Shown here one piece after another: positions 1-45,818 of a DNA stretch of 45,818 bases. The notes beneath the pieces are model-generated. The model did not search any database. It was not told the DNA's origin and worked only from the letters and a program-made list of their open reading frames with translations. The stretch covers positions 1-45,818 of the forward strand of contig SVPB01000007.1 in the NCBI GenBank assembly GCA_015066065.1. The letters are read 5' to 3'. The stretch's first letter is position 1. The number at the start of each line of letters is the position of its first letter. The position numbers were made by a program, and so were the translations under genes. The stretch is from Oscillospiraceae bacterium. GTDB taxonomy: Bacteria > Bacillota > Clostridia > Oscillospirales > Acutalibacteraceae.

Positions 1-318
1 CGGACCGCTTCCCACTACCACCGGTGGTTGGGACGGTGGGGTCGACAGAGAAGGGATAACATAAGGGGAGCGATCGATGGGACTGACCTTATCCCGGCGA
101 CACCGTGCCGAACGCAGTACCGTCTCCTCCTCTTCCACCGTTACGTCCACGGTGATCTCAAAATGAACATTGTCCTTCTTTCGGGCGTCTATCGATCGCT
201 TGGCCAAGGTGCAGGTCAACACCGCCCGAGGGGGTACCCCTAACAGAGAGGCCGCACGGCGGCGCAGATCTTCCGGCTTATAAGAAAGCGGCATAGCGAT
301 TCCGGTTACACGTAGCAT
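1..318 (-). CDS. N-terminal part of an FAD-dependent dehydrogenase-like protein (COG2509-like), truncated by the window edge
   Basis: Manual reverse-strand translation: MLRVTGIAMPLSYKPEDLRRRAASLLGVPPRAVLTCTLAKRSIDARKKDNVHFEITVDVTVEEEE...PVVVGSGP, open to base 1. It ends at the start of a GxGxxG dinucleotide-binding motif. Absent from the ORF track because it is partial. Confidence 0.75.
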   Translation of the reverse strand, partial: MLRVTGIAMPLSYKPEDLRRRAASLLGVPPRAVLTCTLAKRSIDARKKDNVHFEITVDVTVEEEETVLRSARCRRDKVSPIDRSPYVIPSLSTPPSQPPVVVGSGP

Positions 319-327
319 ACTTTACTC

Positions 328-1593
328 CTACCAACGATCAGCCATAGCCCGGGATGCCACAAAGGCACAGCTCCAGGCAAACTGTAGGTTAAATCCGCCG
401 CAATCGCCGTCCACGTCAAGCATCTCTCCAGCCATATACAAGCCGGGATGACGGCGGCTCATCAGCGTATAGGGATCCAGATCCCGGGGATCAATACCAC
501 CGGCGGTGACCTGTGCACCACCAAAGCCCTGGGTGCCGGTTACCGGTAAGACCCAGCTCTTGATAGTGTCGGCGATGCGATCCCGTTCCTCCTCGGTCAA
601 AGAGTCGGCGGATCGGGTCAACGGTAACACCCCGGCTACCCGTAACACCGTCTGCCCCACTCGCTTATGCAATAAACCAGTCAGCAGATCCTCCAGCGAA
701 CGGCCAGGCATCCGACTGCGTTCGCCAATACGGGTGCGCAGAGCATCCCGTTCCCAGGTGGGGAGCAGATCCAGGCTAACGGTCATGGAACCACGATGGC
801 GGCGTTCCCAGTCACCTGCCGGTCGGGATATCTGCATCACCGCCGGTCCGGAAAGACCGTAATCGGTAAACAGCACCTCCCCGGTATTCTCGGTCAGCAG
901 GCGACCATCAAGGCGCAGCCCCACCGTAGCCTCCACACGGATGCCCTTAACCGCACGCACATAGTCGGTGGCGGTGCGCAGCTGCACAATGGCCGGGAAC
1001 AACGGTGTTTTCGCATATCCCAAGGCAGTCAGCAGGCTGTACCCCTCGGCGCTCCCGCCCAAGGACGGTGACGCCGCACCGCCGGTGCATACCAGCACCT
1101 GACGGGCCGTATACGTCGTGTCGGCGGTTTCCACTCGGTAACCATCCTTATGGGGACATATCGCCGTCACCGGGGTGTCGCACAGCGTCTCCACCCCATA
1201 CGCCGTCGCTTCCAGCCGCAGGGCGTCCAGCACCGCACCGGCCTGTTCACTGGCCGGGTACACCTTTCCGTCCGGACGGGTCACACAATCCACACCGATA
1301 GAGTGAAAAAACGCCTGTGTGTCCGTGGAAGTAAAAGCTTCCAACACCGGCTGCGCCAAGCGCCGATCACCGTGATACCGATCAATGGTAGCCTGTTGGT
1401 TGGTCAGGTTGCAGGTGCCATTGCCGGTAGCTATGAGCTTTTTGCCCACCCGGGGGGCTTTTTCCAACAGCAGGATCCGCTTATGTCCTCCCTGCCGGGC
1501 GTTATGTCGCCCAAGCATAGCGGCAGCGGCACAGCCGACAGCGCCGCCGCCCACGATAATACAATCGATCATTTCCGTACTCCTATCAGCCAC
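328..1593 (-). CDS. NAD(P)/FAD-dependent oxidoreductase, BaiN/HI0933-like family
   Basis: IIVGGGAVGCAAAAMLGR Rossmann motif, KKLIATGNGTCNLTN and C-terminal GEMLDVDGDCGGFNLQFAWSCAFVA are typical of the family. The start may be internal at 1572 (MIDCIIVGGG). Confidence 0.9.
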   Translation of the reverse strand: MADRSTEMIDCIIVGGGAVGCAAAAMLGRHNARQGGHKRILLLEKAPRVGKKLIATGNGTCNLTNQQATIDRYHGDRRLAQPVLEAFTSTDTQAFFHSIGVDCVTRPDGKVYPASEQAGAVLDALRLEATAYGVETLCDTPVTAICPHKDGYRVETADTTYTARQVLVCTGGAASPSLGGSAEGYSLLTALGYAKTPLFPAIVQLRTATDYVRAVKGIRVEATVGLRLDGRLLTENTGEVLFTDYGLSGPAVMQISRPAGDWERRHRGSMTVSLDLLPTWERDALRTRIGERSRMPGRSLEDLLTGLLHKRVGQTVLRVAGVLPLTRSADSLTEEERDRIADTIKSWVLPVTGTQGFGGAQVTAGGIDPRDLDPYTLMSRRHPGLYMAGEMLDVDGDCGGFNLQFAWSCAFVASRAMADRW

Positions 1594-2188
1594 GACGAGC
1601 TAGCTGCTTGAGAGATTCACGCACCAAGGTTTCCACCGGCAGAGCGCTGTCCAGCTTGGCTACCACCGCCGAAGCCTCTCCTGCGGTGAAGCCCAATACC
1701 GTCAGAGCATCCACCGCCTGAGAAGCGTTACTGCTGGCAGACACCACCGCCCCGGCCGGCAACGTAACGCCGGCGGCGGTGGGCGTGGCGCCCACCTTAT
1801 CCTTCAGCTCCAGAGCGATGCGCTGTGCCAGCTTAGGGCCGACACCGGCGGCCTTGGTGAGCATCTTGTAGTCACCGGATGCCACCGCCAAAGCCACCCT
1901 CTCCGGAGATAGCTCGGACAAGATGGATAACCCCACCTTGGGACCCACGCCGGAAATAGAGGTTAACTGCTTAAAACAGGTCATTTCATTTTTATCCGCA
2001 AAGCCAAACAGCTCGATCGCATCCTCACGCACGTTCATCATGGTATACAACATGACCTCGTTGCCAATACCGGGAAGCTGTCGGGCCGTATTCATGGTGA
2101 TCTGGCATCGGAAACCCACACCACCACAGCAGATCACCGCCGTGCGTGGATCTGCGTGTATGAGTTCCCCTTTTAGGCTATACAGCAT
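1586..2188 (-). CDS. ruvA: Holliday junction branch migration protein RuvA
   Basis: MLYSLKGELIHADPRTAVICCGGVGFRCQI...; HhH motifs (TSISGVGPKVGLSILS, AAGVGPKLAQRIALELKDK). Start moved to 2188 from the longer ORF. Confidence 0.93.
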   Translation of the reverse strand: MLYSLKGELIHADPRTAVICCGGVGFRCQITMNTARQLPGIGNEVMLYTMMNVREDAIELFGFADKNEMTCFKQLTSISGVGPKVGLSILSELSPERVALAVASGDYKMLTKAAGVGPKLAQRIALELKDKVGATPTAAGVTLPAGAVVSASSNASQAVDALTVLGFTAGEASAVVAKLDSALPVETLVRESLKQLARRG

Positions 2189-2190
2189 GG

Positions 2191-2694
2191 TTATCTCTCC
2201 GTTCGTCTGATTAATCGTTGTTGTAAGCCACCGTACTGCGCATGACAAATGGCGATCGCCAAGGCGTCGGCGGTATCATCCGGCTTGGGAACTTCCCGTA
2301 GCCGTAAAAGGCGCTTGATCATCTCCATGACCTGAGGCTTCTGTGCCTGACCATAGCCGGTAACGGCGCTTTTAACCTGCATGGGGGTATATTCAAACAC
2401 CGGTACTCCATGCTGCTCCAAAGCAAGCATGGTAACGCCTCTGGCCTGTGCCACATCAATGGCGGTGGTTTTATTGCTCTGAAAATACAGCTTTTCTACA
2501 GCGGCAGCATCCGGATGATGCCGTTCCAGTATCTCGTTAAGATTCCGATAGATCATGGCCAGCCGTTGCCCGAACGGCATCCCGGCCGGGGTGGTCACAG
2601 CGCCAAAATCCACCGGAACAAAGCGACCACGCTCATAGCGTACCACGCCCCAGCCCACGATGGCGTAGCCGGGGTCAATCCCGAGTATCAGCAT
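2191..2694 (-). CDS. ruvC: Crossover junction endodeoxyribonuclease RuvC
   Basis: MLILGIDPGYAIVGWGVV...AAVEKLYFQSNKTTAIDVAQARGV...PDDTADALAIAICH; canonical RuvC motifs. Confidence 0.95.
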   Translation of the reverse strand: MLILGIDPGYAIVGWGVVRYERGRFVPVDFGAVTTPAGMPFGQRLAMIYRNLNEILERHHPDAAAVEKLYFQSNKTTAIDVAQARGVTMLALEQHGVPVFEYTPMQVKSAVTGYGQAQKPQVMEMIKRLLRLREVPKPDDTADALAIAICHAQYGGLQQRLIRRTER

Positions 2695-4516
2695 TGTCTT
2701 TGTTCTCCGTTTCTTTGGTTTCGGTATCGTCACTTTCCGGATCATCGGACGGTTCGGTAATCGTGTCCTCCTCAGAGGGTTCCGTCGGAGGATCGGAGGT
2801 CTCGATACTGGTGGTGGTCGTGGTTGTCGTTACCGTTGTGGTGGTGGTTGTCGTGGTTGTGGTGGTGGTCGTCGTCGTCCTGCGTGGTGTGGTGGTGGTC
2901 TGTCGGGAACCCCAGCCTTCCGGCATCTGTACGTCCCAGTTAACCGCATAGGAGACGTCCGTCGATTCCCGTTCCACCGCGCATATCACCAGCCGGGCAC
3001 CGTCGTGACCGTATTCCTTCTCCGCCTGGGTGACTACCATCAGCAGATTATCCCGAGGGGTAACGCTGACGTTACTGTTGAATAACGAGCGAGCCGCTAT
3101 AGTTTGCAGGTCAGACGCATCGCCGGTGATCTTGCTTAGCTGCAAAGTATCCTCCTCATCCAGCACCATGACAGCAAAAATCTGCCACCGTGCCGTCCGG
3201 TATAGGGTATTCAGCTCGATGACGGGGTGCTCTCGCAGGTAAGCGATCCGTCGGTAAGAGAGCAAAGAAGAAAACATCTGCTCATCTTGTGTGTTGTTCC
3301 CCATAACAATGAGGGGACTGGCAGCAGGGAAATCCGGGGTTAACGCTTTGGTAAAATAAGGTTGTCCATAATAGGAATATTCGCCCAAAAAGCTATGATT
3401 GGCGTAATAGCCGTCCCGATAGGTCATCACGGGATAATCCACTACCGTGTCCGGGATGCGGATCCATCCGCCTACGTCCGGATTCATATCGTATAAACTG
3501 CGAAAGCGTGGCATCAATCCCTCAGGGTAGTCCTGAGGGTCGGTTGGCTGGTTGAGTGCATACTCCTTCTCGCTCCAATACATGCCACGTAAGCTGTCCT
3601 GCAGACGGCGGTTGGTATCCGGTGCTTTGGATAGTTGGTACAGGGCCACACCGGCGCCCACCAACAGAAGGATCACCAATAGCCACGGAATGAGCTTAAT
3701 GATGCTCTTACGCCAACCGTCACCACGGTGGGGAAACCAGTGTGTGGGATGAAAACTACGTCTCTGACGGGGGGGCGTCGTTTCCTGCTCCATAGTACCC
3801 CCGGCCATGACCGCCGGGTACGCCTCCAGATACCGGCGTACCAGATCCAGCGCCCGGGAAGCGGCGGCTCGGCGGATAGCGTTACGGTCGCGCATGCCGT
3901 CATCCAGTTTCCAGTGCTGCACCCACTTACGGCGACCATCGGTCAGGCAGGCAAACACGGTGCCGACGGGATGTTCCTCCGATGGGATGGGACCGGCCTC
4001 TCCGGTAATACTCAAGCCTAACCGGGCATGGCCTTCGTGACGGACGCCACGAGACATGGCGATGGCTGTCGGCTCACTGACCGCCCCATAACGGCGCAAG
4101 GTATCCCGTTTGACATGGAGCATTTTCTCCTTGCAGTCACAGCTGTAGGACACCACCCCCGTGCCAAACACATGAGAACATCCGGGTACGGCGGTCAGCT
4201 CAGCCGCAATCAGTCCGCCGGTGCAGGACTCTGCCACCGCTAAGGACATCTCCTTTTCGGTCAGCAGTTCCACCACTCGGGCGGCCAAAGACGTGTCGGT
4301 ACGGCTGTAGAGATACACGTTCATGCGGTCAGCCACTTGATCGGCGACCGACTCTAACAGCCCGGTATCCTCCCCCGTCAAACGGAGGGTCACATCTTCG
4401 TCCTCTCCATGGAGCTCTGCCGTCACCGCATGCCCGGACAAAACATCCTGCAGACGCTGTCCAACTGCCTCGGCCGGCAGTCCAAAGAAGCGCAATATCC
4501 GAATCTGGCTATCCAC
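2675..4516 (-). CDS. CinA KH + PncC (nicotinamide-nucleotide amidase-like) domains fused to a TM helix, a degenerate class B sortase-like domain and a Thr-rich C-terminal tail
   Basis: N-terminus RILRFFGLPAEAVGQRL (CinA KH-like); LAVAESCTGGLIAAELTAVPGCSHVFGTGVVSYS (PncC); TM SIIKLIPWLLVILLLVGAGVAL; SrtB-like LYDMNPDVGGWIRIPDTVVDYPVM...LIVMGNNTQDEQMFSSL; tail TTTTPRR-T15-V-T7. Alternative starts for the sortase half are at 3808 and 3793. Confidence 0.8.
   Translation of the reverse strand: MDSQIRILRFFGLPAEAVGQRLQDVLSGHAVTAELHGEDEDVTLRLTGEDTGLLESVADQVADRMNVYLYSRTDTSLAARVVELLTEKEMSLAVAESCTGGLIAAELTAVPGCSHVFGTGVVSYSCDCKEKMLHVKRDTLRRYGAVSEPTAIAMSRGVRHEGHARLGLSITGEAGPIPSEEHPVGTVFACLTDGRRKWVQHWKLDDGMRDRNAIRRAAASRALDLVRRYLEAYPAVMAGGTMEQETTPPRQRRSFHPTHWFPHRGDGWRKSIIKLIPWLLVILLLVGAGVALYQLSKAPDTNRRLQDSLRGMYWSEKEYALNQPTDPQDYPEGLMPRFRSLYDMNPDVGGWIRIPDTVVDYPVMTYRDGYYANHSFLGEYSYYGQPYFTKALTPDFPAASPLIVMGNNTQDEQMFSSLLSYRRIAYLREHPVIELNTLYRTARWQIFAVMVLDEEDTLQLSKITGDASDLQTIAARSLFNSNVSVTPRDNLLMVVTQAEKEYGHDGARLVICAVERESTDVSYAVNWDVQMPEGWGSRQTTTTPRRTTTTTTTTTTTTTTTVTTTTTTTSIETSDPPTEPSEEDTITEPSDDPESDDTETKETENKDNADTRD
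2810..2899 (-). repeat. Poly-threonine-encoding tract (T4-P-R-R-T15-V-T7)
   Basis: Minus-strand codons are almost all ACC/ACG/ACA, in mixed order rather than a pure trinucleotide repeat. Confidence 0.95.
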
Positions 4517-4548
4517 AACGACAGACCTCCTTTCCTCATGTGGGGTGA

Positions 4549-5724
4549 TCAGATGCGACGGATGCGAATGCCCTGCATGGCATCCTCCACCAATCCGTCA
4601 ATGTCCAGCACAGCCTCAACTTCTTCCACCTTATGCAAGCGGGGTTTGGTACAAGGGTGCCGGGGGGTAAACACCGTACAGCAATCCTCGTACGGCTGAA
4701 TGGAAATGTCAAAGGTGTCGATCTGACGGGAGATGCGGACGATCTCTTCCTTGTCCATACCGATCAGGGGACGGAACACCGGCATGGTAGCCAGCGCATC
4801 GGTCACCGCTAACGCTGGGATGGTCTGGCTGGCAACCTGTCCGACACTTTCGCCGGTAATCAGGGCACCACAATCCTCCTGTCGTGCCACCTTCTGCGCC
4901 AGACGCATCATAAATCGGCGCATAATGAGGGTGAAGTAATCCTCGGGGCACGCCCGGCGGATCTCCTCCTGGATGTGGGTAAAGGGAACGATATGCATGG
5001 TCATGTGACCGGCATAGCGACCCACCCGTTCCAGGAGAGAAACCACCTTCTCCTCCGCCCGTTCGCTGGTATAAGGAGGCGATGCAAAATGAATAGCCGT
5101 CAGTTCAATACCCCGTTTAGCCATCATGTAAGCCGCCACCGGTGAGTCGATTCCGCCGGAAATGAGAATAGCCGCCTTGCCGCCAGTGCCGATGGGCATA
5201 CCGCCGGCACCGGGTATCTGCTGTGCGTGAATATACGCACCAAAGTCACGGATCTCCACGATGATCTGCAGATCCGGCTGATGCACGTCCACACGCAGAT
5301 GGGGAAAATGCTCCAGCACGTAAGCGCCCACCTCCCGGCTGATCTCCGGGGAGGTCAGTGGAAATTGCTTGTCGGAGCGCTTGGATTCCACCTTAAAGGT
5401 GGCGCTGCTCAACAGGCGGTCTTCCAGATAGGTCGCCGTTTCGCGACAGATGGTGTCCAGATCCTTGGCCGTCACCCGAGCACGGGAAAAAGCAGAGATG
5501 CCGAATACCCGGGATACACATTCACAGGCTTCGTCCAGATCCGCCGCATCGTTTTTTGGTTCGATATAGATGGTGGACTGGGCACAGCGCACCAGAAAAT
5601 CTCCTGCCCGGCGCAACCGATAACGCAGGTTCTTCATCAGTGCTTCTTCAAAGGTGCGGCGATTCAGGCCTTTGAGGGCCAGCTCGCCGTTTTTAATCAA
5701 AATAATCTCTTGCGGTGTATACAT
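4549..5724 (-). CDS. thiI: tRNA 4-thiouridine(8) synthase ThiI
   Basis: ILIKNGELALKGLNRRTFEEAL; THUMP region; AAILISGGIDSPVAAYMMAKRG PP-loop; ALITGESVGQVASQT. Confidence 0.95.
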   Translation of the reverse strand: MYTPQEIILIKNGELALKGLNRRTFEEALMKNLRYRLRRAGDFLVRCAQSTIYIEPKNDAADLDEACECVSRVFGISAFSRARVTAKDLDTICRETATYLEDRLLSSATFKVESKRSDKQFPLTSPEISREVGAYVLEHFPHLRVDVHQPDLQIIVEIRDFGAYIHAQQIPGAGGMPIGTGGKAAILISGGIDSPVAAYMMAKRGIELTAIHFASPPYTSERAEEKVVSLLERVGRYAGHMTMHIVPFTHIQEEIRRACPEDYFTLIMRRFMMRLAQKVARQEDCGALITGESVGQVASQTIPALAVTDALATMPVFRPLIGMDKEEIVRISRQIDTFDISIQPYEDCCTVFTPRHPCTKPRLHKVEEVEAVLDIDGLVEDAMQGIRIRRI

Positions 5725-5731
5725 AGGCTAC

Positions 5732-7075
5732 TTATTCTCCTGTCATTGATGTATCCGGTGCGGCCGACGCCGCCTCCTCATAATACGGGTGTATGGGCAG
5801 CTCCTGCTCCACGTACCACTGCACAGGCATCACGACCTGCTCGTTGGGAACGATGGCCACCGTGTTGACGTATGCATCCTCCGGCATCCGACGGGCGTAT
5901 ACCAGCAGCCGTGCGTTATCCAGCTTGGATACGCTGGGAGAAGCCACGGTGGACAGTACCAGCAGTTCATCCTCCGCCGTCACCTCCACGGGATAATGGA
6001 ACAAGGAACGCAGTCGCACCTCCTGCACAAAGGATAAGAAATCCGCATCATCCGCAAACTGGGTGCGGCGCATATCCCCCCTATCCTCCGTCTCGCCGTT
6101 TTCATCGGTGATGGTCACCGCAAACACCTGATAGGTATGCGTCTCAAACAAGGTGCTCATTGTCAAGAGAGGAGCAGAACGGGCATAATAGGGACTGCCC
6201 ACCAGCTCGTTGAGACCGGAAAACATACCGCCGGCGGCGCTGTTGTTGCCATACACCAGCATCACGCGAGGGCGCTGACCGGCGGCATCTACCGCACAGC
6301 GGTCGTCCAAAAACGGAGTGCCATTCGGATTGCTGTGACCGTAAAAGTCCTCGTCCACATAGCGGCTGCCCTTCATGATGGGGTAATCAATATCCAAAAA
6401 ATCCCGGGTGCCGCTGGCGTGGAAACGGATGAAGCCCCGTACATCAGCGTTGGCGTCATACAGGTCGGTAAAGGATCGCAGCATACCGGTGGGATACGCT
6501 GTTCCTTCCGTCACCGTTTGGGTATCCTCCTCGTGATACATCGCTTCCACCTGCTCATAGCGTGACGCCGTCACTGTCGGCAACAGCCACATGGTGTACA
6601 TGACGTAACCAAGGCACGCCGTCAGGGTTATCAAAGCAAGCCAAAAGCCACCTTTACGCACCCATTCCATCACCGTATCGTTGCGGTGAAAGCCGTTCCC
6701 AGCAAAGGTGCTGGCTAAACAACGCCACGCAGGGCGGTTGGCACGTGGTTTCGGAGGCAGGCTATCCAGCGGCAGGGCATTGGGGTCGCTATCCGGCTCC
6801 ACCAGCACAGAGGGAGTCTCTGGTTCCGGCCGGATGATGTCCAAGGGCTGGTACTCGTCTTCCATCACTTCGCCATGCCGGCGTTTTTGCTCCGGCGAAC
6901 GAGGGGTATTGATAAGGGACACCTCCGGCGCCGGCTGATGCTCCTGTGTCGCCGCCGTATCGCCGCGCAGAACCGAGGCTACCGCCGTTGCATCCTCTTC
7001 CGGCAGGGAAGCCAACAATTCCTGTATCTTATCCTCCAGGCGCTGCCGGGAGGTATCGTCTTGTTGTTGCGTCAT
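5732..7075 (-). CDS. Membrane-anchored degenerate class B sortase-like protein (second paralog)
   Basis: About 135-aa N-terminal region, TM GGFWLALITLTACLGYVMYTMWLLP, then LYDANADVRGFIRF...DIDYPIM...VMLVYGNNSAAGGMFSGL...LLVLSTVASPSVSKLDNARLLVYARR. This is a class B sortase fold signature with His->Asn and Cys->Val. Confidence 0.8.
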   Translation of the reverse strand: MTQQQDDTSRQRLEDKIQELLASLPEEDATAVASVLRGDTAATQEHQPAPEVSLINTPRSPEQKRRHGEVMEDEYQPLDIIRPEPETPSVLVEPDSDPNALPLDSLPPKPRANRPAWRCLASTFAGNGFHRNDTVMEWVRKGGFWLALITLTACLGYVMYTMWLLPTVTASRYEQVEAMYHEEDTQTVTEGTAYPTGMLRSFTDLYDANADVRGFIRFHASGTRDFLDIDYPIMKGSRYVDEDFYGHSNPNGTPFLDDRCAVDAAGQRPRVMLVYGNNSAAGGMFSGLNELVGSPYYARSAPLLTMSTLFETHTYQVFAVTITDENGETEDRGDMRRTQFADDADFLSFVQEVRLRSLFHYPVEVTAEDELLVLSTVASPSVSKLDNARLLVYARRMPEDAYVNTVAIVPNEQVVMPVQWYVEQELPIHPYYEEAASAAPDTSMTGE

Positions 7076-7080
7076 GCTGT

Positions 7081-8214
7081 TTATCTCCTTGCCAATACCC
7101 GGATGGCCTCTTGCAACGCTTGGACAAAGAGGTCCATCTCCTCTAAGGTATTACTCATATCCATACTGATTCTCAGGGCGCTGTCGATCTCCTCCGCCGG
7201 CAGACCCATGGCCGTCAGCACCGGGCTTTTCGCTCCCTTGGCGCAGGCAGAACCACTAGACACGTAAATCTCACGCTGGGCCAAAAAGTGCAGCATCGTC
7301 TCGCTGCGCAGACCCGGCACCGACAGATGTACGATGTGGGGGACATTCTCTGCCGGCAGATGCAGCCGCACATCGGGCAACCGCCGTAAGCCCTCCAGCA
7401 ATCGCTCACGCAGCATCGTATAATGCGCATTCTGCTCCGGGTAAGACGGCAGCTCCTTGGCGGCCACGCCAAAGGCGGCGATCAATGGTGCCGCTTCGGT
7501 GCCGCAACGGATGCCGCCTTCCTGCTTACCGCCGATCTGTCGGGGAATCACCCGACAACCACGACGTAGAAACAGCACTCCACAGCCCTTGGGACCATGT
7601 AGCTTGTGGGCGCTGGCGGACAATGAATCCAGACCCCAACGATCGGCCAACAAGGGCATTTTGCCAGCCGCCTGCACGGCGTCACAATGGATGTGGGCAC
7701 GGGGGGCAACCCGACGGATGCCAGGTATCGCTTTCTCCAGCGGAAAACGGGCGCCGGTCTCGTTGTTGACCAGCATTACCGTGACCAGCACCGTATCCGG
7801 GCGACAGGCCGCTACCATCCGGGCGGCGCTGATCGTACCGTCGGCATCCGGCACAAGACGGGTGATCTCATAGCCCTGCTTTTCCAGCCGATCACAGGCC
7901 TCCGCTACGGAGGAATGCTCTACCGCTGTGGTCACCACATGCTTGCCGGCTCTGGCATGAGCCTCCACACTACCCAGTACTGCCAGATTATTGGATTCGG
8001 TGCCACCGGAGGTAAAATACAACTCCTCCGGCTGCGCTCCCAACAGCTTAGCCACCGTCTGACGGGCGGCGGTCAGCTCCTGCTCTGCACGGAACCCCAG
8101 GGTGTGCAGAGAACTGGGGTTACCATAGGTGTGCATCATCATGTCGTACGCTTTATCCGCCGCCGCCCGGCATACCCGGGTGGTGGCGCTGTTGTCCAGA
8201 TAAATCTCCGCCAC
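7081..8214 (-). CDS. Cysteine desulfurase (NifS/IscS-like)
   Basis: IYLDNSATTRV; TSGGTESNNLAV; SASAHKLHGPKGCGVLF (PLP Lys); SSGSACAKG catalytic Cys. Confidence 0.94.
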   Translation of the reverse strand: MAEIYLDNSATTRVCRAAADKAYDMMMHTYGNPSSLHTLGFRAEQELTAARQTVAKLLGAQPEELYFTSGGTESNNLAVLGSVEAHARAGKHVVTTAVEHSSVAEACDRLEKQGYEITRLVPDADGTISAARMVAACRPDTVLVTVMLVNNETGARFPLEKAIPGIRRVAPRAHIHCDAVQAAGKMPLLADRWGLDSLSASAHKLHGPKGCGVLFLRRGCRVIPRQIGGKQEGGIRCGTEAAPLIAAFGVAAKELPSYPEQNAHYTMLRERLLEGLRRLPDVRLHLPAENVPHIVHLSVPGLRSETMLHFLAQREIYVSSGSACAKGAKSPVLTAMGLPAEEIDSALRISMDMSNTLEEMDLFVQALQEAIRVLARR

Positions 8215-8296
8215 GTTATAGCCTCCGTTATATACTTATACAGATTATATTGTAAACCAAAACACCAGCTTTTGCAACTATTTAGCGCAAAAAAAT

Positions 8297-8316
8297 AAAA
8301 GCCCCGAAGGGCTTTT
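8297..8316 (-). terminator. Rho-independent terminator of ruvX
   Basis: AAAAGCCC-CGAA-GGGCTTTT hairpin with A/T runs on both sides, overlapping the ruvX stop codon. Confidence 0.75.
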
Positions 8317-8738
8317 TATTCACCTTGTAGGCGACGGCTATCGAGATAATCCTGCAGGATAATGGTCGCCGCCACCGTATCCACCACCTGCTTACGCTTT
8401 CTGCCGCGCACATCCGTCTGGTTGAGGTAACCGATGGCACTGACAGTGGTCATACGCTCGTCCCAAAGCCGCACCGGCAGCTGGGTCAACGACTCCAACG
8501 CATGAGCAAAATCCTCCGCACGCTGGGCGCTCTCTCCCCGGCTTCCATCCATGTTGCGTGGATGGCCAACCACCAGCATCTCCGCCCGTCGGGCCAGCGC
8601 TTCATCAGCAATGCGCCGGGCTAAGCGGGTAAGATCCCATTCCTCCCACGTGCCGATGGGACTGGCCAATCGCTCTTGCGCATCGCAGATGGCCAAGCCG
8701 GTACGCTTGAGCCCCAGGTCTACTGCCATAATGATCAT
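8316..8738 (-). CDS. ruvX: Putative Holliday junction resolvase (YqgF/RuvX)
   Basis: MAVDLGLKRTGLAICD; VVGHPRNMDGS; LWDERMTTVSA. The ATG at 8738 is preceded by AGAGGTG. Confidence 0.92.
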   Translation of the reverse strand: MIIMAVDLGLKRTGLAICDAQERLASPIGTWEEWDLTRLARRIADEALARRAEMLVVGHPRNMDGSRGESAQRAEDFAHALESLTQLPVRLWDERMTTVSAIGYLNQTDVRGRKRKQVVDTVAATIILQDYLDSRRLQGE

Positions 8739-8892
8739 TGCCGTCACCTCTTTCCCTCACACTATACCATATTCTATCGTTAAATGCAACGATAGATATT
8801 GCAACTCGCCCCGTATCATTTGTCACTTTTTTCATTTTTCGTTAAAAAGTGGCGCAGATATGTAAAAAATATGAAATTATGCGAAAATATTC

Positions 8893-8921
8893 TTGCAAAG
8901 ACCCCCATATGCTGTTATAAT
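8893..8921 (+). promoter_or_regulatory. Sigma-A-type promoter for the glutamate dehydrogenase gene
   Basis: TTGCAA - 17 nt - TATAAT, about 50 nt upstream of the start codon. Confidence 0.7.
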
Positions 8922-8972
8922 GATACCATTCCCATCGGTCTTTGACCGAAACTATATAAGGAGATGTGTACA

Positions 8973-10313
8973 ATGACTTATGTCGATCGCGTGCTGAACG
9001 ATCTGAACGAGCGTTACAGCGAGCAAAAAGAATTCCTGCAGACGGCCACCGAGGTGCTTAACTCTCTGCGTCCCGTCATTGAGGCCAATCCTCAGTACGA
9101 GGAAGCCAGCCTTCTGGAGCGTTTGGTAGAGCCGGAGCGTGTTGTGATCTTCCGGGTACCGTGGGTGGATGACAACGGTAAGATCCAGGTCAACCGCGGC
9201 TATCGTGTGCAGTTCAACAGCGCTATCGGCCCCTACAAGGGCGGTCTGCGTTTTCACCCCTCTGTGAACCTGAGCATCATCAAGTTCCTGGGCTTTGAGC
9301 AGACCTTTAAGAACTCCCTGACCAGCCTGCCCATGGGCGGCGGCAAGGGCGGCTCCGACTTTGATCCTCGCGGCAAGTCCGACAACGAGATCATGCACTT
9401 CTGCCAGAGCTTCATGACCGAGCTGTACCGTCATATCGGCGCTGACACCGACGTGCCTGCCGGCGACCTGGGCGTGGGCGCTCGTGAGATCGGCTATCTC
9501 TTTGGTCAGTACAAGCGTTTGGTCAACCGCTACGAGGGCGTGCTGACCGGTAAGGGGCTGGCCTACGGCGGCTCCCTCATCCGTCCCGAGGCTACCGGTT
9601 TCGGTGCGGTGTACTATGCCAACGAGATGCTGACCTCCTTCGGCGATACCCTCAAGGGTAAGACCGTGGTGGTATCCGGCTTCGGCAACGTGGCCTGGGG
9701 TACTGTTAAGAAGGCGACCGAGCTGGGTGCCAAGGTGGTGGCCATCTCCGGTCCCGACGGCTACGTGTACGATGAGAATGGTATCAATACCGAAGAGAAG
9801 ATCAGCTTCATGCTGCAGATGCGTGCTTCCGGCCATGATAAGGTGAAGGATTATGCCGACAAGTTCGGTGTCCCCTACTTCGAGGGTCAGAAGCCCTGGG
9901 GCATTAAGGCGGACATCCTGATGCCTTGCGCCACCCAGAACGAGGTTGGCATGGCTGAGGCTGAGATGATCGTTAAGAACGGCATCAAGTACTACGTGGA
10001 AGTATCCAACATGCCCACCACCAACGAGGCGATGGAGTACCTCAAGGAGAATGGCGTTATCATCGCCCCCTCTAAGGCTGTTAATGCCGGCGGCGTGTCC
10101 GTTTCCGGTCTGGAAATGAGCCAGAACTCCATGCGTTATAACTGGACCGAAGAGGAAGTTGACGCCAAGCTCAAGCAGATCATGAAGAACATCTACTGGA
10201 ACTCCTTCAACGCCGCCAAGAAGTACGGCATGGAGGGTGACCTGGTAGCCGGTGCCAACATCGCCGGTTTCCAGAAGGTAGCCGACGCCATGATGGCGCA
10301 GGGCGCTGTGTAA
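8973..10313 (+). CDS. gdhA: NADP-specific glutamate dehydrogenase
   Basis: RVQFNSAIGPYKGGLRFHPSVNLSIIKFLGFEQTFKNSLTSLPMGGGKGGSDFDPRGKSDNE; start ATG at 8973 after an AAGGAG RBS. Confidence 0.97.
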   Translation: MTYVDRVLNDLNERYSEQKEFLQTATEVLNSLRPVIEANPQYEEASLLERLVEPERVVIFRVPWVDDNGKIQVNRGYRVQFNSAIGPYKGGLRFHPSVNLSIIKFLGFEQTFKNSLTSLPMGGGKGGSDFDPRGKSDNEIMHFCQSFMTELYRHIGADTDVPAGDLGVGAREIGYLFGQYKRLVNRYEGVLTGKGLAYGGSLIRPEATGFGAVYYANEMLTSFGDTLKGKTVVVSGFGNVAWGTVKKATELGAKVVAISGPDGYVYDENGINTEEKISFMLQMRASGHDKVKDYADKFGVPYFEGQKPWGIKADILMPCATQNEVGMAEAEMIVKNGIKYYVEVSNMPTTNEAMEYLKENGVIIAPSKAVNAGGVSVSGLEMSQNSMRYNWTEEEVDAKLKQIMKNIYWNSFNAAKKYGMEGDLVAGANIAGFQKVADAMMAQGAV

Positions 10314-10330
10314 TCTCTACATAGAGCAAA

Positions 10331-10369
10331 AAAGGGCAGGTAACCGGTATGGTTACCTGCTCTTTATTG
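10331..10369 (+). terminator. gdhA terminator
   Basis: AAAGGGCAGGTAACC-GGTAT-GGTTACCTGCTCTTT followed by ATTGTTGT. Confidence 0.75.
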
Positions 10370-10402
10370 TTGTGTCGACCCCACAAGTGGGCAGACAAGA
10401 AG

Positions 10403-10430
10403 AACGCCCCCGGCGGATGCCGGGGGCGTT
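10403..10430 (-). terminator. Terminator downstream of the GH16-like lipoprotein gene
   Basis: Perfect arms AACGCCCCCGGC-GGAT-GCCGGGGGCGTT; minus-strand trailer TCTTCTTGTC. Confidence 0.7.
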
Positions 10431-10444
10431 CCTTACGCCATCAA

Positions 10445-13276
10445 TTAGCCGTTAGCGGCGGGCTTGTTCACGTTGTTGTAGCTGGGAACAAAGCGCAGCT
10501 GGTTGGCCGCAACCTTGGTCTTGCCCTCATTGGTGGTCTGATACAAACGGATGAAGTCCACAACCTGCAGCTCGAAGAAGTCCTCGACGGTGGTGCCATA
10601 CTTGGCAGTATAGGCCTCATCCATCCAGTCGGCCGGGTTGTAGGTCTGGGGGCCACGGGTCAGGTCGGGCAGGATAGCGGAGTAGCTACCAGAACCGATA
10701 CCGTTGGCCAGCTTCCAGGTAGTGGCACTACGCAGAGGCTTGTGCATGTTCACATCGTTGAGGGGGATCTCGCAGTAGATCTCACCGTCAAACTTGTAGT
10801 AGATCATGTCGTAGGACCACTCCATGGTCACGGTGTGGAAGGTGTCGTAGAAGTGCTCGCCTTCCTTGGGCTCCACCCAGCCAAGGGTCTGACCGTGCTG
10901 GGTCGCCATGGTGGTGTGCGTAGGATGGTTAGCGTAGGAGTTGGGGGCCAGCAGCTCACGACCGTAGTTCTCGTACAAGTCGAACTCGTTGGACATATTA
11001 GCGGTGGAAATGGGAGAACCAGACGCATACCACACAGCGGAGCAGGCGCCGTTACGGCAGCCCATGACGATGCGGGTCTCGGAGATACCGAAGCACCAGG
11101 CAAACTTGTTGCCGGAAATCAAACGAACCGCGTCGTAGCCGGGCCAGATCTTGTTGGGATCGCCGCCGGCGTTAGTAGACTTTCTGTAAGCACGCTTGGT
11201 GACTTCCATCAGGTAGCCGTTGCCCTCTTCGTCGTAGGTGATCCACCAGTTTTCACCGTAGATACCGGGACGGAACTGACGCTCAATGTCAGGGATACAA
11301 CCCTTAGACTCGTCGCTACTGACGACCCAACGAGACTTGACAGACTTCTCCACCTCGGCATCGTTGCCCTTGTCGTTAAAGTCATCGGTCAGGGCCAGGG
11401 CGTAGCCGTCCACCATCTCGTACTTCATGGACTCACGGCCGGACTCAATGCCTTCCACATCTTCCACCTGACGGAAGTAGTCGAAGTGGCTCTCATACGT
11501 GCCGGCATCGTTGTAGCTGGCATCCAGCTTCTTATCCTTTTCCAGCTTGGTCAGCAGGCGAGCCATGGCCACGCTAACAGCGTAGTCGGTGCCGCCCATC
11601 AGCACCAGGTTCTTGCCCTGGAAGTAGGTCTTATACTGGCCATCTTCCATGTTGGTGGGATAGCCGTCCACATCAATAGAGAAGTTACCAACGGTCTTTT
11701 CGGTCTTGTTGGTAAAGAAGGTGTCGTACTTACGATGCACCTGTACACTACCGTTGCAGGGACCCACCTGAATCTCGTTGGCAACATGATCGGTGCCCTT
11801 GATGTTCATGGGACGGATCTCCATGCGGAAGCCGCAGGCGTGCAACACGTAGTTCTGCAGACCTTCTGCAGCCTTACGGATGATGGTAGAGGGATAACGC
11901 TCGGTACGGATAACGTAGGAGCCGATGTTCTGACCAGCGATCATCACCGGGAAATGCGCAGGACGGTTGAGGTAATCATACTTGGCAGGAACAACCGCCT
12001 TATCGGAGCTACCAAACGTCTTCATGAAGTGCTGAATGGCCAGCTCCAGTGCTTCGGCGTTGGCGCCGACGATGTACAGCTTGGTGCCTTCCAGCTTGAC
12101 ACGCCAGTCAAGGACGTTGTCAGCACGATAGGTCTGCAGTTCCTTGGTCAGCTCGATAGAACGAGGACGGGTGGGAACCTCACCGACGATGATCTCGTAG
12201 ATGTGCTCCGCATTGGGCTTAGCCACCATGACTTCCGCATCGGTGTTGGTCTCCAGCTCACGCAACATACGTGCCACACGGGCAGCGATCGTTGCGTTGT
12301 TGGGGTCACGCACCAGCTTGAAGGTGAACTCGAAGTTCATAATCATACGAATGGAGCCGTCGTTCGTCACCGCCTGAGAGGCCTTATCCTCTTCGGAGTG
12401 CTCCACCTTGACCAGCTCGGACTTCTTGGTGACTACATAGCCATCCTCGTCACCCTCCTTGGGGATGGTGACATCCTTATCGGCGTTAGCCTGTGCATCC
12501 AGCTTGAAGCAGAAGGACACGATGTCGCCAGCCTTCACCTTGAGGCCCTCCAGCTGGGGATAGGTCAGCTGGGTCACGGCGGTGCCGTTGGCGGCGGTGG
12601 AGTTGGCCAGAGTGCCGCTGTACACCTGGGTCTCGTTGATGACCAGGCGCACGCTAGCGCTGCGGGCGGTGCCATCCTCGGCCAGGAAGCCGGTCTTGGC
12701 GCCGTTGACCTCGCTGATGGCGGTCAGTTTACCTTCGGGAATCATCAGCTCGCCATCCTGACCCACCACGTAGGTCAGGGCCTCTTCCTGGTTACCGGTG
12801 ATGGACACCAGGATACCGGCGGCATCCGCCTGATCCTGGCCATAGCCCACCAGCTGTGCATTCTTGGCGTTATACACGCCCAGGGACTGGTTGCCGGCGG
12901 CGTTGAAGGCGTAGGCGTACAGGCCCTTCACCTGATAACCGGTACCGCTGGTCCACTTGCCCCAGTCGTAGGTGGCACGCTGCATCCAGCCGCCTTCCGC
13001 CTTCTGGGTACGCCACTGCCAGCCGGACTGGCTCAGACTTGCCAGGGTGGAACCCTGGCTGTCTGCGGCCATAGATTTCTGCAGGTCGTTGTAAGCAACG
13101 ACGGTGTCGGTGCCGTTAAACACCAGCAGGGGATTCATCGCAATAACGAGCTGAGCCTCGTTAACGGGGGTCTTGTCGTCATCCTTCGGGGCTGTTGTTT
13201 CAGCAGCGCCACAGCCGGCAAAGAACGCCAACAACAGCGTCATAACAGCCACAAGGGCAATGATGCGTTTTTTCAT
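10445..13276 (-). CDS. Large lipoprotein with a C-terminal GH16-like (concanavalin A-like glucanase) domain
   Basis: Lipobox LLLAFFAGCGAAE; C-terminal NEFDLYENYG matches the GH16 ExDxxE catalytic motif, followed by DTFHTVTMEWSYDMIYYKFDGEIYCEI. The central region has two GH67N-like alpha/beta segments. Confidence 0.7.
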   Translation of the reverse strand: MKKRIIALVAVMTLLLAFFAGCGAAETTAPKDDDKTPVNEAQLVIAMNPLLVFNGTDTVVAYNDLQKSMAADSQGSTLASLSQSGWQWRTQKAEGGWMQRATYDWGKWTSGTGYQVKGLYAYAFNAAGNQSLGVYNAKNAQLVGYGQDQADAAGILVSITGNQEEALTYVVGQDGELMIPEGKLTAISEVNGAKTGFLAEDGTARSASVRLVINETQVYSGTLANSTAANGTAVTQLTYPQLEGLKVKAGDIVSFCFKLDAQANADKDVTIPKEGDEDGYVVTKKSELVKVEHSEEDKASQAVTNDGSIRMIMNFEFTFKLVRDPNNATIAARVARMLRELETNTDAEVMVAKPNAEHIYEIIVGEVPTRPRSIELTKELQTYRADNVLDWRVKLEGTKLYIVGANAEALELAIQHFMKTFGSSDKAVVPAKYDYLNRPAHFPVMIAGQNIGSYVIRTERYPSTIIRKAAEGLQNYVLHACGFRMEIRPMNIKGTDHVANEIQVGPCNGSVQVHRKYDTFFTNKTEKTVGNFSIDVDGYPTNMEDGQYKTYFQGKNLVLMGGTDYAVSVAMARLLTKLEKDKKLDASYNDAGTYESHFDYFRQVEDVEGIESGRESMKYEMVDGYALALTDDFNDKGNDAEVEKSVKSRWVVSSDESKGCIPDIERQFRPGIYGENWWITYDEEGNGYLMEVTKRAYRKSTNAGGDPNKIWPGYDAVRLISGNKFAWCFGISETRIVMGCRNGACSAVWYASGSPISTANMSNEFDLYENYGRELLAPNSYANHPTHTTMATQHGQTLGWVEPKEGEHFYDTFHTVTMEWSYDMIYYKFDGEIYCEIPLNDVNMHKPLRSATTWKLANGIGSGSYSAILPDLTRGPQTYNPADWMDEAYTAKYGTTVEDFFELQVVDFIRLYQTTNEGKTKVAANQLRFVPSYNNVNKPAANG

Positions 13277-13291
13277 GTTCTTTACCTCCTT

Positions 13292-16200
13292 TTACGCTTC
13301 AGTCTCGGGGGACTTCTTGTTCTTCTTGCTCATGATGAGAGCCACGGCAGCACCGCCGCCGACCACCAGAACACCGCCAATGATGATGACGATGAGCAGC
13401 CAGGTGGGCAAGCCCTCCTGGGCAGACGTCTTGTCATCCTTCTTGGAGTCATCGGGCTGGTCAACAATAGTCTCTACCTCGGCCTCGGGAGCATCGCCCA
13501 GATCCAGGATCACAGGATCACGATCCACCCACACCTGCTCTTCGGTGTACTTGATCTCGTATTTATCCTCAAGCTCCTTGATCTCGGAATCATCCTCAAA
13601 GATCTCCCACTTCTCCCAGCCGGCATAGAGGGTCAGCACTTCGCCGTCTTTGCCCAACAGATTGTCGAACTCGATATCATAGAAGTACTTGGGTTCGCAG
13701 GACTTATCGGTGAACCAACCGGTGAACTTGTAGCCCTCCAGGTAGGGGTCATCCGCCTCAAAGGGAATGGGCAAGCCAACCACGGCACGGATGGGATCAA
13801 TGACGTCCTTGGAGCCGTTGGTATCAAACTTAACCGTCATGTACTTGGGAGCTTCCACCTTGATGTCATCCACATAGAATACACTGCCGTAGCCGGCGTC
13901 CGGGCTATGGTTGGTAAGACCCAGGATGAGGTACTTACCATTCTTGATGGTGATGGTCACGGAGACCTCGTACCACTCATCGCACGGCGCGCTGACGTTC
14001 CAGGTACCCATATCGTACTCAGCGGAGGACTTGTTGGTAACCGCCGTAAGATCGTTGACGCCAAGCATCCACATGTTGAAGCAGTTGAGCTCGCCAACAT
14101 CCATGGGAGCGTACACCCACATGGAAATGAGATAGCTCTCGCCAACCTTAAACTCGTAGGGCTTGCCGGTGGCAGGATTGAGCAGAATCATCTGGGTACG
14201 GTCGATACCGGCATTGGTCAGCTTGGTAACCGCCAGAGAGTTCTTACCACCCTTGGTGTGGTTATACTGGTTCGAAACCATGCCGGAGCCTTTGACGTAG
14301 TTGTCCATGACCATGCCATCGGGATAGTTCTCGAAGTCCATCACGGTAGCGTTAGGATCGATGGTGCCGCTGCCGGAAGCCGCTTCAACGACCTTGAGAT
14401 CGTCGATGTAGTACTGAGCCTTGCCCTCCTTGGAGGTAGCCAGACCCATGCGCAGCTTACCGCTGTAGGCAGCCTTAATGATGCTGCAGGACACGTTGAC
14501 CCAGGTGCCCTTCTCATCGCCGCCCTTACCGGAAGGTGCCGTAAACTCATAGATGACCGCCGCATCCTTCTGGGCACCGGCGGTGAAGGCGGTCTCGCCC
14601 TCGGTTGCGGTGAACCAGTAGTTGACATTAAAGTCATCCTGTCCTTCGGGAATGAAGTACTTGAAAGAAACAGCGTAGTTCTTGCCCTTGGTGATCATGA
14701 CCTGCTCGCCGGCGCCGTTCTTGACCATCATCTGGGCACGGGGGCCGCCAGCCTTGGTCATGGAGGTGACCAGCGCAGACTGCGCACCGTTGGGAGAATG
14801 GTTGTACGCACCGGAAACCTCGATGCTGGAGCCGGTGCCGTCCAAGCTCAGCTTGGTGCCGGGAGCATAGCTCTCGAAGGATTCCGTGTCCGCATCCTGT
14901 ACAAAAGGAACAACTTCCTTAACAAAGATGTCGTCCACGTAGAAGGTACGCACCTTAGAGTTGCTGTCCTCACCGCAGATACCCAGGCGCAGCTTACCGG
15001 TACGGTTGCTCTCCATGGTCACGGTGACCTTGTTCCACTTGCCCTTGGAGGACTCACTGCGGACAGATGATTCGTAAATCTTGGCAGCATCCTTATCAGT
15101 GCCGGTGGCAAAAGCGGTCTCGTTATCGGTAGCCGCCCACCAGTAGCTCATGCCGTAGTTGCCCTCGGTGTTTTCCATATAGAACCAGAAGGTGAACTCG
15201 TAGGTCTTGCCCGTTTCCACCATCACCTGCTCGCCGGCGCCGTTCTTGACCATCATCTGGGGACGGGTGCCGCCGCCTTGGCTGGAGGGGGTAAACTTAG
15301 CAGACAGAGAGCCCTCCTCGGTGTGGTTGAAGGCATCGGTAATCGTGATGGCCTGATTAACACCGGTAGCGGTATTGTTGTAGGCGCACATGTTCAGGTT
15401 GGCGCCCAAGGTAGCGTTCTCGAAATCCATGGTATTGGCGTCGGACACAAAGGGAGCGACCTCATACGCATAGATGTCATCTAAATAAAGGGTATAAGGA
15501 TTAGAGTCACCGCACACACCGATACGCAGGTTGCCGGCGCAAACATTGCCGTTGACCTCAATGGTGACCTGCGTCCAGGCGCCCTTCACGGGAGCATCGA
15601 TGGTCTTGTCGGACACAGCAATGCGCTCGTTAAAGAAGGTGGCGTCATCACTATTGCTGTAGGGGGCGGTGCTGTTACCAGCGGCAAACCAGTACTTCAG
15701 CTTGAAGTTGGGAGCCGTGTCAGGAATGTAATAACGGAAGGACAGAACGTAATTCTTATCCTTTTCCAGCACCACCTGCTGACCGGCCGCCTTAACAAAG
15801 AACTGGGTGCGCTCACGGCTGTTGAGGGTGCCGGTGACCTTGATGCTCTTGGAGCCGTTCAAGGTGTTGTTGTAGTCGGTGGAAGCCGCCGCCACGTTGT
15901 TGGCCACGGTGTTGAGCTGAATGGGAGTATCCACGGTGAGATCCTCCGCATCCATCACCTGGGCGCTGGCGGAAAGCCAGTTGGCTACCAGAGTGACCTC
16001 GCCGGCCGCAAACGTGGTGGGAAGCGCCTTGCCGTCCGCACGGGTCCAGCCGGTGAATATGTAACCGGGACGGGTGGGATCAGCAGGCATGGTGACCGCA
16101 TCACCAACAGGACCGGACACGGACGCAATGTCGTTGCCGCCCTTGGTGTCGAAATGGATGGTGCCGGCCGCTATGGGCTGGATATCCACCTCGGTAATGA

Positions 16201-17440
16201 CGACCTTGGTGCCGGTACGCAGGGTATCATCATCCATCTTCAGCAGAATGGTGAAGGCGTCCTTGTTGGTGGGGGTGATCACGGCGCTGGCCGTCTGCTC
16301 ACCGGTGGTGCCGGTGATGCGGGTCAGTGCAGCGTGCGTCTTGTAGTGAGAGGTGAACGCCTTGTCGGAAGACAGGCCACAGAAGGTACCCTCGTACACC
16401 GCCGCATACAGCGTAGCAGGAGAGGCGTAGCCGGTGACCTTGTACTTCACGGTGACCCGGAAGGAAGCACCCACCTCCAGGTGGATGGTCTTACCGTAGG
16501 CGCGGCCATTCTTCTCCTCCGCATGGGTGTTGGGGAGGGTGAAGCCGGCATACCGCTGCAGATCCGCCGTGTCGGCACGGCTCTGGTTGTAGCCCAGCTC
16601 AATGCCGTAGCCACTGCCATCCGCCACGATCTGGGTCACAGCGCCGTTGCCGTTACCCTGGTTGTAAGCGGTGCTGAAGTCGCTGTTCTTGAAATAAGAA
16701 GAGGTCTTGGCACTGCTGTCATAGTACAGACCGTTGTTAACGTCAAACTTGTAGTTGTACGCGGTGCCGGTAATCGTGGGAGCATGCACGGGATCGTCAC
16801 GCTCTACGGTGATGTCGTCCGCGTAGAAGGTGATCTCCTTGCCCTGGTTGCTGGCGCACAGACCCATGCGCAGCTTGCCGGCATAAGCACCGTTGGTCGT
16901 GACGGTGATCTTGTGCCAGGTGTCCACGGGGATGTTTCCGATAACGCCGCTGTTAGCGGTGTCCTCGTAGATCCTCTCAGCGTCCTTGGCAGCACCGTTA
17001 GCATAAGCCGTGGTGCCGTCGCCGGCGGTCAGCCACAAACGCAGAGCGTTTCTGTTCTGCGCCGAAGAGGCGTTGACGAAATTCTCCTGATTGGGTACGT
17101 ATACCCAAATGCTCACCGTCAGAATCTCGTCCTTGGCGACGGTAACGATGTTGCCGTTGCCATCCTGAACGAACATCTGAGCGCGAGCACCGCCAGCTGT
17201 CTGATCAGTCACGAATTTGGCTGATTTGCCACCACCGGCGGTATGGTTTTTCTCGGTGGAAACCGTAATAGAATCAGAGGTGTACAGAGACAGGTTACTG
17301 CCGTTTACGGTATCGTTTTCGAAATCCCAAACGGTTACTGCCGCAGACACATGAATCCCTGCCACAGCCAGGCAGGTTGCCAGTACAGCGATGCTGACCA
17401 ACATCGCCAACAGGCGCCGGGAACGGGTAGTCTTAGTCAT
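13292..17440 (-). CDS. Large secreted surface protein with CBM-like repeats, two InlB-type repeats and a C-terminal TM anchor
   Basis: Signal peptide MTKTTRSRRLLAMLVSIAVLATCLAVAGIHVSA; repeated units ending GKLRMGL...FYVDDI; InlB-like TIHFDTKGGND...GYIFTGW and MTVKFDTNGSKD...GYKFTGWF; C-terminal PTWLLIVIIIGGVLVVGGGAAVALIMSKKNKK. Confidence 0.8.
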   Translation of the reverse strand: MTKTTRSRRLLAMLVSIAVLATCLAVAGIHVSAAVTVWDFENDTVNGSNLSLYTSDSITVSTEKNHTAGGGKSAKFVTDQTAGGARAQMFVQDGNGNIVTVAKDEILTVSIWVYVPNQENFVNASSAQNRNALRLWLTAGDGTTAYANGAAKDAERIYEDTANSGVIGNIPVDTWHKITVTTNGAYAGKLRMGLCASNQGKEITFYADDITVERDDPVHAPTITGTAYNYKFDVNNGLYYDSSAKTSSYFKNSDFSTAYNQGNGNGAVTQIVADGSGYGIELGYNQSRADTADLQRYAGFTLPNTHAEEKNGRAYGKTIHLEVGASFRVTVKYKVTGYASPATLYAAVYEGTFCGLSSDKAFTSHYKTHAALTRITGTTGEQTASAVITPTNKDAFTILLKMDDDTLRTGTKVVITEVDIQPIAAGTIHFDTKGGNDIASVSGPVGDAVTMPADPTRPGYIFTGWTRADGKALPTTFAAGEVTLVANWLSASAQVMDAEDLTVDTPIQLNTVANNVAAASTDYNNTLNGSKSIKVTGTLNSRERTQFFVKAAGQQVVLEKDKNYVLSFRYYIPDTAPNFKLKYWFAAGNSTAPYSNSDDATFFNERIAVSDKTIDAPVKGAWTQVTIEVNGNVCAGNLRIGVCGDSNPYTLYLDDIYAYEVAPFVSDANTMDFENATLGANLNMCAYNNTATGVNQAITITDAFNHTEEGSLSAKFTPSSQGGGTRPQMMVKNGAGEQVMVETGKTYEFTFWFYMENTEGNYGMSYWWAATDNETAFATGTDKDAAKIYESSVRSESSKGKWNKVTVTMESNRTGKLRLGICGEDSNSKVRTFYVDDIFVKEVVPFVQDADTESFESYAPGTKLSLDGTGSSIEVSGAYNHSPNGAQSALVTSMTKAGGPRAQMMVKNGAGEQVMITKGKNYAVSFKYFIPEGQDDFNVNYWFTATEGETAFTAGAQKDAAVIYEFTAPSGKGGDEKGTWVNVSCSIIKAAYSGKLRMGLATSKEGKAQYYIDDLKVVEAASGSGTIDPNATVMDFENYPDGMVMDNYVKGSGMVSNQYNHTKGGKNSLAVTKLTNAGIDRTQMILLNPATGKPYEFKVGESYLISMWVYAPMDVGELNCFNMWMLGVNDLTAVTNKSSAEYDMGTWNVSAPCDEWYEVSVTITIKNGKYLILGLTNHSPDAGYGSVFYVDDIKVEAPKYMTVKFDTNGSKDVIDPIRAVVGLPIPFEADDPYLEGYKFTGWFTDKSCEPKYFYDIEFDNLLGKDGEVLTLYAGWEKWEIFEDDSEIKELEDKYEIKYTEEQVWVDRDPVILDLGDAPEAEVETIVDQPDDSKKDDKTSAQEGLPTWLLIVIIIGGVLVVGGGAAVALIMSKKNKKSPETEA
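14701..15262 (-). repeat. Adjacent near-identical repeat units inside the surface protein
   Basis: The 37-nt string CCTGCTCGCCGGCGCCGTTCTTGACCATCATCTGGG (+ strand) occurs at 14701 and again at 15226, 525 nt (175 codons) apart. Confidence 0.85.
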
Positions 17441-17657
17441 GGTTTCTTCCTCCTTCGCTTGCGTATCGCAGGGCGATACAGCATTTTGCCTAAGATTTTA
17501 GCGCAAGTTGCCCATTGCTTATTTAATATTACTACATTAGCCGCAAGAGAAATAGGCATTTTCGTCTAAAAAATAGCAATTTTGGTTGTTTCCGTAAGAT
17601 TTTTATGAAATTCCTTCCTTATTCTTCCATCCTTTTGAACAGTTAGCACGAAAACTA

Positions 17658-17686
17658 TTGACAATTTTATCGAAAAACAGTACAAT
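17658..17686 (+). promoter_or_regulatory. Promoter of the DUF2975-HTH pair
   Basis: TTGACA - 17 nt - TACAAT; it overlaps the N-terminus of the raw ORF, which argues for the downstream start at 17718. Confidence 0.75.
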
Positions 17687-17717
17687 GATGCCAGCAACTG
17701 TGAAGAAGGTGCCTTTT

Positions 17718-18179
17718 ATGACATTGATCGGAAAGCGGAGCCTCAGCCGCGTGCTGGAAATCGGTACGATCGTGCTGCTGTTCATCATTCCGATGCTGGT
17801 GATCGCTCTCCCCTGGTTGATCACCCTGGCCACCGGCCGTACTCCGGAGGATCCGCAGGGATACTACTATCGCTATCTCATCACCCTCACCTACTCCGGC
17901 GTGCTGACAGAGCTGATCTTGTGGCAGGCACGGGGGATCATGCACAACGTAAACACCGGCAAGGTGTTTTCTGCCAACACGGTGCGCCGCATGCGCATCA
18001 TGGCGGCAGAGTGCTATGTGCTGGCGCTGGCGTATCTGGCTACCATGGTGTGGATGCACAAGTTTTTTATGGCGGTACTGTTCGTGTGCTTTGTAATGTT
18101 CGGATGCACCCTGTTAGTGTTCTCCGAGCTGTTCCGGCAGGCAAACCGATACAAAGAAGAAAACGATATGACGATATAA
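17718..18179 (+). CDS. DUF2975-like four-TM membrane protein
   Basis: MTLIGKRSLSRVLEIGTIVLLFIIPMLVIALPWLI...; paired with a small HTH gene, as is typical for DUF2975. Confidence 0.75.
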   Translation: MTLIGKRSLSRVLEIGTIVLLFIIPMLVIALPWLITLATGRTPEDPQGYYYRYLITLTYSGVLTELILWQARGIMHNVNTGKVFSANTVRRMRIMAAECYVLALAYLATMVWMHKFFMAVLFVCFVMFGCTLLVFSELFRQANRYKEENDMTI

Positions 18180-18195
18180 GGTGGGACGACGTAAC

Positions 18196-18414
18196 ATGGG
18201 TATTATGATCAATCTGGACGTGATGATGGCCAAACGAAAAATCGGCCTGACCGAGTTGTCCGACAAGGTCGGTATCACTCTGGCTAACCTCTCTATCCTC
18301 AAAAATAATCGCGCTCGCGCTATTCGCTTTACCACCTTAGATGCTATCTGCAAGGCATTGGATTGTCAGCCGGGAGATATCATCGAACACATCCCAGACG
18401 AGCCTAATAAATGA
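18196..18414 (+). CDS. Small XRE/Cro-type HTH transcriptional regulator (YozG-like)
   Basis: MGIMINLDVMMAKRKIGLTELSDKVGITLANLSILKNNRARAIRFTTLDAICKALDCQPGDIIEH. Confidence 0.88.
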   Translation: MGIMINLDVMMAKRKIGLTELSDKVGITLANLSILKNNRARAIRFTTLDAICKALDCQPGDIIEHIPDEPNK

Positions 18415-18425
18415 TAAATAAAAGG

Positions 18426-18453
18426 GAGCCGCAACGATCGATCGTTGCGGCTC
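18426..18453. terminator. Bidirectional terminator between convergent genes
   Basis: 28-bp perfect palindrome GAGCCGCAACGATCGATCGTTGCGGCTC flanked by A-rich/T-rich tails. Confidence 0.85.
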
Positions 18454-18462
18454 TCCTTTTAT

Positions 18463-19158
18463 TTAGGGCTGACGGGTGGTCAGGTACCACACCGTGCGTT
18501 CCACCGCATCCTTGGAATTGCCCCAATCCGCATCGGGATTGTTGGCGTTGCGGTAGTCGTACATATCGCAAAAATGGCGCACGTCCCCTTTGAGCTGTAC
18601 CAGGTATTCTCTGGCCAGACGGGAGGCGGCAGCAGCAAAATCCCCCTGCCCTTTTTTGCTGATCGCTCCCTGCGAAGCCTGCACTAAAGCGGAAAAATGC
18701 GGCAGGCACAGGCAGGGCTGTTCCTCAAACAGCCGACGAAAGTCGCTTTGGGTCTCCCAGGTGCGGCAGACGGTGGCCAGCATCTTTACCATGGCGTTGT
18801 CTACCTGACGACATACAAAACAGCTGTGCGCCGCATCGGCGGCATCCTTGGCCTGTTTCTTAGCCGACTTTCCCAAAACGGGCACGCCGGCAAACACCTG
18901 CTTTTCCATCTCGGCCAGATGGCTCTCCAAAATCAGCGCTACACCCAAGCGGTTGCGCTGTGCCAGCATCATACGGTAGTGGTCAATGCAGAAGCCTTGT
19001 TTATTGGTCTCCATGCGGATGTCCGGCTCCATCATAGCGGCGCCGGTGATGTATTCCACCGCCCGTTCCTCCAGCTTGTTGCGCAGACGGCAGATAGGAC
19101 AGCCATCCTGCTCCTCAAACACTTCTCCCACAGGGATGTTGGTGATATCGTAACGCAT
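18463..19158 (-). CDS. DUF6062-like Cys-rich protein
   Basis: CPICRLRNKLEERAVEYITGAAMMEPDIRMETNKQGFCIDHYRMML...CFVCRQVDN...CLCLPHF; repeated CxxC/CxxH motifs. Confidence 0.7.
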   Translation of the reverse strand: MRYDITNIPVGEVFEEQDGCPICRLRNKLEERAVEYITGAAMMEPDIRMETNKQGFCIDHYRMMLAQRNRLGVALILESHLAEMEKQVFAGVPVLGKSAKKQAKDAADAAHSCFVCRQVDNAMVKMLATVCRTWETQSDFRRLFEEQPCLCLPHFSALVQASQGAISKKGQGDFAAAASRLAREYLVQLKGDVRHFCDMYDYRNANNPDADWGNSKDAVERTVWYLTTRQP

Positions 19159-19170
19159 ATGGTTACCTCC

Positions 19171-19945
19171 TCAGTCGTGCCGTCTTATCCGGCGAACGGA
19201 TACAGTACGGCCGGTCTTATCGTCCAAGGTAAACAGAACGCCTTCCACGGCGCAGGCTCCTTCTGCTACCGCAAAGCGTACCGGCAGCTTGGTGCGCATC
19301 TTCTGCACCGTTAGCTCCGGCTTAATACCCAGGCAGGATACCACGGGGCCGGTCATGCCGACGTCGGTGATGTAGCCTGTGCCGTCCGGCAAAATCTGCT
19401 CGTCTGCGGTAGCCACGTGGGTGTGGGTGCCAAATAACGCTGAAATGCGGCCATCAGCATAGAAGGCCAGACTCTTTTTTTCCGCTGTGGCCTCCGCATG
19501 CATGTCCACCACGCAGAACCGGGGATTCCCTGCCTCGGCCAACAGACGATCCAAGGCATCAAAGGGGTTTTCCAACGATTCCATGTACACCGTGCCCAGA
19601 AGATTGATGACCGTCACCTGGTACCGCCCTCGATCCACCGTCGTCATCCCTAGACCCGGGGTGCCGGTGGGCAGATTAGCCGGGCGCAACAGCATGGGTT
19701 GCTCCTCCAGATAATCCTGCATCTCCCAGCGGCGGAAGGAGTGATTGCCGCCGGTAATCACGTCAGCTCCAGCTTCAAACAATGCCTTGGCCGAGGTGGG
19801 CAGCACCCCATTGCCGTCAGCGGAATTTTCACCATTGACGATGCAGACATCCACCGCCAGTTCGCGCTTAAGGCCCGGCAATACCTTCTGCAAATAAGCG
19901 CAACCGACCGAGCCGACTACGTCGCCGATACACAGTATGTTCATA
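19171..19945 (-). CDS. YmdB-like metallophosphoesterase (TIGR00282 family)
   Basis: MNILCIGDVVGSVGCAYLQKVLPGLK...VNGENSADGNGV...GADVITGGNHSFRRWE...VDMHAEATAEKKSLAFYADGRISALFGTHTHVATADEQILP. Confidence 0.93.
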
Positions 19946-20007
19946 CAGAACACGCCCCTTTCCGCAAAAAAGCGGAACGGTACTCCGCTCCGCTTTTTCA
20001 TGTGACT

Positions 20008-21678
20008 TTACTCAATGGCGATGTAGTAGTAATACACCGGTTGACCGCCCGGAACAACCGAGACCTCCACGTCGTTACCCAGCTTGGCGCGAATGCTGTC
20101 GGCGGCCTGCTCTGCCGCCCGTTCGCTAACATCCTGACCATAGAAAACAGTAATAAAGTTGACCTCTTTACCGGCGGCGTACCGGCTGTTGACCATCGCC
20201 TTGGCCAGCTTGGGAACGGCGTGAGAGACGCTGTCATCCACAAAGCTCAGCTTGCCGTTATCCAATGCCAGTATCTGACCTTCCTTGATCTTATGACCCT
20301 CAAAATCGCTGTCACGAGCCGCAAAGGTCAAGGAGCCGGTGGATACGTTATCCGCCGCCTTCTGCATGGCAACCAGATTGTCATCCACGCTGGCATCCGG
20401 ATCGAACGCCAGCATGGCAGAGATGCCCTGGGGAATGGTACGGGTGGGCAGCACGCACACCTGGCGGTCCGCCAGCGGCACCGCCTGCTCCGCCGCCAAA
20501 ATGATGTTCTTGTTGTTCGGCAGGACAAACACCGTCTTGGCCGGCGTAGCCTCGATGGCGGTAAGAATATCGTCGGTGGACGGGTTCATGGTCTGGCCGC
20601 CGGACACCACATGGTCACAGGCCAGATCATCGTGAAACAGAGCATAGAGTCCCTCACCGGCAGAAACAGCCACAAAGCCGTAGTCGTTAAGCGGCTCGGC
20701 ACGCTCCAAAACCGGGTCGACGGCGGCTTGCTCATCCGCTTCCTCTACCCACCCGGCATTCTCGTGCTGGATGCGCATGTTTTCTACCTTGACCGTCTCA
20801 AACTGACCGTACTTGATCGCTTCTTCCATCGCCTTACCGGGGTTGTTGGTATGCACGTGCACCTTGATGATCTCTTCATCATCCACCACAACCACACAAT
20901 CACCGATGCTCTCCAGATAAGCGCGCAGGTTAAGGGGGTCCAAGGTACACTTCTTGTCGCGGCCCACAATAAACTCGGTGCAGTAGGTGAAGGTAATATC
21001 CTGGTCGAAGCTGGCAACGGTGCTCTTCTTCTGCACCGCAGCCGCAGCCGGAGCCGCACCCCCGATCATCTCGCCGCCCTTGAAGATATGCAACATAGCC
21101 TCCATAATAACCAGCAGGCCCTTACCGCCGGCGTCCACGACACCGGCCTTCTTGAGCTGGGGAAGCAGGTCGGGAGTCCGCTTGAGAGAGGCGGCCGCTT
21201 CGGTACAAATCGCCTGCCATACCACCACCGGATCCTTGGTGGCTCTGGCCGCTTTTTTGCCCGCTGCGGCAGACTCACGTGCCACCGTCAGGATGGTGCC
21301 TTCGGTGGGCTTCATAACCGCCTTGTAAGCGGCCTCCATGCCCATGGTCAGGGCATTGGCAAGATCGGCGCCGTTGGCTTCGCTCTTACCCTTAAGGCCC
21401 TTGGAAAAGCCGCGGAACAGCAGAGAAAGTATGACGCCGGAGTTGCCGCGCGCACCACGCAAAAGGGCGGCCGCCGCCACATCAGCCACCTCGGTGGCGG
21501 TGGGGTTTTGCATACGGCCAAGCTCTCGGGCGGCGTTGGCAATGGTCATGGACATGTTGGTACCAGTATCACCATCCGGAACCGGGAAAACGTTGAGAGC
21601 GTCCACTTCCTGCTTTACGTTGGAAAGCGCATTGGATGCCGAGATCATGGCATCGCGCAGCATAGGTCCTTTAATCAC
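20008..21678 (-). CDS. DAK2 domain-containing fatty acid kinase-like protein (YloV/FakA-like)
   Basis: ALNVFPVPDGDTGTNMSMT; LLRGARGNSGVILSLLFRG; DAGGKGLLVIMEAM. Confidence 0.93.
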   Translation of the reverse strand: MIKGPMLRDAMISASNALSNVKQEVDALNVFPVPDGDTGTNMSMTIANAARELGRMQNPTATEVADVAAAALLRGARGNSGVILSLLFRGFSKGLKGKSEANGADLANALTMGMEAAYKAVMKPTEGTILTVARESAAAGKKAARATKDPVVVWQAICTEAAASLKRTPDLLPQLKKAGVVDAGGKGLLVIMEAMLHIFKGGEMIGGAAPAAAAVQKKSTVASFDQDITFTYCTEFIVGRDKKCTLDPLNLRAYLESIGDCVVVVDDEEIIKVHVHTNNPGKAMEEAIKYGQFETVKVENMRIQHENAGWVEEADEQAAVDPVLERAEPLNDYGFVAVSAGEGLYALFHDDLACDHVVSGGQTMNPSTDDILTAIEATPAKTVFVLPNNKNIILAAEQAVPLADRQVCVLPTRTIPQGISAMLAFDPDASVDDNLVAMQKAADNVSTGSLTFAARDSDFEGHKIKEGQILALDNGKLSFVDDSVSHAVPKLAKAMVNSRYAAGKEVNFITVFYGQDVSERAAEQAADSIRAKLGNDVEVSVVPGGQPVYYYYIAIE

Positions 21679-21703
21679 TTCGTCAGCACTCCTTTATAAG
21701 AGG

Positions 21704-22060
21704 TTACTGTTCCGGCTTCATGCCGTCCACAAATACGTTAACCTTCTTGACAGACAAACCGGTAGCATCCTCTACGGTGTACCGTACCTTATGAACAATG
21801 CTCTTGGCAATGGCCGAAATATTCATGCCATAAATGACAGAAATATGCAGATCAACCACCAGCTTATCGTTTTCGGAACGAACACGGATACCGTCGTCCA
21901 CATAGGAACGGCGAGACAGAATGGAGCGCAGGCCCTGACGTGGGCCGGAACGCACCATCCCCGCTACTCCATAGCAGGAGGAGGCGGCATGGCCGATGAG
22001 ATAGCTGAAATATTCCTCAGAAACCTCGATCGTTCCGTAACGGTTATCGATGCGAATCAT
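21704..22060 (-). CDS. Asp23/Gls24 family protein (YloU-like)
   Basis: MIRIDNRYGTIEVSEEYFSYLIGHAASSCYGVAGMV...VVDLHISVIYGMNISAIAKSIVHKVRYTVEDATGLSVKKVNVFVDGM. Confidence 0.92.
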   Translation of the reverse strand: MIRIDNRYGTIEVSEEYFSYLIGHAASSCYGVAGMVRSGPRQGLRSILSRRSYVDDGIRVRSENDKLVVDLHISVIYGMNISAIAKSIVHKVRYTVEDATGLSVKKVNVFVDGMKPEQ

Positions 22061-22109
22061 GTACAACACACCTTTCTCTATAATCCATCTCAAGTATAGT
22101 TTATACTCA

Positions 22110-23612
22110 TTATCGCCAGTTTATGAAGCCGTAGTACGGATCGTACCCGTGGGGAGTCACCGTGGACAGCCGCCGATCGTAGGCGGCAAAGCCACAGCGC
22201 CAGCATAGCGGAATGTACGGCATATCCTGCACAAAAGCAGATGTAAAGGCCTCGGCCGTTACAGACCCTTCCCGATAGCCGGTGTAAGCGGTCCCGGCGG
22301 CACCGTCAGGGGCCACACCGTAACCGGCACTTCCCCCGGCCAACAGCGGAAAAAGATCCATGTTGGGTGTCAGGCGCACCTCGCCCAGATACAGGTCATA
22401 GGTGCCGGCGTTGAGCCGGCTCACATAATCAGCGTAAGACAGCGGAACGGCTGTCACGGCCACACCGGCGCTGGCCAGCTCACTGCGAACAAAGCCTGCC
22501 ACCGCACTGCGGTAGGGACCGTCTTGGCAGTAGATCAGCTCCAGCGCCAGTTCCTTCTGCCCGGTTCCGGTGCCGTAACCATCGGCATTGAGCAGCTCAA
22601 GGGCACCGGCCAGATCACGGCTCGCAGACAAACCGGTCAAGCCCTGTGCTCCACTCCATGCCGGATGAAACGGCGTCAATGCCGGCTTGGCCCATCCGGC
22701 GTAGACCGAGGACACCAAGGTCGCACGGTCGATCAACGAGGAAAGAGCACGCCGCACCGCCGGGGCAGATAAACCTTCCTTGGTGCTGTTAACGCCCAAA
22801 AACAGCAGGGCGTTCATGTCCACAACGGCGCTGGAAGCGGACACACGGGGAATATCCCCGGCGCTGAGATCGTTGTAGTAATAAGTGATATCCTGCGATG
22901 CCAGCCCGTAATACATACTGTCGGAGCTGGGCAGATGGCGCAATCCGATGCGCTGATAAACGCAGGCTTCCTTCCGGTTGGGGTTGCGCTGTAAGAACAG
23001 CTCTTCTTCTGTCTGTGTCAGCACGTAGGCACCGCCGCCGATAGGCGCTTTCCTGCGCTCGGTGGTGGCGCTGGCCGCCTTATACACCGGGAAAGAAAGG
23101 CAAGCGGCCGCATGAGGGTCGGCCTTGGCAAGGGTAAAGGTTACGGTACCTGTGCGGCTGTCCGCCTTAGCGGCGGTCACATTGGCAAGTAGCGCCCGAT
23201 AGTTGCGAGACTCCCTTGCCGCCCGGTAAGAGGCAACCACATCCGACAACTGCACAGAGGTACCGTCGGAGAACAGTGCCTCCCGGCGCAGAGTCACCTT
23301 GATGTGCGTCGCATCCACAGCATCAATGGCGGAGGCCAGGGATAACCGGGGGGTAAAGGTGCCATCCACCACCGTTAAGCTGTCAAAAAGCAGTCCGGCT
23401 AATTGCAGATTGACCTCGGTAGCCGCGGCGAAGGGGTTGAGGGTGTCATCCCCACTATAAGGCAAAGAGAAAACGCTGGGACCACTCTGCTGAGGAGCCG
23501 GAACGTCCGTCATGGAGGAAGAGCCTGACTCGGTTAAAGGGGCGGCACAGCCAAACAGAGCTGTCACGCAGAGCAATGCCGTCGCAAGACACAGCCATCG
23601 ACGCACGCTCAT
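22110..23612 (-). CDS. Extracellular solute-binding lipoprotein (ABC transporter SBP family 5)
   Basis: Lipobox VTALFGCAAP; NPFAAATEVNLQLAGLLFDSLTVVDGTFTPRLSLA...VTLRREALFSDGTSVQLSDVVASYRA. The start may be the GTG two codons in, giving proper GGAGG spacing. Confidence 0.88.
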   Translation of the reverse strand: MSVRRWLCLATALLCVTALFGCAAPLTESGSSSMTDVPAPQQSGPSVFSLPYSGDDTLNPFAAATEVNLQLAGLLFDSLTVVDGTFTPRLSLASAIDAVDATHIKVTLRREALFSDGTSVQLSDVVASYRAARESRNYRALLANVTAAKADSRTGTVTFTLAKADPHAAACLSFPVYKAASATTERRKAPIGGGAYVLTQTEEELFLQRNPNRKEACVYQRIGLRHLPSSDSMYYGLASQDITYYYNDLSAGDIPRVSASSAVVDMNALLFLGVNSTKEGLSAPAVRRALSSLIDRATLVSSVYAGWAKPALTPFHPAWSGAQGLTGLSASRDLAGALELLNADGYGTGTGQKELALELIYCQDGPYRSAVAGFVRSELASAGVAVTAVPLSYADYVSRLNAGTYDLYLGEVRLTPNMDLFPLLAGGSAGYGVAPDGAAGTAYTGYREGSVTAEAFTSAFVQDMPYIPLCWRCGFAAYDRRLSTVTPHGYDPYYGFINWR

Positions 23613-23802
23613 ACCTCCTTTTTCCGCAAATCTGCCCACAGCCGTAAGACAGTATAACACTTTTTTGAAAAATAATCAAGTTTTTTATGCACATTACGAT
23701 TTTTTACCTTTTTTAGCAGAAAAAATCCTTAAAATATGTTGTATTTTTTGCCACTTGTGATAAAATAGGGAATTGTAATGTTATCCAAGGGAGGTTTCCG
23801 CT

Positions 23803-25746
23803 ATGGAAAAACCGAAGTTTTATCTGACCACCGCCATTGCGTACGCCAGCCGTAAGCCTCATGTTGGCAACGTATACGACATCGTGTTGGCGGATATGAT
23901 CGCCCGTTACAAGCGTATGATGGGCTTTGACGTGCGTTTTCTCACCGGCTCGGATGAGCACGGACAAAAGATCGAGGAATATGCTCAGCAGGCTGGTATG
24001 TCCCCACAGGACTACGTAGACAATACCGCCGCCACCATCAAGGCGGTGTGGGACAGCATGAACGTTACCTATGATCGGTTTATCCGTACCACCGACGAGG
24101 ATCACGTCAAGGTCATCCAGAAGATTTTCCGCAAGCTGTATGAGCAGGGAGACATCTATAAGAGCAGCTACGAGGGCAAGTACTGTGTGCCCTGCGAGAG
24201 CTTTTACACCCCCTCTCAGCTGGTGGACGGCAAATGCCCCGACTGCGGCCGGGACTGCGTTGATGCCAAAGAGGAGGCCTACTTCCTCAAGCTTGGCAAG
24301 TATCAGGATCGCCTGCTGAAGTATTACGAGGACAACCCCGACTTCTTTGCGCCGGTCTCCCGCCGCAACGAGATGATTAACAACTTCCTCAAGCCCGGTC
24401 TCAACGACCTGTGCGTATCTCGCTCCTCTTTCAAGTGGGGTATCCCGGTGGACTTTGACGACAAGCACGTGGTATACGTGTGGCTGGATGCTCTGTCCAA
24501 CTACATCACCGGCTGTGGCTACGATCCGGACGGCTCCTCCGACATGTATAAAAAATACTGGCCTGCCGATCTGCACGTCATCGGCAAAGATATTGTGCGT
24601 TTCCACACCATCTACTGGCCCATCATCCTGATGGCGCTGGGGGAGGAACTGCCCCGGCAGGTGCTGGGACACCCCTGGCTGCTGTCCGGCGAGGATAAGA
24701 TGAGCAAATCCAAGGGTAACGTCTTGTACGCCGACGAGCTGGCCCGGCGGTTTGGTACCGATGCTATCCGGTGGTATCTGCTGGCAGAGATGCCCTTCGC
24801 CCAGGACGGCACCATCACCTACGAGAATATCATCAACCGCTACAACGCCGATCTGGCCAATACGCTGGGTAACCTGGTCAACCGCTCCATCGCCATGACC
24901 AACAAGTACTTTGGCGGTTCCGTCCACAAGCCCACTGCCATAGCTGCGGAGGATGAGGATCTCCTCAACGTCTGTCACGACACGGTGGAAAAGTACAAGG
25001 CACTGATGGATACCTGGCACAACGCCGATGCCGCCGAAGTGGTGATGAACCTGGCCAAGCGGTGCAACAAATACATCGACGAAACGGCCCCCTGGGCCTT
25101 GGCCAAGGACGAAGCTAACAAAGCCCGTCTCGAAGCAGTGCTGTACAATCTGCTGGACTGCATTCGGGTGTTGGGCATCCTGCTGACCCCCTTCATGCCG
25201 GATACCGGCGTGGCCATCCACGGTCAGCTGCAGACCGACGAAACGGTGTGTGGCATGGAGGCCGCCCACTTTGGTGCGGCAGACACCTATGCCGTGGGCA
25301 CGCCTTCTCCCCTCTTTGCCCGTATCGATGCCGAAAAGATGCTGGCGGACATTGCCGCCGAAATGGAAACGGCCGCCGAGGAAGAGAACCCCGGTATCGC
25401 CTTCCTGCCGGAGATCGCCTACGATGATTTTGCCAAGATCGACCTGCGAGTGGCGGAGATCGTTGCCTGCGAGCCCATCAAGAAAGCTAAAAAGTTGCTG
25501 AAGCTGACCCTCAACGATGGCACCAAGGAGCCGCGCACGGTGTGCTCCGGCATTGCGCCCTGGTACACGCCGGAACAGCTGACCGGCCGCAGGATCGTAC
25601 TGGTCGCCAACCTGAAACCGGTCAAGCTCTGCGGCGTGGAAAGTGCCGGTATGATCCTGGCCGCTTCCGAAGCCAAAGAGGACGGCAGCGAGGACGTGAA
25701 GGTGCTGTTTGTGGACGAAATGACCCCCGGCAGCGCCATCCACTGA
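23803..25746 (+). CDS. metG: Methionyl-tRNA synthetase with C-terminal tRNA-binding domain
   Basis: FYLTTAIAYASRKPHVGNVYD; DKMSKSKGN (KMSKS); C-terminal DLRVAEIVACEPIKKAKKLLKLTLNDG. Confidence 0.97.
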   Translation: MEKPKFYLTTAIAYASRKPHVGNVYDIVLADMIARYKRMMGFDVRFLTGSDEHGQKIEEYAQQAGMSPQDYVDNTAATIKAVWDSMNVTYDRFIRTTDEDHVKVIQKIFRKLYEQGDIYKSSYEGKYCVPCESFYTPSQLVDGKCPDCGRDCVDAKEEAYFLKLGKYQDRLLKYYEDNPDFFAPVSRRNEMINNFLKPGLNDLCVSRSSFKWGIPVDFDDKHVVYVWLDALSNYITGCGYDPDGSSDMYKKYWPADLHVIGKDIVRFHTIYWPIILMALGEELPRQVLGHPWLLSGEDKMSKSKGNVLYADELARRFGTDAIRWYLLAEMPFAQDGTITYENIINRYNADLANTLGNLVNRSIAMTNKYFGGSVHKPTAIAAEDEDLLNVCHDTVEKYKALMDTWHNADAAEVVMNLAKRCNKYIDETAPWALAKDEANKARLEAVLYNLLDCIRVLGILLTPFMPDTGVAIHGQLQTDETVCGMEAAHFGAADTYAVGTPSPLFARIDAEKMLADIAAEMETAAEEENPGIAFLPEIAYDDFAKIDLRVAEIVACEPIKKAKKLLKLTLNDGTKEPRTVCSGIAPWYTPEQLTGRRIVLVANLKPVKLCGVESAGMILAASEAKEDGSEDVKVLFVDEMTPGSAIH

Positions 25747-25760
25747 GCGAGGATGACGCT

Positions 25761-26267
25761 ATGCATCAGTTTGTAGAGATCGCACCCGAGGAAATACGGG
25801 AGAACACCTTTTCTCTCATCGGGAAAGAATGGATGCTCATCACCGCCGGTCAGCCGGATGACCTCAACACCATGACAGCCAGCTGGGGCGGTCTGGGGGT
25901 ACTGTGGAACAAGCCGGTGAGCTTCTGCTTTGTGCGGCCGACCCGGTACACCTATGCGTATCTGGAAAAGGAAGAATATTACACCCTGTCGTTTTTGGAA
26001 TCGGGGTGTCGGCCGGCGCTACAGCTGTGCGGCACCCACTCGGGGCGTGACATGGATAAGATAGCCGCCGCCGGGCTAACCGTGCGGAAGGATGAGGCTG
26101 CCCCCTACTTTGACCAAGCGGTCATGGCCCTGCTATGCCGTAAGATAGCGGTGCAGGATATCGACCCCACCGGGTTCATTGACCCGGCGATTGCCGGACA
26201 TTATCATGACGATTACCACCGTGTGTACATTGGTGAGATCGTTAAGGTGTTACGAAGAAAGGATTAA
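25761..26267 (+). CDS. Flavin reductase-like domain protein
   Basis: WMLITAGQPDDLNTMTASWGGLGVLWNKPVSFCFVRPTRYTYAYLEKEEYYTLSFL; start ATG at 25761. Confidence 0.87.
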   Translation: MHQFVEIAPEEIRENTFSLIGKEWMLITAGQPDDLNTMTASWGGLGVLWNKPVSFCFVRPTRYTYAYLEKEEYYTLSFLESGCRPALQLCGTHSGRDMDKIAAAGLTVRKDEAAPYFDQAVMALLCRKIAVQDIDPTGFIDPAIAGHYHDDYHRVYIGEIVKVLRRKD

Positions 26268-26271
26268 GACT

Positions 26272-28980
26272 ATGGAACGCAAAGAACTGGCGAAGGTGTA
26301 TGACCCTCGCGAAGTAGAGAAACGCATCTACCAATTCTGGCTGGATGGAGGGTATTTCCACGCTACTGCCCACGCCAAGGATGAGAACGGTGTGGAGAAA
26401 AAGCCCTACACCGTAATGATGCCGCCTCCCAACATCACCGGGCAGCTGCACATGGGACACGCCCTGGATAACACCCTGCAGGACATCCTGATCCGGTTCC
26501 GCCGGATGCAGGGCTACGAAACCCTGTGGATGCCCGGCACCGACCACGCCTCCATTGCCACCGAAGCCAAGGTGGTAGAGGCCATGCGTGCCGAGGGACT
26601 GACCAAGGACATGCTGGGTCGGGACGGATTCCTGGAGCGTGCGTGGGCCTGGAAGGAAAAATACGGCAGCCGCATCGTCAGCCAGCTGAAAACCATCGGT
26701 TCCAGCTGTGACTGGGAACGGGAGCGCTTTACCATGGATGAAGGCTGTTCCAAGGCGGTCAAGGAGGTCTTTGTCCGGCTGTATGAGCAGGGGCTCATCT
26801 ACCGCGGCAACCGCATGGTTAACTGGTGTCCTACCTGCAACACCTCCATCTCTGATGCGGAGGTAGAGTATGAGGAGCAGCAAGGGCATTTCTGGCACCT
26901 GCTGTATACCGTCAAGGAGACCGGCGAGCAGCTGGAACTGGCCACCACCCGTCCCGAGACCATGCTGGGCGATACCGCCGTGGCCATCAACGCCGAAGAC
27001 GAGCGCTATGCGCATCTGCACGGCTGTCACGTCATTCTTCCTCTGCTGAATAAAGAGATCCCCATCGTGTGCGATGAGCACGCCGATATGACCAAGGGTA
27101 CCGGTGTTGTGAAGATCACCCCGGCCCATGACCCCAACGACTTTGAGGTGGGACGCCGTCACGATCTGCCGGTGGTACGGGTGTTCACCTACGACGGCCA
27201 CCTTACCGGCGCCGCCGATAAAGCAGCCGCCGAGGAGCTGGTGGCTTCCGGCCGTGCCGCCGTGGATGAGCCGGAGGTGCTGGATTGCGGCAAGTATGCC
27301 GGTATGACCACCATGGAGGCCCGCAAGGCCATTCTGGCCGATCTGGAGGCCGGCGGCTACCTTAAGGAGACCGAAGACCTGACCCACGATGTAGGCACCT
27401 GCTATCGCTGTCACAAGACCATCGAGCCTATGGTGTCCAAGCAATGGTTTGTTAAGATGGAGCCCCTGGCTGGCCCTGCCATTGAAGCGGTGGAGAAAGG
27501 CGAGATCACCTTTGTACCTGAACGGTTTACCAAAAACTACCTCAACTGGATGCGTGCCACCCGTGACTGGTGCATTTCCCGTCAGCTGTGGTGGGGACAC
27601 CAGATCCCGGCCTGGTACTGCGATGATTGCGGCGAGATGGTGGTAGCCAAGGACGCTCCCACTGTTTGCCCTAAATGCGGCAGCGTTCACATGACCCAGG
27701 ACCCGGATACCCTGGACACCTGGTTCTCCTCTGCTCTGTGGCCCTTCTCCACCTTGGGATGGCCGGATAACACGGAGGAGCTGGATTACTTCTACCCCAC
27801 CGACACCTTGGTCACCGGCTACGATATCATCGGCTTCTGGGTAAGCCGCATGATCTTCTCCGGTCTGGCCTACACCGGAAAATCCCCCTTTAAGACGGTG
27901 CTCATCCACGGTCTGGTGCGTGACTCTCAGGGGCGTAAGATGTCCAAGTCTCTGGGCAACGGCGTCGATCCCCTGGAGGAGATCGACAAGTACGGTGCCG
28001 ATGCCCTGCGCTTTATGCTGGCTACCGGTAACAGCCCCGGAAACGATATGCGCTATATGACCGACAAGGTAGAAGCCTCCCGTAACTTCGCCAACAAGCT
28101 GTGGAACGCCGCCCGGTTTATCCTGATGAACCTGGAAGGCCACACCGTGACGCTGTCCCTGCCAGATACCCTGACCTTGGAGGATAAGTGGATCCTCTCC
28201 AAGTTTAATGATCTGACCCGGGCGGTCACCGAGAACCTGGAGAAGTTTGAACTGGGTATTGCGGTGCAGAAGCTGTATGACTTTATCTGGGATAACTTCT
28301 GCGACTGGTACATCGAGCTGTGTAAGTCCCGTCTGCAGAGCGACGGCGCCGACAACGCCCGTCAGGTGCTGGTGTACGTCATGACCGGTATGCTCAAGCT
28401 GCTGCATCCCTTCATGCCCTTCATCACCGAGGAGATCTGGCAGTCTCTGCCCCATGAAGGCGAGACCCTCATGTGCGCTTGCTGGCCGACCTACGACGAG
28501 ACTCTTTCCTTCCCCGGTGAGGAGAAGGAAATGGAGCGCATTATGGAGGCGATCCGCGGCATCCGCAACCGCCGTGCTGAGATGAACGTGCCCCCCTCCA
28601 AAAAGGCGGATCTGTATATTGAGACCGCCTTTGCGGACACCTTTACTGCCGGTATCCCCTTCCTGCAGCGGTTGGCTTCTGCCGCCGACGTCAAGGTAGG
28701 CGAAAGCTTTGCGGTGGAAGGAACGGTCAACATCGTTACGGCCGACGCCACCGTGAAGATTCCTCTCAACGAGCTGGTGGATAAAGCTGCCGAATTGGCT
28801 CGCCTGGAAAAGGAAAAAGCCAACGTGCAAAAACAGCTGGACGGTGTACGTGCCCGCCTGAATAACAAGGCCTTTACCGACAAGGCACCCGAGGCCGTGG
28901 TCAACGGTGCCAAAGCGCAGGCCGCCCAGTTGGAAGAGAAGCTGGCTCTGCTCATCCAGTCTATGGAACAGATGCAATAA
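26272..28980 (+). CDS. valS: Valyl-tRNA synthetase
   Basis: PPPNITGQLHMGHALDNTLQD (HIGH-like); GRKMSKSLGNGVDP; C-terminal coiled coil ELARLEKEKANVQKQLDGVRARLNNKAF. Confidence 0.97.
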   Translation: MERKELAKVYDPREVEKRIYQFWLDGGYFHATAHAKDENGVEKKPYTVMMPPPNITGQLHMGHALDNTLQDILIRFRRMQGYETLWMPGTDHASIATEAKVVEAMRAEGLTKDMLGRDGFLERAWAWKEKYGSRIVSQLKTIGSSCDWERERFTMDEGCSKAVKEVFVRLYEQGLIYRGNRMVNWCPTCNTSISDAEVEYEEQQGHFWHLLYTVKETGEQLELATTRPETMLGDTAVAINAEDERYAHLHGCHVILPLLNKEIPIVCDEHADMTKGTGVVKITPAHDPNDFEVGRRHDLPVVRVFTYDGHLTGAADKAAAEELVASGRAAVDEPEVLDCGKYAGMTTMEARKAILADLEAGGYLKETEDLTHDVGTCYRCHKTIEPMVSKQWFVKMEPLAGPAIEAVEKGEITFVPERFTKNYLNWMRATRDWCISRQLWWGHQIPAWYCDDCGEMVVAKDAPTVCPKCGSVHMTQDPDTLDTWFSSALWPFSTLGWPDNTEELDYFYPTDTLVTGYDIIGFWVSRMIFSGLAYTGKSPFKTVLIHGLVRDSQGRKMSKSLGNGVDPLEEIDKYGADALRFMLATGNSPGNDMRYMTDKVEASRNFANKLWNAARFILMNLEGHTVTLSLPDTLTLEDKWILSKFNDLTRAVTENLEKFELGIAVQKLYDFIWDNFCDWYIELCKSRLQSDGADNARQVLVYVMTGMLKLLHPFMPFITEEIWQSLPHEGETLMCACWPTYDETLSFPGEEKEMERIMEAIRGIRNRRAEMNVPPSKKADLYIETAFADTFTAGIPFLQRLASAADVKVGESFAVEGTVNIVTADATVKIPLNELVDKAAELARLEKEKANVQKQLDGVRARLNNKAFTDKAPEAVVNGAKAQAAQLEEKLALLIQSMEQMQ

Positions 28981-28994
28981 CGTCTCGACAAGAA

Positions 28995-29026
28995 AAAGGC
29001 TCCGCCGATGGTACGGCGGAGCCTTT
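28995..29026. terminator. Terminator between valS and the convergent PfkB-family kinase gene
   Basis: AAAGGCTCCGCCG-ATGGTA-CGGCGGAGCCTTT. Confidence 0.8.
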
Positions 29027-29037
29027 CTTGTATGCAT

Positions 29038-29928
29038 TTATCGTAACAGCTCTTCGATCTTTTCCCGGGTAGCCAGATGAGCACTAGCGGCGGTAGCGGC
29101 CCCGGCGGCATTAGCCAGACGTAAGGCGTAATCGCTCCCCTGAGGATACCCTGCCAAAAAGCCGGCCACCATAGAGTCACCGGCGCCTACGGTGTCGGTC
29201 ACCTCAACCGTTAAAGCCGGTACCCGTCGTACACGGCCCGCGGCATCCACCAGCATAGCCCCCTCACCGCCCAGGGAGATGAGCACATTTTCGGCGCCTT
29301 TATCCTGCAGCTGACGGGCCGCATTGACGAGGGAGGCGTCATCCGATAAGGACCGTCCCACCAAGCCTTCCAGCTCCCGGCGGTTGGGCTTGATAAGAAA
29401 CGGCTTGTGGCATAGGGTGCACAGCAGCTGTTCCCCGGTGGCATCCACGACAAAACGAACACCTCTGCCAGACAGCAAGGCCATGATCTGTCCGTAAAGA
29501 TCCTGGGGCAAGCTGGCAGGAATACTGCCGGCCAACACCAAGGTGTCCCCCATCGTCAAGGCAGACAGCTTACCATACAATGCCGTCAGGGCATCCGCCG
29601 GAATCGTGGGGCCGGCGGCATTAATCTCGGTCTCGCAAGCACCTTGGAGCTTGACGTTGACACGCGTATGTCCCTTGGTCAATCGGATGAAATCCGCCGG
29701 AATCCCGGCGGCGCACACCGCACGGCAGAGCGCATCGCCGGTAAAACCGGCCACAAACCCCAGGGCGGTCGTCTCCACCCCCAGGCGAGACAGCACCGCA
29801 GACACATTGATGCCCTTGCCGCCAAAACGGAACAGATCCTTCCCGGAACGGTTGGTCTCGCCCAAACGCAGGTCGTCCACCTGCATCAGGTAATCCAGCG
29901 CCGGATTGCAGGTCAAGGTATAGATCAT
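29038..29928 (-). CDS. 1-phosphofructokinase-family kinase (PfkB superfamily)
   Basis: MIYTLTCNPALDYLMQVDDL; RFGGKGINVSAVLSRLG; VTDTVGAGDSMVAGFLAG. Confidence 0.92.
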   Translation of the reverse strand: MIYTLTCNPALDYLMQVDDLRLGETNRSGKDLFRFGGKGINVSAVLSRLGVETTALGFVAGFTGDALCRAVCAAGIPADFIRLTKGHTRVNVKLQGACETEINAAGPTIPADALTALYGKLSALTMGDTLVLAGSIPASLPQDLYGQIMALLSGRGVRFVVDATGEQLLCTLCHKPFLIKPNRRELEGLVGRSLSDDASLVNAARQLQDKGAENVLISLGGEGAMLVDAAGRVRRVPALTVEVTDTVGAGDSMVAGFLAGYPQGSDYALRLANAAGAATAASAHLATREKIEELLR

Positions 29929-30008
29929 GGTATCGCCTCCCTCATGTATCCTCATTATATAAGAATCCGCCCTTCTTGTAAAGATGTGTAAAAAAGTTTT
30001 TATCCCTC

Positions 30009-30037
30009 TTGACAAAAGAGTAGCAGGATGGTATACT
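30009..30037 (+). promoter_or_regulatory. Sigma-A promoter of the sdpR/sdpI-like operon
   Basis: TTGACA - 17 nt - TATACT. Confidence 0.85.
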
Positions 30038-30038
30038 T

Positions 30039-30067
30039 CATTTAGCATTTAGGTTAAATGTTAAATG
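30039..30067 (+). promoter_or_regulatory. Putative autorepressor operator
   Basis: CATTTAGCATTTA-GGT-TAAATGTTAAATG: 13-bp inverted repeat with one mismatch, immediately after the -10 and just before the sdpR-like start. Confidence 0.75.
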
Positions 30068-30079
30068 AGGGAGGTTCTT

Positions 30080-30352
30080 ATGGCACTACAAGACACCTTA
30101 CGGGCGCTGGCGGATCCCATCCGCCGGGAAATACTGGATATGCTTAAAAGCGGACGCATGTCGGCCGGTGAGATCGCCGACCGGTTCCCGGTCACGGGCG
30201 CATCGATATCCCGGCATCTGTCGGTGCTCAAGGAAGCCGATCTGATCCGGGACACCCGGGAAGGCAAGTACATTTATTACGAACTGAACGCATCCGTATT
30301 GGAGGAGATTCTATTATGGGTCGCCACCTTGAAAGGAGAGAAGGAACCATGA
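30080..30352 (+). CDS. ArsR-family regulator, SdpR-like autorepressor
   Basis: MALQDTLRALADPIRREILDMLKSGRMSAGEIADRFPVTGASISRHLSVLKEADLIRDTREGKYIYYELNASVLEEILLW. Confidence 0.9.
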   Translation: MALQDTLRALADPIRREILDMLKSGRMSAGEIADRFPVTGASISRHLSVLKEADLIRDTREGKYIYYELNASVLEEILLWVATLKGEKEP

Positions 30353-30990
30353 TCAAAACCCACAAAAAGCTACTGATAGTAACCTCCATTATCATCCTGT
30401 TGCCCACCGTTGCCGGTCTTATCCTTTGGGATCGCCTGCCCCAGGAAGTCCCTACGCACTGGGGGTTTAACGGGCAACCGGACGACTATGCCAGCCGGGA
30501 GGTAGCCGTGTTCCTTCTTCCCCTGCTGATGCTGGCGGTCCAATGGTTGTGTGTGCTGGCAGAGACCTTTGCTACAAAGAACAAACACCAGAACCCCAAG
30601 CTGTTGGGCCTTGTCTTGTGGATCTGCCCATTGATCTCCACCGTCTGCATGACCGGAGTATACGCCTGGGCGCTGGGATACACCTTTCCGGTTGAACGGG
30701 TCATTATCCCTGTTTTGGGTATCCTATTCTGTATCATTGGCAATTACATGCCCAAGTGCCGGCCCAACCGCACCATGGGCATCCGCATCCCGTGGACGAT
30801 GCTAAACGAAGCGACATGGGTAGCTGCCCACCGGCTGACCGGTTGGATATGGACGCTGGGAGGCATCCTGATCCTGCCTTGTGCCCTCCTGCCCCACCCG
30901 TACTTGTTCTGGTGTTTCCTGGGGATCGTATTAGTCATGACACTCGTTCCCATTGTGTATTCCGCCATTCACTACTATCGGAACCGTTAA
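30349..30990 (+). CDS. SdpI-like multi-TM (DUF1648) immunity-family protein
   Basis: LILWDRLPQEVPTHWGFNGQPDDYASREVAVFLLPLL; ATGA overlap with the upstream regulator; MPKCRPNRTMGIRIPWTMLNEATWVAAHRLTG is typical. Confidence 0.9.
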   Translation: MIKTHKKLLIVTSIIILLPTVAGLILWDRLPQEVPTHWGFNGQPDDYASREVAVFLLPLLMLAVQWLCVLAETFATKNKHQNPKLLGLVLWICPLISTVCMTGVYAWALGYTFPVERVIIPVLGILFCIIGNYMPKCRPNRTMGIRIPWTMLNEATWVAAHRLTGWIWTLGGILILPCALLPHPYLFWCFLGIVLVMTLVPIVYSAIHYYRNR

Positions 30991-30995
30991 AACGG

Positions 30996-31028
30996 ACGCC
31001 CTCATTCTTCGGAATGGGGGCGTTTTTA
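30996..31028 (+). terminator. Terminator of the sdpRI-like operon
   Basis: ACGCCCTCATTC-TTCG-GAATGGGGGCGT followed by TTTTAT. Confidence 0.8.
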
Positions 31029-31155
31029 TCAAAGAATTGACAAGCCGGTGATTTTGTGGTAAAACATCAATAAAGGCACTGTTTAAAAGAAATTTTTGTA
31101 TTATAATCTTTTCATTATTTGTCATCTTCTTTGATTTTGTATAGGAGGCGCCACT

Positions 31156-31962
31156 ATGTTCTACGTTGAGGCCACACCCCAGATCACCGGGCTGTTCACC
31201 CTGTTCCGCCAAGCCTGCTCACCGGACTTTGTGTTCCATGGAGAGAGCCACAACTTCTGGGAGCTGGTGTGCGTCATGGAGGGACGGGTGCGCGTAGCCG
31301 CCGACGAACAGGTATTTGAGCTGGAAGCCGGGCAGGCGATCCTGCATCCGCCCATGCAGTTTCACAACATCTGTTCCGCCGGTAACACCGCCCCCACCTT
31401 TGTGGTGTGCACCTTCACCGGCGAGCACATCCCCCCCATCACCAACCGTGTCTGCCGCATCCCCAATATGTCCGATGTCAAGGAGATGTACGAGCTGGGA
31501 CGGCGCAGCTACGACTTTTATGCCGACATCCATTTTGCCGGTCCCCACGAGGGGAATCAGGGGCATCGGCTGTTTCTCAAGGAGCTGGAGGCACTGTTGC
31601 TAGGGCTAGCTGATCAGCCCTCCGACACCCGACAAAGTGCCACCCAAAGTGCCCGTAACTACACCCGTATCGTCTCCATTCTGGGGCAACAGGTACCCCG
31701 TCGTATGACGGTGGCCGCTATGGCAAAATGCTGTCAAATGAGCGAGATCAATCTGCAAAAGACCTTTTCCCGATACGCCGGTGTGGGTATCATGGAGTAT
31801 TACACCCGTATGTGCATCCGTCATGCCACCACCCTGCTCAAACAAGGATATTCGGTCAAAGAGACCGCCGCCCAGCTGGGATACGCCGATCAAAACTACT
31901 TCAGCACCGTGTTTAAGCGGATCACCGGCACGACCCCCTCCCAGGCGCTGAAGGAACCGTGA
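31156..31962 (+). CDS. AraC-family regulator with N-terminal cupin
   Basis: Cupin-like FHGESHNFWELVCVMEGRVRVAADEQVFELEAGQAILHPP; C-terminal two-HTH AraC domain ...YSVKETAAQLGYADQNYFSTVFKRITGTTPSQAL. Confidence 0.93.
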   Translation: MFYVEATPQITGLFTLFRQACSPDFVFHGESHNFWELVCVMEGRVRVAADEQVFELEAGQAILHPPMQFHNICSAGNTAPTFVVCTFTGEHIPPITNRVCRIPNMSDVKEMYELGRRSYDFYADIHFAGPHEGNQGHRLFLKELEALLLGLADQPSDTRQSATQSARNYTRIVSILGQQVPRRMTVAAMAKCCQMSEINLQKTFSRYAGVGIMEYYTRMCIRHATTLLKQGYSVKETAAQLGYADQNYFSTVFKRITGTTPSQALKEP

Positions 31963-31969
31963 TAAACAA

Positions 31970-31998
31970 ATCCCCCATTCATTTGGGGGATGTTTTTT
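31970..31998 (+). terminator. Terminator of the AraC-family gene
   Basis: ATCCCCCA-TTCATT-TGGGGGAT then GTTTTTTT. Confidence 0.8.
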
Positions 31999-32014
31999 TG
32001 CCATTTACCAGTCA

Positions 32015-32052
32015 CTATGTTATTATGTTATAATGAAAGTACAATAACATAG
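32015..32052 (+). promoter_or_regulatory. Promoter/operator of the GH106-like gene: perfect inverted repeat around a -10
   Basis: CTATGTTATT - 18 nt - AATAACATAG, with TATAAT at 32029-32034 in the centre and AGGAGG at 32051-32056. Confidence 0.6.
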
Positions 32053-32065
32053 GAGGTCAGTCTAT

Positions 32066-34996
32066 ATGAGAATGGAAGATCTGCGTAATCCGCCCAAGCA
32101 ATACCGCCCCTCCCCCTTCTGGTCCTGGAACGAGCGACTGGATACCGAGGAGACCCGTCGCCAGGTGCGGCAGATGGATGAAGCCGGCATGGGTGGCTAC
32201 TTTATGCATGCCCGGGGCGGTCTGCAGACGCCGTACATGCAGGAAGAATGGTTCCAAAACGTGCATGCCGCCGTGGAAGAAGGCTCCCGTCGGGGCATGT
32301 GGGCTTGGGGTTACGATGAAAACGGCTGGCCTAGTGGCTTTGGCAGCGGTATGGTCAACGGTATGGGGGTGCGATACCAACAGAAGTACCTGCGTCACGC
32401 CGTCACCGACACGCCGCAGAAGACCGAACGCACCATCGCTAACGTAGAGGTGGATGGCGTCAATCATCACTTCTACTACGACGTCAACCCCTTCTACGTA
32501 GACACGCTGGACAAAGCAGTTACCGAGGCTTTTTTGCGCACCACTCATCAGGTGTACAAGGATACCATGGGGGAAGAATTTACCCAGATGAAAGGCTTTT
32601 TCACCGATGAGCCGCAGGTGTCCCGGGACGGACTTCCTTGGTCATTCATCCTGGAGGATGCGTTCCGCTGCACCTACGGCGAGGACCTCCTCCCTCTGCT
32701 GCCCGGGCTGTTTATCGACACACCGGATCATCGACGGGTGCGGTATCAATACTGGAAACTGGTACGGGATCTGTTTGCCGATCACTTTATAAAGCCCATC
32801 TACGACTGGTGCCGGGAAAACGGCTCCAAGCTCACCGGTCATATGGTGCTGGAAGAAAACTATTACGATCACGTGCTTTCCAACGGCTGTTGTATGCCCC
32901 ATTACGAGTTCATGGACATCCCCGGCATGGATCATCTGGGACGGAGCCTGGCCTCTATCCAGAACGAGATGCAGTTGTGTTCGGTGGCCGAGCAACTGGG
33001 CAAAAAGCAGATCCTCAGCGAGACCTTCGCTCTATCCGGGTGGAACGTCAGCTTTGAAGATCTGCGGCAGATCTACGAGCATCAGATGGTACACGGGGTC
33101 AACTACCTGTGTCAGCATCTGGAGGGCTATTCCCTGCGAGGAATCCGCAAACGGGATTACCCGGCTTCTCTGTTTAAGCATCAGCCTTGGTGGCCACACT
33201 ACCGGTTGTTCAACGACATGGTCAGCCGCATCGGCATGCTCATCGCCGAGGGCGAAAATCGGCCGCAGGTATTGGTGCTGCACACGGTGGAGACAGCCTG
33301 GATCCGGCTGCTGGAAAACGACCGGTCGGTGGACGGTATTGCCCATCAGATGGTGGAGACCATGAACGCCCTGGAGCACGCCCAGATTCCTTACCATCTG
33401 GGTGACGGGCGCATCCTAGAGCGTCACGGACGGGTGGAAAACGGCCAAGTCAAGGTGGGCTGCCAAAGCTACTCGGTGGTCATCGTACCGCCGGCCGCCT
33501 GCTTTGGCGAACATACCCGGCGACTGCTGGAAGCATTTAAAGACCAGGGCGGCACCTTGATCTTCACCGAGGAAGCCCCCCGGTATACCGATGGTGTCGA
33601 GGATGACCGCTGGGAAGCCTTGATCGGCGGCTGTCCGGTGGTGGAGCACACCGCCGTAGACAAGGCAGTGCCGGATACGGTACGTCCCATCGCCCTTTCC
33701 TACGACGCCGACCCCCACGCCGAACCCATTCTGTGCGCTATCCGGCGGTTTGACGACAACGGCATGACCATGTATTATCTGGTCAACCAAGGAAATGCGC
33801 ACCACGTCACCGCCACGGTTAAGGGAGGCAGCGCCACCCTCTTTGACCCGTTCACCGGTGAGCAGGAACCGGTGGCGTATCGGACGGAAAACGGTCGTTT
33901 GACCGCCACCCTCTCTCTGGCATGCAAGGGCAGCGCTGTTTTGTTTGTATACGACCGGGAAGAGGCCGGTCGGGGTGTCCCTGCCGCCACAATGACCGGC
34001 CAATCCATCAGCCCCAAGCTCATCGGCGCATGGGAGATCGTCCGGCAGGATGACAACGCCTTGACGCTGGACTATTGCGACGTCACCTTTGATGGCGAAT
34101 GTGCCGGCACTAACGTGCCCATCAGCGACGTGCAGGAAATGGCCTGTGCTTACGGACGACCGGTGGACACCACCCTTACCTTCCGCTTTACCGTCGCTGA
34201 AAAAGCCTTTACCCGGTGCGCCTTGGTGGTGGAGACACCGGACATCTTTGCCATCACCCTTAACGGACAGCCGATCTCCAACATAGATGACGGTTATTAC
34301 TTTGACCGGGCTTTCCGCACCATTGATATCTTTCCCTACGTACAGGAGGGTGTCAATGAACTGACCCTTTCCTGCCGCTTTGTCCAGTCGGCCGAGACCT
34401 ATGCTGCCTTGGAGCGTTCTCTGCACTTTGAGTCGGAGAAAAACAAGCTCAGCTATGACATGGAACTGGAAGCGGTGTATATCAAGGGTGACTTTGGCGT
34501 GACCAGCGACAAGCCCTTTGAGGAGCTTCCCCGCCGGGGCCTGCGCACCGAGGGGCGGTTTACGGTAGGCAGGGCTCCCACGACCGTCACCGATGGGGCT
34601 TTGGCACCGCAGGGATACCCCTTCTTTGCCGGCACCATGACCTTCCGCAAGACCATCCGTCTCACCGCTGAGGAGGCCGCCCGGGCGACCGTTACCTTTG
34701 ATCGGCTCCCCTCTACTGTTACCGCCGTGCGCATCAACGGGCAGGAGGCCGGGCAGGTGCTGTGGCAGCCCTACGAGGTGAATGTCGCTCCCCTTTGCCG
34801 GGAAGGGGAAAACACGGTGGAGATCACCGTCACCGGTAATCTGCGTAATCTGCTTGGCCCCTTCCATCTGGCGGAAGGCGAGTCCTTTGCGGTATGCCCC
34901 CACAGCTTTTTCCATCACTCCCCCGTATGGCTGCATGGCGACAACCGTGCCTGGGTGGACAGCTACTGCTTTGTGGAATATGGCCTGTTTTTCTGA
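32066..34996 (+). CDS. Glycoside hydrolase, GH106 (alpha-L-rhamnosidase)-like
   Basis: NPPKQYRPSPFWSWNERLDTEETRRQVRQMDEAGMGGYFMHARGGLQTPY...MWAWGYDENGWPSGFGSGMV...FFTDEPQVSRDGLPWSF; C-terminal beta-rich galactose-binding-like domains. Confidence 0.75.
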   Translation: MRMEDLRNPPKQYRPSPFWSWNERLDTEETRRQVRQMDEAGMGGYFMHARGGLQTPYMQEEWFQNVHAAVEEGSRRGMWAWGYDENGWPSGFGSGMVNGMGVRYQQKYLRHAVTDTPQKTERTIANVEVDGVNHHFYYDVNPFYVDTLDKAVTEAFLRTTHQVYKDTMGEEFTQMKGFFTDEPQVSRDGLPWSFILEDAFRCTYGEDLLPLLPGLFIDTPDHRRVRYQYWKLVRDLFADHFIKPIYDWCRENGSKLTGHMVLEENYYDHVLSNGCCMPHYEFMDIPGMDHLGRSLASIQNEMQLCSVAEQLGKKQILSETFALSGWNVSFEDLRQIYEHQMVHGVNYLCQHLEGYSLRGIRKRDYPASLFKHQPWWPHYRLFNDMVSRIGMLIAEGENRPQVLVLHTVETAWIRLLENDRSVDGIAHQMVETMNALEHAQIPYHLGDGRILERHGRVENGQVKVGCQSYSVVIVPPAACFGEHTRRLLEAFKDQGGTLIFTEEAPRYTDGVEDDRWEALIGGCPVVEHTAVDKAVPDTVRPIALSYDADPHAEPILCAIRRFDDNGMTMYYLVNQGNAHHVTATVKGGSATLFDPFTGEQEPVAYRTENGRLTATLSLACKGSAVLFVYDREEAGRGVPAATMTGQSISPKLIGAWEIVRQDDNALTLDYCDVTFDGECAGTNVPISDVQEMACAYGRPVDTTLTFRFTVAEKAFTRCALVVETPDIFAITLNGQPISNIDDGYYFDRAFRTIDIFPYVQEGVNELTLSCRFVQSAETYAALERSLHFESEKNKLSYDMELEAVYIKGDFGVTSDKPFEELPRRGLRTEGRFTVGRAPTTVTDGALAPQGYPFFAGTMTFRKTIRLTAEEAARATVTFDRLPSTVTAVRINGQEAGQVLWQPYEVNVAPLCREGENTVEITVTGNLRNLLGPFHLAEGESFAVCPHSFFHHSPVWLHGDNRAWVDSYCFVEYGLFF

Positions 34997-35000
34997 CCCC

Positions 35001-35029
35001 TTGCAATTCTCGGATAAAGATGATAAAAT
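35001..35029 (+). promoter_or_regulatory. Promoter of the GT2 gene
   Basis: TTGCAA - 17 nt - TAAAAT. Confidence 0.6.
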
Positions 35030-35063
35030 AGCTTTGTTATACCACGTTTAAGGGAGAAGTGCT

Positions 35064-36008
35064 ATGAAGCTATCACTGGTCATCCCCTGCTACAACGAAG
35101 AAGCCAACATCCAACCGATGTATGACCTCTGCTGTGATGTTCTGTCGGAGGCGATTCCTTCCTTTGAGATGATCTTTGTCAACGATGGGAGCACCGACGG
35201 CACCTGGACTGCACTCAAGGCGCTGTACGAGCAGGATCGCCGCCGGGTGCGGTTGGTGGATCTATCCCGTAACTTCGGCAAAGAGGCCGCCATGTACGCC
35301 GGTCTTCAGCGAGCCACCGGCGACTACGTCACCATCATCGACGGCGACCGGCAGCAGCATCCATCGGTGGTACTGCAGATGGTCCGCTTTCTGGAGGCTA
35401 ATCCAGACTATGACTGCGTTGCGGCCTATCAGGACAACCGCAAGGAAGGAGCCTTTACACGGCTGTGTAAAAAGGGGTTCTATAAGCTCATCAATGCCGC
35501 CTGCGAAACCACCTTCCGGGCGGATGCCAGCGACTTCCGCACCTTTCGTCAGGGGATGGTGCAGTCCATCCTGTCCATGAAGGAGTACCACCGCTTCTCC
35601 AAAGGGTTATTCTCCTATGTGGGATATCAGGTGCATTACCTCCCCTACACCGTGCAGGAGCGAGTAGCCGGTAAGACCTCCTGGTCCTTCCGCAAGCTCT
35701 GCAAGTATGCGCTGGAGGGTATCGCTTCTTTCACCACCTTTCCCCTTAAGATCGCCACGGTGGTGGGCAGCATCATGTCCCTGCTGTCCTTGCTGTATAT
35801 GATAGTGGTGGTCATCCAGAAACTCTTCTTCGGCATCGCCATCTCCGGTTATGCCACCATCGTGGTGCTCATCCTGCTCATTGGTGGCCTGCAGATGATC
35901 ATGCTGGGCATCATTGGCTCTTATGTGGCACGTATCTACATCCAAGGCAAGCATCGACCGGTATACATCGCCCGGGAATATCTGTCCGGCGATCCGGAAG
36001 AGGAATGA
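35064..36008 (+). CDS. Family 2 glycosyltransferase, polyprenyl-phosphate glycosyltransferase-like with C-terminal TM pair
   Basis: LSLVIPCYNEEANIQPMYDL; FVNDGSTDGTW; LSRNFGKEAAMYAGLQRATGDYVTIIDGDRQQHPSVV; C-terminal TM helices. Confidence 0.93.
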   Translation: MKLSLVIPCYNEEANIQPMYDLCCDVLSEAIPSFEMIFVNDGSTDGTWTALKALYEQDRRRVRLVDLSRNFGKEAAMYAGLQRATGDYVTIIDGDRQQHPSVVLQMVRFLEANPDYDCVAAYQDNRKEGAFTRLCKKGFYKLINAACETTFRADASDFRTFRQGMVQSILSMKEYHRFSKGLFSYVGYQVHYLPYTVQERVAGKTSWSFRKLCKYALEGIASFTTFPLKIATVVGSIMSLLSLLYMIVVVIQKLFFGIAISGYATIVVLILLIGGLQMIMLGIIGSYVARIYIQGKHRPVYIAREYLSGDPEEE

Positions 36009-36019
36009 CAACTACCAAA

Positions 36020-36055
36020 GAAGGGCTGTGAAGCATAATTGCTTCACAGCCCTTC
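36020..36055. terminator. Bidirectional terminator
   Basis: Perfect 15-bp arms GAAGGGCTGTGAAGC-ATAATT-GCTTCACAGCCCTTC between convergent genes. Confidence 0.85.
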
Positions 36056-36065
36056 TCTAATGTGC

Positions 36066-36587
36066 TTATATAGATCCGTGTTCGCTGATATAATCATCAT
36101 AGGCTTGATAGAACAGACCCAGGTACATCTCCGTCATATCGGCATCAAAGCCCCCAACGGTATCGTCCACGCCCTCGTCCATATAGCCACCGCACGCCGT
36201 TACCTGCCTGGTGGTCTGGTCAAATGTCATGTACAGCAGAAAACGTGATTCATACACCGCTGATTGGTTGATGCCCTCGTGAGGCTCCTTGATGTCCAGA
36301 AAGCCGGCGACCGTGAAAGGAACCGCCCCTTCCTTAACAATGCTGCCACTGGGCGCCTGTGGTCCATCCCACCCGGGATTAAACTCCATCGTGCAGGGAA
36401 AGCCTTTATCCTCCTGCACCGAGTAAAAGCCGTATTCCACGGCGGTGCCAAAGGGAACGTCGGTGCGATCTCGCCAGATACCGGTGCGGTAATCCGGCGG
36501 CGGCTGAGAGACAGGCTCCTCGTCACTGCAACCGGAAAACAGCACCAGCAGTATCAGTAAAAGGGGAAGAAACCGCATCAATTTCAT
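36066..36587 (-). CDS. Hypothetical lipoprotein
   Basis: MKLMRFLPLLLILLVLFSGCSDEEP lipobox; rest unrecognised. Start moved from 36638 to the Met at 36587. Confidence 0.75.
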   Translation of the reverse strand: MKLMRFLPLLLILLVLFSGCSDEEPVSQPPPDYRTGIWRDRTDVPFGTAVEYGFYSVQEDKGFPCTMEFNPGWDGPQAPSGSIVKEGAVPFTVAGFLDIKEPHEGINQSAVYESRFLLYMTFDQTTRQVTACGGYMDEGVDDTVGGFDADMTEMYLGLFYQAYDDYISEHGSI

Positions 36588-36682
36588 TGTATTCACATCC
36601 TTTGTTGACAGTATACCACGCGGCAGGTGGTTTGACAAGACCCAACATTTGTGCTATACTGCCCAAGAAATGAGGTGACAGC

Positions 36683-36856
36683 ATGATCAACTGTGAAGAA
36701 TGCGAAAACTATGATTTTGACGAGGAAAGTGAAAGCTATACGTGTCTTATGGATTTAGACATGGACGATTTTGAGCACTATGTACTCAGCCGAGACGCTC
36801 GCTGTCCCTATTTTCGGATCCGGGATGACTACCGGATCGTCCGCAAACAGAACTAA
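36683..36856 (+). CDS. 57-aa Cys-containing protein, DUF6472-like (below the ORF-track length cutoff)
   Basis: MINCEECENYDFDEESESYTCLMDLDMDDFEHYVLSRDARCPYFRIRDDYRIVRKQN*; GAGGTGA RBS upstream and terminator just downstream. Confidence 0.8.
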   Translation: MINCEECENYDFDEESESYTCLMDLDMDDFEHYVLSRDARCPYFRIRDDYRIVRKQN

Positions 36857-36857
36857 G

Positions 36858-36894
36858 CAGAGCCGTCGCTCCATAGAGCGACGGCTCTGTTGTT
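36858..36894. terminator. Terminator between the DUF6472-like gene and the convergent GH78-like gene
   Basis: CAGAGCCGTCGCTC-CATA-GAGCGACGGCTCTG then TTGTTTT. Confidence 0.85.
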
Positions 36895-38541
36895 TTAGCG
36901 CACGGTCACCACGATGCCCTCCGGTGCGGTATACACGGTGTGCAGGCCGTCCGGTGTCTGTTCACAGCGCACCCACACCTCGCCTCCTTGGGGCAACGGA
37001 TACCGCCCCTCCGCATAGGTCAGATCGCCCAGATCGGGGCTCAGAGTAATATGAGAGCCACCGGGACTGTCAAAGTGGATGCCCAGTACGTTTTCCATCA
37101 AAAACGGTACCGGCCCGGAGGACCAGCCGTGGCACAGGCTATGCCGGTATTGGCGATAGCAATGGTCGCCAAAATCGCCGTGGATATCTTTTTCTCCCTC
37201 CCGGGGAAGCCGATCCAGCGGCGCACTGCCGTCCAACCATTCGATATGAAAATCCTCCCAGAAGGTGGTCGCTCCCCTGTCGAGCATACCGCCATAATAG
37301 GTACGCATGTTCTGTAGGGCTGTGGTCATATCCAGCGCCTTGGCGGTGGCGGTGAGCAGGTAATAGCTCATGAAGGTAGAATAGCCGCTGACCCCACCGG
37401 ACAGCTTAGCGCCTGCTTGCTCCTTGGAGATCATGCCGGCCAGATACGCCATAGCGACCGCCGGCTTATAGGTGGCATCGGTGGGCAGATATCCTCGCAG
37501 GGTCCTCACCGCAGTCGCTACTCGTTGCTGTCGCTCCGGTTCCTCCCACAAAGGCAGAAGCTCTTGCACCCCCTCCAACGCCTGCACCGCCAGCGCCTGC
37601 ACCCCGGTCATCGCATCCGGAGCTCCGCGACTGGGCCAATCCAGAAAGAAATCGCCCAGGTTCATCAATCCTTGCTCATCGATGTGATTCAGCAGAATAT
37701 CGGTTAAGTCCAGAATATACGCCTTGTGGGTGTCGGGAAATTGCCGGTCGCCGGTATACCGATACCAATCCGCCAGAATATACAGCCACCAAAGGGAATA
37801 GGTGGGCATGGTATTCATCCATCCGGGCAAGGGGGTGGCCTCTTTTAGCGCCGTTAAGCTGTCCTCCAGTATCTCCTGACGGCCAAATACCGACCGGATG
37901 GTCAGCATCTCCGGGTGAGAATCCCCGATCCAGATAAGACGATCGCGCTTGATCCCATCCCACAGATGGGTCTGCATGCACAGATGGCAGGTATAGGCAG
38001 CGGTGTCAAAGATCTCGTTAACACGTGGATCGTTGCACCGGAAGGAGCCTCGGTACGGCAGATCACGCCGCACAAACACCGCCGTTGTGGCCTTGAACGC
38101 AACGTATGCCTCCTCGCCCAGCAGTTCCAGATAGACGAAGCGGAACCCGGTCTGCCCCCATTCCTGATCGCTAAGCCACGGCATGGCCACCTCAAAGTCA
38201 CGCACGTCGTGGTCGTTGGTAGCGCCACGTTCTCCTACGGGGGTCAGCGCCTCCCCCACCGACTCTCCAAACCGGATACGCACCCGGGCACGAGGCGACA
38301 CCTCCGGGCAAAGCAAACGGATACCGCCGTGTAATTCCCGGCCGAAATCCAGCAGAATACCGGCGTTTTCGTGGCTCTCGCGGTTATCCAGCCATGCCAG
38401 ACACTGCTCATTAAAATGAAGCATCATGGGCCGTTCCTGCAACAGGTTTTCTGCTCCCTCCACCTTTCCGCTGGTCAACACCACCCGGCTGGGCAGAACA
38501 AAGGAACGTTTCCTATCGTCATCTCCAATGAAGCGCATCAT
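36895..38541 (-). CDS. GH78-like alpha-L-rhamnosidase-family protein
   Basis: ILLDFGRELHGGIRL; YRGSFRCNDPRVNEIFDTAAYTCHLCMQTHLWDGIKRDRLIWIGDSHPE; (alpha/alpha)6-type C-terminal region. Confidence 0.82.
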   Translation of the reverse strand: MMRFIGDDDRKRSFVLPSRVVLTSGKVEGAENLLQERPMMLHFNEQCLAWLDNRESHENAGILLDFGRELHGGIRLLCPEVSPRARVRIRFGESVGEALTPVGERGATNDHDVRDFEVAMPWLSDQEWGQTGFRFVYLELLGEEAYVAFKATTAVFVRRDLPYRGSFRCNDPRVNEIFDTAAYTCHLCMQTHLWDGIKRDRLIWIGDSHPEMLTIRSVFGRQEILEDSLTALKEATPLPGWMNTMPTYSLWWLYILADWYRYTGDRQFPDTHKAYILDLTDILLNHIDEQGLMNLGDFFLDWPSRGAPDAMTGVQALAVQALEGVQELLPLWEEPERQQRVATAVRTLRGYLPTDATYKPAVAMAYLAGMISKEQAGAKLSGGVSGYSTFMSYYLLTATAKALDMTTALQNMRTYYGGMLDRGATTFWEDFHIEWLDGSAPLDRLPREGEKDIHGDFGDHCYRQYRHSLCHGWSSGPVPFLMENVLGIHFDSPGGSHITLSPDLGDLTYAEGRYPLPQGGEVWVRCEQTPDGLHTVYTAPEGIVVTVR

Positions 38542-38633
38542 TATTCCCCCTTCTCATCTTCACTATAGCACAATCGGTCTCTTGGGAGCAAGGGGGTATC
38601 TTTATAAAAATGGGGGCGTTTTTTCGTTTTATC

Positions 38634-38662
38634 TTGCAAAACGGAAAAGGGTTTGTTATGCT
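38634..38662 (+). promoter_or_regulatory. Promoter of the alkaline phosphatase gene
   Basis: TTGCAA - 17 nt - TATGCT. Confidence 0.5.
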
Positions 38663-38683
38663 ATACTTATAGGGGGGATAAGG

Positions 38684-40237
38684 ATGAAACGATTGCTATC
38701 CTTACTGTTGTGTGTGGCCTGTCTGTTGTCCCTTTGCGGATGCGATACCGCCCGATACGAAGAAGCGGCAACAGCGGTAGCGCAAACCACGCTGACAGAG
38801 CAAGGCACCTATGGCGTGACGCCGGAGCTGCTGACCGCCTTGAAATGTGCCGACTATGCACCTGCCAAAAACGTCATCTTCATGATCGGGGACGGCATGG
38901 GCTTTGCGGCGGTGGAAGCCGCCGAGATGCGGTACCGCGACCAGCTATACCAGGGGAAGCTCAACATGCATTATCTGCCGCACAGCGGCCGTTCCATCAC
39001 CTATTCCGCCGACAATGCCGTCACCGACTCTGCGGCAGGCGGAACGGCGCTGGCCACTGGGTTTAAGACCTCCAACAGCACCGTTGGAATGAACGTTGAC
39101 GACACCGCGGCGTATCTGACCACCCTGGAGCTGGCCGCCCGGAAAGGGAAAAGCACCGGCGTGGTGGTGACCAAAAGTGTCACCGACGCTACCCCTGCCA
39201 CCTTTACCGCCCACGTGGGCAAGCGCACCGAACAAGGACGGATCGGGGCGCAGCAGGTGTTTGCCATGCAAAACGGCACCTTATCTCTGCTGTTGGGTGG
39301 TGGACTGGATTATTTTACCGAAGGAGGCGTAGTCACCAACCACGTCACCACCTTAGACGAAGCCAAGACGGCCAAGCTGCCGGTGCTGGGGCTGTTTAGT
39401 GGCGGCGCCATGAATACCGCTGACAGCACACAGCCCACTCTGGCACAGATGACACAGTTAGCGCTCGATCGGTTATCCTCCGACAAAGACGGCTTTTTCC
39501 TCATGGTGGAGGGGTCACAGATCGACACCTTTGCCCACAGCAACAAGCTGGAGGAATCCCTGCGTGAGGTATATGCCTTTGATTGCGCCGTGGGTGTCGC
39601 TATGCGCTACGTCGCTCTTCACCCCGATACCGTGCTTATCGTCACCGCCGACCACGAGACCGGTGGTCTAACCCTGCCGAGCCCCCTGACTCCGGACAGC
39701 TTTGAACAGATTCGCTATACCTCCGGCAGCCATACCGGGCAACCGGTCCCGGTGTTTGCCATCGGATATGGCACAGAAGCGTTGGCTACCACCCAGCAAA
39801 ATACCGACTTGGCTATTTTCACAGCCTCTGTGTTGGGCGAAACCTCCTTTGGGCAACGGGACACCGTTTACACGGTGTGTGAGGAATCCGCTGTCACCTT
39901 TACGGCGGATAACAACAGCGTCACCTGGAAGGCCGGCTCTTTACCCAAAGAGACCGTGCCCTGCGCCCTCTATCTGCAGGTCACCAACACGGGGAGTACC
40001 GCTATGAAGGCGCCCACGGTGCTGGTAGACGTGGGGGACTTTGGCGTGCTGCCGGATGTGCCGGCAGTCACTCTCCAGCCGGGACAGATAACCGAGCTTA
40101 TCTACGTCTTGTCTGCCGAGCACCGGCCGGATGCCGCCGCCGGAGGGGACGTGACCTTGATGCTGTTCCCTAAGGACGGCGAGGTATCCCTGCAAGTCCA
40201 CAAAGCACAGTATCTCTGCCGCCCGGAGGGGCGGTGA
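38684..40237 (+). CDS. Alkaline phosphatase, lipoprotein
   Basis: Lipobox CLLSLCGCDTA; NVIFMIGDGMGFAAVEAA; SADNAVTDSAAGGTALATGFKTSN; VTADHETGGL. Start corrected to 38684. Confidence 0.93.
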   Translation: MKRLLSLLLCVACLLSLCGCDTARYEEAATAVAQTTLTEQGTYGVTPELLTALKCADYAPAKNVIFMIGDGMGFAAVEAAEMRYRDQLYQGKLNMHYLPHSGRSITYSADNAVTDSAAGGTALATGFKTSNSTVGMNVDDTAAYLTTLELAARKGKSTGVVVTKSVTDATPATFTAHVGKRTEQGRIGAQQVFAMQNGTLSLLLGGGLDYFTEGGVVTNHVTTLDEAKTAKLPVLGLFSGGAMNTADSTQPTLAQMTQLALDRLSSDKDGFFLMVEGSQIDTFAHSNKLEESLREVYAFDCAVGVAMRYVALHPDTVLIVTADHETGGLTLPSPLTPDSFEQIRYTSGSHTGQPVPVFAIGYGTEALATTQQNTDLAIFTASVLGETSFGQRDTVYTVCEESAVTFTADNNSVTWKAGSLPKETVPCALYLQVTNTGSTAMKAPTVLVDVGDFGVLPDVPAVTLQPGQITELIYVLSAEHRPDAAAGGDVTLMLFPKDGEVSLQVHKAQYLCRPEGR

Positions 40238-40257
40238 TTCGCCAAACAGATGTTGTC

Positions 40258-40289
40258 GTAGGTGACAAGGCAAATGCCTTGTCACCTAC
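40258..40289 (+). terminator. Terminator of the alkaline phosphatase gene
   Basis: GTAGGTGACAAGGC-AAAT-GCCTTGTCACCTAC then ATTCTTTT. Confidence 0.8.
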
Positions 40290-40396
40290 ATTCTTTTAGG
40301 CGGCGCAAAAAGAGTGTTGTCAAGCAACCTTTGCTTATGTTATAATAGGGACAGATGGGGATCTCCCCATGACAAAAAAAGAAAAGAGGTACCATC

Positions 40397-41038
40397 ATGA
40401 AGGATACGTTTAAAGGTATGGGCGACGTGCTGTTTTGTTTATTTGAAGTGATCGTGGGCATCCTGCTGTTCATCAATCCGGCAGAGTTCACCATGGGCAT
40501 TCTCATGGCCATCGGTGTCGCCCTATTGGTTGCCGGCGTGTGCAACATCGTCAAGTATTTCCGCCTGGAGCCGGAGTTGGCTACCACCGGCCAATACATT
40601 TTCAAGGGCTTGATCGCCCTGTTGGCGGGTGCTTTCTGTGCCTTCCGTGCCGGTTGGTTTATGGAAACCGTTCCGGCGCTGACCCTCATCTATGGTGTCA
40701 TCCTGCTACTCATCGGCCTGGCTAAAGTGCAAACCACAATCGACATGGCTCGCCGCAAGGCTGAGACCTGGTATCTGCCCCTCATCTGCGCTGCCATCTC
40801 CATCGTTTGTAGCGTTATTGTGCTCAACAGCTCCTTTGACTCCAACGATACCCTGTGGCTGTTCACCGGTTTCGCCCTCGTCATCGACGCCATCATCGAT
40901 CTTGTCACCATCATCACCGATCGCAGAGGCGCCAAGAAAGACAAGAAGGACAATGACAAGGACGAGGACGAGGAGAAAAAACAACTTGAAGAAGGCCTAA
41001 AGGATGCAGAGAACGAGGAAGATCCGGCGGAAGAATAA
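40397..41038 (+). CDS. DUF308/HdeD-like membrane protein with a charged C-terminal tail
   Basis: Six hydrophobic segments, then DRRGAKKDKKDNDKDEDEEKKQLEEGLKDAENEEDPAEE. Promoter TTGTCA-N18-TATAAT at 40317-40346. Confidence 0.78.
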   Translation: MKDTFKGMGDVLFCLFEVIVGILLFINPAEFTMGILMAIGVALLVAGVCNIVKYFRLEPELATTGQYIFKGLIALLAGAFCAFRAGWFMETVPALTLIYGVILLLIGLAKVQTTIDMARRKAETWYLPLICAAISIVCSVIVLNSSFDSNDTLWLFTGFALVIDAIIDLVTIITDRRGAKKDKKDNDKDEDEEKKQLEEGLKDAENEEDPAEE

Positions 41039-41108
41039 GTCTGACCGAATGCATGACTCCCGGCATTTGCGCACACAATAGATCATCTCATGAAACGGAG
41101 GTGCACCG

Positions 41109-41951
41109 GTGAAACGGATAAACAAAACCACCTGGCGTCCCACGTGGCAGGTCATGATCAAGAACATCTACCGCCACAACGTGTTTAAAAGTGCGGCCGC
41201 TTTAGCGTATTATCTGCTTTTTGCGCTGTTTCCGCTGCTCATCTTCGCCTCCAACCTGTTGGGCCTGTTGAACCTTAACATCACCGACGTCACCCAGTCC
41301 CTCGCCCGGGTGTTGCCCACCGACGTGGTGGCCATCGCCGAGCACTATCTGGACTATGCCAAAGAAAACTCCAGCCATGCCATGCTGTGGTTTTCGCTGG
41401 TGTTCTCCATCTGGTTCCCTGCCCGGGCGGTGCGAGGACTCATGGATGACGTGCGCCGTGCCTATGATATGGGACGCCCACAGCATCCCTTGTTGTATAT
41501 TGCCAAGCAGTTTGTGTACACCTTGCTATTCCTGGTTGCCATTTTCCTGACCTTACTGCTCACGGTAGTGGGAGAAAACGTGGTGGAGGCCACCGGTAAC
41601 CTCCTCGCCTTTTCTCCACCTCTGTTGCGGTTGTGGCAATACCTGCGTTTTCTCCCCGTGGGACTACTGATGTATACCACCATCGGCTGTCTGTACTCTT
41701 TGGCCACCGAGCGACGGCAACGGTTTAAGGCCGTCATACCGGGTATTTTGCTGGCTTTGGCGGCATGGCTGATCATCAGTATCGGTTTTTCGGTATACGT
41801 AGAAAACTTTGCTCATTATTCTGCCATATATGGGACCATGGGGGCCGTGATCGTACTGCTGATCTGGTTGTATCTGTCGGCGGTAGTGCTCATCCTGGGA
41901 GCAGAGTTCAACGCCGCCCTGGAGCAGGTGCAAGGAGTCAAGAAGCTTTAA
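41109..41951 (+). CDS. YihY/BrkB-family membrane protein
   Basis: NVFKSAAALAYYLLFALFPLLIFASNLLGL...YGTMGAVIVLLIWLYLSAVVLILGAEFNAALEQ. Confidence 0.92.
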   Translation: MKRINKTTWRPTWQVMIKNIYRHNVFKSAAALAYYLLFALFPLLIFASNLLGLLNLNITDVTQSLARVLPTDVVAIAEHYLDYAKENSSHAMLWFSLVFSIWFPARAVRGLMDDVRRAYDMGRPQHPLLYIAKQFVYTLLFLVAIFLTLLLTVVGENVVEATGNLLAFSPPLLRLWQYLRFLPVGLLMYTTIGCLYSLATERRQRFKAVIPGILLALAAWLIISIGFSVYVENFAHYSAIYGTMGAVIVLLIWLYLSAVVLILGAEFNAALEQVQGVKKL

Positions 41952-41960
41952 CGAAAGTAA

Positions 41961-41990
41961 GAGCCGCAAGCACGGATGGGCTTGCGGCTC
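41961..41990. terminator. Terminator between the YihY gene and the convergent downstream gene
   Basis: GAGCCGCAAGC-N8-GCTTGCGGCTC. Confidence 0.75.
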
Positions 41991-41993
41991 CGT

Positions 41994-42773
41994 TTATAGC
42001 AGCTCTTCATAGAAGTGGGAAACATAGCCTTTATCCGTCAGCAGGGAAAACACCGCATCCAGCTTTTGTTCAAACTCCGGCTGGTACCACTGGTAGTCAG
42101 GGTAAAAATACTGCTCGTGTATCATTATCCACAGCCGCTGGCGCACGGTCATCGGCGCTAAGGTCGCTATGGCTCGCTGGGTGTCAAAGCCGTTGATAAC
42201 CATGTCGATAGGAGCATACACTACGCCGTCCCGGGCGATCATCTCCCCCTCCCGGATGCGTGTTGCCTCCTCCTCGTCACAACCATAGGAGGTGCGTGGA
42301 TGCTGCTCGTCTCCGTAGAGGCCTAACAGCCCCCGGATGCCGTTGTCCCGAAGGGCATCAAGCCCTTCCGGAGTGGTCAGACAATAGTGGATGGTGGTGG
42401 TCTCAGCCAGCGCCGCCGGTGAAGCAAATCGAACGATCTCACGATGTACCGCCCGGCAATCCCGGTATACCTCGTCATAGGAAGAAAACTCGTAAGGCTT
42501 GACGTTTTCATAATCCGAGTGGAAGGAAAGCTTAAGCCAATCGGCGTTGTGCGCCCACTCGTCCCGGTAACGGTCGGTCATCTGGGACAGATCGAAGCTC
42601 TCGTCCCGATAGAACAGATTCAGTTGTACCTTGAGTCCGTATTTTTCGTGAAACCGACGATACATAGCCGGATACGGATGATCAAACAAGCTGTCCCGGG
42701 GATGTTCGGTCAGCTCACGCAGAAAACGGATGTTATCGTCCACCGTAAAGCAAAAAGTCTTCACAGGAATCAC
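41994..42773 (-). CDS. Hypothetical protein, possibly polysaccharide-deacetylase-like fold
   Basis: FCFTVDDNIRFL...WLKLSFHSDYENVKPYEF resembles the paired Asp and HxxxD-type motifs of the glycoside hydrolase/deacetylase superfamily. Weak assignment. Confidence 0.5.
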   Translation of the reverse strand: MIPVKTFCFTVDDNIRFLRELTEHPRDSLFDHPYPAMYRRFHEKYGLKVQLNLFYRDESFDLSQMTDRYRDEWAHNADWLKLSFHSDYENVKPYEFSSYDEVYRDCRAVHREIVRFASPAALAETTTIHYCLTTPEGLDALRDNGIRGLLGLYGDEQHPRTSYGCDEEEATRIREGEMIARDGVVYAPIDMVINGFDTQRAIATLAPMTVRQRLWIMIHEQYFYPDYQWYQPEFEQKLDAVFSLLTDKGYVSHFYEELL

Positions 42774-42820
42774 CTCTCCCCTATTATAGCAAAAAACGAA
42801 TAAAGGTCAAGATAAACAAC

Positions 42821-42846
42821 CAAGGCCGCCCAAAGGGGCGGCCTTG
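42821..42846. terminator. Intergenic hairpin, possible terminator of the DUF2752-like gene
   Basis: CAAGGCCGCCC-AAAG-GGGCGGCCTTG; the trailing T-run is weak. Confidence 0.5.
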
Positions 42847-42872
42847 GCGTTTCTTTGTTCGCTATTTCCCGG

Positions 42873-43376
42873 TTACCACAACTTAAAAGAAAGTCGAAAA
42901 ATGTAATATGCTGTATTCGCTATCAAAACACCATAAGTGTAAATAGAAATCATCTTTTGGTTGTGGAATAATCCTCGATTGCCGTACAGCCATACAGCCG
43001 ACACCAGGAACAGTGCCATGGCGTTGTAATACATATATCCCTTTACGTCCAGCCTAAACAAGGACAGCATTGCACGAGTAACCCCACATGTGGGGCAATG
43101 TACTCCGAAGAAATACATGATCGGGCAGGTAAACCCCAACGAACGATGAAGGAACAGATATACCGCCAACAGACAAACGGCAATCAAATTGTTAACTGTA
43201 ACATAAGATTTTATGACGCTTTCAGCAAAAAAATCACGATTTTCAATTTCATTTTCTATTTCGAACAACGTTTCCTGTATTCGTTTGGCATTGATGTGCC
43301 AGCCATTGATCTTATTGCAGGATTTTTTTAGAAAAGACAAAAAAGAACCGGTCGATCTTATGTGTGAAAATCCCAA
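42873..43376 (-). CDS. DUF2752-like membrane protein
   Basis: LGFTCPIMYFFGVHCPTCGVTRAMLSLFRLDVKGYMYYNAMAL matches the CPxxxxxGxxCPxCGxTRA pattern. The track start at 43376 is a TTG codon, so the 5' boundary is uncertain. Confidence 0.75.
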   Translation of the reverse strand: MGFSHIRSTGSFLSFLKKSCNKINGWHINAKRIQETLFEIENEIENRDFFAESVIKSYVTVNNLIAVCLLAVYLFLHRSLGFTCPIMYFFGVHCPTCGVTRAMLSLFRLDVKGYMYYNAMALFLVSAVWLYGNRGLFHNQKMISIYTYGVLIANTAYYIFRLSFKLW

Positions 43377-43423
43377 GGATCATTAGAAAAATTGCAAATG
43401 CCGTTTTCATTTCTCGTTAATCC

Positions 43424-44566
43424 TCATTTGGGTTCATTTAACCACTCCTCGTCCCACGGATAATAGATAGACAAAATTTCTCCGCCCCTTTTCAAGGATT
43501 CCTCTGCATAAATACCGGGAATCGTCATAGCTAATCCCTCGCGAAGAGAGATCGGAGCAGGCAGCCCTTCTTGCACTGCACGGAAAAATCTGTCCTCTAT
43601 TGCGTAATCCATTCCGCCGTGTCCCTCTGCGTCAGGATTTTCGGCGTAGGCAGGAGGCATAAATTCACCGCTGATTTCTTCCATGTTGTTATTTGCTTTT
43701 TCAGAATTATAACGGATCACCGGTTTACCCATGCGATCAATACGCTCCATATACCCTTCGGTACCAAACACACGATAATTATGATGTCCTATATCTGCTC
43801 GACATCTTCCGTTTCTCATAAGACGAACAATTACACCCGATTCCGTTTGGAATTGCGCACACGACATATCATCTTTCTTGTCGCTTTTACCGTATTCTTC
43901 AGCAGCGGCATGTTGTCCTGTACCAAAGCACGAAACTCGGCGAAGATCTTCCCCAAGCACTGTCAACAGCGGTCCGAGCGAATGCGTGCAATAGCGAATA
44001 GGGGAAAGTAATTTTCGCCAGTTCCCGTTTTCAGTAAGTGCAACTGCAGTTTCCCTGTCTCTATCGGGATGATTCCAATGAATATACTCCGCCTCTAAGC
44101 AGTAAGGTTTTCCCAATTGTCCGCTTTGATAAAATTCATTTAATAACACGGAAAATTTTTGCTCATTGGGATTCGCGCCAACTGAGATGATTGCTGACGA
44201 TTTTTGAGCCGCCTTCCACAATCTGTCTGCCTCATCTAAGTTTGCAACTACCGGAATATCTGTAAGCACGTTAATATTTCTTTCCAATGCTCTTATACAA
44301 AAATCGGCATGTATATCGGCACCGGTTTCAACGATTACCGCACCCAGATTCGCCTTTTCGAGCATCTCATCATAATTTTCATAAAACACAGAATCAGGAA
44401 ACATTTCGCTAAACGGAGAATCCTCACGCCACTGCTTCTCATACCAATTGTGCGGCAAAATATCGCACGCTGCGGCGCACTCGACATAATCAAATTTTCC
44501 GGCCAGCTTAAACATTGCCCTGCCGCGGTGTCCCAAACCTACAACACCGACTCGAATTTTTTCCAT
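43424..44566 (-). CDS. Gfo/Idh/MocA-family oxidoreductase
   Basis: KIRVGVVGLGHRGRAMFKLAGKFDYVECAAACDI; CIRALERNINVLTDIPVVANLDEADRLWKAA; AEYIHWNHPDRDRE. Confidence 0.9.
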   Translation of the reverse strand: MEKIRVGVVGLGHRGRAMFKLAGKFDYVECAAACDILPHNWYEKQWREDSPFSEMFPDSVFYENYDEMLEKANLGAVIVETGADIHADFCIRALERNINVLTDIPVVANLDEADRLWKAAQKSSAIISVGANPNEQKFSVLLNEFYQSGQLGKPYCLEAEYIHWNHPDRDRETAVALTENGNWRKLLSPIRYCTHSLGPLLTVLGEDLRRVSCFGTGQHAAAEEYGKSDKKDDMSCAQFQTESGVIVRLMRNGRCRADIGHHNYRVFGTEGYMERIDRMGKPVIRYNSEKANNNMEEISGEFMPPAYAENPDAEGHGGMDYAIEDRFFRAVQEGLPAPISLREGLAMTIPGIYAEESLKRGGEILSIYYPWDEEWLNEPK

Positions 44567-44707
44567 TATTGATCCCTTCCTGATGTTTTTATTTTTATTT
44601 TATTATATCAAAAACGTCATAAAAATCTATAAATTTATTTCGAAATAAATGTATAATCTTTCAGCCGAATCAATTGGTCTAATATGATGAAAGATTAGGT
44701 AAGAAGT

Positions 44708-44738
44708 AAGCCCCAAGAACTTATCGTCCTTGGGGCTT
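44708..44738. terminator. Hairpin downstream of the 44785-45588 gene
   Basis: AAGCCCCAAG-N11-CTTGGGGCTT; A/T-rich on both sides. Confidence 0.6.
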
Positions 44739-44784
44739 TGGGACCGACACTCAAAATGAAACCGGTCTTAAAACTTGATTTTCT

Positions 44785-45588
44785 TTAATTTATGTGTTGT
44801 AATTTTTCAATAGCAGATGTTTTTATTGCTGTTTCTCCGCCAAAATTAGCACAGTATTGATAGTGTTTGATTGCTTTGTTGGTATCCTGTAACTTTTCAT
44901 AAATTTCTCCCAACCAATAATTAGAAATAAGCATATCTATTTTATCAGGTTTTGGGAATAAACGCGACAATACGTTAAGGTGATATACTTCTGCGGTTTT
45001 ATAGTCACCCCTAGCCATTGCACGGTCACTTTTTAAAATTACATCCACCAAACCACTGCAAACAATGTTTAACTTTTGCTTTTGTATTTCATTAAAAAGT
45101 ATCTCCGCCGCTTGATTATCACCATATGAAAACAATAATGAGGATTTTAAAAGTTTAGCCAAATTTTGTTTTTTATCGCTTGCCACATTAATCATTTCAT
45201 CAACAGTCGCAAGTGCGTTTTCTCTATCATTTAATAAATCATACGCAATTAACGCTACCCGCAAAACATCGACGCTGAGCTTTTTAATAACTAAATCATC
45301 AGCATTTTTTAGTTTCTCATAGTGTCTTATAAATTCAGCAGGTTTTAATTCTTGGCGAACAAGTTTATTTCCTAAATTTATTAACTTTCCCTTTCCCTCA
45401 GCATATCTCCCCCAAAAGATAATAAGTACACAAAGCAAATATACGATTATGCCTAATATTAACAGAAAATTTTCATTAATGCCCATACTGTTAAAAACAG
45501 CCCATAAAGAGATGGCAATACTCGCCAAAATAAAATAGCATATTGCCATAATCAATATTTTTCTAAAACTCTTTTTCGTTAAAAACAT
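44785..45588 (-). CDS. Hypothetical membrane protein with TPR-like C-terminal half
   Basis: MFLTKKSFRKILIMAICYFILASIAISLWAVF...LLILGIIVYLLCVLIIFW (two TM), then helical repeats (AEVYHLNVLSRLFPKPDKIDMLISNYWLGEIYEKLQDTNKAIKHYQYCANFG). Start corrected to 45588; the raw ORF N-terminus lies in the repeat array. Confidence 0.7.
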   Translation of the reverse strand: MFLTKKSFRKILIMAICYFILASIAISLWAVFNSMGINENFLLILGIIVYLLCVLIIFWGRYAEGKGKLINLGNKLVRQELKPAEFIRHYEKLKNADDLVIKKLSVDVLRVALIAYDLLNDRENALATVDEMINVASDKKQNLAKLLKSSLLFSYGDNQAAEILFNEIQKQKLNIVCSGLVDVILKSDRAMARGDYKTAEVYHLNVLSRLFPKPDKIDMLISNYWLGEIYEKLQDTNKAIKHYQYCANFGGETAIKTSAIEKLQHIN

Positions 45589-45636
45589 AAAATCACCGAC
45601 CTTTAAGTGTATTATAGCATAAAAGCGACGATAAAT

Positions 45637-45818
45637 CAATGCGAAGCATTGTATATCATCAATTCCGCAGGAATTGCATATCATCAAAACGCAAGTTTTG
45701 TATATCATCAAGCCGACAGATTTTTAATACACACCTAAAGGTGTGATGATATACGCCGCACTTGTGCGGCAATGATATACACGACTGCGTCGTGATGATA
45801 TACCAAGCCTGTCGGCTT
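45637..45818. repeat. Array of short hairpins with a conserved linker (TATATCATC / GATGATATA) and an orientation switch; continues past the window
   Basis: Stems CAATGC/GCATTG, CAATTCC/GGAATTG, CAAAAC/GTTTTG, CACACC/GGTGTG, GCCGCA/TGCGGC, CACGAC/GTCGTG and CAAGCC/GGCTT.., separated by near-identical 9-10 nt linkers. Linker orientation inverts around 45710-45730. Confidence 0.92.

Follow-up and report, generated by a model that had tools for sequence, protein, structure and literature searches.

Intervening sequences (IVSs) are insertions in rRNA genes that are removed by RNase III. The IVSs of 23S rRNA are associated with the S23/IVP protein family (PF05635, TIGR02436), for which, to our knowledge, structures have been solved, yet neither a function nor an enzymatic activity is known. 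Likewise, we know of no named host and no function for Gut-1 RNA. In an article on the Coxiella 23S rRNA IVS, tandem heptamers are described before the S23 ORF, and a PF05635 family member is cited as forming a pentameric ring (PMC4990558). Gut-1 is described, in the paper that reported it, as known from environmental (human gut) sequences only and was rated as certainly RNA (Weinberg et al. 2010, PMC2864571).

We analyzed a 45,818-nt stretch of DNA from an Oscillospiraceae bacterium (the window). It makes up one entire contig, C53, of an assembly of 1.7 Mb in 91 contigs. Its last 182 nt (45637–45818) hold a hairpin array that is truncated and lacks a protein gene; the family to which it belongs has Gut-1 RNA as its sister type. 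Hairpins and linkers were found where the initial annotation had placed them. A greedy count gave seven non-overlapping perfect hairpins (stem at least 5 bp, loop 3–4 nt), whereas 1000 dinucleotide shuffles of the same stretch gave a mean of 0.49 and a maximum of 3; the array is real and no artefact. The folding check that had been proposed agreed, with z scores against shuffles of −7.0 for DNA and −6.8 for RNA on the reverse strand. In the minimum-energy structure predicted for the DNA, linker–linker helices form a nested spine from which hairpins leave at each junction, and most of this spine is retained in the predicted RNA fold.

The linker is not the single invariant sequence first reported. 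The linkers fall into two sets that are complementary to each other and inverted in order (three TATATCATC/CATATCATC, followed by three ATGATATAC), and another supposed linker, AAGCCGACAG at 45710–45719, is instead the complement of the arm and loop of the last hairpin (A′). On the reverse strand, hairpins A to D are followed by A′ and then by hairpins E to G, with a linker at every boundary except that between D and A′. Linkers 1–3 are the reverse complement of linkers 4–6; three ATGATAT and three ATATCAT linkers make up two inverted heptamer arms (Table 1). A complete element of this type (type 1) has about 185 nt in a fixed layout: terminator, A-L-B-L-C-L-D-A′, L′-E-L′-F-L′-G, with L′ the reverse complement of L. 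Because C53 terminates within hairpin A, with the final bases missing, the window element is incomplete. Extension past 45818, which the initial annotation had suggested, ran into this contig end, and the hairpin A stem was absent from all other contigs of the genome, so the missing side was not recovered. In other copies a terminator, and then usually a tRNA gene, lies beyond hairpin A.

Table 1. Features of the window copy, its candidate promoter and the adjoining gene
Feature	Position	Strand	Basis or remark
Hairpin G, CAATGC-GAA-GCATTG, outermost on gene side	45637..45651	-	sequence; slot G in 93 aligned copies
Linker R3, TATATCATC on +, GATGATATA on -, heptamer ATGATAT	45652..45660	-	sequence
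Hairpin F, CAATTCC-GCA-GGAATTG	45660..45676	-	sequence; stem recurrent in slot F of other copies
Linker R2, CATATCATC on +	45677..45685	-	sequence
Hairpin E, CAAAAC-GCAA-GTTTTG	45685..45700	-	sequence; comparison with other copies
Linker R1, TATATCATC on +	45701..45709	-	sequence
A′, AAGCCGACAG on +, complement of hairpin A arm and loop	45710..45719	-	A–A′ covariation
Hairpin D, CACACC-TAAA-GGTGTG	45730..45745	-	sequence
Linker L3, ATGATATAC on +, complementary to R linkers	45746..45754	-	sequence; folds
Hairpin C, GCCGCA-CTTG-TGCGGC	45755..45770	-	sequence
Linker L2, AATGATATA on +	45771..45779	-	sequence
Hairpin B, CACGAC-TGC-GTCGTG	45780..45794	-	sequence
Linker L1, ATGATATAC on +	45795..45803	-	sequence
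Hairpin A, CAAGCC-TGTC-GGCTT..., cut by contig end	45804..45818	-	sequence; other copies
Candidate -35 box TTGATT, overlaps end of hairpin G	45634..45639	-	sequence; family-wide TATAAT offset
Candidate -10 box TATAAT, 17-nt spacer	45611..45616	-	sequence
Gene behind candidate promoter, about 267 aa, weak TPR similarity only	44785..45588	-	not the cognate four-helix-bundle gene

The early impression that similar arrays occur in other gut Clostridia proved right. Of 396 genomes from the same order, 79 had arrays by a loose three-linker pattern, and a single one matched the reversed control pattern. The named array contigs come mostly from MAGs of ruminant, deer and other gut samples and are labelled Clostridia, Oscillospiraceae, Christensenella or Ruminococcus. 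When a stricter type-1 pattern (ATGATATRC three times) was applied to 300 genomes across the phylum, it matched the window's genome and one other, where the unit is longer, more regular and unlike the window's element; type-1 copies are present in many genomes of this order and, the window's own genome apart, absent from the phylum-wide sample. A strict pattern that fixed the hairpin length had no match among 98 relatives, as hairpin lengths vary. Among 234 linker clusters in the fetched loci, the dominant orders were three-plus-three (type 1, exactly LLLRRR in 54) and four-plus-four with the linker order reversed (type 2, RRRRLLLL), and many of the others were these with extra linkers; 474 of 588 linkers read exactly T or C followed by ATATCATC. 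The window's genome also holds one type-2 array (L003/L016, contig C24). Hairpin A of the type-2 copies L087, L088, L092 and L094, from one genus, has a large nested insert (CCCCAAAACTCGCTTCGCTCGTTTCGGGG...), and L061 and L062 (G381) are two near-identical type-2 arrays in tandem, an arrangement seen again on another contig.

The initial annotation had set the array apart from CRISPR, REP elements and tandem satellites, and the family bears this out. CRISPR was rejected for the absence of identical repeats with unique spacers; an ordinary REP, because the linkers are constant and the palindromes vary; a tandem satellite, because the unit is a single dispersed element with 3+3 linkers; and a coding repeat, on account of the intergenic position and stem-loop design.

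Selection on structure rather than sequence had also been claimed, and here only one part stood. Pairing is retained although stems differ: when 3′ arms were exchanged within a slot among the 97 type-1 copies that have a T-run ahead of hairpin A, the mean perfect stem fell from 4.3–5.3 to 2.9–3.8 bp. Stem sequences nevertheless recur in given slots (e.g., CAATTCCTGCGGAATTG). Moreover, mutation by template switching in palindromes may contribute to the conserved pairing alongside selection, so stem conservation alone is no proof of selection on structure. The relation between A and A′ goes beyond a single hairpin, since the match extends over the loop of hairpin A, a part that this hairpin itself leaves unconstrained. 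In the same 97 copies, for which the orientation was first chosen by this complementarity and the T-run filter is independent, the match averaged 9.06 nt as compared with 5.64 (sd 0.23) after shuffling A′ between copies; for the 27 distinct A sequences, it was 7.96 against 4.68 (sd 0.35, maximum 6.0 in 2000). A′ covaries with A across copies, and this coevolution test rejects A′ as a plain spacer.

The arrays have a characteristic position. In the fetched loci, which were chosen for arrays or PF05635 genes and hence give no genome-wide rate, an array lies within 300 nt behind 121 of 166 cluster-final tRNA genes; at L044 it stands behind the tmRNA gene. In most cases the terminator hairpin starts 0–1 nt past the tRNA end, and since its flanks differ by class it may be part of the element unit. 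On the other side, 25 of 93 copies have a TATAAT-like box exactly at +21 from hairpin G (8 for the next highest offset), which indicates that the end of hairpin G (TTGATT) serves as the -35 box; the window copy has the same arrangement. With a terminator adjoining one side and a promoter the other, the array often fills the terminator-to-promoter gap. A DNA-level regulatory or insulating cruciform, retained upstream of promoters for separating tRNA transcription from the next gene, would accommodate the adjoining terminator, the -35 box shared in about a quarter of copies and the DNA fold. It would leave the patchy distribution among genomes, the unrelated downstream genes and the class-specific protein pairing described below unexplained, and we regard it as very improbable.

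Two further observations concern the flanks. The viral-labelled IMG/VR contigs L103 and L104 start (positions 1-420 in both) with a type-1 array, a terminator and an apparent tRNA 3′ part, and look as if an integrating phage took the tRNA tail along with the array. In a subgroup comprising L107, L156, L169, L173 and L175, and also L070, about 25–60 nt beyond hairpin G are in common (ATTTATGTAAGAGTTCGAATTCATACGCAAAA...), including the tRNA T-arm-like GTTCGAATTC.

The only recurrent gene behind the arrays encodes a protein of about 115 aa that matches PF05635 and TIGR02436. The type-1 protein is predicted to be a four-helix bundle (pLDDT 94.9), whose best PDB matches are 2RLD and 2GSC, followed by Avd (4DWL) and the DGR ribonucleoprotein (8UB7). 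The suggestion that the array is a substrate of a single-strand recombinase gained no evidence, the partner found being this four-helix-bundle protein; no nuclease, RT or transposase was tied to the array element, which we count against a selfish element. We then used an array-blind sample, a PF05635 profile search in the 396 genomes that yielded 90 genes with usable upstream sequence. Hairpin arrays were present at 42 of these, and a tRNA gene lay within 600 nt upstream of 30 of the 42 as compared with 3 of the 48 array-less genes (OR 37.5, p 7e-11, shared ancestry uncorrected). Genome by genome, 69 of the 79 with arrays carried PF05635, as did 112 of the 317 without, a comparison not corrected for phylogeny.

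The heptamers of the PF05635 arrays include ATGATAT, AATGATG, GTGAAGT, GTGATAT, GCTAAAT, AGTTATA, ATGAAG and TGAAAT, among others, and most of the examples inspected have the same architecture, with A′ matching A. On a tree of 121 proteins, heptamer classes (each the most frequent motif from a short list) required 25 changes as compared with 66.8 when shuffled, none of 200 shuffles being as low, with shared ancestry uncorrected; support was 100 for the type-1 clade and 99 for the type-2 clade. Each PF05635 protein clade has its own linker heptamer. About a third of the 32 type-1 genomes had the type-1 protein (at least 60% identity), and none of the 14 type-2-only genomes did. The array of most classes precedes the promoter and would therefore lie outside the protein's mRNA; at three GCTAAAT-class loci (L243, L277 and L284) the promoter comes first, which places the array in the mRNA leader. 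Our search of open-access literature gave no account of a system of arrays and PF05635 proteins; the complete architecture, the tRNA placement, the A–A′ link and the way each class pairs with its PF05635 proteins are new.

Heptamers also accompany PF05635 genes that lack hairpin arrays. Lag 7 was the best upstream lag in 24 of these 48 genes as compared with 11% of control stretches, and 27 of the 30 with clear heptamers had the inverted heptamer downstream (mean matches in the 30 genes, 15.8 versus 1.65 with mismatched downstream regions). Period-7 repeats flanked plasmid-borne PF05635 genes both upstream and downstream in 8 of 8 cases from four phyla (Monoglobus, Bernardetia, Treponema, Euhalothece, two Nostoc, Planktothrix and Dolichospermum), and the downstream repeats were inverted where the unit is easily read, as in Nostoc. 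Since heptamers bracket array-less PF05635 genes, the window's family looks like a version with adjacent arms and hairpin-separated heptamers. We put at about even odds the broader proposal that PF05635 proteins together with inverted heptamer arrays constitute a class of selfish elements, made of protein plus repeats and spread across bacteria, in which each clade reads its own heptamer, with the tRNA-linked arrays, Gut-1 included, as an elaborated Clostridial branch. If true, this would be a new class of mobile ribonucleoprotein or DNA–protein element.

Some related observations may be recorded here. The Monoglobus pectinilyticus plasmid 12 (L358) has its PF05635-like gene between the genes for a restriction subunit S and HsdR, and this gene is missing from the PLSDB gene table. 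Heptamer repeats of Xanthomonas (GGGAATC) and Nostoc (GGGGATT) have been published, their cause not being known (PMC4692102), and Xanthomonas Xcc0516 (2GSC) is a PF05635 protein.

Near-identical copies stand at unrelated sites. In one MAG, L173 and the second array of L175 share 99.5% identity over 187 nt, while their flanks do not rise above background and their terminators differ, and the first array of L175 is 98.9% identical to L107 from a different MAG. Decay is visible as well: C-terminal remnants of the type-1 protein lie beside arrays in G027, G380 and G433. The window copy has no PF05635 gene, the cognate type-1 and type-2 proteins are absent from its genome (90% complete), and the sole PF05635 gene there is of the GTGAAGT class. 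The distribution of the type-1 protein and the remnants are as expected where autonomous copies of an element are few and orphan ones many. The two loci tried, a GH43-like downstream gene and ligA, did not keep synteny and gave no clean empty site. PF05635 genes with an in-frame stop (G203:C46, G415:C61, G434:C18 and G074:C19) also fit a decaying protein gene. Arrays lie no more than about 600 nt from the contig end at G102:C4, G236:C10, G357:C9, G409:C2, G433:C26, G433:C69, G301:C40, G272:C141 and in the window; because short-read assemblies break at these elements, array copy numbers are underestimated.

The observed dispersal, the many copies without the gene and the mostly unrelated downstream genes could also fit a MITE-like element that an unrelated transposase moves in trans; the four-helix-bundle gene would then be a passenger or a neighbor that uses the promoter. 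Such an element would not be expected to have its linker class predicted by protein clade, nor would heptamers be expected to bracket PF05635 genes far outside Clostridia, and no target-site duplication was identified at array copies; we consider it improbable.

How far the arrays coincide with Gut-1 RNA was assessed with its covariance model (Rfam RF01706; gathering cut-off, 50 bits). A search of the window from 44000 to 45818 gave no match up to E = 1, and the type-1 copy L041 scored 29.7 bits. The sister type-2 array in the window's genome, at 48.4 bits, fell just below the cut-off, whereas L028 (62.1) and L036 (55.4) exceeded it, as did arrays with other linkers (L293, 76.2; L265, 62.3; L300, 56.8; L332, 53.6). 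Thus, by score, the window's type is outside Gut-1, and what was already known is the sister subtype, in Rfam as Gut-1 RNA. Type-2 elements match the model with their left half on one strand and, more weakly, with their right half on the opposite strand. The main text of the Gut-1 paper mentions no hosts, right half, A′, tRNA placement or protein partner (PMC2864571).

These scores, reaching 76.2 bits in sister types, raise the alternative that the array is a structured noncoding RNA gene of the Gut-1 kind that would have a cellular role and be transcribed from its own promoter or by tRNA read-through, with PF05635 as its RNP partner and mobility secondary. The RNA fold, the GCTAAAT-class arrays in an mRNA leader and the published rating of Gut-1 as RNA would all fit. 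Many copies, however, occupy precisely the stretch from a terminator to the following promoter, where transcription is not expected, Gut-1 scores appear on both strands, and the number and site of copies vary; we hold this alternative to be unlikely, though less so than the cruciform or the transposase-moved element.

The interpretation we prefer, with a probability of roughly 0.6, is that the window array is an orphan copy of a dispersing selfish element of the S23/IVP type, whose heptamer linkers are recognition sites of the cognate protein. Against it we count that the window copy and its genome have no cognate protein, that the ligA comparison yielded no clean empty site and that the promoter of most classes stands after the array. 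The full unit would consist of a terminator hairpin right at the tRNA 3′ end, a left arm of heptamers and a right arm of inverted heptamers, to which autonomous copies would add a promoter and the PF05635 four-helix-bundle gene. The heptamer, ATGATAT in the window, would be the site read by the cognate PF05635 protein. Hairpins between heptamers may keep the sites spaced and exposed, or the arms may zip into a spine with four-way junctions, in RNA or DNA form; pairing of A′ with A could give an alternative fold. Like its relative Avd in DGRs, the protein may act as a ring-shaped nucleic-acid scaffold rather than an enzyme, the ring binding heptamers of its own class, and copies would have moved to new sites as such elements. 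Linker motifs matched family by family give PF05635 its first concrete candidate partner, and the pairing of heptamer and protein reduces the puzzles of PF05635 and Gut-1 to one question, that of own-linker binding. Such binding would explain the heptamers before S23 in Coxiella and perhaps, as a lead only, the repeats of Xanthomonas and Nostoc.

With the 23S rRNA IVS, one of the closest known systems, the element shares the protein family, heptamers before the ORF (as in Coxiella), inverted-repeat ends, a selfish and often decaying ORF and a tie to stable-RNA genes. It differs in that copies stand behind tRNA or other genes and not inside rRNA, the heptamers are hairpin-separated with both arms together on one side of the gene, and many copies have no gene. 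REP/BIME sequences with RAYT and MITEs are likewise short, dispersed, intergenic palindromic repeats, whereas the array element has variable palindromes, constant linkers, a fixed 3+3 design and the A–A′ link. As for DGRs, the predicted fold of the partner matches Avd both alone and within the DGR ribonucleoprotein, but sequence identity to Avd is only about 13%. Gut-1 RNA, finally, has the A-L-B-L-C design of hairpins and repeated linkers in common with the type-1 left half; its model covers a 77-nt left half only, while the array element has both halves.
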